Source of the DNA: Desulfotignum sp.
GTDB lineage: Bacteria > Desulfobacterota > Desulfobacteria > Desulfobacterales > Desulfobacteraceae
Length of the DNA: 46,851 nt
Assembly (NCBI GenBank): GCA_011389575.1
Contig: JAABUB010000021.1
Coordinates: forward strand, 1 to 46,851
Direction of reading: 5' to 3'
In this document: positions 1 to 46,851 of the stretch, one piece after another
Numbering within the stretch: the first letter of the stretch is position 1
Layout of the letters: every line of letters starts with the position of its first letter
The notes under the pieces: generated by a model
Seen by the model: only the letters and a program-made list of their open reading frames with translations
Told to the model about the DNA's origin: nothing
The model's database searches: none
Position numbers and translations under genes: made by a program

Positions 1-270
1 CGCCTTGAGCTGGTCGCCTTTGAGGGTGTCAAGGTCGGTGCCGTCAAAGGTGACGGTACCGGACGTGGGATCTTCCAGCCGCAGCAGGGTCCGGCCCAGG
101 CTGGATTTGCCGCATCCTGATTCGCCCACCAGGCCGTAAACTTCTCCGGATTTCACCGACAGGCTGACCCCGTCCACGGCCCGCACCACACCTTTCCGGG
201 ACCCGAACCCGGTTCCCTGCACCGGGTAGTGTTTGAATACATTTTCAGCAATGAGCAGGCGGTCGTTCAT
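1..270 (-). CDS. Peptide ABC transporter ATP-binding protein, DppF/OppF-like (3' part outside window)
   Basis: This is the second ATPase of a peptide importer. It hydrolyses ATP at the inner face of the membrane to drive uptake through the DppB/DppC-like permeases encoded upstream. Only the first 90 codons lie in the window; the rest runs off the left edge. The visible part opens [12 protein letters not shown] and contains the Walker A motif GESGCGKSS at about residues 58-66, in the usual DppF arrangement with AVDGVSL before it. The ATG overlaps the TGA of the preceding ATPase gene (ATGA), so the two are translationally coupled. The signature motif and Walker B cannot be seen. Confidence 0.93.
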   Translation of the reverse strand, partial: MNDRLLIAENVFKHYPVQGTGFGSRKGVVRAVDGVSLSVKSGEVYGLVGESGCGKSSLGRTLLRLEDPTSGTVTFDGTDLDTLKGDQLKA

Positions 271-1238
271 GGGGATACCTCCAAAGGATGCCAGCAGCGC
301 ACCCCATGGCCCTCAGCTACCTCCTGCCAGGGCGGGGTCTGGCGGCACCGGGCTGAAGCTGCATCGCACCGGTCCTGGAAAGCACAGCCTGGCGGCAGGT
401 TGAGCAGGCTGGGCACCGCGCCCCGGATGGTGGGCAAGGGGCCGGTGCAGCCGCGTTTGGGCAAAGAATCAAAAAGCCCCCGGGTATAGGGGTGGGCCGG
501 GCAGGAAAACAAGACATTTACATCAGCGGATTCCACCATTTTGCCGGCATACATCACCACCACCCGGTGGCAGGTCTCCGCCACCACGCCGAGGTCGTGG
601 GTGATGAGCATGACGGCCATGCCGATCTCCTTTTGCAGCTGTTTCATCAGTTCCAGAATCTGGGCCTGGATGGTGACATCCAGGGCTGTGGTGGGTTCAT
701 CTGCGATCATCAGGTCCGGACGGCAGGCCAGGGCCATGGCGATCATCACCCGCTGGCGCATACCCCCGGATAACTGGTGGGGATAATCATCGAGCCTGGA
801 ACGGGGTTCCGGGATGCCCACCAGGTCCAGCAGCCCGGCAGCCTCCTGCCGTGCCGCCGCCTTTTTCATGCTGCGGTGCTTTCTGAGGGGCTCCATGATC
901 TGGAACCCCACCGTGTACACCGGGTTGAGGCTGGTCATGGGTTCCTGGAAGATCATGGAGATCTGGTTTCCCCGGATATCCCGGATCACCGGCAGGGGAG
1001 CGGTAACCAGGTTTTGTCCCTTGAAAAGGATGCTTCCGCCGGCAATGCGGGCAATGGGCCGGGGCAGCAGCTGTAGTATGGACAAGGCGGTCACGGATTT
1101 GCCGCAGCCGGATTCTCCCACCACCCCCAGTGTTTCTCCCGGGTTGATATGAAGGTTCACGCCGTCCACAGCGGTGAGATCCCCCCGTTTGGTGGTGAAC
1201 CGGGTTGTCAGATTCCGGATTTGCAGTATCGGTTCCAT
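267..1238 (-). CDS. Peptide ABC transporter ATP-binding protein, DppD/OppD-like
   Basis: First ATPase of the peptide importer, 323 aa, a normal length for DppD. Walker [10 protein letters not shown] lies near residues 41-49, the signature LSGGMRQR near 155 and Walker [10 protein letters not shown] near 176. The C-terminal oligo_HPY-type region with several cysteines (GCAFQDRC) is present; in this family it may carry an Fe-S cluster. The start lies directly against the stop of the DppC-like permease gene with no gap, and its end overlaps the next ATPase. The domain order and operon context make the call firm. The exact substrate (di- or oligopeptide, or a nickel chelate) cannot be read from the sequence. 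Confidence 0.95.
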
Positions 1239-2078
1239 TTACTGGGACCTCAAGGAGGGATCCAGGACATCCCGCAGCCCGTCGCCGAACAGATTGAATC
1301 CCAAAACAAGAATCAGAATGGCGGCACCGGGGAAGGCCGCCACATGGGGTGCCAGTTGGATGTACTGCCGTCCTTCGCTGAGCATGGCCCCCCACTCGGG
1401 GGAGGGCGGCTGGGCCCCCAGGCCCAGAAAGCCCAGGGCTGCGGCCTGGAGCACGGCCGTTCCCATGCCCAGGGTGGCGTACACGATGATCGGGGGCAGG
1501 CAGTTGGGAAGGATGTGTTTGAGCAGGATGCGCAGGTGGCCGCCCCCCAGGTGGGAAATGGCCTCGACAAACAGCATCCCTTTGAGGCTGAGTACGCTGG
1601 ATCGGACAATCCGGGCGTAGTGGGGAATATACACGATGCCCACCGCCACCATGGTGTTGGTGAGGCTGGGTTCCAGTATGGCGGTGATGAATATGGCCAG
1701 CAGGATCGCCGGGAAGGCCAGCAGCATGTCCATGCAGCGCATGATAATGCTGTCGATCCGTTTGCCGAAGTAACCGGACAAAAGCCCCAGGATGGTGCCC
1801 GGGACCAGGGAGATGGTCACCGATATGATCCCGATCATAAGCGAGATGCGGGCACCGTAGATGACACGGCTCAACATGTCCCGGCCCAGGCTGTCCGTGC
1901 CGAAAAGGTGCTGGGCGCTGGGGCCCTGGAGCCGGATCAGGGGCGAGGGGATAAGGGGGTCTGCCGGTGCGATCCACGGCCCGAACAGGGCCACCAGCAC
2001 GATCAGGGTGATCAGAACCAGCCCGGTCAGGGCACTGACGCTTTTTCTCAGATCGGTGAACATGTCCAGCTTACTCAT
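1239..2078 (-). CDS. Peptide ABC transporter permease, DppC/OppC-like
   Basis: Inner-membrane permease of 279 aa. A single N-terminal transmembrane segment (about residues 17-37) is followed by the family motif HLFGTDSLGRD near residue 60, which is typical of DppC/OppC proteins. The BPD_transp_1 core follows, with an EAA-type cytoplasmic loop (VEAISHLGGGHLRILLKH) that contacts the ATPases. The start codon lies 8 bases inside the end of the DppB-like gene, showing translational coupling. It should form a heterodimeric channel with that protein. Confidence 0.95.
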   Translation of the reverse strand: MSKLDMFTDLRKSVSALTGLVLITLIVLVALFGPWIAPADPLIPSPLIRLQGPSAQHLFGTDSLGRDMLSRVIYGARISLMIGIISVTISLVPGTILGLLSGYFGKRIDSIIMRCMDMLLAFPAILLAIFITAILEPSLTNTMVAVGIVYIPHYARIVRSSVLSLKGMLFVEAISHLGGGHLRILLKHILPNCLPPIIVYATLGMGTAVLQAAALGFLGLGAQPPSPEWGAMLSEGRQYIQLAPHVAAFPGAAILILVLGFNLFGDGLRDVLDPSLRSQ

Positions 2079-3081
2079 TGACGCGTATCCTCGGGTCCAG
2101 TACCACGTAAATCAGGTCAACGGCCAGGTTGATGACCGCCATGAGCAGGGCAAATACCAGGATGCATCCCTGGACGGCCGCATAATCCCTGCCGGAAAGA
2201 GAATCCACCACGTAGCGCCCCAGCCCGGGCCAGCTGAAGATGGTTTCAGTGAGCACGGCCCCGCCCAGCAGCAGCCCCAGGTTCAGCCCCAGCACCGTCA
2301 CCACCGGCAGAAAGGCGTTGCGCAGGGCATGGCGGAAAATAACCACCAGTTCGGTCATCCCCTTTGCCCGGGCGGTCCTCACATAGTCCATGTTCAAAAC
2401 CTCCAGCATGGCACTGCGGGTGATGCGCGCCACAATGGCCATGGGGATGGTGGCCAGGGTAAAAGCCGGCAGAAGCAGGTGTTTGAGGGCAGATACAAAG
2501 GACTGCCAGTTGCCGGCCACCACGGCATCCACCATCATCAGACCGGTGACATCCGGGACTTCCAGTCCCAGGGAGATGCGGCCCATCATGGGCAGCAAAG
2601 GAAATTTGACGGCAAACAGGTAGATCAGCATAAGCCCCAGCCAGAAGATGGGCATGGACACCCCCACTAAGGCCATGAACATGGCGCCGTAATCCCAGAG
2701 GGAATGCTGTTTTACCGCAGACATCACTCCGGCGGCAATACCAAAGACAGTGGCGATGCACATGGCAGCCAAAGAGAGTTCCAGGGTGGCGATGAGCCGT
2801 ACCCAGATCTCCCCGGTCACCGGCGCATTGGTACGGACGGAGTGGCCCATATCCCCCTGGACAATGTTGCTGATATAAATCCAGAACTGGGTAAACAGCG
2901 ACTGGTTGAGTCCGAGCTGTTCCCGCAGGCGGGCCAGTTCTTCCGGGCTTGCAAATTCACCTAAAAGCAGCTGGGCAGGGTCCCCGGGAATCATCCTGAG
3001 CATCAGGAAGACCACCACGGAGACCCCGAACATGATCAGGGCCAGGTGAAACAGCCGTTTTGATATGTATCCCAGTGTCAT
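2071..3081 (-). CDS. Peptide ABC transporter permease, DppB/OppB-like
   Basis: Inner-membrane permease of 336 aa with the typical DppB N-terminus: a first helix around residues 9-29, then RMIPGDPAQLLLG. The periplasmic loop contains a QGDMGHSVRTNAPV stretch, followed by the transport core with the EAA loop DYVRTARAKGMTELVV. It ends with the LDPRIR signature common to these permeases. The gene lies 14 bases after the substrate-binding protein gene and overlaps the DppC-like gene, so the order is SBP, B, C, D, F as in canonical dpp operons. Confidence 0.95.
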   Translation of the reverse strand: MTLGYISKRLFHLALIMFGVSVVVFLMLRMIPGDPAQLLLGEFASPEELARLREQLGLNQSLFTQFWIYISNIVQGDMGHSVRTNAPVTGEIWVRLIATLELSLAAMCIATVFGIAAGVMSAVKQHSLWDYGAMFMALVGVSMPIFWLGLMLIYLFAVKFPLLPMMGRISLGLEVPDVTGLMMVDAVVAGNWQSFVSALKHLLLPAFTLATIPMAIVARITRSAMLEVLNMDYVRTARAKGMTELVVIFRHALRNAFLPVVTVLGLNLGLLLGGAVLTETIFSWPGLGRYVVDSLSGRDYAAVQGCILVFALLMAVINLAVDLIYVVLDPRIRVNE

Positions 3082-3095
3082 TGATTACAAAAAAC

Positions 3096-4649
3096 TTAGT
3101 TCTTGGTGACCATCTGGAAGCTGTTGAGCCCGTTGGGACGCAGGGGCACATTGCCCAGCCGCTTGTTGTAGCAGCGGACGATGGTGGTGTGGACAAGCGG
3201 AATCCAGGGCGACTCGTTGTGGGCAATCTCCTGTGCTTTCAGGTATTTTTTGGTCCGTTCCTCTTTGTCAAAGATCTTCTGGGCCTGTTTGCACAGTTCG
3301 GTGAATTCAGCATTTTTCCACAGGGCCACATTGGAGGCACCCGGTGTCTCGGCCGTATCCGCAGACAGCAGGCCGTACAGGAAGTTGTCAGGATCGGCAT
3401 TGCCCCCCAGCCATCCCAGCATGCACATGTCATGCTCGCCGTTGGATGTCTTTTTCAGGTATGTCCCCCAGTCCATGCGCACGATTTTGGCTTTCACGCC
3501 GGCAGCGGCCAGGTAGGCCTGGATCAGTTCAGCCGTCTTCACCGGGTCCGGCATATAGGCCCGGCTCACCGGCATGGCCCACAGCTCCAGTTCCCGGGTG
3601 AAATCAAACCCGGCTTCCTTGAGCATCTTTGTGGCCTTGGCAGGGTCATATTCATAGGGTTCTATGGCATCGTTGTACCCCCAGATGGACGGGGGGAAAG
3701 GGTTTTTTGCCGGAATGGCCATGCCCTGGAAAATGGCCTGTATGATAGTATTTTTATCAATGGCGTGGCTCAGGCCGATGCGTACCTTGGGGTCTTTCAG
3801 GTAGGGTTTTTGTGTATTCAGGGCCAGGTAGCCCACATTTACGCTGGGCCGTTTGATTATGGCCAGGTCGGAATTTTTTTCCACAAGCTTTATGCTGTCC
3901 GGATCCAGGTCGTCGGCAATGTCCACGGCCCCGGACTGCAGGGCCATCAGGCGGGCCGAGGGTTCAGGGATGGATTTGAGGACAATCTGTTTGACCTTGG
4001 CTTTTTCTCCCCAGTAGTCATCATTGCGTTCAAACACGATCTGGTCATCCTTCACCCATTTGACGAACTTGAAAGGACCTGTCCCCACGGGGTTTTGACC
4101 GATCTGATCCTTGTATTCGTGCATGGCCTTGGGGGACAGGATGGGGCACAGCCACAGAGCCAGGTTGTTGAGAAGCGGGGCATAGGGTTTTTCCGTCACC
4201 AGCTGGATGGTGAAGTCATCCACCACGTTGATGGCTGTGACCGGTTTCAAAGACAGGCTCAGATACCGCCATTTGCCATATCCGTGCAGGGGATGGTTCT
4301 CATCGATGATCCGGGCGAATGAATCATAGACCGCCTGGGCGTTGAACGGTTCACCGTCATGAAAGGTCACCCCTTTGCGCAGCTTGAAGGTCCAGGTGAG
4401 ACCGTCTTCTGAGACGGACCAGGATTCTGCCAGCTGCGGTTCCACGTCCATGCTGTCTTTGCCGAAGATCACCAGGTTTTCCAATACCTGGATGCCTGCC
4501 TTGATGGATTCCCCGTCCGTGGCCTGGGCCAGGTCCAGGTTCACCGAATCACCGCCACGGCCCCAGATCAGTGTATCGGCCTGGGAAGCCAGAACACCTG
4601 CCGGCAGCATGAACAATGATGCCAGAAGCACTACCAATAACCGTTTCAT
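3096..4649 (-). CDS. Peptide ABC transporter substrate-binding protein, DppA/OppA family (SBP family 5)
   Basis: Periplasmic binding protein, 517 aa, a normal length for family 5 solute-binding proteins. A Sec signal peptide is clear: MKRLLVVLLASLFMLPAGVLA, then the mature start near residue 22-25. The family signature is present, with WTFKLRKGVTFHDGEPF around residues 88-105, and there is no lipobox cysteine, so it is probably soluble in the periplasm. The start is set by an AAGGAGAAAGAGG ribosome site just upstream of the ATG. As the first gene of the importer it should be the most abundant product. Ligand specificity is not evident. Confidence 0.95.
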   Translation of the reverse strand: MKRLLVVLLASLFMLPAGVLASQADTLIWGRGGDSVNLDLAQATDGESIKAGIQVLENLVIFGKDSMDVEPQLAESWSVSEDGLTWTFKLRKGVTFHDGEPFNAQAVYDSFARIIDENHPLHGYGKWRYLSLSLKPVTAINVVDDFTIQLVTEKPYAPLLNNLALWLCPILSPKAMHEYKDQIGQNPVGTGPFKFVKWVKDDQIVFERNDDYWGEKAKVKQIVLKSIPEPSARLMALQSGAVDIADDLDPDSIKLVEKNSDLAIIKRPSVNVGYLALNTQKPYLKDPKVRIGLSHAIDKNTIIQAIFQGMAIPAKNPFPPSIWGYNDAIEPYEYDPAKATKMLKEAGFDFTRELELWAMPVSRAYMPDPVKTAELIQAYLAAAGVKAKIVRMDWGTYLKKTSNGEHDMCMLGWLGGNADPDNFLYGLLSADTAETPGASNVALWKNAEFTELCKQAQKIFDKEERTKKYLKAQEIAHNESPWIPLVHTTIVRCYNKRLGNVPLRPNGLNSFQMVTKN

Positions 4650-4754
4650 ACCTCTTTCTCCTTATAATTTTGAAATTTATGGCACACATGTACCGAAAAC
4701 CGGGTCAACAGACCGGATGCGGTACGCTTCTATTTATTTATTGGAAACCTTCAT

Positions 4755-4783
4755 TACCTATGGGTGTTCACGGAAAATGTCAA
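4755..4783 (-). promoter_or_regulatory. Candidate sigma70-type promoter for the peptide importer operon
   Basis: On the minus strand a perfect -35 box TTGACA (4778-4783) is followed after 17 bases by TAGGTA (4755-4760), a moderate -10. It lies between the stop of the M14 peptidase gene and the start of the binding-protein gene, about 105 bases from the ATG. It would let the importer be transcribed without the peptidase. The weak -10 keeps the confidence modest. Confidence 0.45.
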
Positions 4784-4793
4784 GAGTAACATT

Positions 4794-7700
4794 TTATGCC
4801 CGGCCTTGCCAGGCAAAGGTTACTGTGCCGGGTTCTTCCTTTCGTTTCAGCACGGCTTTATTTTCTGTTTGCATTCTTTTGAGCACGGTATCGATGATCA
4901 CCAGATGGGCCCTGGTACAGCGTTCCAGCCAGGGACCTGTGGCCACTTCATCCAGCACCTCGGTAATGATTTCACTTTTTACCAGGGGCCATTTTTGGTT
5001 GCCGAAATTGATTTTACTGATCCGCTCACAGGTGGGAGTCACCACCAAAGATCCGGCCATGTCCGAGTCGTACACTTTTGGTTCAAACGCCTTGGCATAC
5101 CGGAGGTACCGGTCAAAGATCTGCCGGTTCTGGGCAACCATATCTGCCTGGGTTTCAAGGGCGGCAGACATCTCCCGGGCAAGAGCAGTGGCGTTGTTGC
5201 TGCCGGGATGGCTGTCCTGGCCGTAAAAGGGAAGGATGGCATAGATAAACGAGCGGGGAATCCAGTGCTCCTTGAAACGGGGATTGATATACCCGGAAAA
5301 GGGCTGTTCCCACTCATGGCTGGGAACACCGTGCAGGTCGATCATGTATTCGGGCAGCCACCGTTCGAACAGCCGGGCTTTGACCCGGGCTTCGCTGAAC
5401 CGGGTGTCCCTTTTAAAGTATTCACCATACCATTCCATGCCCAGGGCATTGTACCGGGCTGCATGCAGTTTATGGTCCGGAGATTCGGGCAGCATCCTTT
5501 CAAGCGTGTCCACTCCGTCAGCGTTTTCCAGGGGCACCACCACCAGGTTGATCCGGTTCGGCACGCCCGCGGTCCTGCCAGTGGCGGCAAGTTCATGGAG
5601 AAGGGCCATGGCGGCATTGGTGCCGGATACCTCATTGGCATGGTGCCGGGCATTGATCAGCAGGGTGGGCTTGAGCAACCGGGCCCGCCGGGCCGGCATG
5701 TTTCCGGCTGTGGCTTCCACAGCCAGAATATCTTGCCCCAAAAGGCTGGTCCCGGCGTGCCACACCCGGATGCCCGGGCGGCCGGACAGATGCCGGGTCC
5801 ATGCCCGGACTGTTTCGCCCGTGGGAATTGAGTGAAGATCCGGGGCGGCAACAGATTTACTGGGTGACAGGGCTGGTGTTTTTCGGGCGGGACGGGCAAT
5901 GTAGCGGACTCCTTTTTTATGGGCTCTTAACCTGAAGCCCCGGGACCTGGCAGCCCCAAACCACCGTTCCTTTTCACCCGGGGGGAATGGAGGTCTGTCC
6001 TGGAAAAAATCCACGAACAGTGAACCTTTGCGGTACCCGATATGGTCTATCTCCGGCCTGGGCAGGGGAGGAGAAACAGGTGCGCGCATCGGTTTCAATC
6101 TGAGGCGGGCCCAGGGCTTTGTGCCGCCGGCGGCACGCATCAGGGGGACAATCTGTCCCAGCTGCATTGCGCTGTCCGGGCAGTGCTGCTGTCGGAACGC
6201 CTCCATAAAGGCCAGCAGGCCGAAATAGAGGTCTTCATGCAGGGCTTCCATGGGGGCGATGCGCTCCTGGGCCAGCCCGGCAGATTCCTGGCTGTCATCA
6301 ATGGCCACCTCGATCTGTATCTCCTCCCAGAAGGCCAGGGCATTGCACCGCTCTAACCCGGGCAGCATGCGGACCATGGCCGCCGACATCGCGGGCAGCC
6401 ATTTTTCCTGGAACCGCCGCCAGAAAAGTTCCCGGTCCGTGGGAACAGGGCATTGATGAACCATCCGGCTGTCTCGAAGGATCTCGAACCCGGCCTGGGC
6501 GGGGTAGACCTGTTGGTCCCGCCGGTTTTCCAATGTATAGAAAAGCTCAGACACCGGGACTGTGAGGGAATACACGGCAACCACCCCGCCGGCAGCATCA
6601 CAGGCGGTCACCGTGTAATCAGAGGACTGGGTATCATCCAGTGTCATCTCCACGTGATTTGTCTGCCAGCCCCGCCGGTCACAGATAACATCCGGTGCCG
6701 GATACATCTCCTGGATCCACCGGGCTTGGGATTCCATCTGTCCGGGGCGGCAAAAGGGGCGGCAGCTGATCTTCAGGGCGCAGACCTTGCTTGGCAGGGA
6801 GGGTTCCACCTCTTCCAGCAGCCAGCTGACAGCCGGCTTGTGGGTCCGCAGTACCACAGTTTTTGGTGTATATCCTTTTTGTTTCAGCACATGGTCCAGC
6901 TGGTCTTTGAATGCCAGACGGTCCGGATATGGCCCCCCTGTAAATGCTTTGCATTGGATCGGGCCGGTGCCCTTTGGAATTGCAGCTGCCTGATCCAGAA
7001 TGCGGGCCTTTTCCCCTGCCATGGTCATGCGGCGTTTAATGGGTTTTTGCACTGGCGGGTTTTCTTTGACAGGCTGGTTGACCCGGGTGCCGGCTGCCAA
7101 ATGGGCGGCATCGCAAAACTTTTTTTTCCAGGATTCCAGGGCTTCACCGCCGGGGGCATCAGTTTCAAACCACAGACGGGTCACCTCCCGGATCAGGGCC
7201 GAAAGTTCCCTGGTTCTGCCGGAGGCTTTCAGGTGGTTGCCGCAGCACCTGATCCTGGCTTCAGCCAGGGTGTTTTCTTCTATGGTCAGACACATTCCAT
7301 CTCCTGGACAATATCCTACATGGGCCAGGGGAAGGGTAAGTTCCGTGGCACGGGCCGATGCAGCGCTGATAAGGGAAAACAGGGCCAGGCCGCAGGCAGC
7401 AGACAGGTGCAGGGGCAGATCCAGAGTCAGGGCCAGCCGGGAGCTGCGGGGGTCCTGATCTGACGTCGGCAGCAGAAGATCGGCCAAAGAGGTTATATCA
7501 AAAGCAACGGGATCGGAAATAACAGGACCCTGCGGAGAATGCCCGCGGGTGTCCTGGCAGACAAGGGGCACCTGGAACCCTGCATTCCTGCCGTTCTGAT
7601 CAAACATCCGGCCGCTGACCGCCCCCTCTTCTGCCAGTTCAAACCGGACAGCCCGTTTTGTATAAGCTGATATGGCTCCTGTGGCAAGGGCATCCAGCAG

Positions 7701-8063
7701 CTGTTTCATTGCCCCGGGGCTGTGGCCTGAAAGCTGCCATCCGCGCTGGCGGTTTTTTTCCAGGCAGGCGGCCCATGGGACCTTTCCGGCGGGGCTGTCC
7801 ACATGCAGCATCCCTTTTTCCGCCCGGGTGCAGGGGATGGGCGGTGCGATTCCCGGACCGCAGGATTCCATATTCAACCGGGCGGTCAGGTTGATCAGGC
7901 CGGCCCAGACCGGGCCGCTGTTCATCTTCGGGGCAATGCCCAGAGACAGGTGGATGCGATCCGGGTATCCGTCTTTGTCATGGTCTGAAAACAAAGGGGT
8001 TCCGGTTGAGAGATGTCCAAGATTCAGCAGGGGAAGCATGGCTTCACTGGCTGTCTGCGTCAT
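4794..8063 (-). CDS. Very long M14-family zinc carboxypeptidase-like protein
   Basis: A 1089-aa protein whose C-terminal third looks like an M14 metallocarboxypeptidase. The HxxE zinc motif is in NARHHANEVSGTNA near residue 803, and a later LHGVPSHEW stretch near residue 908 could give the third zinc-ligand histidine. M14 enzymes remove C-terminal residues from peptides. The N-terminal 700 residues are not a domain I recognise, apart from FSDHDKDGYPDR near residue 25, which resembles an Asp-rich calcium loop. No signal peptide is visible, so a cytoplasmic enzyme is likely. It lies immediately upstream of, and on the same strand as, the peptide importer, suggesting that imported peptides are its substrates. 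An AGGA ribosome site precedes the ATG. The protein is about three times the length of simple M14 enzymes. Confidence 0.8.
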   Translation of the reverse strand: MTQTASEAMLPLLNLGHLSTGTPLFSDHDKDGYPDRIHLSLGIAPKMNSGPVWAGLINLTARLNMESCGPGIAPPIPCTRAEKGMLHVDSPAGKVPWAACLEKNRQRGWQLSGHSPGAMKQLLDALATGAISAYTKRAVRFELAEEGAVSGRMFDQNGRNAGFQVPLVCQDTRGHSPQGPVISDPVAFDITSLADLLLPTSDQDPRSSRLALTLDLPLHLSAACGLALFSLISAASARATELTLPLAHVGYCPGDGMCLTIEENTLAEARIRCCGNHLKASGRTRELSALIREVTRLWFETDAPGGEALESWKKKFCDAAHLAAGTRVNQPVKENPPVQKPIKRRMTMAGEKARILDQAAAIPKGTGPIQCKAFTGGPYPDRLAFKDQLDHVLKQKGYTPKTVVLRTHKPAVSWLLEEVEPSLPSKVCALKISCRPFCRPGQMESQARWIQEMYPAPDVICDRRGWQTNHVEMTLDDTQSSDYTVTACDAAGGVVAVYSLTVPVSELFYTLENRRDQQVYPAQAGFEILRDSRMVHQCPVPTDRELFWRRFQEKWLPAMSAAMVRMLPGLERCNALAFWEEIQIEVAIDDSQESAGLAQERIAPMEALHEDLYFGLLAFMEAFRQQHCPDSAMQLGQIVPLMRAAGGTKPWARLRLKPMRAPVSPPLPRPEIDHIGYRKGSLFVDFFQDRPPFPPGEKERWFGAARSRGFRLRAHKKGVRYIARPARKTPALSPSKSVAAPDLHSIPTGETVRAWTRHLSGRPGIRVWHAGTSLLGQDILAVEATAGNMPARRARLLKPTLLINARHHANEVSGTNAAMALLHELAATGRTAGVPNRINLVVVPLENADGVDTLERMLPESPDHKLHAARYNALGMEWYGEYFKRDTRFSEARVKARLFERWLPEYMIDLHGVPSHEWEQPFSGYINPRFKEHWIPRSFIYAILPFYGQDSHPGSNNATALAREMSAALETQADMVAQNRQIFDRYLRYAKAFEPKVYDSDMAGSLVVTPTCERISKINFGNQKWPLVKSEIITEVLDEVATGPWLERCTRAHLVIIDTVLKRMQTENKAVLKRKEEPGTVTFAWQGRA

Positions 8064-8295
8064 AGGTGTTCCTGTGTGTGATGGTTGTCATGAAATGTCT
8101 TTGCCGGACCCCCACATTCTTATTCTGTGAAACAGATGGATGCATCCTTGGGCAAAGCCAGTCCGGCGCTCTTTTCCATAATGCATGTCTTTTTAGGGTA
8201 TCCGTCAGATAATTACAAGACAATGGGCAATGAAACAGCCATTTATTTGTCACATGCCCGGATATGCGGGTGGCCCGGGATAAATGCTTCAGGCA

Positions 8296-10764
8296 TCAGA
8301 TGGGGATGGCATCCCCCAGTTTGACCCAGCCCACCTTGTCCGGGGTGAACATGATCTTCAGGTATCCCCGGTTTTTATCCTGCACCCGCACCTTGGTGCC
8401 GGCATGCAGGTCGAACAGCCGGGTGGCGGATGCTGACGTGCCGGAGGTGACAGCAACGGTCTCTTTGACAATAACAGCCCGGGAAACAGTGGTTTCCCTG
8501 TAATACTGGAGTGCGGCCGCCACTGTCAAAAGCACCGCAAGTCCGGCCAGAAAGTTTCGCATGCCGGTTAAAAGGGGTCCGGACCGGAACATGCGGATGC
8601 CGGCAACCAGGGCAAAGAGGCAGGAACAGGCAATGGCGGCCAGCTGCAGCCATTGCAGGGGGACCAGTCCCTGCCAGAAAAAAAATACATCATCCAAAGA
8701 AACCCGGTTTTCCTGCTTGTCCTTTAAAAGGGTTCTGGCATATTCCAGGTTATAGTTCAAATCCGGGTCCCGGGGGATGAGGCGTTTGGCCCGTTCATAC
8801 CAGAGAATGGCACGTCCTGTGTCCTTTGCCTTGAACCAGGCATTGCCGATGTTGTAAAAAAGATGTCCGTTTCTGATACCGGATTCGGCAATGGCTTCAA
8901 AACTTCTGGCAGCTGCTGCAAACTCCCCGGCCTGGTATTTGTTAACCGCATCAATGAACCGGGTGGTTTTATCTGCTGCACGGCCGGATTCAGGCAAGCT
9001 CCCTGACAGGCAGACCGCCAGGACCACCATGGCAAGGGCCTTCACCAGTTTTTTGACCCGGTCCGGCAGATCCTGTTTCGGACCGGCAATGCTGCCGCTG
9101 CTGCCGCTGAACCGGGCCGCATCCATTTCCGCCATCAGTTTCACTACCTCATCGATGACTGCCTGGTCTGTGCCGGCCCGGGTGAGCATGGACACGGTTT
9201 CCTCCCGGGTAAGGCTTTCACCTGACCGGTTTGCTTTGGCCATTACCGCGGCGGTAAGGGCTGTATGGCAATGGGATAAAACAGCCGGATCCGACACAGT
9301 GGCTTTAGATGCTGCATCCAGATGTTTCCTGGCTTTTTCCGCCATCTGCACGGAAACCGGTTTTTCCTTTTTACGGCGCCTGGCAGCCAAAAAGGTGCAT
9401 CCCAAAAGCCCGGCAGGCAGCAGCACCAGAAAGACAAACAAAGGGAACCCCATGCGGGGGTTGTGGGTGAGCACTGCCACATCCTGGTGGATGTCCAGGA
9501 TATCCTTGTCCACAATCTGCACCTCCTGCCTGCTGGTGCCGGGCTTTTGGCCCGGGGTGGTGGACACCACCGTCTCAGGCTGGGCTGAGGGGGTGGCCGT
9601 GATCTGCAAAGAAGGGGTGGTCCGGGTGACATATGCCTGTTTTTTTACATCAAAATAGGTGAGAGATATTCCGGAAATTTCTGCATTACCGGGCCTTACC
9701 GGCACCAGGGCCCGCTTGAAAATCTTTTTGCCGGTATATCCCCGGGGGCTCACTGTGATCTCTTCTGTGGGTGTGTCTTCATACATTTTGAACCGGTCCG
9801 GAGGAATGGCCAGTTCCGGCATGGCGGCATCCATGATATTGCCGGTGCCGTGGATGACAAGGGTGAGGGTGGCGGATTCCCCCACTGGCAGCCGGGTTTT
9901 GTCCAAACCGGCTTCCAGATCAAATTCTCCCACCAGCCCGGAAAAGGGTATCTTTCCGGTGTACGGGGGCAGCGGTGCCACATCCACGGTCACACGGTTG
10001 GCGGTCAGGCGTTTGGGTACGGTGCGGCCCCCGGAAAACAGGGAATTGTTGAAAAAAGAGTCAAAGGGGTCGCCGGATTGGGATTTGACCCGGACATCGG
10101 CCGTGATCACGGCCGGGTCTATCACCTGTCTGCCGTGTGACAGCGGGGTCAGGATGTACCGCACCTCAGTGACGGAGTAGGTCAGGCCGTTGCGGGTGGT
10201 ATTGTACTGGTGCCGCTCTTCGATTTCTTTTGCGGTAAAGCCCTTGAAATCCGGGGCGGAAAGGGATGCGCCGGCAATGGGCCGGGCCACAAACAGTTTC
10301 AGGGAGTACAGGATCTGCTGCCCTGCCACCGGGTTTTCGTGGCTCACTTCGGCAGTGACAAACAGGGGCGGCTCCCTGTCACCGGACCGGGTCCGGTCCC
10401 TCACCTGTATGCGGATGGGCTGGGTCATCCGGGTGTGCCCGTCCCTGACCACGGCCAGCGCCGGGATGGTAAGATCCCCTTTTTTAACAGGCACCAGCTG
10501 GTATTGGTACACAACCTTATGGGACCAGTTTCCGTTGATAAAACTGCGCTGGGAAGAGGTGCTGGAGGAAACCACGATAAAATCTGTGATGACGTCCACA
10601 TCCACCTGTGCTTCACCGCCGTCCACCGTCACCTGAAAGAACAGCATCTCTTCCGGGGTCATGGCGGTTTTGTCCACCCGGGCCGTGACCCCGAAGGCCA
10701 GGCACGGATCCGGCATCAATACCAGGATGCCCAGTATCATCACCCATATGCTGTTTTTTATCAT
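8296..10764 (-). CDS. BatD-BatE fusion protein (aerotolerance operon)
   Basis: An 822-aa envelope protein joining two Bat components that are often separate. The N-terminus has a signal peptide ending LMPDPCLA, then a long BatD-type beta-domain region (residues about 25-430) and a transmembrane helix near 437-458. A second hydrophobic segment near 576-592 (LVKALAMVVLAVCLSG) starts a BatE-like half. This has TPR-type helices (YNIGNAWFKAKDTGRAILWYERAKRL), two more membrane helices around 700-745 and a C-terminal SH3-like domain ending GWVKLGDAIPI. Bat proteins form a membrane complex linked to stress and oxygen tolerance; the mechanism is not settled. It is the last gene of the operon, 5 bases after the BatB-C gene. 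Confidence 0.88.
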   Translation of the reverse strand: MIKNSIWVMILGILVLMPDPCLAFGVTARVDKTAMTPEEMLFFQVTVDGGEAQVDVDVITDFIVVSSSTSSQRSFINGNWSHKVVYQYQLVPVKKGDLTIPALAVVRDGHTRMTQPIRIQVRDRTRSGDREPPLFVTAEVSHENPVAGQQILYSLKLFVARPIAGASLSAPDFKGFTAKEIEERHQYNTTRNGLTYSVTEVRYILTPLSHGRQVIDPAVITADVRVKSQSGDPFDSFFNNSLFSGGRTVPKRLTANRVTVDVAPLPPYTGKIPFSGLVGEFDLEAGLDKTRLPVGESATLTLVIHGTGNIMDAAMPELAIPPDRFKMYEDTPTEEITVSPRGYTGKKIFKRALVPVRPGNAEISGISLTYFDVKKQAYVTRTTPSLQITATPSAQPETVVSTTPGQKPGTSRQEVQIVDKDILDIHQDVAVLTHNPRMGFPLFVFLVLLPAGLLGCTFLAARRRKKEKPVSVQMAEKARKHLDAASKATVSDPAVLSHCHTALTAAVMAKANRSGESLTREETVSMLTRAGTDQAVIDEVVKLMAEMDAARFSGSSGSIAGPKQDLPDRVKKLVKALAMVVLAVCLSGSLPESGRAADKTTRFIDAVNKYQAGEFAAAARSFEAIAESGIRNGHLFYNIGNAWFKAKDTGRAILWYERAKRLIPRDPDLNYNLEYARTLLKDKQENRVSLDDVFFFWQGLVPLQWLQLAAIACSCLFALVAGIRMFRSGPLLTGMRNFLAGLAVLLTVAAALQYYRETTVSRAVIVKETVAVTSGTSASATRLFDLHAGTKVRVQDKNRGYLKIMFTPDKVGWVKLGDAIPI

Positions 10765-10769
10765 AATTC

Positions 10770-12779
10770 CTACCAGTCCTTTTTTATGTCTTTGGGCCGT
10801 CCTACAGGCATCAAGGCCATGCCTGGTTTGTCTTCCAGACGGTTGAGGCGGTTTTCCAGGGCCTTGTCCCCTGGTTGACCCGGTGCAGCCGGCCGTCCCT
10901 CTGCAGCTCCAGCCTGCTGCTCTTGTTCATCCCCGGCGCTCCGGGGTTGGTCTTCCTGTGCCGGTATGGGTTCCGGCGGCGGCCCGGCCGGTTCCTGGGC
11001 CTGGCTGCTGTCCTGCTGGTCTTGTATTCCCTGGTCTTGCTTTCCCTGATCCTGGGCTGCCTGATCTGTCTGTCCCTGCTGTTGGCGGTCTTTCTGCAGG
11101 TCCTGGTTCTGAGGGCTGTGTTGCTGTTCGTCACGGTTTTGGCCGTCCGGGTTCCGGTTATCTGGATTCTGGCTACCTGAATCCTGGTTTGTCTGGTCCT
11201 GGCCGTCCGTATTGTCCTGTGTGTCCGGCTGCTGTTCTGCTTTATCCTGGTCCTGGTTTTTCTGATCCCGGTTTTCCTGGTCCTGTTTGTCGTTTTGCTG
11301 CCTGTCCTGTTCCCCGGAGTCCCCATCCTGTTGTTCTAGTTGCTGCTGCTGTTCCTGCTCCTGTTTTTTCTGTTTCACAAATTCCAGGTTTTCTTTGGCT
11401 TTCCGGTCATCCGGGAACGACTCCAGGATGGATGCATACCCTTTGATGGCCTCATCCAGGCGGCCCTGGCGGTACTGGGTGTTGGCCAGGTTGAACAGGG
11501 CCTTGTGCCGCAGTTCCGGGTCCTGTGATTGGGCAGCCTGGGCAAAGTTTTTTTCCGCCTCCTCCAATGATCCGGCTTTATAGGCAGCTGCGCCGATATT
11601 GTAATACAGGCGCAGATCATCCGGGTTTTCCAGCTGGGCATCGATGAAAAGGTTCCGGGACTGCGGAAAATCACCGGCTTCATAGGATGTTATCCCCTGC
11701 TGCACAGGGTTGGTAAAGGCCCGGGACTGTTCCGGAACACCAAGCCCGGCTGCGATAACCATCAGGGCCAGGACCAGCCCGGTTGATTTGCTGCGCCGGG
11801 TCACAGGCAGCCACAGTTCCATGAGCAGCAGCAGCACACAGGGAAACAGGAACCACTGGAACCGCTGTTCCCCCACCTTTTTTTTGCCCTGCTCCAGGGT
11901 CTTTTGTTCCATGGTGCCCCGGATTCCCTGTGTATAGATGCGATCCAGATCCATGTCACCGGCCACGGACCGCACATAGCTCCCTCCTGTCAGGCGGGCG
12001 ATCTCTTTGAGACTTTCTTCATCCACCCGTGACATGACAATATTTCCTTGATCATCTTTAATGAACCCGCCGTCAGTATCCGGGATGGGGGCTCCTGCCG
12101 GATCTCCCACACCGATGCTGAACACCTTGATATGGTTGTCCGCCATTTTTTTTGCAATTTCTGATACATCGCCTGCCGTGTTTTCCCCGTCCGTGATCAG
12201 GATGATGGCCTTGTCTGTGTCGGCATCAGCCTCGAATCCATTGTAACAGGCTTCGATGGCGGCCGTGAGGTTGGTGCCCCCCACAGGCAGATAGTCCGGG
12301 GTCAGTACGTTAAGAAAGATGTGAAATGCCGCATGGTCCAGGGTCAGGGGGCACTGGAGGACAGCCTGGCCGGCAAAGGCCACAAGACCTGCCCGGTCCG
12401 ATTTCATGAGCCGGAGCAGGTCGACAATCTCCCGTTTGGCCTGTTCCAGCCGGGTGGGGGCAATGTCCTGGGCCAGCATGCTCCTGGAACAGTCCAGGGC
12501 GATCATGATGTCCACCCCTTTTGCCGTGGTCTTTTCCCAGCGGAACCCCATGGTGGGGCCGGCCAGGGCAAACACGGCCAGGGCCAGGGCCGCCAGAATG
12601 AGCCCGGCCTTTATCCACCGGGATTTCGGGTCATACCCGGGCAAAAGATCAGGGTGCACGGCTGGATCGGCAAACCGGGCCAGAATCCGCTTGCGCCGGA
12701 CCACGCCGCTGACCAGGAACCAGGCCGCGGGCACCAGTGCCCAGAGGAAAAACAGGATTTTCGGATCGGCAAATTTCAT
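10770..12779 (-). CDS. BatB-BatC fusion: VWA domain plus TPR protein
   Basis: A 669-aa protein. I start it at MKFADPKIL because a GGAGGAAC ribosome site sits just upstream and the longer open frame would run into the batA gene. Two N-terminal membrane helices (about residues 6-25 and 55-75) precede a von Willebrand A domain with MIDAS residues in ALDCSRSMLAQ near residue 92. A third helix near 300-320 and another near 345 follow, then TPR repeats (YYNIGAAAYKAGSLEEAEKNFAQAA; FNLANTQYRQGRLDEAI). The tail is about 200 residues, extremely rich in Q, D and N. BatB is the VWA part and BatC the TPR part. The acidic/amide tail is low-complexity and creates long meaningless open frames on the other strand. 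Confidence 0.88.
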   Translation of the reverse strand: MKFADPKILFFLWALVPAAWFLVSGVVRRKRILARFADPAVHPDLLPGYDPKSRWIKAGLILAALALAVFALAGPTMGFRWEKTTAKGVDIMIALDCSRSMLAQDIAPTRLEQAKREIVDLLRLMKSDRAGLVAFAGQAVLQCPLTLDHAAFHIFLNVLTPDYLPVGGTNLTAAIEACYNGFEADADTDKAIILITDGENTAGDVSEIAKKMADNHIKVFSIGVGDPAGAPIPDTDGGFIKDDQGNIVMSRVDEESLKEIARLTGGSYVRSVAGDMDLDRIYTQGIRGTMEQKTLEQGKKKVGEQRFQWFLFPCVLLLLMELWLPVTRRSKSTGLVLALMVIAAGLGVPEQSRAFTNPVQQGITSYEAGDFPQSRNLFIDAQLENPDDLRLYYNIGAAAYKAGSLEEAEKNFAQAAQSQDPELRHKALFNLANTQYRQGRLDEAIKGYASILESFPDDRKAKENLEFVKQKKQEQEQQQQLEQQDGDSGEQDRQQNDKQDQENRDQKNQDQDKAEQQPDTQDNTDGQDQTNQDSGSQNPDNRNPDGQNRDEQQHSPQNQDLQKDRQQQGQTDQAAQDQGKQDQGIQDQQDSSQAQEPAGPPPEPIPAQEDQPRSAGDEQEQQAGAAEGRPAAPGQPGDKALENRLNRLEDKPGMALMPVGRPKDIKKDW

Positions 12780-12798
12780 GATGTTCCTCCTTGTCTGG

Positions 12799-13797
12799 TT
12801 ACGGTATCCGCAGAAACCGGGTGTTGGCAAGGACCAGGTGGACCAGGAACAAACCAAGCCCGGCTGCAAGAAACCCGGGAAATAATTCTTTGTATTCCAC
12901 CCATTTGTCTGTTTCCCGGGTTGTTTTTTCCATGTCGTCAATCATGGTGTATATCTTTTCCAGGGATGCTGTGTCATCTGCCTCGAAAAAACTGCCCCCG
13001 CTCTGCTGGGCAATGGTTTCCAGGGCTTTGAGGTCCACCCCCACCCTGCGGTACACATATTGTCTGCCGAACAGGCCGTCCACCAGAAACGGTGCCTCTC
13101 CTTTAGTGCCCACGGCAATGGTGTGGATTTTCACCTGCCGGGCCGCCGCAATTTCCACCGCCTCCTGCCAGGTGAGTTCCCCGGCATTGCTTTCCCCGTC
13201 CGTGAGCAGGATGATGATGTTGGATTTGGACGGGATGTCTTTGAGCCGCTTTAAGGAAATCCCGATGGCATCCCCGATGGCGGTGCGGGGGCCGGCCGCG
13301 CCGATCGTAAGATGCTCCAGCATGAATGCAATGGTGTTGTAATCCCGGGTCAGAGGCACCTGGGTAAAGGCATGGGAGCCGAACACCACCATGCCGATGC
13401 TGTCCCCGTCCCGCTTCAGGATAAAGTCGCTGACCACGGATTTCACCGCATCCAGGCGGGTGACGATCTTGTCATCCACCCTGAAATCAAGGGCCTGCAT
13501 GGATTCGGACAGGTCCAGGGCCAGGATGATGTTCACCCCTTCGGATGTCACCGTGATTTTCTGCTCGCCTGACTGGGGCCTGGCAAGGGCCGCCACCAGC
13601 AGGGCAATGGCAGTAATCTTCAGCCAGGGCAGCAGCACAGATGCCCGGGCAGCCCATGATATCGGCAAGGCCCCAAGGCCGGCCAGACTGGAAACCCGGA
13701 CGGCAGACCGGTGTTTTTTGCGGATCAGGTGGATGCCAAACCCCAGTAAAGGTATGAGCAGCAGCAGAAACCAGGGGGAAGCGAACCGGAACATCAT
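12799..13797 (-). CDS. BatA-like VWA-domain membrane protein
   Basis: A 332-aa protein with two N-terminal helices (about residues 8-24 and 55-75), then a von Willebrand A domain starting at IILALDLSESMQALDF near residue 90, with the MIDAS pattern DxSxS. A C-terminal membrane helix ends the protein (ELFPGFLAAGLGLFLVHLVLANT). BatA is predicted to present its VWA domain and bind partner proteins through a metal ion. The gene overlaps the preceding DUF4381-like gene by 4 bases and lies 19 bases before the BatB-C gene. Confidence 0.9.
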   Translation of the reverse strand: MMFRFASPWFLLLLIPLLGFGIHLIRKKHRSAVRVSSLAGLGALPISWAARASVLLPWLKITAIALLVAALARPQSGEQKITVTSEGVNIILALDLSESMQALDFRVDDKIVTRLDAVKSVVSDFILKRDGDSIGMVVFGSHAFTQVPLTRDYNTIAFMLEHLTIGAAGPRTAIGDAIGISLKRLKDIPSKSNIIILLTDGESNAGELTWQEAVEIAAARQVKIHTIAVGTKGEAPFLVDGLFGRQYVYRRVGVDLKALETIAQQSGGSFFEADDTASLEKIYTMIDDMEKTTRETDKWVEYKELFPGFLAAGLGLFLVHLVLANTRFLRIP

Positions 13798-14342
13798 GGG
13801 GCAGCCTCCTGTTCCCCGGCTTCGGTCGCATCTGAAGCCCGGTCCTTTTCCACTGCCCGGATGAGTTGGCGCACCTGGTCCAGATCCGCTGTCATCCGGG
13901 CAGGGTCCGGGGTCACGGGCGCGTACCGGAAGGGATCGGAAAGGCTCTGGAACCGGGATATCCGGGTGACAAGATCCCGGTCCATGTCTGTGTGCCGCAA
14001 CGCTTTTACCAGCTCCCTGGTGGTCATTTGGCTGGCATGGATCTGGAAGGTGCCGCCGATGTATGCCTTGAACAGGGCACTCAGGTCAAAATAAAACGCT
14101 TTGGGATTAACAGGCAACGTCACCCCCAGGCGGTCCAGGGCTTTTATGGCGGTTTCAAAGGGCGGCACCGGCACCGCCTCCCCCTCCAAAACCCCGGGCT
14201 TTCTGGACCGGATATACCGCCGCACCAGCAAAAACAGCAGGGCTGCAATGGCCAGCACCGCGGCAGCCAGGGCCAGCATCCGGATGAGATCCGAAGGAAT
14301 GCCCACCATGACAGGCGGATGTATGTCATGAATATCCTGCAT
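13794..14342 (-). CDS. DUF4381-like membrane protein of the Bat operon
   Basis: A 182-aa protein with one membrane helix near residues 19-42 (IRMLALAAAVLAIAALLFLLV) followed by a basic stretch and a soluble alpha-helical domain of about 130 residues. This layout and position (between the DUF58 gene and batA) match the DUF4381 proteins found in many Bat/MoxR operons. Its role is unknown; it is likely an accessory membrane component. It begins directly after the DUF58 stop, with no gap, and overlaps batA by 4 bases. Confidence 0.75.
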   Translation of the reverse strand: MQDIHDIHPPVMVGIPSDLIRMLALAAAVLAIAALLFLLVRRYIRSRKPGVLEGEAVPVPPFETAIKALDRLGVTLPVNPKAFYFDLSALFKAYIGGTFQIHASQMTTRELVKALRHTDMDRDLVTRISRFQSLSDPFRYAPVTPDPARMTADLDQVRQLIRAVEKDRASDATEAGEQEAAP

Positions 14343-15221
14343 CTACCTGAACCGTTTCTCCCTTGTCCTGAAATAACCGGTCAATACATCCGGTACGGAA
14401 TCACTGGTTTTCATCTCCAGCAGATCGCTTTTGGCCCGGGAAAACACCTGCCGGGCATCTGCATGGGCTGTTTTCCGGATCTGTTCGTACATGGTCCGGG
14501 TGCGTTTGTCAAAAGCGTCCGCCAGTATTGTCTGCCCGGTTTCAAGATCTGCCAGGGGAACCAGTCCTGTTTCAGGCAGATGGAAAATGCCGGGATCATA
14601 AATCTGCACCCCGATGAGTTCATGGCGCCGGGCCGCCGTCTTCAGGGCGTGTTCATAATCTGTGTCCAGAAAATCGGACAGGATGAACACAAAGGCCCGT
14701 TTTTTCATGATCCGGGACAGATAATCCACGCCGACGGCAATATGGGTGCCCCGCCCTTGGGGCCGGAAGGTGAAGATTTCCTGGATCACCCGCCACACAT
14801 GGCTGGACCCTTTTTTGGGGGGGATATATTTCTCCACCTGGTCCGTGAAAAACACCACCCCCACCTTGTCGTTGTTCTTCACCGCATTGAACGCAAGCAC
14901 TGCCGCCACCTCTGCCGCCTTTTCCAGCTTTTTCCCGGAAAAGGTGCCAAATTCCAGGGAGCCGCTCATGTCCACCAGGAGCATGACCGTGGATTCGCGC
15001 TCCTCTCTGTATTTTTTCACAAAGGTCTTTCCGGTGCGGGCAGACACCTTCCAGTCAATGGATTTTACATCATCTCCCGGGCAGTACTCGCGCACCTCCT
15101 CGAACTCGATGCCCGACCCCTTGAACACGGAGGCGTACCTGCCGGCCATGATGCCGGACACGGTGCGGCGGGATTTGATATGCATCCGCCGGATTTTCTG
15201 TATCACATGTGCGGGAATCAT
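14343..15221 (-). CDS. DUF58-domain protein with VWA-like fold
   Basis: A 292-aa cytoplasmic protein of the DUF58 family that accompanies MoxR ATPases. The N-terminus has RRTVSGIMAGRYASVFKGSGIEFEEVREY and the DDVKSIDWKVSAR signature of the family. A VWA-like core follows, with MIDAS sequence LLVDMSGSLEFG near residue 88. In the MoxR/DUF58/VWA systems these proteins are thought to be substrates or adaptors of the ATPase. It follows the MoxR gene by 8 bases. Confidence 0.92.
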   Translation of the reverse strand: MIPAHVIQKIRRMHIKSRRTVSGIMAGRYASVFKGSGIEFEEVREYCPGDDVKSIDWKVSARTGKTFVKKYREERESTVMLLVDMSGSLEFGTFSGKKLEKAAEVAAVLAFNAVKNNDKVGVVFFTDQVEKYIPPKKGSSHVWRVIQEIFTFRPQGRGTHIAVGVDYLSRIMKKRAFVFILSDFLDTDYEHALKTAARRHELIGVQIYDPGIFHLPETGLVPLADLETGQTILADAFDKRTRTMYEQIRKTAHADARQVFSRAKSDLLEMKTSDSVPDVLTGYFRTREKRFR

Positions 15222-15229
15222 TTTTATGT

Positions 15230-16204
15230 TCAGGGCACTTCCACAGCGTCAAACAATGCTGTGACAATGGTGTCCGGGGTCACCTCGTCCGCCTCCGCCT
15301 CAAAGGACAGCAGAATCCGGTGGCGCAGCACATCCGGCCCCACGATCTTGATATCCTGGGGCGTGATATAGGCCCGTCCCTCTAAAAACGCCTGAACCCG
15401 TGCCGCCTTTGCCAGGAAGATGGTGGCCCTGGGAGAGGCCCCGTAATCGATATACCGGGCCATGTCCAGGCCGAAAGCCGCCGGCTCCCGGGTGGCTGCC
15501 ACCAGGTTGACGATGTATTCTTTGAGTTTTTCATCCACAAAGATCTGTTCCACCAGGGCGGACATGGCAGCCAGTTCCGCCACATCGATCACCGGGCCGA
15601 TGGGATCAGGGGGTGCAAAACTGGTCTTTTTCAGGATTTCCAGTTCCTGGGCCCGGTCCGGATAGGTGATGAGCACCTTGAGCATGAACCGGTCCACCTG
15701 GGCTTCGGGCAGAGGATAGGTGCCTTCCTGCTCCAGGGGATTCTGGGTGGCCAGCACCAGAAAAGGAGAGGGCAAAGCAAAGGTTTCCTCTCCGATGGTC
15801 ACCTGTTTTTCCTCCATGGCCTCCAGAAGGGCTGACTGGACCTTGGACGGGGCACGGTTGATCTCATCTGCCAGGATAATGTGGTTGAACAACGGCCCTT
15901 TTCTGGTCACAAAATCCATGGTCTTGGGCCGGAAAATCTCCGTGCCGGTAAGATCTGCCGGCAGCAGGTCCGGGGTGAACTGGATGCGCTTGAAATCCGC
16001 ATGCACCGCTGATGCCAGGGCCTTGACCGCCGAGGTCTTGGCCAGTCCCGGCACCCCTTCGATGAGCACATGACCGCCCGTGAGAAGTCCTGTCAACAGG
16101 CTGTCCACCAGCTTTTCCTGGCCCACGAGCCGCTTGGCTATCTCTTTTCGGATCCGGCTGATCATCAGGTGGTTTTCTGCAATGGCCGCCTTGATCTCTT
16201 CCAT
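15230..16204 (-). CDS. MoxR-family AAA+ ATPase
   Basis: A 324-aa AAA+ ATPase. I start it at MEEIKAAIAEN because an AGGAAAG ribosome site lies just upstream; the open frame reads 18 codons further without support. Walker A is GVPGLAKTSA near residue 50, Walker B is ILADEINRAP near 105, followed by SALLEAMEEKQVT, and the sensor region LATQNPLEQEGTYPLPEAQ is typical. MoxR proteins act as chaperone-like ATPases that mature partner complexes, here presumably the Bat proteins encoded downstream. It is the first gene of the six-gene operon. Confidence 0.93.
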   Translation of the reverse strand: MEEIKAAIAENHLMISRIRKEIAKRLVGQEKLVDSLLTGLLTGGHVLIEGVPGLAKTSAVKALASAVHADFKRIQFTPDLLPADLTGTEIFRPKTMDFVTRKGPLFNHIILADEINRAPSKVQSALLEAMEEKQVTIGEETFALPSPFLVLATQNPLEQEGTYPLPEAQVDRFMLKVLITYPDRAQELEILKKTSFAPPDPIGPVIDVAELAAMSALVEQIFVDEKLKEYIVNLVAATREPAAFGLDMARYIDYGASPRATIFLAKAARVQAFLEGRAYITPQDIKIVGPDVLRHRILLSFEAEADEVTPDTIVTALFDAVEVP

Positions 16205-16268
16205 ACTCTTTCCTTTATATCCGCAGTTCTCACATGGCCGAAACCCGGCCACAACCAAAATCTGTATT

Positions 16269-16296
16269 AATATAGTTCAGTCAAAAAAAGTGTCAA
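16269..16296 (-). promoter_or_regulatory. Candidate sigma70-type promoter of the MoxR/Bat operon
   Basis: On the minus strand TTGACA (16291-16296) is followed after 16 bases by TATATT (16269-16274), a near-consensus pair about 65 bases upstream of the moxR start. It lies right at the edge of a decayed tagA fragment, so the promoter marks the boundary between the orderly operon and the eroded region to its right. Confidence 0.6.
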
Positions 16297-16303
16297 GAAC
16301 ATC

Positions 16304-16395
16304 TGAATGCCCACATGCTGGCCACCGGCACGGTGAATGATGCCCTGGTGCCCTGTTTCCGGCATCAGGAGGATAATGAATTATTTACAGATTAA
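16304..16395 (+). pseudogene. 3'-terminal fragment of a second tagA gene
   Basis: Reading from about 16306 the frame gives NAHMLATGTVNDALVPCFRHQ and ends at a TAA (16393-16395). This closely matches the C-terminus of the intact glycosylase at 17508-18077 (AHMQATGMVNDHLVSCFRHQ). The first 160 codons of this copy are absent. It includes the His and Cys that help bind zinc in the intact enzyme. It is best read as the leftover of a tandem tagA copy lost by deletion. Confidence 0.85.
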
Positions 16396-16481
16396 ATAAA
16401 GTAAGTTATCATTGGTTCATGTCAGAATACAAATATACAGCCTACTTTACATAACGCCTTCCCTGATAGGGGATTTTAAAA

Positions 16482-16700
16482 ATGAAATTAAATTATTATC
16501 CAGAAACGGATTCTCTATATATTGATCTATCTTCAAAATATAGTAAAGAAAGTGTAGAAGTATCTGAAGGGATTGTCCTTGATTATGACGAGAATGCTCA
16601 CATTATAGGGATTGATATCGATAATGCCAGTCATAAAATTGATCTGAATGAAATTATTCTTAATAAAATTCCCGCACAGTTACAGACGATATCAGCATAA
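16482..16700 (+). CDS. DUF2283 family small protein
   Basis: A 72-aa protein with the DUF2283 layout: a short beta-rich opening (KLNYYPETDSLYIDLSS), an acidic middle and GIDIDNASHKIDLNE near the end. The function of this family is unknown. It often lies next to short genes of toxin-antitoxin character. A GGGG stretch lies 10-13 bases before the ATG. The gene is AT-rich compared with its left neighbours, which fits a mobile accessory gene. Confidence 0.8.
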   Translation: MKLNYYPETDSLYIDLSSKYSKESVEVSEGIVLDYDENAHIIGIDIDNASHKIDLNEIILNKIPAQLQTISA

Positions 16701-16710
16701 ATAAAATTAA

Positions 16711-16905
16711 TCAAACAACCCGATAAACCCATCCAGAATTTTAGCTGGGGGCGAGGAAGAACTTTTGGCTATCCAAGAAATTGAAAAAGGTAAATTTCTT
16801 GTTGTTGTATACCGTGAACTAAACAATGATGGATTTATCATTACTGCTTTTTTAACACGCAGGATAAAATCTCTTAATAGGAGAAAACAGATATGGCCGA
16901 AATAG
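16711..16905 (+). pseudogene. Truncated small ORF resembling the C-terminus of a DUF4258/BECR-type protein
   Basis: This 64-codon frame has no start codon and follows a TAA at 16708-16710. Its second half reads KGKFLVVVYRELNNDGF, then IITAFLTRR, a pattern typical of the C-terminal strands of small RelE/barnase-like or DUF4258-like proteins. It ends inside the start of the second DUF2283 gene, an overlap expected of a real gene pair. An alternative frame is open across the first 60 bases, so a deletion or frameshift removed the original N-terminus. The family assignment is tentative. Confidence 0.5.
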
Positions 16906-17120
16906 CTATTCGAGATTATCTAAATTTAATACCCACGGTAAAGCAATCTCCAAAGGGATATTTATGGTCATCATATGATTCCGAGGCAGATGTACTCTAT
17001 ATTAATTTTAAAAAGCCAAGTCATGCTACTGATAGTGAACTCACAGATGAAGATGTAATTATACGCTATGAAGGTGAAACTATTGTGGGTATTACTATTT
17101 TGCATGCAAGCAAGCGATGA
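16893..17120 (+). CDS. DUF2283 family small protein (second)
   Basis: A 75-aa protein with the DUF2283 signature: SSYDSEADVLYINFKKP, then DVIIRYEGETIVGITILHASKR. It resembles the gene at 16482 in layout but not closely in sequence. An AGGAG ribosome site is placed 9 bases before the ATG, and the gene overlaps the end of the broken ORF upstream. This suggests a former two-gene unit of a toxin-like protein plus a DUF2283 partner. Confidence 0.8.
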   Translation: MAEIAIRDYLNLIPTVKQSPKGYLWSSYDSEADVLYINFKKPSHATDSELTDEDVIIRYEGETIVGITILHASKR

Positions 17121-17507
17121 AAATTGGTTACATCAGAGGTGCTGTTCAGAAAGAACCTTCGCATGGCCTCTGGATTTCTGCCGAAGGCACACACCGGCCC
17201 CACCGCAAGAATCCCTGAGACGTCTCCTACAGAAATGGTGCCCCGTGTGTGTCCCGCAGAATTGCCGCGATTTTCTTCCGGTCAGTCCTTCCGATACCTT
17301 TCAATGCCCTCATGCTATATCCCGAGTGCTTTTATTCAAAAATTAATTGAATTATTACATACAACATATATTAATTGAATTGACGTATGAAAGGGAAAAT
17401 CAAATATGCTGAAAAACTGTTCCCCCTGTTTCACCTGAACCGGTTTTATGATACCCTGCGCCAAAATGCAAATTTATACGGGAAAAATCCCGGTACAGGG
17501 AGGAGTT
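17121..17507 (+). other. Intergenic stretch, no gene seen
   Basis: No coding region with a plausible start and composition is visible in these 387 bases. The left part is GC-rich and the right part (from 17330) is strongly AT-rich. An in-frame extension of tagA upstream of 17508 lacks a ribosome site, so I do not include it. Confidence 0.5.
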
Positions 17508-18077
17508 ATGCAGCGCTGTGACTGGTGCCTGAAAGATCCGGTATATATCAAATACCATGATACAGAATGGGGTGTGCCCGTGCATGATGACCAGAAACTG
17601 TTTGAGTTCCTGGTTCTGGAAGGGGCCCAGGCCGGATTGTCCTGGCTCACCATACTGAAACGCAGAGATGGCTACAGAAATGCGTTTGCCGGATTTGATC
17701 CCCTGCAGGTGGCCCGGTTCACGCCGGAAACCATTGCTGAACTGCTACAGAACCCGGCCATTATCCGCAACAAGCTCAAGGTCAATGCCGCGGTGAACAA
17801 CGCCCGGATCTTTTTGGACATCCAGACCAAATTCGGCTCATTCGACCAGTATGCCTGGCAGTTTGTGGACGGCCGCCAGAAGGTCAACACCTTTACATCC
17901 GTGGACCAGGTGCCGGCCACTTCAAAGGAATCTGATGCATTCTCCAAAGATCTGAAGCAGCGGGGCTTCAAATTTACCGGCTCCACCATCATGTATGCCC
18001 ACATGCAGGCCACCGGCATGGTGAACGACCACCTGGTGTCCTGTTTCCGGCATCAGGCGGTCAAAGAAACAGCTTAG
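17508..18077 (+). CDS. tag: DNA-3-methyladenine glycosylase I
   Basis: A 189-aa repair enzyme that removes 3-methyladenine from alkylated DNA. The start at MQRCDWCLKDP is set by a GGGAGGAG ribosome site. The family pattern is complete: the zinc-ligand Cys near the N-terminus, YHDTEWGVPVHDDQKLFE, GAQAGLSWLTILKRR, and the C-terminal zinc-binding region MVNDHLVSCFRH. A second copy of the last 30 codons lies 1.7 kb upstream, so the gene was once duplicated. It stands alone, with no operon partner. Confidence 0.95.
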   Translation: MQRCDWCLKDPVYIKYHDTEWGVPVHDDQKLFEFLVLEGAQAGLSWLTILKRRDGYRNAFAGFDPLQVARFTPETIAELLQNPAIIRNKLKVNAAVNNARIFLDIQTKFGSFDQYAWQFVDGRQKVNTFTSVDQVPATSKESDAFSKDLKQRGFKFTGSTIMYAHMQATGMVNDHLVSCFRHQAVKETA

Positions 18078-18144
18078 GGCAGCAGGGTTTCGGGCCGTTC
18101 GGCAACCAAAAAGCGTTAATTGTACAATTCAATGGATTGATCAA

Positions 18145-18378
18145 ATGAATTTTGATATGGTTGATGATATCGGTGAAATCGAAACGATAGCGAAGGGTTC
18201 TGGCATTCGTGAGATTGAACGCTTGAGAAAAGTATATGGACATGGAAATTGGAAAAAAATGAAAGGAATTGCTCGGGTCAGGCTTTCCTCCGGAAGGATC
18301 CGATTAGCTGAAATCCATTGGTATGAAGCTCATGGCATAGGCAAAAAAGAAATTAAGCGCAAAAAATATTTGGAGTAA
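18145..18378 (+). CDS. Small hypothetical protein, 77 aa
   Basis: A short basic protein with an acidic start (MNFDMVDDIGEIETIAKG) and a strand-rich end (GIARVRLSSGRIRLAEIHWYEAHGIG, in segments, then KKEIKRKKYLE). I have an impression of a widespread family of small proteins with this ending near toxin-antitoxin and mobile genes, but no function is known to me. Composition is AT-rich. The stop lies 8 bases before the 5' end of a group II intron remnant, so this gene or its 3' flank may have been the intron's insertion site. Confidence 0.6.
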   Translation: MNFDMVDDIGEIETIAKGSGIREIERLRKVYGHGNWKKMKGIARVRLSSGRIRLAEIHWYEAHGIGKKEIKRKKYLE

Positions 18379-18663
18379 GTCATGAGTGCGCCAGGCAAAG
18401 CTGGTAATTTCTTGTCGGTTAAAGTCCGACATAGTCAAAGGTTAGCCACCGGGCTATCACCAAGGGTGCATTTGTGGCGGTAACAAAACAAATGAAGCCA
18501 CCTGCAGGGATGTGCCAGACCGCAACGCAAGTGAAGGTATTGAGCTCCGAAATATTCAACATTGAAGAGGCCGACAGTTTTCATTTGCTGGAAGGCTGCA
18601 TGAACTGCGCTGTTAGGGCGAAGCGTGATTTACTTTATTGGTATTAAAAGATTTTACTTTCAG

Positions 18664-18810
18664 GCAATACGCCTGACTTTTAAATGGATGAACAGGAGAA
18701 GCCAGAAGAAAAGTTTTAACTGGGAACAGTTCCGAACCTATCTTAACAGGCATCCGCTTCCAAAACCGACAATTTATCACAACCTGTATACGTTATGGCA
18801 GTCAAAGTGA
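18664..18810 (+). pseudogene. C-terminal remnant of group II intron reverse transcriptase/maturase
   Basis: The frame reads RLTFKWMNRRSQKKSF, then NWEQFRTYLNRHPLPKPTI and YHNLYTLW before a stop. This is the characteristic C-terminal end of intron-encoded maturases (NRRSQ, a PLPxPxI motif). The whole polymerase domain with its YADD box and the X domain are missing. No credible start codon belongs to it. Confidence 0.82.
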
Positions 18811-18818
18811 ATATTAGC

Positions 18819-18879
18819 GAAGAGCCCGTTGCGGGAAAACCGCACGGCGGGTTCTGTGAGGGATGTCATTTCCTCACAT
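18819..18879 (+). ncRNA. Group II intron domains V and VI
   Basis: Domain V: GAGCCCG pairs with CGGGTTC and GCGG with CCGC around a GAAA tetraloop (18822-18855). Domain VI: TGTGAGG (18855-18861) pairs with CCTCACA (18872-18878). Domain V is the catalytic heart of group II introns and its preservation here contrasts with the loss of the protein. The ferredoxin ATG follows 30 bases downstream. Confidence 0.75.
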
Positions 18880-18908
18880 ACAATACGTTTAAGTATAGGA
18901 GGAAATAG

Positions 18909-19205
18909 ATGTCTACTCGACAAGATTTCAGATATCTGGCGGATGTGGCCACCCTGGTGCTGGATGAACAAAAATGCATCGGCTGCGGATTGTGCACCCA
19001 GGTCTGTCCCCATGCCGTGTTTGAGATGCACGAAAATAAAGCCCGTATTGTTGATTTCAACGCCTGCATGGAGTGCGGGGCCTGTGTCAGCAACTGCCCG
19101 GTGGATGCCGTATCTGTCAGTCCCGGGGTGGGGTGAGCCACCTATATTATCCAGGTCTGGATAAAAGGAAAGGAAAACGCCTCCTGCGGAGACGGCTGCT
19201 GTTGA
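18909..19205 (+). CDS. HgcB-like ferredoxin, candidate selenoprotein (in-frame UGA read as Sec)
   Basis: The frame from ATG 18909 (AGGAGG site upstream) runs to UGA at 19134-19136 and continues to a second UGA at 19203-19205, giving 98 residues. It carries two 4Fe-4S motifs, C23IGCGLC and C53MECGAC, each completed by a CP (C33, C63). The second motif and the phrase ACMECGAC are typical of HgcB, the ferredoxin partner of the corrinoid protein HgcA in mercury methylation. HgcB has an essential Cys near position 73 and a C-terminal Cys pair 21 residues later. Here residue 76 is the UGA codon in the context PGVG-U-ATYII, and the protein ends SCGDGCC, with Cys97-Cys98 at exactly 21 residues. A SECIS-like hairpin follows the UGA. 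If UGA is read as stop, the product is a 75-aa ferredoxin without the metal-handling tail. No hgcA is in the window. Confidence 0.8.
19134..19164 (+). promoter_or_regulatory. SECIS-like hairpin for UGA recoding in the HgcB-like gene
   Basis: After the UGA (19134-19136) a perfect 7-bp stem TTATCCA (19147-19153) and TGGATAA (19158-19164) closes a four-base loop GGTC (19154-19157). A GGUC apical loop is that of the E. coli fdhF SECIS bound by SelB. The 17-base distance from UGA to the loop is within the bacterial SECIS range and almost the same as in fdhF. The hairpin lies inside the coding frame, as is usual in bacteria. Confidence 0.78.
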
Positions 19206-20215
19206 AAAAGGAAGGCGATACCCACGTGCTTCTGCTGTTTCTCCCGGCGGCTTTAGCAGGCCGTTGACCAGGCTGATCATGCCGCCTGAAATCCGCCAGG
19301 ATTCCGGTTCCATGGGACACCTGGAAATGGTCTGGACCCGCCCGTCCCTGGTCTGGACCCGTCCGTTGCCAGCATCATACTGGGGGTACCCGGTCAGTGC
19401 CAGCATCTCTACCAGGCCGGCTATCCTGGGATTGATCTCCGGCCAGTACCAGGACGGACCGAGATCGGCCGTGTATCAATTGTATGCCGGACATAAAATC
19501 CGGCCGCCGATCCGGTCCCGGGCTTCCAGCACAATAAAGGGTTCCCCTTTTTCGGCCAGCAGAAAGGCGGCATATATTCCGCTGAGACCGGCGCCGATAA
19601 TGATGGTGTCGTGTTTTTCCATGTCAAAGATAAACAGGGTGTCCGGAACTGTCAGCGGTTATTGTGCACGCTGTGTTTTGTTCTGATGTCTTCATGAGGA
19701 TTCCTTCATTTTTTCACGACCGGTAAAGGCTCTGGCGCACGGTCATGCATATTTCATACCCGGTGCGGCCTGTTATTGGAGGTCAGTAAATGACCGGAGA
19801 CATTCCAGGGAAATGTAGGGGGGAGCAGGACAATGCCTGAAACCATTTGCCGTTAGAATCCCGCAGGTAACAATGGTGCTGCCCATTCCTGATACGGTTC
19901 CCGAATGCCGTAACCAATGTGCCTGCTGTTTAAAACCGGCTGAGCAGCCGACCGGGAAAATGACAATGCACTGGTGTTGCCGGGGATGATCAGTAGCAGC
20001 AACACGGCATGGGGTCGCAAATATGCGTATAGAATTTGGATGTCAGGCCCTGTCACTGATGCCGGTGCCGTGTATTACCTGTACCTTCGGTTCAGGGCTA
20101 CCAATTCCGCTGACGGCGCATCCTGTGGCTGCGGCGGGTGTGACAGCTGCGGTACCCTTCAAACCACTTGCGAATCAAACGGATCAAACAGATCAAAAAA
20201 GAGAAAAATGAAAAA
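19154..20215 (+). repeat. Decayed module, copy 1 (direct repeat with 31907-33855)
   Basis: From GGTCTGG onward this stretch matches the one at 31907. Shared parts are the ferredoxin tail, the FAD oxidase (truncated here), the flank up to about 19850 and the Cys-rich peptide gene near 20060-20215. Copy 1 lacks about 740 bases of the oxidase and the ABC fragments found in copy 2. Both copies run in the same direction. The segment between 19850 and 20040 differs from copy 2 and contains nothing I recognise. Confidence 0.85.
19245..19622 (-). pseudogene. Broken FAD-dependent amine oxidase-like gene
   Basis: The frame starts like the intact gene at 32033-33109: [15 protein letters not shown] with the FAD-binding GxGxxG and the [10 protein letters not shown] motif. 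A TGA replaces a glycine codon in the PAYNGYTA stretch (19475-19477). The sequence stays alignable to ISGGMISLVNGLLK, then joins unrelated sequence near 19250, removing about two thirds of the protein. The nonsense codon plus the deletion make it a pseudogene. The TGA is unlikely to encode selenocysteine because the intact copy has Gly there. Confidence 0.88.
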
Positions 20216-20240
20216 TAGACACAGATCAAAATTGATTTGA
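20040..20240 (+). pseudogene. Damaged copy of the FeoB-associated Cys-rich peptide gene
   Basis: The frame reads MSGPVTDAGAVYYLYLRF, then SADGASCGCGGCDSCGT, matching the intact gene at 33670-33852 from AGAVYYLY onward. The first half of the membrane helix is replaced by unrelated sequence and the C-terminus runs on past the normal stop. The Cys cluster is preserved. No ribosome site is seen before the possible ATG, so expression is doubtful. Confidence 0.7.
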
Positions 20241-20265
20241 TTTTACCTGCCGGCGCAGGTATGAT
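20237..20265 (+). promoter_or_regulatory. Candidate promoter with palindromic spacer before the Hsp70 operon
   Basis: TTGATT (20237-20242), 17 bases, then TATGAT (20260-20265) is a good sigma70-like promoter about 40 bases upstream of the first gene. The spacer and the first -10 base contain a perfect inverted repeat ACCTGC-CGGC-GCAGGT (20245-20260), placed where a repressor would block RNA polymerase. It is not the CTTGAA/CCCCAT pattern of a heat-shock sigma32 promoter. Confidence 0.55.
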
Positions 20266-20306
20266 GTCGCCCTGAACGACAAGCTGGGAGAGGGTTGCTA
20301 TTCGGT

Positions 20307-23141
20307 ATGGCCAAAATCAGAAAGAAAAAAAGCAAGCAGAAACAGCGGCACGGAAATGAAAAACGGAAAAGGTTTCAGTCCCTGACCCCGGATGCGATCC
20401 GGGATCAGGCCACAGCATTTTTGGCGGCATCCCGTTACCGGGACGCGATACTGGCCTTTCGTGAGGTGCTGAAAAAAGGGGGCGACAAGGATCTTATCCT
20501 GCCGGACCTTTTCCGGGCCTACCGGCTCAGGCACGGCCAGCTTCTTGCCAAAAAAATGCCCAGGGAGGCTGAAACCGTGATAAATCTGGGCGGGCAGGTG
20601 TTTGAAGCCCTGCCCCGGATCACGCCGGAACTGCTGGAACAGGCCCTGGATTTCCTGCCGGTCCGCACCGTCATGGCCGCATTGAAGGAAAAGGCGGCAT
20701 TTGCGGTGTTGGCCCCGGAGACGGAAAAACGCCTCGGCATATTGCTGGTGACCGAAGATGCCCTGGATCTGGCCGAGGACCTGCCCGAAGACGCCCGGCT
20801 CAGGACGGACCGGCCGGTGATGGCCGCGGCAGCCGCCAACATGATGGCCGGTGACTGGCAAGGCGCGCTCCACGCTATGCGGCCCATCGGCCGCATCTCC
20901 CCTTATGCGGACCTCAAGACGTTTGCCCGGGCCATGAAAGCCTGGGAACAGCAGGATCGGTCCACTCTGAAAAAAGCACTGCCCCGCCTGGGGGAAAACT
21001 TCCCGTTCAAGGGGCTTCGGGCCCTCCTGGCTGAATATGCCGACCGCGGCAGTTTCAAGTCCGTTGACATCTACCCCGACACCGCCGCCCTTTTGATGGG
21101 GCCGGGGATACACAAATTATCCTGCCGGGACAGGATTCAGCAGCACATGAAACCCCTGAACCTGAACGGTATGGCAGCGGCCTGCCGTGACTTTGCCCGG
21201 CTGCTGAAGCCCGAATCACCGGATGACGTCCTTGAAACCCTTGCGGAAATCATCGGCAAAGGCATCAACAAAGCATATGAAGATGATCCGGTTCTCTTTC
21301 CCGGGTTTCTTGAACGGCTCATCCATTCCCATGCGGAGCGAAAGCGTCTTTTCCTGAAAATCGAATCGGTCTGTAAAGATTTTGTGTCCCATGCCACCCC
21401 GGATTACCTGAAAACGCTGAAAACCGAATTTCCGGATGCAAAGGAGCGGGGCACCGCATATGCCCTGATTCTTCTGAAAATTGCCGGCATCATCAAGCAG
21501 CACCCCCATATTCTTTATGATTATGACGAAGACCTCTTTGATATCCTGGCTGCGTTTTCAATTCCGGACAGCATACTGGAAAACGACTTAAACCTGCTCC
21601 TGCTGACCCTGGTCCGGCATGCCGTAAAACATGATCCGGGAAACCGGCTGGCCTTTGACATGCTGCAAGGTATTTCCGCCCCCCTGGCCGAGCACCGCAA
21701 AGTCCTGACAAACCTCTATGAAACCATGGCCGCCCAATTTGATGATGACCCCGCCCCCTGCCTGGAACTGGCCCGGCTGTATTACCTGAAGAATGCTTTC
21801 AGAAAAGCACAGGCCATCCTCCAAACCGCCTATGACAGGGCGCCCCATGATGTCCGGGTAAAAGAATCCAGGGCCCTGGCCTTTGTCATCTCTGCCCAGA
21901 AAAACCTGCCAAAGGAGAAATGGCACCTGGTGGACCGGGATCTGGACCGGGCCGCTGAATTCTGCCTGCCCATCCTTTCCACGGTGATTACCGGAAAACG
22001 CCTTTTGGCGGAATTTTTAAAAACCCGGAAGTTTTCAGCCAAAACCTTTCACGAACAGACCAAAGGGTTTACACCGGTCCAGCAAATGCAGTGTTACCTG
22101 CTGCTGCAAACCGATGTGGACAGCGGCGATTACGGGATCGATACCCGGGGCATGGCCAGCTGCTTCAAGGGATTGCAAAAACAGATCACAGGACTTTCCC
22201 CCCGGGAACTTATGGCACTGCTCTCCCCGCTTGACGACAGATTCACACCGGTATACCCCACCCTGTTTTATGCCCGACCCCTGCTGGGCACCACCGGCAA
22301 AATTCTTTCCGCACTGCCCCCGGAGGACCTGATGTCCCTGGTCATCCCCATGGCGCAGAACCAATGCACCGACGTGGCCATCCGGGCGCTTAAAAAAAAG
22401 GCGAAAACCGCCGGACCGGACCACAGGACCCTGCTGGTTTTTTACCAGACCGCCCTTGAGGCCATATCCGCCAACATATTTCCCTGCCCCGAACTGGCGG
22501 CGTTGGCGGGCAAGGCCGGACCAGACCTCAGGGAACGCCTCCGGCAGATATCCAGGTCCCTTTCGGAAGTGGCGTTCTATCCGCTTAAGGAAGCCTTTGA
22601 CCGGTTTGAATTTGATCGGCCCGTCCCTCCGGGATACGGTCCCCGTCCCGGTCCCGGTTACCCCGGGGATGATCCCCTGAATGAGATGATTTCAGATCTG
22701 TATGATATCATGATGAATGCCATGAATGAGGATTCCTGGACAGACCCGGAAGAAGATTGGGAAGAAGATCAGGAAGACTGGTTCTACCCCCGGGAACTTG
22801 ATGTGGCATCCATATTCGGAAACACCTGTGATCCCGGCATGGCCAAAGAGTTCATTTTCGACCTGGCCGTAGCTGCGGACGGCATTGTCAACGGACCGGC
22901 CGACCCCTGGGAAAACCCGGAAGAAAATTTTATTGCCGCCCTTCACGCCTTGCTGGACCTGATGCACCAAAGCGGGATCCGGACCACCGGCCAATACCGG
23001 GAAGCCGGCCGTAAACTGGCCGCGGCCCTGTCATACAGCCAGCTTGTCCTGGAGGCCCTGGGGCGCATTACATCCAAGGCCGCCATCATAACGACCCCGG
23101 AGCACCAGCATTTTATGCTGGGATTCAGATCCGGGGCATGA
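20307..23141 (+). CDS. Large helical (TPR-like) protein of the accessory Hsp70 operon
   Basis: A 944-aa protein with no family I recognise. A very basic N-terminus (MAKIRKKKSKQKQRHGNEKRK, in two parts) is followed by helical repeats of TPR type (FLAASRYRDAILAFREVL; LYYLKNAFRKAQAILQTAYDRAP). Near residues 775-830 there is a Pro/Gly-rich stretch (PGYGPRPGPGYPGDDP) and an acidic tryptophan-rich patch (WTDPEEDWEEDQEDW). No signal peptide or membrane helix is seen. I prefer the ATG to the TTG 12 bases upstream. Its last base triplet overlaps the J-like gene (ATGA), so it is the first gene of a tightly coupled chaperone operon and a probable client adaptor or scaffold. Confidence 0.85.
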   Translation: MAKIRKKKSKQKQRHGNEKRKRFQSLTPDAIRDQATAFLAASRYRDAILAFREVLKKGGDKDLILPDLFRAYRLRHGQLLAKKMPREAETVINLGGQVFEALPRITPELLEQALDFLPVRTVMAALKEKAAFAVLAPETEKRLGILLVTEDALDLAEDLPEDARLRTDRPVMAAAAANMMAGDWQGALHAMRPIGRISPYADLKTFARAMKAWEQQDRSTLKKALPRLGENFPFKGLRALLAEYADRGSFKSVDIYPDTAALLMGPGIHKLSCRDRIQQHMKPLNLNGMAAACRDFARLLKPESPDDVLETLAEIIGKGINKAYEDDPVLFPGFLERLIHSHAERKRLFLKIESVCKDFVSHATPDYLKTLKTEFPDAKERGTAYALILLKIAGIIKQHPHILYDYDEDLFDILAAFSIPDSILENDLNLLLLTLVRHAVKHDPGNRLAFDMLQGISAPLAEHRKVLTNLYETMAAQFDDDPAPCLELARLYYLKNAFRKAQAILQTAYDRAPHDVRVKESRALAFVISAQKNLPKEKWHLVDRDLDRAAEFCLPILSTVITGKRLLAEFLKTRKFSAKTFHEQTKGFTPVQQMQCYLLLQTDVDSGDYGIDTRGMASCFKGLQKQITGLSPRELMALLSPLDDRFTPVYPTLFYARPLLGTTGKILSALPPEDLMSLVIPMAQNQCTDVAIRALKKKAKTAGPDHRTLLVFYQTALEAISANIFPCPELAALAGKAGPDLRERLRQISRSLSEVAFYPLKEAFDRFEFDRPVPPGYGPRPGPGYPGDDPLNEMISDLYDIMMNAMNEDSWTDPEEDWEEDQEDWFYPRELDVASIFGNTCDPGMAKEFIFDLAVAADGIVNGPADPWENPEENFIAALHALLDLMHQSGIRTTGQYREAGRKLAAALSYSQLVLEALGRITSKAAIITTPEHQHFMLGFRSGA

Positions 23142-23458
23142 CCCCACACCAAAAGGAGACCATTGTGATTTATCACCATATACTCGGCGTGGAAAAAACT
23201 GCCGGGGACCGGGAAGTCCGGGAAAGATACCTGGCACTGATCAGGGAATTTCCGCCGGACCGGCACCCGGAGGAATTTCAGCGGATCACCCGGGCCTACG
23301 AGGCCCTGAAAGACGGCCGCGGCCGGGTCAGGGCCAGGCTGACGGGCGTCAACGACTTTACCTTCTGGACCGATGCCCTGGATGCCCTTGTGGAAAGCAT
23401 TGCCACGGCACCCCAGGCCCCCGGACTGGACCGGATCATCAAGGCGGACAATAAATGA
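23138..23458 (+). CDS. J-domain-like protein with PPD in place of HPD
   Basis: A 106-aa protein. YHHILGVEKTAGDREVRERY, then LALIREFPPDRHPEEFQRI and TRAYEAL follow the plan of a DnaJ J-domain (helix II, loop, helix III). The invariant His of the HPD motif is Pro (PPD, residues 39-41). HPD is needed to stimulate Hsp70 ATPase in classical J-proteins, so this may be a non-stimulating recruiter. The remaining 45 residues form a short helical tail without zinc fingers. It overlaps its neighbours on both sides (ATGA junctions). Confidence 0.82.
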   Translation: MTPHQKETIVIYHHILGVEKTAGDREVRERYLALIREFPPDRHPEEFQRITRAYEALKDGRGRVRARLTGVNDFTFWTDALDALVESIATAPQAPGLDRIIKADNK

Positions 23459-24276
23459 GCCTCGGGGATATTGCCGCAAAGCCCGGGGTCTGGTTCCATA
23501 GGGCCATTGTCCTGAGGCTGCTCACCCTGATTCACACCGCCTCGGGACGGGCCCTGCGCAACCGGCTGGACATGGATTGGAAGACCAGGGCCCTGGCGGA
23601 TTTTTCAGACTGGCTGGACGGCCTGGATCAGGCCCCGCCGGAATTCTTACCGGAAAACCCGGCGGATCAGTCGGAATCAGACAGCCGGTCGGCCCCACAG
23701 GATACCGGCAGTCCGTTCGGCCCGGATCTTTACACCCTGCTCTCGGAATTCGTCAGCCTGAAAAAGCAGATTCAGATCCAGACCCGGGAGCAGTCCCGGA
23801 ACCTTCGGGGGCTCAAGAATTTCAACGCCTTTGCCGGGGAGGGCAGGCAGCTTCTGGACGACCTGGCCCGCCAGGTCAGCCGCATGGGGGCCATGGAAGA
23901 CAAACTCAGGGAAGAGACAACCGCTGATATTCTCCAGGCCTTTCTGGATATCCGCGACTCCCTGGCCCGGGGAACGGCATCCCGGACCCGTGTGACCGCC
24001 CCGTTTTTAAGGCAGAAAAAAGTTCATGCCCTCCTTGACGGCTACCAGATTGCCTTGAATAAATTCGACCAGGCCCTCCTGCGCCTGGAAACCACCCCCA
24101 TCCCCACCACGGGCCGGTCCTTTGACCCGGACACCATGACGGCGGTGGACACCTGCCATGTCCCGGACATGCCGCAGGGCGTTGTCACCCAGGAAATCAG
24201 CGGCGGTTTTATGCGGCGGGGCAAAGTCCTCCGCCATGCACGGGTCGTCGTGAACACCCCAGGAAAGGAAAATTAA
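23455..24276 (+). CDS. GrpE-like nucleotide exchange factor
   Basis: A 273-aa protein. The first 90 residues are variable. A long helical part (LLSEFVSLKKQIQIQTREQSR and beyond, about residues 100-190) precedes a C-terminal domain, about 195-268, with the pattern of the GrpE beta-wing: GRSFDPDTMTAVDTCHV, then GVVTQEISGGFMRRGKVLRHARVVV. GrpE drives ADP release from Hsp70. The N-terminal extension is longer than in housekeeping GrpE and may serve a partner in this operon. It overlaps the J-like gene and its stop abuts the Hsp70 start. Confidence 0.82.
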   Translation: MSLGDIAAKPGVWFHRAIVLRLLTLIHTASGRALRNRLDMDWKTRALADFSDWLDGLDQAPPEFLPENPADQSESDSRSAPQDTGSPFGPDLYTLLSEFVSLKKQIQIQTREQSRNLRGLKNFNAFAGEGRQLLDDLARQVSRMGAMEDKLREETTADILQAFLDIRDSLARGTASRTRVTAPFLRQKKVHALLDGYQIALNKFDQALLRLETTPIPTTGRSFDPDTMTAVDTCHVPDMPQGVVTQEISGGFMRRGKVLRHARVVVNTPGKEN

Positions 24277-26037
24277 ATGGTACAGGAACCGGTTATCGGC
24301 ATCGATCTGGGCACCACCAACTCTGAAGTCGCCTTTGTGTTTAACGACACCCCCATCGTCATTGAGGACGATGACCGGGGGATCATGCCCTCCTGCGTCG
24401 GCATCGACCGGAACGGCCGCCTCATCGTGGGCCGTACCGCCCGGAACCAGGCTGCGGCATTCCCCGGGGATACGGTTTTGGCTGTCAAGCGCCGGATGGG
24501 CACGGACACCCGCTATACCCTGGGAGACCAGGAGTACACCCCCCAGGAGATCTCCGCCATGATCCTCAAGACCCTGAAAGCCCGGGCGGAAGACGCCATC
24601 GGCGGTCCCGTGCAAAAAGCGGTGATAACGGTGCCGGCCTATTTTACGGATGTCCAGCGCCAGGCCACCAGGGATGCCGGCCGGATCGCCGGGCTGGAAG
24701 TTCTCAGGATCATCAACGAACCCACTGCCGCAGCCCTGGCCTACGGTGAAGCCGGCCGGGACGAGGACAGGCACATCCTGATCTATGACCTGGGGGGCGG
24801 CACCTTTGATGTCTCCATCGTAAAAATCGAAGCCGGTGTGGTGGAAGTACTTGCCAGTACCGGGGACAACCGCCTGGGGGGCGAAGACTTTGACGAAGCC
24901 CTGGTGGCGTATTTGCTGGACCATATCAGGGAACACCACGGCCGGGATCTCACGGACGATCCAGTGGCTGCCGCCCGCCTCAAATCCGCGGCAGAAGCCG
25001 CCAAAATGCAGTTGTCCGACGCGTTTTTCGTCCGTATCGAAGAAGACCACGTGGCTCCGGACCTCCACCTCTCCTGTGAAGTGTCCAGGGATATCTTTGA
25101 AGAGATGATCCGGCCCCTTATTGAAAAAACCATGATGTCCGTGGCCAAAGCCCTGCGGGATGCGGGCCTTTCTCCGGGCCGGTTGGACAAGGTCATTCTG
25201 GTGGGGGGCTCCACTCGCATCCCCATGGTATCCCGGATGTTGTCCGGCGAGCTGAATATCGAACCGGTCATGGGCATCGATCCGGATCTGTGCGTGGCAT
25301 TGGGGGCCGGTATCCAGGCCGGGCGGGAAATGGGAAAATCCATCCAGAGCATGCTCATCGACATCACCCCCTACACCTTTGGCACCTCCGCCTTCGGCAT
25401 GCTGGAGGGCAGGCATTACGCGCATTGCTTCGTCCCCCTGATCCGGCGGAACACCAAGCTGCCGGCCACCCGTACCGAAGCCTTTCAGACCATGGTGGAC
25501 AACCAGGCCGCCGCCGATATCAATGTCTACCAGGGGGACCACCCGGATGCCCTGGATAACATCCGCATCGGCACCTATACCTTTGACCTGTCCAAAGCCC
25601 CGGCCGGCAGCGTCATCACCCTGCGGTACGATCTGGACCTCAACGGCATACTCACGCTTGAGGCCAGGGAAAAGGATACGGGCAAAACCATCAATGCCGT
25701 CCTTGAAAATGTCTTCAGCCAGAGCGGCACCGGGATTTCCGAAGCCAGGGAAAAAGTCGGTGCCCTGTTCCCCGGGGACAACGCCCTCTCAAAAGAGGCC
25801 CCCTCAACCGGAGAACCGCTCCGGCCGGAATCCGGCCCGGATGCGGTACTGCCCCCGGCCATCGCCGGCATCCTGGACCAGGCCCGGGAAAAACTGCCCC
25901 TGGCCCCGGATGAGGACAAGGATGACATCATCAATCTTATGGAAGATATCACCGAGGCCTGCATTCAGAACGATCCGGACCGGGCCGGAAAACTGGCCGA
26001 AGACCTGGAAGATATCCTCTTCTATATAGACGAGTAA
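24277..26037 (+). CDS. Hsp70-family chaperone (DnaK paralogue)
   Basis: A 586-aa Hsp70. The ATPase domain is intact: GIDLGTTNSEVAF near residue 8, the INEPTAAALAYG phosphate loop, YDLGGGTFDVS, and VGGSTRIPMV. The linker is LIDITPYTFGTS instead of the usual DVTPLSLG, and a substrate-binding beta domain follows with NIRIGTYTFDL and LDLNGILTLEAREK. The C-terminal lid is short and acidic and lacks the EEVD-like or KDD-type end. The protein is about 50 residues shorter than DnaK. Its position behind its own J-like and GrpE-like genes points to a dedicated chaperone system rather than the housekeeping one. Confidence 0.93.
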   Translation: MVQEPVIGIDLGTTNSEVAFVFNDTPIVIEDDDRGIMPSCVGIDRNGRLIVGRTARNQAAAFPGDTVLAVKRRMGTDTRYTLGDQEYTPQEISAMILKTLKARAEDAIGGPVQKAVITVPAYFTDVQRQATRDAGRIAGLEVLRIINEPTAAALAYGEAGRDEDRHILIYDLGGGTFDVSIVKIEAGVVEVLASTGDNRLGGEDFDEALVAYLLDHIREHHGRDLTDDPVAAARLKSAAEAAKMQLSDAFFVRIEEDHVAPDLHLSCEVSRDIFEEMIRPLIEKTMMSVAKALRDAGLSPGRLDKVILVGGSTRIPMVSRMLSGELNIEPVMGIDPDLCVALGAGIQAGREMGKSIQSMLIDITPYTFGTSAFGMLEGRHYAHCFVPLIRRNTKLPATRTEAFQTMVDNQAAADINVYQGDHPDALDNIRIGTYTFDLSKAPAGSVITLRYDLDLNGILTLEAREKDTGKTINAVLENVFSQSGTGISEAREKVGALFPGDNALSKEAPSTGEPLRPESGPDAVLPPAIAGILDQAREKLPLAPDEDKDDIINLMEDITEACIQNDPDRAGKLAEDLEDILFYIDE

Positions 26038-26049
26038 GAGGCCAGGCAG

Positions 26050-26319
26050 ATGGAAACATGCCCGGCCTGCAAGGCCCCGTTCAAAGGCGGTCAGACCTGC
26101 CACCGATGCAAATCAGACTTGCGCCCCCTCATTGCCTTAGAAGAGCGGGCCGCTGCCTGCCTTGCAGCAGCCCGGGCTGCGTTCGAGCAAAACGACTATC
26201 AGGCAGCCTGCGGTCTGGCCTGCCAGTCCCTGGCCCTGAAGCGCTCCGGAGAGGCGGAATCGCTTTACCGCTATGCCGGCTTTCTGGCCGGAAGGCGGCG
26301 AATCCTTGCCTGTCTATAG
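26050..26319 (+). CDS. Small zinc-ribbon plus helical-repeat protein of the Hsp70 operon
   Basis: An 89-aa protein. An N-terminal zinc ribbon (C4PAC7, then C17HRC20) is followed by a helical hairpin like a TPR or Sel1 unit (AAARAAFEQNDYQAACGLACQSLALKR). It starts 12 bases after the Hsp70 stop and should be cotranscribed. The zinc ribbon could replace the missing zinc-finger region of a full DnaJ. I do not know a described family for it. Confidence 0.72.
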   Translation: METCPACKAPFKGGQTCHRCKSDLRPLIALEERAAACLAAARAAFEQNDYQAACGLACQSLALKRSGEAESLYRYAGFLAGRRRILACL

Positions 26320-26374
26320 GTAAGATATTGAATAAACTCCTGCAACTCCGGTATGAAAGCATTTGGTAAATGCG

Positions 26375-27064
26375 CTATTCTTTCATGATTTTTATGACCC
26401 TTTCATCTAAGCAGGAGCGCAGAAAGGTATTCATTGGTTTTTGATCACCTGTTTGATAAAAATCGAGCATCAATTGATTAAACTCCAGTTGTCTTTTCGC
26501 AGGAAGATTGATCGCAGGGTATCCGCAACTCAACAAGAGTCCATTCATGATAAAACGCCCCATACGCTTATTGACATCATAAAAAAATTGGCATCTTGCC
26601 ATTGTAAGAAAAAAATGGATAGCACGATCGTAAATATCGGGCATGCTGTGTGAGTCATCCACCATTTTTTCAAACAACTCCGGTAGCGAATCCGCCTGGG
26701 GGGGCATATAGTCTGTCCCTGCTATGGTAACCCCGCCAGATCTGAACCTTCCCCAATCCAATGCCTCGTCCTTACCCGCGATGCGATGTAATGCACAGAC
26801 TTTTTCACAGGTGATTTCAAACTGGTTTTTATCAATCCACCCAAATAACGTGCGCCATGTATCGGCTTGGTTCAATGCAATTTGCTGGTCAGATAATGTA
26901 TGTCCTCCAACGGTAATGCCATCAAGTAATGTCTGGATTTCCGGTAAGGTTAAATGAATCCCTTCCAAATTAACTGCGTCACATACAAACTCAGTTAGTT
27001 GGCGCTTCGCAAGCATTATTGCTTTTGCTTTATTTGGTTTCATGTCCCATTGGGTTTCATTCAT
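26375..27064 (-). CDS. Fic-domain protein with Gln replacing the catalytic His
   Basis: About 229 aa. The Fic core motif, usually HPFxDGNGR, reads QFFYDVNKRMGR; the catalytic His is Gln (about residue 159), while the Asn-Lys-Arg needed for nucleotide phosphates is kept. The N-terminus has AVNLEGIHLT, close to the (S/T)xxxE(G/N) inhibitory helix of self-inhibited Fic proteins. Fic enzymes transfer AMP or other groups to target proteins; this one may be inactive or belong to a divergent clade. I start it at the ATG giving MNETQWDM; a GTG three codons upstream is possible. It converges on the Hsp70 operon. Confidence 0.8.
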   Translation of the reverse strand: MNETQWDMKPNKAKAIMLAKRQLTEFVCDAVNLEGIHLTLPEIQTLLDGITVGGHTLSDQQIALNQADTWRTLFGWIDKNQFEITCEKVCALHRIAGKDEALDWGRFRSGGVTIAGTDYMPPQADSLPELFEKMVDDSHSMPDIYDRAIHFFLTMARCQFFYDVNKRMGRFIMNGLLLSCGYPAINLPAKRQLEFNQLMLDFYQTGDQKPMNTFLRSCLDERVIKIMKE

Positions 27065-27437
27065 TTCACACACCGACGTAATTATGGAGTATTGGGTTTC
27101 AAACGGGCCGGGTCATCCGCCCAGTCGGCAGCCTTGCAGGTTCGGCTGACCCCTGGCCGTCCCTGCCACGCTGCTGTATAGGAGTATACAATGATTTATT
27201 TGATAACTCAAACTGATAAAGAAAACCCGTAAAACCCGTCCGGGTCCGTGTGCCAGAACACATCCGCGTCGTGGATGCCGGGGCTCCACCCTTCCTGGTC
27301 TGTCCGGTTGCTATAAAATAGCAATCAGCTGTTTTGCAGTATTACATCACCGGGTTCATTATTCTCTTGATTTTTTATGAATTTTTACAGATAGTTGGAC
27401 CTTGAATAAAAGAAAAGAAAGGGGGACATAGACTTTG
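27065..27437. other. Intergenic stretch with possible coding debris
   Basis: Between the divergent Fic and SNF2 genes I see no intact gene. On the minus strand a stop-free run ending at 27214 reads [22 protein letters not shown], in natural-looking codons, and is preceded by a stop at about 27330. It looks like the tail of a lost gene. The right part is AT-rich and should hold the SNF2 promoter; no convincing -35/-10 pair stands out. Confidence 0.4.
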
Positions 27438-30400
27438 ATGAAGCCAACTGTCATGAAAAAATATAATGCCTTGCCATTTCTTGAAAAAAAGATTTTACAG
27501 ATTCTTTCCATTGCCTATGCCAAGTTGACTCAGACCCAGCTGGTTGACTGTTTTGTGGCCCTCAATGTAAAGACGGAAAACGGTGAACGCTTTGATTCCG
27601 GAACAAAAAGCGCCATGTTCAAGCTGCTTCGCAATGCGCTTGACAACCTTCTGAGAGGTGATTTGCTACATGGAAAGAGCCGCAGTGTCCTTGTGGTCAA
27701 CCGAAGTTACATTGAAATATTGACACGACACCTGGTTGCAGAGAAAAAATTCACAGCCATGGCCGACACCCTCCAAAAAACACTGCGTCTTACCGAAGAG
27801 GGATTTGCCCAAAAACCTTCCCTGTCCATGGATCAATTGATGGCCGGGATGCGGATTCTCTTTTATCAGGAAAAGGTGTCCCAGGCCATTGAGCTTTATG
27901 AAAATTTCATAAGCCGTGTTTCTGATCGGGAATCGCTTTACATGGTGTGGGAAAGGATCTGCTGTTCTCCCTTTGATCCGGACTGGTTCCGACGCTTACC
28001 GCCGGATATCCATACAAGTTTTCTAAAAGAGCCTTATCTCCGGGACATGGCATGCTGGAGCCAGAACGATTCCCATGCCGATTACCTGGAATCCCTTGTA
28101 ATGGAGGGATCTGAAAAATGTGAACCAGACCTTGAGGCCGCAGTCCTGGAAAAATGGATGCTCACCGGGCAACAGAACCGCCTGGACATCTGGCTTGGAA
28201 AGTATGGGAAAAAAAACCGACACCTTGCGAACAGTTTGGCGCTCCAGGGATGGATGGCGTTTTGTCAGGGGAAGAATGCAAAAGCCATCCCATTGTATGA
28301 AAAAGCACTGGATCTTTTGAATAAAAGAACCGGGAGAAAAAGAAACGTTTTTTTCAGCCGGTTCATGGGTATTTTTTATATCCTGGCCCTGATTAAGGAT
28401 GGCAGTGATGACAGCTTTTCCCGGGCAAGGGCGTGTCTGGCAATGGAAATGAATCGAGAATACGGGTTTGACACGATATGTGACTTGCTGGGCGGGCTTT
28501 TGGATTATCTGCAAGGCAATTCCAGGGGAGGAGATAGAATTCTTCGACGTCACGTCTGGATCAGTTCCTGGAGAGGTTCCACAGATCTAACTGCCAATTT
28601 TTTCACCCTTTTTTCTTATTACTGGGTGGACAGGAAAGAGGCAAAAAATGAACTTGCAAACATAAAAGAACTTCACAAACTTGCAAAAAAGGATCAATAT
28701 TCCTGGTTTGCCGGAGAACTGGAGGGGCTTATCCAAAGTTTGTCCAGGCCCGGGTCCAAGACCCGCAAAAGCCAAAATCCTTCCTGCCTGGTCGGGCTCA
28801 TTCGAGAGACCAAGATCTGGGAACACACCCTGAATGCGCTGCTGTCCTTGAATAAAAAATCAACTCCTGGAAAGCGGGTGCAGGAGCAGGAAAAAAATCA
28901 TGATCAGCGCCTGGTCTGGTTCCTTGATTATGATAATAATGGAGAGTGTGATATCAGACCCAGGGAACAAAAGAGAAATGCCAGGGGCGTTTGGACAAAA
29001 GGGCGGCCCATTGCCTTGAGACGTCTGTGCGATGAGGTAAGAAAATTTCCCTACCTGACGGAGCAGGACAAAAAAATTTGTGGTCATATCTATGCCCACA
29101 GTTACAAAGATGGGTGGTACACCAATGTGGAATATATTTTTGATGATGAGTATATGCCCGATGTCGTAGGTCATCCTCTTCTTTTTTTAAGCGATGGAAC
29201 CACCCGGATGGAGCTGGTTCAGGGAAAACCTGAACTCATTATTTCAAACAAGGGCAAAGACGGGTTTACCCTTGTTCTGTCCCCCAGACCCCGACGTCAT
29301 TTTGCGGGAAAACATGTGGTGGTACAGGAAACATCGACTCAGCTCAAGCTGGTGTCGCTGGATACAAAATATCAGGCCATTGCCGATATCCTGGGCAATG
29401 AGGCCTTTTTTCCAGCATCTGCAAAAAATAAAATTGCCCAGGTAATGGATGCACTGGCAGGGGATATCACTATTCATTCGGATATAAAAGGGGGCAGTGA
29501 CAGTGTTACGGAGACAAAAGCAGATTCAACCCTCCATGTTCAGCTCTCTCCCCTGGAACAGGGACTGAGACTCTCCATGGTTGTTCGCCCTCTGGGTGAA
29601 GATGGCCCTTGTTATCCCCCGGGCAGCAAAGGAAAAAATGTCATCGCCCGGGTGAAGGGTATCCAGATGAAAACCACACGGGACCTTGAAATTGAAAAAG
29701 AGCTGGCAACGGATTTGATCAATAAATGTCCAACTCTTGCAACCGTCGAAGAAAATCAGGGTGAATGGCATTTCCCGGGTGTGGAAGAATCCCTGGAGCT
29801 GATCCAGGAACTGGGTGCCCGGGGAGAAGGCGTTGTGGTTGAATGGCCCGAGGGCAAACCCTTTGAGCTGGTGGGCAAGGTCTCGTTTGATCATTGCCGA
29901 CTCAATATTAAAGGGGAACAAGATTGGTTTGCCATGACAGGGGAAGTGATGGTGGATGAACATCTTACCCTGGAGATGGGTATGCTTTTGGAATATCTTG
30001 AAAAAAGCACCACCCGATTCCTGGAGATCCAGCCGGGTCAATTTATTGAATTAACCCATGCGTTTCGAAAAAGAATCCAGGCCCTTGACAGATACTCTGC
30101 CAGGCATGGAAAAGGGGTAAGGTTTCACCCCCTGGCGGCCCTGGCCCTGGAAGGGTTTTTTCAGGAAGTCGGCACCGTGCGTACAGACAAGGCATGGAAA
30201 GCCCACATTGCAAAATTTCAAACCCAGACAGATCCGCACCTTTCGGTCCCATCCACCCTGAATGCAGAGTTGCGTGAGTATCAGCTGGAGGGGATCAACT
30301 GGATGAACTGTTTGTCAGATTGGGGCGTGGGTGCCTGTTTGGCCGATGACATGGGGATTGGTAAAACCATGCAGGCCCTGGCCATGCTCATCAGGCATGC

Positions 30401-31640
30401 CCCCCACGGACCGTCGCTTGTGATTGCCCCCACATCGGTGTGTGCAAGCTGGGTTGCCGAAGCCAACCGCTTTGCCCCTTGCCTGAACCTTATTTTATTT
30501 GGCGGAAACAAAAGAAAAAAAATTCTGGAAGATGCCGGCAGTTTTGATGTGCTGATCTGCAGTTACGGGCTGATGCAGCAAAAAAAGATGGCCGCCATGT
30601 TGTCTCATATTTTCTGGCAGATGGTGGTTCTGGATGAAGCCCAGGCAATAAAAAATTTCGCCACCCAGAGATCCCGGGCCGCCATGGAGTTGACGGCCGC
30701 ATTCAAGGTGATTCTCACCGGAACTCCCATTGAAAACCACCTGGGTGAGCTGTGGAATCTTTTTCAGTTTATTAATCCCGGCCTTTTAGGCTCCCTGGAG
30801 CGATTCAACAAGACCTTTGCCATCCCCATTGAAAAACAGGGGAATGCCCAGGCAAGAAAGGATCTTAAGCGACTGATTCAGCCGTTTATCCTACGTCGTA
30901 CCAAGGCCCAGGTCTTAGAAGAGCTTCCCCCCCGCACAGAGATTCTGCTGGATATTGATCTGAGCAAAGAGGAGATGGCTTTTTATGAGGCCCTGCGCCA
31001 ACAGGCCCTGGAGAGAATCTCCAGCGATGATGAGGGCCAAAAGCATTTCAAAATACTGGCGGAAATCACAAAATTGCGCCAGGCCTGCTGCCACAGTGAA
31101 CTCGTCAACAAAGAGATCTCCATTGCCAGCAGCAAACTGGCTGTCTTTTCTGAGATTCTGGAAGAACTCATGAACAATGGACACAAGGCCCTTGTTTTCA
31201 GCCAGTTTGTGGGGTATCTGTCCATTGTCCGGAAATATCTGGATGAATCCAAAATCAAATACCAGTACCTGGACGGCAGCACTCCGGCCACCCAGCGACA
31301 AAAGGCAATCCATGGTTTTCAAGCCGGGGAGGGGGATGTTTTTTTGATCAGTCTTAAAGCCGGGGGCGTGGGGTTGAATCTTACGGCAGCAGATTATGTG
31401 ATCCACCTGGACCCATGGTGGAACCCGGCTGTGGAAAATCAGGCATCTGACCGTGCCCATCGCATGGGTCAACGCAGGCCTGTCACCATTTATCGCCTGA
31501 TTACCCGGGGAACGGTGGAAGAAAAAATTGTACATATGCATCGCCGCAAACGAAATCTTGCGGACAGCCTTCTTGCGGGCAGCGACTTAAGCGGGAAAAT
31601 GTCTGCCAAAGAACTTCTGGCTTTAATCCAGGAATCGTAA
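27438..31640 (+). CDS. SNF2-family DNA-dependent ATPase with large unknown N-terminus
   Basis: A 1400-aa protein. The last 480 residues are a full SNF2/RapA-type ATPase: LADDMGIGKTMQALAML (motif I, about 967), LDEAQAIKNF (motif II, about 1064), GTPIENHLGELWNL (III), then SLKAGGVGLNLTAADYVI and DRAHRMGQRRPVTIYRLI (V-VI). The first 900 residues contain a winged-helix-like start (residues 10-90), helical repeats, and beta-rich parts but no nuclease or zinc cluster I can identify (there is no SWIM CxC). A TTG one codon upstream is an alternative start; a GGGGGA stretch lies 8-11 bases before either. Such stand-alone proteins remodel nucleoprotein or RNA polymerase complexes; the target here is unknown. 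Confidence 0.92.
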   Translation: MKPTVMKKYNALPFLEKKILQILSIAYAKLTQTQLVDCFVALNVKTENGERFDSGTKSAMFKLLRNALDNLLRGDLLHGKSRSVLVVNRSYIEILTRHLVAEKKFTAMADTLQKTLRLTEEGFAQKPSLSMDQLMAGMRILFYQEKVSQAIELYENFISRVSDRESLYMVWERICCSPFDPDWFRRLPPDIHTSFLKEPYLRDMACWSQNDSHADYLESLVMEGSEKCEPDLEAAVLEKWMLTGQQNRLDIWLGKYGKKNRHLANSLALQGWMAFCQGKNAKAIPLYEKALDLLNKRTGRKRNVFFSRFMGIFYILALIKDGSDDSFSRARACLAMEMNREYGFDTICDLLGGLLDYLQGNSRGGDRILRRHVWISSWRGSTDLTANFFTLFSYYWVDRKEAKNELANIKELHKLAKKDQYSWFAGELEGLIQSLSRPGSKTRKSQNPSCLVGLIRETKIWEHTLNALLSLNKKSTPGKRVQEQEKNHDQRLVWFLDYDNNGECDIRPREQKRNARGVWTKGRPIALRRLCDEVRKFPYLTEQDKKICGHIYAHSYKDGWYTNVEYIFDDEYMPDVVGHPLLFLSDGTTRMELVQGKPELIISNKGKDGFTLVLSPRPRRHFAGKHVVVQETSTQLKLVSLDTKYQAIADILGNEAFFPASAKNKIAQVMDALAGDITIHSDIKGGSDSVTETKADSTLHVQLSPLEQGLRLSMVVRPLGEDGPCYPPGSKGKNVIARVKGIQMKTTRDLEIEKELATDLINKCPTLATVEENQGEWHFPGVEESLELIQELGARGEGVVVEWPEGKPFELVGKVSFDHCRLNIKGEQDWFAMTGEVMVDEHLTLEMGMLLEYLEKSTTRFLEIQPGQFIELTHAFRKRIQALDRYSARHGKGVRFHPLAALALEGFFQEVGTVRTDKAWKAHIAKFQTQTDPHLSVPSTLNAELREYQLEGINWMNCLSDWGVGACLADDMGIGKTMQALAMLIRHAPHGPSLVIAPTSVCASWVAEANRFAPCLNLILFGGNKRKKILEDAGSFDVLICSYGLMQQKKMAAMLSHIFWQMVVLDEAQAIKNFATQRSRAAMELTAAFKVILTGTPIENHLGELWNLFQFINPGLLGSLERFNKTFAIPIEKQGNAQARKDLKRLIQPFILRRTKAQVLEELPPRTEILLDIDLSKEEMAFYEALRQQALERISSDDEGQKHFKILAEITKLRQACCHSELVNKEISIASSKLAVFSEILEELMNNGHKALVFSQFVGYLSIVRKYLDESKIKYQYLDGSTPATQRQKAIHGFQAGEGDVFLISLKAGGVGLNLTAADYVIHLDPWWNPAVENQASDRAHRMGQRRPVTIYRLITRGTVEEKIVHMHRRKRNLADSLLAGSDLSGKMSAKELLALIQES

Positions 31641-31713
31641 CCCACGATAGTTCGGGTGGTTCGTTGCCAGGTAAATTAAGCAGATATTGTGACATGATCC
31701 TATATTGAGGTAG

Positions 31714-31901
31714 TGTCAAAAAATTTTTGAAAAAAAGCGGTCATAAATTCATGATAAGAAATGGGAAAAGCACCGGCTGGCTTGAGCTTGAGTGAACATG
31801 GGCTTGCTCAAGCCAGCCTAAAAAATAAGGAAACAGCCACAAATGGCCCAAACCCTTGCAACGGTGCTGGTTCAACCCTTTTTTGGACATGATTTTTGAC
31901 A
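31714..31901. mobile_element. MITE-like element or IS ends with internal hairpin
   Basis: This 188-base stretch begins TGTCAAAAAA and ends with the inverse (TTTTTGACA), giving terminal inverted repeats of 9 bases with partial similarity beyond. Inside is a perfect 13-bp inverted repeat GGCTGGCTTGAGC (31775-31787) and GCTCAAGCCAGCC (31806-31818), which may also end SNF2 transcription. No gene fits. No clear target-site duplication is visible. It abuts the surviving tail of the second ferredoxin copy, so its insertion or excision may have removed that gene. Confidence 0.5.
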
Positions 31902-31906
31902 GAACT

Positions 31907-31958
31907 GGTCTGGATAAAAGGAAAGGAAAATGCTTCCTGCGGAGACTGCTGCTGTTGA
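31907..31958 (+). pseudogene. C-terminal remnant of a second HgcB-like ferredoxin
   Basis: In frame this reads VWIKGKENASCGDCCC and a TGA. It matches the last 16 residues of the gene at 18909-19205 (VWIKGKENASCGDGCC). Everything 5' of the shared GGTCTGG is replaced by the MITE-like sequence, including both Fe-S motifs and the UGA codon. The extra Cys in place of Gly gives three terminal cysteines. Confidence 0.85.
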
Positions 31959-32032
31959 AAAAGGAAGGCAACACCCCCGTGTTTCTGCTATTTCCCCGGC
32001 GCCTGGCTGGTGATCCCGGAGTTGCATTTGTT

Positions 32033-33109
32033 TCATTGGAAAGCAGCACGGACCGATCTTTCAGCGCTGGCCAGGGCCCCTTCAAGATATCCCCCGAACA
32101 CATCCGATGTTTCACTTCCCGCAAAACAGAGGATCCCGTGCCAGATACAGGCGTGTCCCGACGGGGGGTGGAACCGGGGATGGTCATGGGCGGCCCTCTG
32201 GTCATACTCCGTGGCAGTGTATCTTTCCATGGCCCAGTCGGTGTAAAAAACCGTTTTGGGTGAGTCTGCCTTATCTCCGTACAGGTGGTGAAGCTGTTGA
32301 AGGGTTGCCTGAATCACCGCCTGTTTGTTTCGGCGCTGGGCCGCATGTATTCCCACAAATCCGGTCAGACCGAATGGGCCGCCGGTGTGATTTGACCCGT
32401 CGTGGATTTCTCCCAGAGGGCCGGACTGGCTGAAGGCCTGGCCTGAAAAACCTGCATTCCGCCAGTCAGCTATGTCATACAGGGCGAAAAACTTGGCCTG
32501 TCCTGCCATCCATGTACTGGTTCTGAGCATGGCCTGGGTCAATTCCCGGGACAGATCAGGTGTGAACAGGATGGTGGCTGCTGCCAGGCGTGGCGGCAGT
32601 GCCAGAATAATCCTGGACGCCTGATATCGGCAGCAGGGGGATTGCCCCGGTTTTCCGACATTGACAATGGCATGGTTTGTTTTTTGTTCTATTTCACATA
32701 CCGGCTGATTCAGCCGGACCGCATCTTGGGGGATGGTTTTCAGCAGACCGTTGACCAGGGTGATCATGCCGCCTGAAATCCGCCAGGATTCCGGTTCCAT
32801 GGGACATCTGGAAATGGTCTGGATCCGCCCGTCCATGGTCTGAAACCGTCCGTTGCCGGCATCATACTGGGGGTACCCGGTCAGTCCCAGCATCTCCACC
32901 AGGCCGGCTATCCTGGGATTGATCGCCGGCCAGTACCAGGACGGGCCGAGATCGGCCGTGTATCCATTGTATGCCGGACATAAAATCCGGCCGCCGACAC
33001 GGTCCCGGGCTTCCAGCATAATAAAGGATTCCCCTTTTCTTGCCAGCAGAAAGGCGGCATATATTCCACTGAGACCGGCGCCGATAATGATGGTGTCGTG
33101 TTTTTCCAT
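32033..33109 (-). CDS. FAD-dependent flavin amine oxidase-like protein
   Basis: A 358-aa flavoprotein. The FAD-binding Rossmann motif [16 protein letters not shown] opens the protein, followed by EARDRVGGRI, the second signature of the amine oxidase/phytoene desaturase superfamily. The C-terminal FAD motif is seen in ILCFAGSETSDVFGGYLEGALAS (in parts). It is somewhat shorter than typical monoamine oxidases (about 450 aa). The substrate is unknown. It faces the ferredoxin remnant tail to tail. A truncated copy lies at 19245-19622. Confidence 0.88.
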   Translation of the reverse strand: MEKHDTIIIGAGLSGIYAAFLLARKGESFIMLEARDRVGGRILCPAYNGYTADLGPSWYWPAINPRIAGLVEMLGLTGYPQYDAGNGRFQTMDGRIQTISRCPMEPESWRISGGMITLVNGLLKTIPQDAVRLNQPVCEIEQKTNHAIVNVGKPGQSPCCRYQASRIILALPPRLAAATILFTPDLSRELTQAMLRTSTWMAGQAKFFALYDIADWRNAGFSGQAFSQSGPLGEIHDGSNHTGGPFGLTGFVGIHAAQRRNKQAVIQATLQQLHHLYGDKADSPKTVFYTDWAMERYTATEYDQRAAHDHPRFHPPSGHACIWHGILCFAGSETSDVFGGYLEGALASAERSVRAAFQ

Positions 33110-33322
33110 GTCAAAGATAAACAGGGTGTCCGGAACTGTCAGCGGTTATTGTGCACGCTGTGTGTTGTTCTGATGTCTTCATGAGGATTTCTCCATTTTT
33201 TATTCACGACCAATAACGGCTCTGGCATGCAGTTATGCATATTTCATACCCAGTGCGGCCTGTGATTGGATGTCCATCAATGACCGGGGAATTTCCAAGG
33301 AAATGAGGGGGGAAGCAGGGCA

Positions 33323-33481
33323 ATGCCTGAAATCATTTTTTACCGGATGGTAGACCGGCTGGGACTGGAAAAGAATCATCCGGTGAAAAACATGTCCTGC
33401 GGTCAGCGGTCCCAGTTGGTCCTTGGGCTGCTGTCCATCTCCCTGGAAGATGCTTTTATCGGATACACGGGAAGGTATTGA
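33323..33481 (+). pseudogene. Internal fragment of an ABC transporter ATPase
   Basis: The 52-codon frame reads IIFYRMVDRLGLEKNHP, VKNMSCGQRSQLVLGL, then jumps to LEDAFIGYTGRY and a stop. The first part matches the region around the ABC signature (here MSCGQ for LSGGQ) and the last part matches the usual C-terminus of NosF-like ATPases. Walker A, Walker B and the switch region are deleted, so it cannot work. Confidence 0.72.
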
Positions 33482-33482
33482 C

Positions 33483-33620
33483 ATGATTGCGGCGATATTC
33501 AGAAAGGAATGGTATAAAATATGGCGGCCCTGGGTGGCCGTTCTGGTGTGCCATGAGGCACTGATGGGCTATATCGGCGTTGCCACCCGCCGCCTGTTTG
33601 GGGCGGACCCTGATTTGTAA
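33483..33620 (+). pseudogene. N-terminal fragment of an ABC-2 type permease
   Basis: The 45-codon frame begins MIAAIFRKEWYKIWRPW and continues into a first membrane helix (VAVLVCHEALMGYIGVATRRLF), as expected of ABC-2 permeases, then stops. It starts right after the ATPase fragment, as in a normal ATPase-permease pair. At least 200 residues are missing. Confidence 0.6.
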
Positions 33621-33669
33621 TCAATGTACAGGCGGTTATCCGGCTGCAAAACCTGAAAAGGAGAAATTT

Positions 33670-33852
33670 ATGTTTGAAAAAATCTTTATCGGCCTGATCG
33701 TTGCCGGTGCCGTGTATTACCTGTACCGCCGGTTCAGGGCCACCACTTCCGCTGACGGCGCATCCTGCGGCTGCGGCGGGTGTGGCAGCTGCGGTACCGG
33801 TCAGATCGCATGCGAATCAAACGGATCAAACAAATCAAAAAATGAAAAATAA
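33670..33852 (+). CDS. FeoB-associated Cys-rich membrane peptide
   Basis: A 60-aa peptide with one N-terminal membrane helix (FIGLIVAGAVYYLYRRF) and a Cys/Gly-rich motif, CGCGGCGSCG, then a Ser/Lys/Asn tail. This is the layout of small proteins that accompany the ferrous iron transporter FeoB, where they may handle iron near the membrane. An AAAAGGAG ribosome site precedes the ATG. No feoB is in the window. A damaged copy lies at 20040-20240. Confidence 0.75.
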   Translation: MFEKIFIGLIVAGAVYYLYRRFRATTSADGASCGCGGCGSCGTGQIACESNGSNKSKNEK

Positions 33853-34020
33853 ACACAGAATAGTGTCAAGCCGGGTAGTCGGGGCCATGGTTCCGGCAGA
33901 GTGGTGTTTCTGCTGTTTCTGATTCCGCTTTCAGGGGTGTCGGACCATTCCCTGTATATCCAGTCCACCCAGTATGTGGCAAACAAGGGCAAGTCCCTAA
34001 AAAAAGTTAGCCTTGTCTAA
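33853..34020 (+). other. Possible 3' remnant of a lost gene
   Basis: A stop-free frame on the plus strand reads RVVFLLFLIPLSGVSDHSLY and IQSTQYVANKGKSLKKV before a TAA at 34018-34020. It has natural codon use and one hydrophobic stretch but no start. I cannot name the family; it could be the tail of the broken permease at 33483. Confidence 0.35.
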
Positions 34021-34034
34021 AAAACTATCCATTA

Positions 34035-34062
34035 TTGACAAACCGTTATTAGATGATATTTT
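34035..34062 (+). promoter_or_regulatory. Candidate promoter for wrbA
   Basis: TTGACA (34035-34040), 16 bases, then TATTTT (34057-34062), placed about 40 bases before the wrbA start, which has an AAAGGAGGG ribosome site. The -35 is perfect and the -10 is fair. Confidence 0.5.
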
Positions 34063-34100
34063 TACATTTAATTCTTTTAATCTGAAAGGAGGGTCTTACC

Positions 34101-34712
34101 ATGAAAATCCTGATCGTTTTTTATTCCACCTATGGCCACGTTTATGAGATGGCCAAAGCAGTTGCCCAGGGTGGGGAACAGGTGCCGGGCGCTGACGTGG
34201 ATATCCGGCAGGTATCTGAAACGCTTTCTGCGGAGGTGCTGGAAAAAATGGGAGCGGTTGAGACCAAAAAAGCGTTTGCCCGTTTGCCGGTGTGCACAGT
34301 GGAGGAACTGGAAAAGGCTGATGCCGTTATTTTCGGCACCCCCACGCGGTTCGGTAACATGTGCGGCCAGATGCGCCAGTTTCTGGATGCCACCGGCCGG
34401 CAGTGGGCCAATGGTTCTTTGATCGGCAAGGTGGGCAGCGTGTTTGTGAGCACCGCCACCCAGCACGGGGGACAGGAATCCACCATTCTGTCTTTCCATA
34501 CCACGCTCCTGCACCACGGATTTGTGGTAGTGGGCCTGCCGTATGCTTTCCAGGAACAGATGCGTATCGATGAGATTACGGGTTGTTCCCCTTATGGCGC
34601 ATCCACCATTGCCGGGGGAGAAGGACAACGATGGCCCTCTGAAAATGAACTGGCAGGGGCCCGGTTCCAGGGAAAGCATGTGGCAGAAATCACGGCAAAA
34701 CTGGCCGGATGA
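34101..34712 (+). CDS. wrbA: NAD(P)H:quinone oxidoreductase, WrbA type
   Basis: A 203-aa flavodoxin-like FMN protein that makes two-electron reductions of quinones and limits radical formation. The FMN phosphate loop is [14 protein letters not shown] at the N-terminus, followed by [21 protein letters not shown] and the WrbA signature [34 protein letters not shown] near residue 158 completes the type IV pattern. Length is normal. Confidence 0.95.
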
Positions 34713-34826
34713 CCTGAACAGATTGGAAGTATGGAAACAGTCAGTGCGGCCGGTGAAGGATTTCGCCAGGTCAGCGGCCGGCACATCGGTCATACAGCCC
34801 TGACAGAAATGCACAAGGAGGAAAAA

Positions 34827-35777
34827 ATGCGGGTGAAATCGATTATATTGGCTGTTTTACTGGTCTTCCTGGCAGGGACCGGCCTTAGCGCCGAAGAAAA
34901 GCTGCAGGTGTTTGTCAGTATTGTGCCCCAGAAATTTTTTGTTGAGCAGATTACAGGAGATCTGGCAGAGGTGGATGTGCTGGTGACACCGGGCAAAAGT
35001 CCGGCCACCTATTCCCCCATCCCGGCCCAGATCAAAAAACTGGCCAATGCAGATATTTATTTCCGGATCGGGGTGCCGTTTGAGAACGGGTTCATGCATA
35101 AGGTCACATCCATTGCCCCGGATACCCGGGTGGTGGATACCCGCAAAGGGATTGTGCTGCGGAAGATGGAAGCCCATACCCATAACAATGACCACCATGG
35201 TGAAGATGGGAACGCCCATGGATCGGATGCGGACCATGATCTTCAGGAAGAAGCAGAAGAGGATCACGGCCCTGAAGATACTGCTGCCGGCAGGGATCCC
35301 CACATCTGGATGAGCCCGATGCTGGTGAAGCAGCAGGCCGCCACCATGGCAGATGCCCTGGGTGAACTGGCCCCGGCCCATGCGGCCCGGTTTCAGAAGA
35401 ATTATGAGCTGTTTACCCGGAACCTGGATCAGCTCCATGACCGGTTGAAAGCCCTGCTGGCTTCGCTGAAAGGGCAAAATTTATTTGTATTCCATCCGGC
35501 ATTCGGATATTTTGCCGATGCCTACGGCCTGAAACAGGTTCCCGTGGAGACCATGGGCAGATCCCCCAAAGGAAAGGAATTGTCCGCCATCATCAAGCTG
35601 GCAAAACAGGAAAACGTTCGGGTGATTTTTGTACAGCCCCAGTTTGACCAGCAGGCGGCCCTGAAAATCGCCCGGGCAATTAATGGAGCAGTGGTGTCCA
35701 TCAACCCCCTGGCGTATGATTATATGAACAACATGGAACAGATGGCAAACAAAGTTGCCGATGCGCTGAGCCAGTAA
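34827..35777 (+). CDS. Metal ABC transporter substrate-binding protein, ZnuA-like
   Basis: A 316-aa periplasmic zinc/manganese-binding protein. The start MRVKSIILAVLLVFLAGTG gives a signal peptide cleaved after GLSA, and AAGGAGG lies 5 bases upstream; the longer frame lacks support. The family pattern is clear: VTPGKSPATYSPIPAQIKKL, a His/Asp/Glu-rich loop near residues 112-150 (HTHNNDHHGEDGNAHG) typical of zinc transport, DPHIWMSPMLV, and FHPAFGYFADAYG. No permease or ATPase gene follows; 200 noncoding bases and a gene on the other strand come next, so it is an orphan or its partners lie elsewhere. Confidence 0.92.
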   Translation: MRVKSIILAVLLVFLAGTGLSAEEKLQVFVSIVPQKFFVEQITGDLAEVDVLVTPGKSPATYSPIPAQIKKLANADIYFRIGVPFENGFMHKVTSIAPDTRVVDTRKGIVLRKMEAHTHNNDHHGEDGNAHGSDADHDLQEEAEEDHGPEDTAAGRDPHIWMSPMLVKQQAATMADALGELAPAHAARFQKNYELFTRNLDQLHDRLKALLASLKGQNLFVFHPAFGYFADAYGLKQVPVETMGRSPKGKELSAIIKLAKQENVRVIFVQPQFDQQAALKIARAINGAVVSINPLAYDYMNNMEQMANKVADALSQ

Positions 35778-35983
35778 AGAAAATGATCCATGACATCTGA
35801 AAACCGCCCGTTTCCCATGGCCCCGGCTCCGGTGCCGCCGGTGACAATAGCCTGGCCAGCCCCGAAGATATGGACCATGCTGACAATGACTGGGTCCGGA
35901 TCACCGGCCGGATCATTATGAAACAGCCCCAGCGCCCGTTCGTTTCCTCTCATCACCGGTGCTGTCTGTTTCAAACTGATCGA

Positions 35984-36856
35984 TCAGCCGGTGTGATTCG
36001 GCCAGAACGTTTTGCAACATTTCAATAACCGAGTCGGTTTTTTTCGGACCCTGAAAAACCGGTCCGAATCTTCTGGAAAACCGGCTCGGTTCGTTTCAAT
36101 CGGCTCCCGGTTTTCCAGATCCTTAAAAAGACCCTCAAGCTCTCCTGCCTTGCTGGAGAGTTCTCCCGCCCCGATCATTGCGGCAATCGACTTGATTTTG
36201 TGCAGTTGATGCACCGCTTCTGTGAAATTTCCTGATTCCACGCTCTCAAAAAGATGCCCCCCGGTATCGCTGTATGCTTTGACAAACTTGTTGAGCAGTT
36301 TTGCATACATGCGCCTGTTGTGATTCACATAGGAGAGTCCTTCCTGTACATTGACGGATGAGATTTCCTCCTTTACTTTTGTTTCCGAAAATTGCCTTTT
36401 CGCCCTGACCTGATCCTCTACAGAAAAACTTTTTGCAGCAAGAACCCGGGGCTTTTCTCTTTCTGTCTTTTGCCCTTTCTTTGGTCCGGTAAGCCATTTT
36501 TGGACCATTTCCCGGATCCGTTCCGGTTTTACCGGCTTTTCCATATGGTCATTCATGCCTGCTTCAAAACGCTTGTCCCTGAATTCGGTGAACGCATGTC
36601 CGGTCAATGCCACGATGGGAAGGTTTGTTGCCCACGGCGATGCAAGGCGACGGATCCGCCGAGTGGCCTCATATCCGTCCGTTACAGGCATTTCCACATC
36701 CATGAAAACCATATCAAACGGCTCTTTTGCTATCATTTCTACAGCAGTCTCGCCGTTATCCACCTCCCGTACCATTACGCCCTGCTTTTCCAGAAAAGCA
36801 GTAACAATCTCCCGGTTGAGCGAATCATCATCCACCACCAGAACCGTCTGGTTCAT
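35984..36856 (-). CDS. Receiver-Hpt two-domain signalling protein, frameshifted near the 3' end
   Basis: A 290-aa protein. The receiver domain has VLVVDDDSLNREI, the phospho-acceptor Asp in MVFMDVEMPVTDGYEA (near 53) and the KP loop MEKPVKPERI. After a linker comes an Hpt domain with HKIKSIAAMIGAGEL, the His (near 219) being the phosphotransfer site. Near the end an A7 run (plus strand T7 at 36038-36044) shifts the frame. One base back, the sequence continues as TDSVIEMLQNVLAESHRL to a TAA at 35916-35918, which is a better Hpt last helix. Either a mutation or ribosomal slippage on A-AAA-AAA is possible. GGAG lies before the ATG. A kinase partner is not adjacent. Confidence 0.85.
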   Translation of the reverse strand: MNQTVLVVDDDSLNREIVTAFLEKQGVMVREVDNGETAVEMIAKEPFDMVFMDVEMPVTDGYEATRRIRRLASPWATNLPIVALTGHAFTEFRDKRFEAGMNDHMEKPVKPERIREMVQKWLTGPKKGQKTEREKPRVLAAKSFSVEDQVRAKRQFSETKVKEEISSVNVQEGLSYVNHNRRMYAKLLNKFVKAYSDTGGHLFESVESGNFTEAVHQLHKIKSIAAMIGAGELSSKAGELEGLFKDLENREPIETNRAGFPEDSDRFFRVRKKPTRLLKCCKTFWPNHTG

Positions 36857-36986
36857 AAGGTCAACTCCATGCCCTTGCCAGCAATTCTCAGTGAAGGTCT
36901 AAAATTCACAGAAAAATGTCAATCCACCAAAATTCAGTCCGATATCAGCTGCGAATTAGGATTTTTCAGCCCAAATCGCAACCATT

Positions 36987-37014
36987 TATGTATCAGGTTT
37001 GTGGCAAATGTCAA
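36987..37014 (-). promoter_or_regulatory. Weak candidate promoter for the receiver-Hpt gene
   Basis: On the minus strand TTGACA (37009-37014) is followed by TACATA (36987-36992) after 16 bases; CATAAA at 18 bases is an alternative. A second TTGACA lies further downstream near 36935. The positions suit the gene starting at 36856. Confidence 0.3.
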
Positions 37015-38468
37015 GAAAACCGGATAGAAGCCAACAGAGATCCATTGACCTGAAACGGCCTTGATAAATCAGAATCATTTGTTGATCGGGCGAATCAAAT
37101 TTTCATGGAGCACGAATATCGATTGGCGGGGAAATCACAAAATGAAGCAGTGACTCCCAATTTTCGAATATTATGACACGGATTGTACAACGCAACTGGT
37201 TCCAGAATTCTTTTCTTGCGCTGAATTTGGCCCTTGCTATTTGGTACAAAGGATCTCTGAGTTCAATGATTTGATGCATAAAAAAAGCCAGCAGGGTGAA
37301 TAGAAAAAAATTGAATGATAAGTTCTTTTTCCCATGACCAAAATTGTGTTCAGCATGATAGCCAAGAGTTTTCAGGGTGTTGAAATTTTCATTTTCAATT
37401 TTCCATTTGGCCCGACCGGCTTTGACAAGCTTTGCAACATTGCCGTCAGTAACCCGGATATCAGTGACCCAGCTGTTGGTATAGGTGATTTTATCTCCAT
37501 CCCGGATGATGCTGTATTCAAAAAAATTGACCAGCGGGGCGGATTTGTTCCCATTCAACCTGATATCATTGATCCATTCATATCTGTGGATGGCACCCTT
37601 GTGATCCTGCCACTCCAAAAGGTTAACCTGATCCAGATCCTCTTTTTCCATGAGTTGATCGAATAAAACCTTATGGCTGCTGGGCTTTGCTATCAGAATA
37701 TATGACATTTTGTTTTGATTGAGAGCCTCAATAAACGGCTGCCTTGAATACAGATCATCAGCTGTAATCACGATCTCCAGTTTTGGATGCTCTTGTCGAA
37801 TCCGGTTTAAAAACCGTTTGCCGGCGTTGATCTCGCAATCCTGTTTTTTTGAACCATCACTGTTTTTGATTGGTTCCGGTGCCAACGGGACCACCTGTTT
37901 TTTTTCTGGATGTACAATAGACGCGCCCAGAACTTTATGGGAATAATTAATGGTTCCATTTTTATAAACCTTTGTTAAACATGAGGGGCAGTTGATGGTT
38001 TCTGAACTGAAATACTGTGTACCATCAAGGGGCAGGAGATACCCCTCATCCAGAAATTGAAAAGGGTGCAACTGATTTCCCCGCTGCAGCAGTCGGAAAA
38101 AATCGTTGAAAATTGGAAGCAGCTTTTGAGAAGGTATGGCATCAATGATGTCTCTTAATTGGTTGTCTTTGGGAACAGTTTCAACCTGAAACAACGTCTG
38201 CAGATTATTCATTTGCGTCTGTTCCTGCAGACGTCTTTGGAATTCGAGCATTGAAGCATCTTGAAAATACATCATGGCAAGGGCGCTCAGACAGGCATCA
38301 TGCATGGAATGCTTGAGTTTTCCAACCTGCCGCGTCTCAATCTCAGCCATTTCATTGACCCGGGCTGAGACCGTCTTTCTAAGGTTTGAAAAACCAAGTT
38401 TTGTTCCAGTATTCAAGCTGATAGCTCCCAAGTATTATGCATTTGGATAAAGCTATCATAAAATGACA
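37009..38468 (-). mobile_element. Insertion sequence carrying an IS4-like DDE transposase (ends approximate)
   Basis: The transposase gene fills most of this stretch. The ends are uncertain: the best inverse pair I can find is TGTCA (37009-37013) and TGACA (38464-38468), with GATAG (37023-37027) and CTATC (38453-38457) repeated just inside, which is weak. The element could extend further right to about 38640, where the PAS-kinase frame is lost. No target duplication is evident. Confidence 0.4.
37103..38431 (-). CDS. IS4-like DDE transposase
   Basis: A 442-aa transposase that cuts and joins element ends. Candidate catalytic acidic residues occur in FQFLDEGYLLPLDGTQYFS, IVITADDLYSRQPFIEAL and KWKIENENFNTLKTLGYH, the last resembling the Y/W-x-E-x-x-F-x-x-L-K region of IS4-group enzymes. 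An unusual feature is a CxxC pair (INCPSCLTKVYKNG) between the first two, probably a small zinc-binding insertion. The frame is intact from ATG to stop, so the copy may be active. Confidence 0.85.
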   Translation of the reverse strand: MGAISLNTGTKLGFSNLRKTVSARVNEMAEIETRQVGKLKHSMHDACLSALAMMYFQDASMLEFQRRLQEQTQMNNLQTLFQVETVPKDNQLRDIIDAIPSQKLLPIFNDFFRLLQRGNQLHPFQFLDEGYLLPLDGTQYFSSETINCPSCLTKVYKNGTINYSHKVLGASIVHPEKKQVVPLAPEPIKNSDGSKKQDCEINAGKRFLNRIRQEHPKLEIVITADDLYSRQPFIEALNQNKMSYILIAKPSSHKVLFDQLMEKEDLDQVNLLEWQDHKGAIHRYEWINDIRLNGNKSAPLVNFFEYSIIRDGDKITYTNSWVTDIRVTDGNVAKLVKAGRAKWKIENENFNTLKTLGYHAEHNFGHGKKNLSFNFFLFTLLAFFMHQIIELRDPLYQIARAKFSARKEFWNQLRCTIRVIIFENWESLLHFVISPPIDIRAP

Positions 38469-38586
38469 AAAATGTATAGTTTATATCTTCAATTATTTTA
38501 AATATTTATAAAATATTTAAGTTTCCCTTCAAGTAGATTACGGTTTTGTGATGCATCAGGCAATGCCAGGGAGATTGGAAAAAATA

Positions 38587-38793
38587 TTACGAAGTAAAAA
38601 AAAAAATATTTGATGCATGAAAAGCCGATTTTACAGTATTCTTCTGTTCACCGAATTGCTGCATTTTCCGGATTTCCCCGGGCGAGAGGGCCGCGCTTTC
38701 TTCCGACATCCGGACGGCCCGTTCCCCGGAAAGCGCTTCAGCCTTTTGCCGCAAATCCGCGGGATCCATGGGGCGCTTCTCCTGGTTTGTCAT
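38587..38793 (-). pseudogene. N-terminal fragment of a PAS-domain sensor histidine kinase
   Basis: The frame opens MTNQEKRPMDPADLRQKAEA, LSGERAVRMSEE and LSPGEIRKMQQ, the typical opening of Desulfobacterota PAS sensor kinases (usually followed by HELRVHQIELEMQNEEL). That continuation is absent; the frame runs into A/T-rich sequence near 38640 and stops. Its ATG overlaps the stop of the gene upstream. The transposase lies directly beyond, so insertion or an adjacent deletion has removed the kinase body. Confidence 0.65.
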
Positions 38794-39053
38794 AGGTTGC
38801 CTCCGTTATTTTCAGATGTCAAAGTCTTGTTTATTCCGGAATCCGTCCCCTCCCGGCCGGGCAGGGGCTGAACGTCAATCGCGGTGACAGAGTGCTCCGG
38901 CGGTATGCCGGTCTTTGTTTTCCCCGGGTGTGATCCGGCCGGTTTGGTCAGTTCTTTTTTTTCTTTTTCATGCCAAACGCCCCAATGGAACATTGTTATG
39001 CGTTCATTGATGATAACGTATCCTTGCCTTCCTGGTATCATGGTGTCAATCAT
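38790..39053 (-). CDS. Small hypothetical protein, 87 aa
   Basis: Reads MIDTMIPGRQGYVIINERIT, MFHWGVWHEKEKKELTKPA and a Pro/Gly/Thr-rich C-terminal half ending TLTSENNGGNL. I do not recognise the family. It overlaps the truncated kinase start (ATGA), so it was the upstream partner of that kinase. No membrane helix or signal peptide is seen. Confidence 0.5.
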   Translation of the reverse strand: MIDTMIPGRQGYVIINERITMFHWGVWHEKEKKELTKPAGSHPGKTKTGIPPEHSVTAIDVQPLPGREGTDSGINKTLTSENNGGNL

Positions 39054-39370
39054 GGCGAACTAATAATCATGAAAGTCCTTTTCGTTTGTCTAATTAAAAA
39101 AATTAAAAATAAATAAAATTCAATGTAATTGCAACTACCATGAACTTAACCAAAACTCAACCATTCTTGTTTTTCATAAGATAATACGTCCCGGTTCAGT
39201 GAATGGCAACCACATATAAAGGTGTCGGTCCAAATATCAAAATTTAACGCAATAACGTATTAAAACTTGCTAGTGGGATGGCGGGCTTAATGTGCTGGCT
39301 TCATGGACAGCCATTTCTGAAATTCTCTAAACAGATTTCAGGTGGTCATGATCATAAAATAAAGGATTGC
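39054..39370. other. AT-rich intergenic region, no gene seen
   Basis: This 317-base stretch separates the broken kinase operon from the selenoprotein operon. It has no supported gene. Apart from a short imperfect GAAAT/ATTTC repeat near 39320 I see no strong hairpin. The promoter for the next gene begins at 39371. Confidence 0.5.
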
Positions 39371-39399
39371 TTGTTGTCAATTGAATATTATTGTATAAT
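39371..39399 (+). promoter_or_regulatory. Candidate promoter of the selenoprotein operon
   Basis: TTGTTG (39371-39376), 17 bases, then a perfect TATAAT (39394-39399). Transcription would start near 39406, leaving a leader of about 28 bases that carries GGAGG (39421-39425) before the ATG at 39434. Confidence 0.6.
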
Positions 39400-39433
39400 A
39401 AAGTAAAACAAAATAAATAAGGAGGAACCTGAT

Positions 39434-40654
39434 ATGGCACGACTGGATACCATGCCCGAACCCATGCGCTCTCACCTGGCGGATCTGCCCTGCCCAACTT
39501 TCGACACCCGGCCCTGGGTGTCCGGACCACCCCTTTCCCGGCGCAGGGTTGCCATTATTTCAACCGCAGGCGTGCACCGCCGGGATGACCGTCCTTTTGA
39601 AGGCATGTCAGGAGACTTCAGGGTAATCTCCCGCACCTGTACAGCCAAAGACCTGGTGATGACCCATGTTTCTACCAATTTCGACCGCACCGGTTTCCAG
39701 CAGGACTGGAATGTGGTGTTTCCTTTGGACCGGCTGCGTGAGCTGGCTTATGACAGCACCATCGGGTCTGTGGCAGACTTTCATTATTCCTTCATGGGTG
39801 CTGCAGATCCGGCGGTCATGGAAACTGCGGCAGAAAAGCTGGCCGGACTGCTCACAGGCGACAAGGTGGATGCAGCACTGCTGGTGCCGGTCTGACCTTT
39901 CTGCACCCGCGCCGTGGGCGCGCTGGCACATTACCTGGAAACCAGGGGCATCCCCACCACACAGATCAGCCTGATCAAAGAACATACCCAGACCATCCAG
40001 CCCCCCAGGGCCCTGTGGGTGCCTTTTGCCCTGGGACGGCCCCTGGGACTGCCCGGTGATCCCGATTTTCAGCGCCAGGTAATCCAGGCGGCCCTGGCAC
40101 TTCTGGAAGCGCCAAAAGGCCCGGTTCTGGTAGATTTCCCCCATGATGTTCCCCAAAAAACAGACCAGACCCGGGATTCTCTTGACCTGCCGGCCTGTCC
40201 GGTCAGCTTTGCCGGTCCGGTAACCCATAAAAGCGAAACCGAAAAACTGCTGGCCGCCTTTGAACAGGAACTGTCAGAATTTCGGTCCTGGTATGATATC
40301 GGCCTTGAAAAGCGCGGGTATTCATCAGTGGGCTATTTTTCTCCGAACGTAGTACAGACTGTGTTTACCGATTTTCTGTCCGACACCCCCCTGACCCTGG
40401 AAAAAACCATGTCTTCTCCTGCTTTGGCCCTGCGGCTGGCAGCCCAGGATCTCAAGGCAGTATATTTTGAGTCTGTGATGTTCCGGCCGGATATGGTATT
40501 ACCGGATGATGCTGCCTTTAGCCACTGGTTCTGGCAGAAGACCGCTGCCGGTGCCTTACTCAGGGCGGTGAAGGAAAAATGCAGTGCTTCAGATGACAAG
40601 GTCCTGAAAATGACAGGCGAGATGCTGCTAGTGCCGCTGGACCAGGCATCATGA
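39434..40654 (+). CDS. GrdB/PrdB-family selenoprotein (glycine/sarcosine/betaine/proline reductase type), UGA read as Sec
   Basis: The frame runs 406 residues if the UGA at 39893-39895 is read through; Sec is residue 154 in AALLVPV-U-PFCTRAVG, forming a UxxC redox motif with Cys157. Upstream reads RRVAIISTAGVHRRDDRPF and DFRVISRTCTAKDLVMTHVS, and downstream GALAHYLETRGIPTTQISLI, all features of the selenoprotein B family, whose members have either U or C in this position. The reduction of a C-N bond substrate is known for GrdB and PrdB; stand-alone homologues like this have no settled function. A GGAGG site and promoter lie upstream. A stop-read product of 153 residues would lack the active site. 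Confidence 0.93.
39893..39922 (+). promoter_or_regulatory. SECIS-like hairpin for the GrdB-family selenoprotein
   Basis: The UGA is followed by a 6-bp stem CGCGCC (39908-39913) and GGCGCG (39917-39922) with a GTG loop. The first loop base is G and lies 18 bases after the UGA, matching the bacterial SECIS pattern of a short hairpin with a G at the tip and almost the same distance as in the HgcB-like gene. Confidence 0.7.
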
Positions 40655-40703
40655 TACGCACCATGCAGGATGAGCAGGCGGTGCACGGTAACAGGGAGCA
40701 TGT

Positions 40704-41444
40704 ATGGAAAATCTGTTGAATGTCCGGCAGGCGGCTGAACTGCTCAATGTTTCTGAAATGACGGTGCGCAGATGGACCAATGCGGGCCTGCTGTCCTGTT
40801 TTCGCATTGGGAAAAAGCGGGAAAGACGGTTTAATCCATCTGATATCCAGCAGTTTATTGAAGGTAAAATCACCTCCTTCCAGAAAGAAAAAAAATCTCC
40901 TGGTACTTCTGCCCATCGGGTGGCACTGGGCTTCGGCGGTCTGGATGTGCCGGACGGCACCCACATGGCTCATCTGTATGCGGATGTATCCGAATCCCTG
41001 GGAGTCCAGGCCTTTTTTGTGCGCCAGGGAATTGAAAACAATGAAACCGTCATGGTGGTATCCCCGCAGGATCGCAGAGAAAAGCTGCTTTTAGCCATGG
41101 AACAGGATGGCCTGGATGTGGCAGAACTGGTTCGTGAAAATCGGTTGATCCACGGCAGCGGCAAACAGACCCTTGTGCAGATGACGGAATATATTTCCAA
41201 AGCAGCGGCATCGGCACAAGGAAGATTCCGGCTCATCGGTGACATGTCATGGACCTTGCAAAAAAAATGGTCTGAAGAAAATATCAGAACCCTTGAAGAA
41301 ATCACCAACACCCGTCTGTGTCCGGGCAGCCTGTTTTTGTGCCAGTACAGCCTTGCGGAATTTTTCGGTACCCAGATCATGATGGCTTTGGAAACACATG
41401 CCTGTGCTCTTTATAAAGGAAAATTGAAGAAAAACATGTTATAG
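40704..41444 (+). CDS. MerR-type HTH plus MEDS-domain regulator (DcmR-like)
   Basis: A 246-aa protein. The N-terminus is a helix-turn-helix of the MerR/excisionase class (NVRQAAELLNVSEMTVRRWT, followed by GLLSCFRIGKKRERRFNPSD), which binds DNA. From about residue 85 a MEDS domain follows: HMAHLYADVSESLGVQAFFV, a hydrocarbon/one-carbon sensing fold related to KaiC-like proteins, first noted in DcmR. It starts 50 bases after the selenoprotein and probably controls this cluster. Its ligand is unknown. Confidence 0.85.
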   Translation: MENLLNVRQAAELLNVSEMTVRRWTNAGLLSCFRIGKKRERRFNPSDIQQFIEGKITSFQKEKKSPGTSAHRVALGFGGLDVPDGTHMAHLYADVSESLGVQAFFVRQGIENNETVMVVSPQDRREKLLLAMEQDGLDVAELVRENRLIHGSGKQTLVQMTEYISKAAASAQGRFRLIGDMSWTLQKKWSEENIRTLEEITNTRLCPGSLFLCQYSLAEFFGTQIMMALETHACALYKGKLKKNML

Positions 41445-41547
41445 AAAGAGGATGCCGGCCGGTGCGGGGATTTTGTGTAAGGCATGCCCATCTGTTACGA
41501 CAAAGCAGCCAATCAAGTTGATATGTTCAGACAAAGGAGTTTGCAAA

Positions 41548-42246
41548 ATGAAAACACGCCTCTCCAGATGGATAATGGCGGCAGCAATTATCGGCATTGT
41601 CGTGCTTTTTTTCGCACTGGATCTGAACCGGTTTTTATCCCTGGAATATATCACGTCCCAGCAGGAAATGCTGATGGCCTATTACCGGGAAAATACAGCG
41701 GCAGCCATTGCCATCTACATGGTGATTTATATTTTTGTGACCGCACTTTCCCTGCCCGGGGCTGCGGTCATGACCCTGGCAGGCGGTGCGCTATTCGGCC
41801 TTTTTACCGGCACGGTGATAGTCTCTTTTGCCAGCACCATCGGTGCTACTCTGGCTTTTCTTGTTTCCCGGTTTCTGCTGCAGAACTGGGTGCAGACCCG
41901 GTTCAAAGACAAACTGCAGGCCATCAACAAAGGCATTGAAACCGAAGGGGCTTTTTATCTGTTCACCCTGCGGCTGGTGCCGGTGTTTCCCTTTTTCATA
42001 ATTAATCTGGTGATGGGCCTGACCCCCATAAAAACCATCCGGTTTTACCTGGTCAGCCAGATCGGCATGCTGCCGGGGACCCTGGTATATGTAAACGCCG
42101 GCACACAACTGGCGCAGATAGATTCTTTAAAGGGGATTTTATCTCCGGACCTGCTTTTGTCATTTGTTCTGCTGGGGAGTTTTCCCCTTCTGGCCAAAAA
42201 AGCAGTATCTTTAATCAAAAAGAAAAAAGGAAAGATCCATGGGTAA
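41548..42246 (+). CDS. TVP38/TMEM64 (DedA-like) membrane protein
   Basis: A 232-aa inner-membrane protein with five to six helices. The start MKTRLSRWIMAA is set by AAGGAG. The SNARE-associated/VTT core is clear: SLPGAAVMTLAGGALFGLFTG, GATLAFLVSRFLL, and LRLVPVFPFFIINLVMGLT. This superfamily includes lipid scramblase-like proteins. The end overlaps the start of the flavoprotein gene by 8 bases; the same pair, TVP38 then MerA-like, recurs in many bacteria. Confidence 0.9.
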   Translation: MKTRLSRWIMAAAIIGIVVLFFALDLNRFLSLEYITSQQEMLMAYYRENTAAAIAIYMVIYIFVTALSLPGAAVMTLAGGALFGLFTGTVIVSFASTIGATLAFLVSRFLLQNWVQTRFKDKLQAINKGIETEGAFYLFTLRLVPVFPFFIINLVMGLTPIKTIRFYLVSQIGMLPGTLVYVNAGTQLAQIDSLKGILSPDLLLSFVLLGSFPLLAKKAVSLIKKKKGKIHG

Positions 42247-43696
42247 TTATGACTACGACATCGGGATCATCGGCGGGGGAGCTGCCGGCCTGACAACCGC
42301 CTCAGGTGCGGCACAGCTGGGCGCAAAAGTGATTTTGATCGAGCAGGAGGACAAGCTGGGAGGGGACTGCCTCCACTATGGGTGTGTGCCCAGCAAGACC
42401 CTGATTAAATCAGCCCATGTATACCATCAGATGAAGCATGCGCCGGCATTCGGACTGCCGCAGGTGGATCTGCCGCAGGTGGATTTCGGGCAGGTGGCGG
42501 ACCGTATCAGATCGGTGGTGGATACCATTCAGAAGCATGATTCAGAAGAGCGGTTCTGCAGCCTGGGGGCCAAAGCGGTATTCGGGCAGCCTCGGTTTGT
42601 GGATGAACATGCAGTGACCCTGAAGGGCAAAACCATCTCTGCAGGCAAATGGGTCATTGCTACAGGGTCGTCTCCGGTGGTGCCCCCCATTCCCGGTCTG
42701 GCTGACACCCCGCACCTGACCAACAAGGAAGTTTTTTACATGGATGCCTTACCCGGATCCATGATCATACTGGGGGCCGGTCCCATCGGCATTGAAATGG
42801 CCCAGGCCTTTAACCGGTTCGGCACAAAGGTGACCGTTATTGATCGGAACCCCCGGATTCTGGGAAAAGAGGACAAAGATATGGCCGATGGTGTCATGCA
42901 GGTGTTGGCTGCTGAAGGGGTGCGGTTTGTGCTGGAGGCATCCATAGAGCAGGTAGAGGATCTGCCGGATGCCCGGCAGGTGACGGTTACGGATACCGCC
43001 GGTGACACACACTGGGTAAAAGCAGATGCCATACTGGTGGGCATGGGCAGATCCGCCAATACAAAAGGCCTGGGCCTGTCCGGCATCGGCATCGCAGTGG
43101 AGCGGACCGGCATCCAGGTTGACAGCCGGCTGCGTACCAGCCATAAACACATCTATGCAGCAGGGGATGTGAACGGTGGATACCAGTTCACCCATGCAGC
43201 AGGATATGAAGGGGGAATTGTGATCAGCAATGCCGTGTTCCACCTTCCCAGGAAGGTCAATTACACCTGGCTGCCGTGGGTTACCTATACCGACCCGGAA
43301 CTGGCCAGTATCGGCATGAATGAAACCGCGGCAAAAAAAGCCGGAATAAATTACCAGCTGTTCACAGAATCTTTTCAGGACAATGACCGGGCCCTGGCGG
43401 AAAAAGAAACAGATGGCAAAATCAAACTGCTGCTGGATGAAAAGGAAAAACCCATCGGGGTGCAGATCCTGGGGCCCGGCGCCGGAAACCTGATCAGTGA
43501 GTGGGTGGCCGCCTTCAATGGCAAGGTGAAATTGTCCACCATTGCCGCTGCCATCCATCCCTATCCCACCATAGGTGAAATCAACAAGCGGGTGGCCGGC
43601 AACTATCTGTCCCCCAAAATATTTTCTCCTGCCATTCAAAAAGGGCTTAAATTCTTTTTCAACCTCAAGGGAAGGGCGTGCCATCCGGACCAATAA
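42239..43696 (+). CDS. MerA/Lpd-like pyridine nucleotide-disulfide oxidoreductase
   Basis: A 485-aa flavoprotein. FAD motif IGIIGGGAAGLTTASGAAQ, redox-active disulfide GGDCLHYGCVPSKTL (Cys44, Cys49), NAD(P) motif IILGAGPIGIEMAQAF, the second FAD motif IYAAGDVNGGYQFTHAA, and the C-terminal interface His-Pro (AAIHPYPTIGE) are all present. It resembles mercuric reductase but lacks the N-terminal HMA domain and the C-terminal vicinal cysteines, so mercury reduction is unlikely. Its substrate is unknown. It overlaps the TVP38 gene by 8 bases. Confidence 0.93.
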   Translation: MGNYDYDIGIIGGGAAGLTTASGAAQLGAKVILIEQEDKLGGDCLHYGCVPSKTLIKSAHVYHQMKHAPAFGLPQVDLPQVDFGQVADRIRSVVDTIQKHDSEERFCSLGAKAVFGQPRFVDEHAVTLKGKTISAGKWVIATGSSPVVPPIPGLADTPHLTNKEVFYMDALPGSMIILGAGPIGIEMAQAFNRFGTKVTVIDRNPRILGKEDKDMADGVMQVLAAEGVRFVLEASIEQVEDLPDARQVTVTDTAGDTHWVKADAILVGMGRSANTKGLGLSGIGIAVERTGIQVDSRLRTSHKHIYAAGDVNGGYQFTHAAGYEGGIVISNAVFHLPRKVNYTWLPWVTYTDPELASIGMNETAAKKAGINYQLFTESFQDNDRALAEKETDGKIKLLLDEKEKPIGVQILGPGAGNLISEWVAAFNGKVKLSTIAAAIHPYPTIGEINKRVAGNYLSPKIFSPAIQKGLKFFFNLKGRACHPDQ

Positions 43697-43715
43697 TCCG
43701 GGAGGCAAAAAACTT

Positions 43716-43766
43716 ATGAAACCCATAACCACCATCGATTTTTTGAAATCTTACGGCAAATACTGA
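43716..43766 (+). CDS. Very short ORF after the flavoprotein
   Basis: A 16-codon frame (MKPITTIDFLKSYGKY) with a GGGAGGC site 10 bases upstream starts 19 bases after the flavoprotein stop. It could be the start of a truncated gene or a leader. The UGA that ends it is followed by no SECIS-like hairpin. Evidence for expression is slight. Confidence 0.25.
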   Translation: MKPITTIDFLKSYGKY

Positions 43767-43876
43767 CAACAGATTGAAATTAAACAATTTTTGATATGGT
43801 ACAGATCGTGCTGCTCTACTTAAACCACTTACATCGTCCAGCCATCAAAAAGAAAAATCATGCTCACATGAAGTGA

Positions 43877-43938
43877 AAAGATCTTTGGAATCGCCGCAAT
43901 GGCATGCCTATGCGATCGAAATCACAGACTACCAATAA
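43877..43938 (+). pseudogene. C-terminal remnant of a HigB-like toxin
   Basis: The frame reads SLESPQWHAYAIEITDYQ and stops, matching the end of HigB toxins (DAYDVEIVDYH-type). The rest of the toxin is missing. The antitoxin remnant follows directly, as in a higBA pair. Confidence 0.6.
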
Positions 43939-43950
43939 TTTTGGGAGGCC

Positions 43951-44064
43951 GATACCTCGAAATCGTCCCCCCCTTCGACACATCCTGGCGAGATGCTTTT
44001 CGAAGAATTCGTCAAGCCGCTTGGTTTTACATAAGCAGAATTCGCTCGTCATTTAGATCTTTGA
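43951..44064 (+). pseudogene. HigA-like antitoxin with nonsense codons
   Basis: The frame reads PPSTHPGEMLFEEFVKPLGF, then T, a TAA, and AEFARHLDL before a TGA. The HPGE(M/I)L-EEF-KPLG pattern is the start of HigA antitoxins, and the TAA stands where a Gln (CAA) is usual. The DNA-binding part is lost. It is a decayed toxin-antitoxin locus. Confidence 0.75.
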
Positions 44065-44196
44065 GACATCCGGAACCATGATCCGACGTAATAGGTGTCT
44101 GATTATATTCTTGAATTGGTTGGTGATGAGACAACCTACCGGATTCCGGTTTTTGATGAATGATATTGATTTTTATCTTGACTAAAGTTGAACCCT

Positions 44197-44232
44197 CCTG
44201 ATACAAACATAACATATTGTTCTTGTATCAGG
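44197..44232. promoter_or_regulatory. Perfect 10-bp inverted repeat upstream of the TRAP operon
   Basis: CCTGATACAA (44197-44206) and TTGTATCAGG (44223-44232) form a perfect inverted repeat with a 16-base AT-rich centre. It lies about 75 bases upstream of the promoter and may be an operator for a regulator of the transporter, or the boundary of transferred DNA. There is no T-run, so a terminator is unlikely. Confidence 0.5.
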
Positions 44233-44305
44233 CGTAAAGTAATATTTCGGATTTTGGAGGATTGTCTATGGTTAGGTTAATAAAAGCAAGCTCTTATCCT
44301 TCAAA

Positions 44306-44334
44306 TTGACAGCCGGAGAAATGCGGAATAAAAT
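44306..44334 (+). promoter_or_regulatory. Strong sigma70-type promoter for the TRAP operon
   Basis: TTGACA (44306-44311), 17 bases, then TAAAAT (44329-44334). The -35 and spacing are ideal and the -10 differs at one base. The dctP ATG lies 62 bases downstream with an AAAGGAG site. Confidence 0.7.
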
Positions 44335-44396
44335 TAAACATGAGGCTTTATATTAAACTGGATAACCAAACAGTAAGCTTTTAAAAGGAGAAAACC

Positions 44397-45461
44397 ATGA
44401 AATTTTCAAGGATCGTGATCACTGCCGTAGCTTTTGTTCTGCTTCTTTCTTTCTCTGCCCATGCCGAGAAAGTGCGCTGGAAACTTGCAATGACTTGGGG
44501 CCCGACACTCTCCCCTTTTACCGACGCCGTTGAAGGCATGGCCGAAATGGTGAATGAGATGAGCGGCGGCGAGTTTGTTATCCGTATTGATGCAGCAAAC
44601 AAGCACAAATCACCTTTCGGGGTTCTTGACATGGTTAAACTCGGACAGTACGACATGGCTCACTCGGCGTCATACTACTGGAAAGGGAAAGATATAGCAC
44701 TTCTTCCTCTTACGACAATGCCTTTCGGAATGACTGCCCCTGAGCAGTATGCGTGGTTCTACCATGGCGGCGGAATGGAGCTTATGCAGGAAGCCTATGC
44801 GCCTCACAACGTTTACTCTTTTCCGGGCGGAAACACAGGAAACCAGATGGGCGGATGGTTCAGAAAAGAGATAAACTCACTCGACGACCTTAAAGGACTT
44901 AAGATGAGAATTCCCGGATTTGCCGGTGAGGTGCTCTCTGAGCTCGGGCTTGCTGTAACAAACATTGCTCCGGGCGAGCTTTACACATCACTTGAAAGAG
45001 GAACAATAGACGCTCTTGAGTGGGTTGGTCCGGGAATGGACATTAAGATGGGATTTCATAAAATTGCACCATACTACTACACAGGCTGGCACGAGCCCGC
45101 TACCGAGCTTCAGTTTATTGTTAACAAGAAGGAATACGATAAGCTTTCAGATAAAAACAGGGCCATTCTTACCAATGCGATGAAGCTCGCATCCTATAAC
45201 ATGTATATCAAAAATTATCATATGAGTGCGGATGCCTGGTCTAAGATCAGCACCGAATATCCTCATATAAAGATAATGACTTTTCCCGATACGGTTATTG
45301 CCGCAATGAAGGAATCAAACGAAAAACTTCTTGCAGAAAAGTCAAAGGACAGCCCGATGCTCAAAAAGATCCTTGCATCTCAACACAAGTATCTTGAAAA
45401 ATCAAGAGAGTGGACAAAGATGTCCGACTATTATTATCTTCAGGACAATATAGAGGAATAA
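44397..45461 (+). CDS. dctP: TRAP transporter solute-binding protein, DctP family
   Basis: A 354-aa periplasmic binding protein. The signal peptide is MKFSRIVITAVAFVLLLSFS ending AHA. The mature part has the DctP pattern, KLGQYDMAHSASYYW, SLDDLKGLKMRIPGFAGEVLS (the dicarboxylate-binding arginine region), and GTIDALEWVGPGMDIKMGF. The Trp/Gly-rich GWHEPATELQFIVN suggests the subgroup that binds large organic acids, possibly 2-oxo acids. It differs from its left neighbours in codon use (many AGA, ATA, CTT codons). It is followed by an attenuator hairpin. Confidence 0.95.
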   Translation: MKFSRIVITAVAFVLLLSFSAHAEKVRWKLAMTWGPTLSPFTDAVEGMAEMVNEMSGGEFVIRIDAANKHKSPFGVLDMVKLGQYDMAHSASYYWKGKDIALLPLTTMPFGMTAPEQYAWFYHGGGMELMQEAYAPHNVYSFPGGNTGNQMGGWFRKEINSLDDLKGLKMRIPGFAGEVLSELGLAVTNIAPGELYTSLERGTIDALEWVGPGMDIKMGFHKIAPYYYTGWHEPATELQFIVNKKEYDKLSDKNRAILTNAMKLASYNMYIKNYHMSADAWSKISTEYPHIKIMTFPDTVIAAMKESNEKLLAEKSKDSPMLKKILASQHKYLEKSREWTKMSDYYYLQDNIEE

Positions 45462-45493
45462 GATCACGGCCCTCTGATATAACACAACAATAT

Positions 45494-45539
45494 GAAAGGG
45501 TTAGGCCGGCTGCCACAAGGCAGGCTTAACCCTTTTAAA
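45494..45539 (+). terminator. Attenuator-like hairpin between dctP and dctQ
   Basis: AAAGGGTTAGGCC and GGCTTAACCCTTTT form a long stem with one mismatch, capped by an inner CTGCC-ACAA-GGCAG hairpin, followed by a short T-run (TTTTAAAT). It should end most transcripts after dctP and let fewer continue into the membrane genes, keeping binding protein in excess over the permease as is usual in these operons. Confidence 0.75.
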
Positions 45540-45567
45540 TTTCAAATACTTCCAGAGGAAATTCTTT

Positions 45568-46104
45568 ATGGTGAATAAACTGGAGATCATGTTCAACCGA
45601 TTTGCCGACATTCTGGGCTATATAACCGCAGTCCTCATGATACTTATGATGATAAACGTTTTTTATGATGTGATAATGCGCTACTTTTTCAGAACCGGAA
45701 ACATTGCTTTTCAGGAGATGGAGTGGCATCTTTTCAGCGTTGTTTTTCTTGTGGGTATTGCTTATGCGCTGAAGGAGGACGGTCATGTAAGAGTCGATGT
45801 TATTTATGACAATCTGAGCGACCGTAAAAAGGCTGTAATAAACATTGCAGGCTCGGTTGTTTTTCTTATACCGTTCTCCCTGCTTATCGCAACGCAGTCC
45901 GTTCCGTTTGTTATGGAGGCCTATAACACAGGCGAAATAAGCGGTGATCCGGGCGGGCTTACACACCGCTGGATAATCAAAGCGTTCATTCCTGTATCCT
46001 TCGTGCTTTTAATAATAACAACAGCCGGATTCATTATTAAGAACATAAATCTTTACAAAGGGGAAAAAAAATATCTCTCCGATGATACGGAGGCTAACAG
46101 ATGA
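45568..46104 (+). CDS. dctQ: TRAP transporter small permease, DctQ family
   Basis: A 178-aa membrane protein with four helices (about residues 15-35, 50-70, 87-107 and 128-160 as usual for DctQ). The early motif DVIMRYFFRTGNIAFQEMEWHLF matches the family's first conserved block. It partners the large permease; the two form the membrane unit that DctP delivers substrate to. Its ATG follows an AGAGGA site, and its TGA overlaps the next start (ATGA). Confidence 0.92.
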   Translation: MVNKLEIMFNRFADILGYITAVLMILMMINVFYDVIMRYFFRTGNIAFQEMEWHLFSVVFLVGIAYALKEDGHVRVDVIYDNLSDRKKAVINIAGSVVFLIPFSLLIATQSVPFVMEAYNTGEISGDPGGLTHRWIIKAFIPVSFVLLIITTAGFIIKNINLYKGEKKYLSDDTEANR

Positions 46105-46851
46105 TCGGGATTGTAATGTTCTTTGTTGCGCTTTTCCTTCTTTTGTTCGGCTTTCCTGTGGCTTTCACATTCGGGGCTGTTTCAGTTATATTCGGCATGC
46201 TTGCCGGTTTTTTAAGTGTTCCGTTCGAAGGTGATCTGGTATATTGGCTTTCCGAAGGCTTCAACGAAGGCAAGTTCATGTTCGCATTCATGCCGCACCG
46301 CATATGGTCTATTATGAACAACACCATACTCATGGCCATTCCGCTCTTCATATACATGGGCATCGTTCTGCAGAAAACCAAACTCGCAGAAAAGCTTCTG
46401 GAATCCATGGGTTTTCTTTTCGGCGAAGTGCGGGGCGGGCTTGCAATTAGTACTGTCCTTGTGGGTGCTCTGCTAGCGGCATCAACCGGCGTTGTGGGTG
46501 CAAGTGTTGTTGCAATGGGAGTTATCTCACTGCCTGTTATGATAAAATACAACTACAGGAACGAGCTTTCCACAGGCGCTATCTGTGCTGCGGGAACACT
46601 GGGGCAGATAATTCCGCCGTCTATCGTTCTTATTATTCTCGGAGATGTTTTTCAGGTTCCGGTGGGCGACCTTTTCAAGGCTGCTGTGTGGCCAGGTCTT
46701 TACCTTGTCGGGGCGTATGTACTATACATTGTATTGTATTCATTTTTTAAAAAAAATGCAGCACCGCCTGTTACCATAGAAAACGCATCGGAAACGAAAA
46801 AAAAGCAGATACTGAATGCACTCATAGCCATTGTTCCTCCACTTGTACTTA
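46101..46851 (+). CDS. dctM: TRAP transporter large permease, DctM family (3' part outside window)
   Basis: The first 250 codons are seen. MIGIVMFFVALFLLLFGFPVAF opens the protein and successive membrane helices follow. Conserved sections include WSIMNNTILMAIPLFIYMG, GLAISTVLVGALLAASTGVVG and GTLGQIIPPSIVLIILGD, typical of DctM. This subunit carries the Na+-coupled transport path. It runs off the right edge, so roughly half of a normal DctM is present. Codon use matches dctP and dctQ, not the left neighbours. Confidence 0.94.
   Translation, partial: MIGIVMFFVALFLLLFGFPVAFTFGAVSVIFGMLAGFLSVPFEGDLVYWLSEGFNEGKFMFAFMPHRIWSIMNNTILMAIPLFIYMGIVLQKTKLAEKLLESMGFLFGEVRGGLAISTVLVGALLAASTGVVGASVVAMGVISLPVMIKYNYRNELSTGAICAAGTLGQIIPPSIVLIILGDVFQVPVGDLFKAAVWPGLYLVGAYVLYIVLYSFFKKNAAPPVTIENASETKKKQILNALIAIVPPLVL

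What the first reader, a model, noticed from the sequence alone, without database searches (positions are those of the whole stretch)
18909..19205. HgcB-like ferredoxin with selenocysteine predicted at the essential cysteine
The frame passes an in-frame UGA at the exact place where HgcB has the strictly conserved Cys (Cys73 in the studied protein). The spacing to the C-terminal Cys pair is 21 residues, the same as 73 to 94. Reading through UGA restores a full HgcB-length tail ending SCGDGCC. A perfect 7-bp hairpin with the classic GGUC loop follows at the right distance. Selenolate binds mercury more tightly than thiolate, so a Sec in this position would be a striking variant of the mercury methylation ferredoxin, or a related metal-handling protein. 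I know of no described Sec-containing HgcB.
Basis: partly seen in the sequence, partly recalled or inferred. Interest (0 to 1): 0.95.

Follow-up and report, generated by a model that had tools for sequence, protein, structure and literature searches.

The report
Selenocysteine HgcB, cut off from HgcA
This bacterial gene for HgcB, a partner protein in making toxic methylmercury, carries a UGA codon that is predicted to be read as selenocysteine exactly where other HgcBs have an essential cysteine; all 55 genomes of its family in which the gene was found share this UGA, selenium forms of HgcB have already been predicted in print, and here no copy of the usual partner gene hgcA was found in the assembled genome.

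Summary
The frame at 18909-19205 is an HgcB (NF040864, 125.2 bits, cut-off 99) with an in-frame UGA at 19134 in place of the conserved cysteine, then a perfect 7-bp GGUC hairpin (19147-19164). The UGA is very probably a selenocysteine codon: it recurs in 55 of 55 HgcB genes found in the family; 61 of 61 distinct Sec genes keep all 7 stem pairs against 0 of 62 Cys genes; stem codons are frozen at silent sites (0.03 bit against 1.15 in 33 other conserved columns); the genome encodes SelA, SelB and tRNA-Sec. The claim that no Sec-HgcB is described is wrong: a 2026 review tabulates it, citing Haft & Gwadz 2023. So this is a new member of a known kind in a broken, or mis-assembled, operon, useful mainly as evidence that Sec is fixed in HgcB across a whole family.

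The parts
18922..19205 (+). hgcB from codon 2 to the final TGA (19203-19205); 4Fe-4S motifs CIGCGLCTQVCP and CMECGACVSNCP, Sec codon, terminal CC
   Evidence: NF040864 125.2 bits, cut-off 99; DNA homology to same-genus hgcB; translation
18909..18921 (+). start codon and leader (ATG TCT ACT CGA C) of the called ORF; lies at the 3' end of the group II intron
   Evidence: same bases at the end of a second intron copy on contig C151, which then runs into another gene; RF00029 match ends at 18921
18897..18902 (+). AGGAGG, ribosome-binding-site-like, inside the intron, 6 nt before the ATG
   Evidence: sequence; also in the C151 copy
19134..19136 (+). in-frame TGA, predicted selenocysteine codon at the Cys73-equivalent position
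   Evidence: same codon in 61 distinct genes, including all 55 family genomes with HgcB
19147..19164 (+). SECIS-type hairpin, 7-bp stem with GGTC loop
   Evidence: 7 of 7 pairs in 61 of 61 Sec rows, in 0 of 62 Cys rows; frozen silent sites
18386..18921 (+). degenerate group II intron, 536 nt, without a full reverse transcriptase; 5' end placed by a recalled GTGCG consensus
   Evidence: RF02005 18421-18653 and RF00029 18820-18921; longest + strand ORFs inside are 57-61 aa, the 61-aa one without a Pfam match
18145..18378 (+). 77-aa ORF of unknown family just upstream of the intron, where hgcA stands in relatives
   Evidence: no NCBIfam or Pfam match; 71% DNA match on contig C99
17448..18077 (+). 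DNA-3-methyladenine glycosylase gene
   Evidence: PF03352 274.7 bits
31907..31997 (+). second, front-less copy of the hgcB tail
   Evidence: 90% identical to 19154-19244; 97% to G010
32033..33109 (-). FAD-dependent amine-oxidase-like gene, hgcB's neighbour in G010; a partial copy lies at 19252-19510
   Evidence: PF01593 138.3 bits; repeats; G010 order

Best explanation
This is an hgcB gene whose UGA at 19134 is predicted to be decoded as selenocysteine by SelB, tRNA-Sec and the GGUC hairpin just downstream, giving an HgcB with a likely selenolate where the mercury-handling Cys73 normally sits. Shown by sequence: the shared UGA, the frozen hairpin and the Sec machinery. Inferred: Sec insertion itself, and its use as a mercury ligand that passes Hg(II) to the terminal Cys pair and HgcA. 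Sec is a fixed trait of HgcB in this family (nearest named genus Desulfotignum), beside an HgcA that keeps its usual cysteine. In this genome the gene has been separated from hgcA: a decayed group II intron ends inside codon 2 of hgcB and carries its own ribosome-binding site and ATG in frame, so an orphan Sec-HgcB with leader MSTRQ could still be made. It probably does not methylate mercury here unless hgcA lies in the missing part of the genome.
For: NF040864 125.2 bits over cut-off 99. TGA at the site in 55 of 55 family genomes with HgcB, of 86 searched. 7 of 7 stem pairs in 61 of 61 Sec rows, 0 of 62 Cys rows. Three Ile codons of the stem invariant in 61 of 61 (ATT, ATC, ATA) while upstream Ile codons are 72/56/41; synonymous entropy 0.03 against 1.15 bit, 0 of 33 other columns as low. 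SelB, SelA, tRNA-Sec over cut-off in the own genome. Intron matches and the C151 copy. No HgcA by PF03599, NF040863 or a same-genus HgcA query, which does find HgcA in G004, G010 and G011.
Against: No protein evidence. SelD not searched. 11 of 61 loops are not GGTC. 3 of 62 Cys rows also have GGTC at the loop position, without a full stem. One public homologue has Leu at the site (P0002). Genome 83% complete, 163 contigs, and the junction lies in a repeated intron, so the loss of hgcA may be an assembly or binning effect. [quoted passage not shown]
Confidence: 0.85

Rival explanations
1. The Sec-HgcB is real but the missing hgcA is not: the contig was joined at a repeated intron, or hgcA lies in the unassembled part, and the living cell has an hgcA next to this hgcB (with or without the intron).
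For: Genome 83.09% complete, 163 contigs. A second intron copy exists and its contig C151 begins inside the intron. In G011 the glycosylase gene and hgcB lie about 2.5 Mb apart on one contig, so the window's order is not the usual one. 60 of 61 Sec rows have an HgcA motif upstream.
Against: The contig runs through the intron without a gap; no fragment of hgcA was found elsewhere in the assembly; the hgcB region shows a further rearrangement, a partial duplication.
Confidence: 0.35
2. UGA is a true stop: the product is a 75-residue ferredoxin or the gene is a pseudogene.
For: The frame stops there by the standard code; 90 of 120 listed database homologues end at GVG, as gene callers would give in either case.
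Against: Tail, hairpin and silent sites are conserved after the UGA in 61 genes, which a stop would not explain; Sec machinery present.
Confidence: 0.04
3. The Sec-HgcB clade serves another metal or redox reaction, and mercury is a side substrate.
For: The natural substrate of HgcAB is not settled (recalled). Here the gene persists without a found hgcA with its cysteine motifs intact.
Against: In 60 of 61 Sec rows an HgcA cap-helix motif lies within 1.5 kb upstream, the classical pair; HgcA of G010 scores 421.3 bits with NF040863, cut-off 275.
Confidence: 0.2

Closest known systems
Selenoprotein form of HgcB (NF040864, motif GVGU; Haft & Gwadz 2023, as listed in PMC13188914 Table 1; passages seen)
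   Same: Same family model and the same GVGU motif.
   Different: The original paper is not held, so its taxa could not be compared. Here hgcB is interrupted in codon 2 by an intron and no hgcA was found.
Cys-type HgcB of the HgcAB mercury methylation pair (PMC11588087; passages seen)
   Same: Two 4Fe-4S motifs, conserved position 21 residues before a terminal Cys pair.
   Different: Sec codon in place of Cys73; hgcA not found in this genome.
Bacterial SECIS hairpins (family recalled, no call)
   Same: GGUC apical loop on a stem shortly after the UGA, inside the coding region.
   Different: 7-bp stem that begins 10 nt after the UGA; 11 of 61 Sec rows have another loop.
Group II introns (Rfam RF02005, RF00029)
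   Same: Matches to both models, AC at the 3' end.
   Different: Reverse transcriptase lost; its 3' end carries a ribosome-binding site and ATG in frame with hgcB.

Membership tests
HgcB (NF040864) | Score over the curated cut-off | tested here: met
   125.2 bits, cut-off 99, profile 1-93 of 93
HgcB (NF040864) | Two CxxCxxCxxxCP cluster motifs and a terminal Cys pair | tested here: met
   CIGCGLCTQVCP, CMECGACVSNCP...GDGCC
HgcB (NF040864) | Cys (or Sec) after GVG | tested here: met
   TGA, as Sec, in the Sec subtype GVGU tabulated in PMC13188914; not met as a literal Cys
HgcB (NF040864) | hgcA next to it (functional HgcAB pair) | tested here: not met
   No HgcA motif upstream and no HgcA over cut-off in the assembled genome; genome 83% complete
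Bacterial selenoprotein gene | In-frame UGA aligned with a Cys of homologues, recurring in relatives | tested here: met
   61 Sec and 62 Cys rows
Bacterial selenoprotein gene | Conserved SECIS hairpin after the UGA | tested here: met
   61 of 61 against 0 of 62; silent sites
Bacterial selenoprotein gene | SelA, SelB, tRNA-Sec, SelD in the genome | tested here: inconclusive
   SelB, tRNA-Sec and SelA found over cut-off; SelD not searched
Bacterial selenoprotein gene | Sec present in the protein | not testable with these tools
   needs 75Se labelling or mass spectrometry
Group II intron (upstream element) | Catalytic RNA domains | tested here: met
   RF02005 95.3 bits (gathering 49), RF00029 49.5 bits (gathering 40)
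Group II intron (upstream element) | Complete intron-encoded reverse transcriptase | tested here: not met
   longest + strand ORFs inside 57-61 aa; the 61-aa one has no Pfam match

The most novel reading that the evidence does not exclude
Throughout the Desulfobacteraceae, HgcB works through a selenolate, so methylmercury formation by this family depends on selenium supply; and in this genome the selenoprotein has outlived its partner, expressed as an orphan from a ribosome-binding site and start codon supplied by a group II intron.
Probability: 0.3. Interest if true: 0.75.

Novelty: new member of a known kind. Interest (0 to 1): 0.42.

Why it matters
HgcB is one of two proteins needed to make methylmercury. 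If the residue thought to handle mercury is selenocysteine in a whole family of sulphate reducers, selenium status could control their methylmercury output, and these species would be natural test cases for the role of that residue. There is a practical side: 90 of the 120 listed database homologues of this protein end exactly at the UGA (217 were found, 120 listed), so surveys based on predicted proteins may score such HgcBs as truncated or miss them.

Tried and rejected
Rejected: the TGA as an isolated sequencing error (same codon in 61 distinct genes). Rejected: Sec-HgcB as common in the phylum, 115 of 395 sampled genomes have HgcB, six have a match flagged with TGA, and in the five besides the window's own (G281, G097, G268, G331, G319) the site is Cys and the TGA lies elsewhere. 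Rejected: Sec in the HgcA cap helix of these organisms (no NVWU-type motif upstream in any of 123 rows; the motif is recalled). Rejected: contig C107 as hgcA; the HgcA model gives 72.3 bits there, cut-off 275, against 295.7 bits for PF03599; AcsC-like is my reading.

Led nowhere: solved structures (20 sequences at E <= 1e-8, none named HgcB); hgcAB with group II introns (0 papers); orphan hgcB (5 listed, none read for it); Desulfospira with hgcA (1 listed, not read); Desulfotignum with hgcB (1 listed, not read). An exon-binding site in the intron: TCATTT at 18581 would pair with AAATGA, as at the hgcB start of G001 and G006, but TCATTT also occurs at 18866 and the present flank TCATGA has only wobble-rich partners; too weak to use.

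The two HgcA motif scans differ: one search misses L001, L034, L162, L203; one search misses L001, L034, L144, L152, L162, L216, L221. Missed by both: L001 (the window), L034 and L162 (449 and 677 nt upstream available). Pair-counting tools were not used because all Sec rows keep all stem pairs.

Full report
WHAT IS THERE. The frame at 18909-19136 is open for 75 codons, stops at TGA 19134-19136, and reads on to a second TGA at 19203-19205. The read-through product scores 125.2 bits with NCBIfam NF040864, mercury methylation ferredoxin HgcB (curated cut-off 99, profile 1-93 of 93). The TGA falls in GVG-U-A, where the family has GVG-C-A, 21 residues before the terminal Cys pair, as C73 is to C94 in the studied protein (numbers from passages of PMC11588087). 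The hairpin TTATCCA-GGTC-TGGATAA begins 10 nt after the TGA; 0.03 matches to its pattern (3 mismatches allowed) are expected in the window by chance.

IS THE UGA SELENOCYSTEINE? Four lines of sequence evidence agree. First, recurrence. Of 86 genomes of the family (own included) 55 have HgcB over the cut-off and all 55 carry an in-frame TGA in the match; I hold all 55 loci and each has TGA at this codon. Of 59 genomes in the relatives search 38 have HgcB over the cut-off: 26 of 26 in the family and 1 of 12 outside it (G051, locus L045) have a TGA in the match. In a sample of the phylum (395 genomes) 115 have HgcB; apart from the window's own genome none has TGA at this codon (five others flagged with TGA are Cys at the site). 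The named scan (80 of 121 loci kept) added five further Sec genes (L178, L192, L203, L205, L216). This makes 61 distinct Sec rows and 62 distinct Cys rows.

Second, the hairpin: 61 of 61 Sec rows form all 7 stem pairs and 0 of 62 Cys rows do (2 to 6 pairs). The loop in Sec rows is GGTC in 50 of 61, then GGTT 6, GGTG 2, and GGGC, AGTT and GGTA once each; 3 of 62 Cys rows also have GGTC there. Third, silent sites: the three Ile codons of the stem are ATT, ATC and ATA in 61 of 61 rows, while Ile codons upstream in the same genes are 72 ATT, 56 ATC and 41 ATA. Mean synonymous entropy is 0.03 bit in the four stem codons counted (+4, +5, +6, +9) and 1.15 bit in 33 other conserved columns, none of which is as low (the loop codon +7 and Trp +8 were left out of both sets). 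Relatedness alone does not explain this, because neighbouring codons vary in the same rows. Fourth, machinery: the genome has SelB (344.1 bits, cut-off 242.25), SelA (599.2, cut-off 267.9) and tRNA-Sec (76.9, gathering score 47; ARAGORN anticodon tca). SelD was not searched. Sec insertion itself is inferred.

EVOLUTION. A tree of 123 HgcB rows (Sec/Cys site masked, 87 columns, many forks unresolved) puts 60 of 61 Sec rows in one clade (support 93/83); L216 lies outside it in an unresolved fork, so at least 2 changes are counted. The window's nearest row is G004. By the same reasoning the cultured Desulfospira joergensenii DSM 10085 (G021) and Desulfocicer vacuolatum DSM 3385 (G014) are Sec types. 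No NVWU-type motif lies upstream of any of 123 rows, so HgcA seems to keep its cap-helix cysteine.

Rfam finds a group II intron directly upstream (RF02005 at 18421-18653, RF00029 at 18820-18921). A second copy on contig C151 shares 61 nt ending at 18923, including AGGAGGAAATAGATGTCTACTCGAC, and then runs into a different sequence. So the intron ends at 18921, and the ATG at 18909 with its ribosome-binding site belongs to the intron. DNA homology with same-genus hgcB begins there, in codon 2. The 5' end is taken as 18386 from GTGCGCC (recalled consensus). The 5' flank ends in ATGA, so splicing would give ATG-AAA-GAT-TTC, the MKDF start seen in some relatives; unspliced, the intron's own ATG gives MSTRQ-DFRYL. 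No full reverse transcriptase is left in the window's copy. In C151 a second intron-like element sits inside the first, with a 439-aa ORF that reads like an intron reverse transcriptase (the ORF was not searched against a library).

THE PARTNER. In 60 of 61 Sec rows an HgcA cap-helix motif lies within 1.5 kb upstream by at least one of two motif scans; the exception is the window. Here the upstream genes are a 77-aa ORF of unknown family and a DNA-3-methyladenine glycosylase. No HgcA is found in the genome with PF03599, NF040863 or the HgcA protein of G010; the one weak match, on C107, reads as AcsC-like. The last search finds HgcA in G004, G010 and G011, but not in G005 and G007, which also lack HgcB over the cut-off. 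In G011 the glycosylase gene and hgcB lie about 2.5 Mb apart on one contig, so the window's order is derived or mis-joined. Downstream, 19154-19244 and 19252-19510 recur at 31907-31997 and 32739-32997 (90% and 95%); the right-hand copy is 97% identical to G010, where hgcA, hgcB and the oxidase gene lie together. The region has been rearranged more than once. The genome is 83% complete in 163 contigs, and an assembly join at the repeated intron is a serious rival.

MECHANISM. Best reading: SelB delivers Sec at UGA 19134; the two 4Fe-4S clusters carry electrons as proposed for other HgcBs; the selenolate takes the place of Cys73, which with C94 and C95 is needed for methylation in the studied protein (PMC11588087, passages). 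That the selenolate binds Hg(II) is inferred chemistry. In this genome, without a found hgcA, the protein is probably idle or a relic; the same paper reports HgcB expressed without HgcA as insoluble. The frame is still intact: 6 nonsynonymous and 9 synonymous codon differences from G004.

NOVELTY. Sec-HgcB is in print. PMC13188914 (passages) tabulates HgcB with motif GVGU, citing Haft & Gwadz 2023 (not held), and HgcA with motif CU; PMC11588087 (passages) says in one sentence that some hgcA and hgcB homologs may be selenoproteins. A search for HgcB with selenocysteine returned 1 paper, for selenoprotein with HgcA 4. Fixation across a family and an orphaned copy behind an intron were not in the passages I saw; I cannot say that they are unpublished. 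Database proteins mostly miss the tail: of 120 listed homologues (217 found) 90 end exactly at GVG, 28 have Cys and 2 neither; P0002, which has Leu at the site, does not fit either class.

Noticed in passing
window 18897-18921; L074 (G000:C151) 2051-2111: The 3' end of this group II intron carries AGGAGG-AAATAG-ATG; in both copies seen the ATG opens a frame into the downstream sequence, so the intron may supply a portable start site to the gene behind it.
   Followed up: partly
L074 (G000:C151) 1-2111: Intron within an intron: a second group II intron (RF02005 match, 439-aa reverse-transcriptase-like ORF) sits in the last domain of another copy of the window's intron.
   Followed up: partly
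window 19154-19510 and 31907-32997: Partial duplication of the hgcB tail and the convergent amine-oxidase-like gene around a 12-kb block with TPR, GrpE, DnaK and helicase genes; in G003, G008 and G011 much of that block (from about 20060 or 20227 to 26700-27130) lies just behind hgcB.
   Followed up: partly
P0002 (JGI protein, 95 aa): A close full-length homologue has Leu at the Sec site (GVGLATYII); a natural variant or a sequencing error.
   Followed up: no
L115 (G035): A second in-frame TGA in the C-terminal tail (SC-U-DSGCC); a second Sec, a truncation or an error.
   Followed up: no
L109, L110, L126 (G268, G331, G445; family f69): Cys-HgcBs that keep the QVW residues, two of them with GGTC at the loop position (L109, L126); possible reversions from Sec or a precursor of the hairpin.
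   Followed up: no
window 16482-16700 and 16893-17120: Two small DUF2283 proteins in a row upstream of the glycosylase gene.
   Followed up: no
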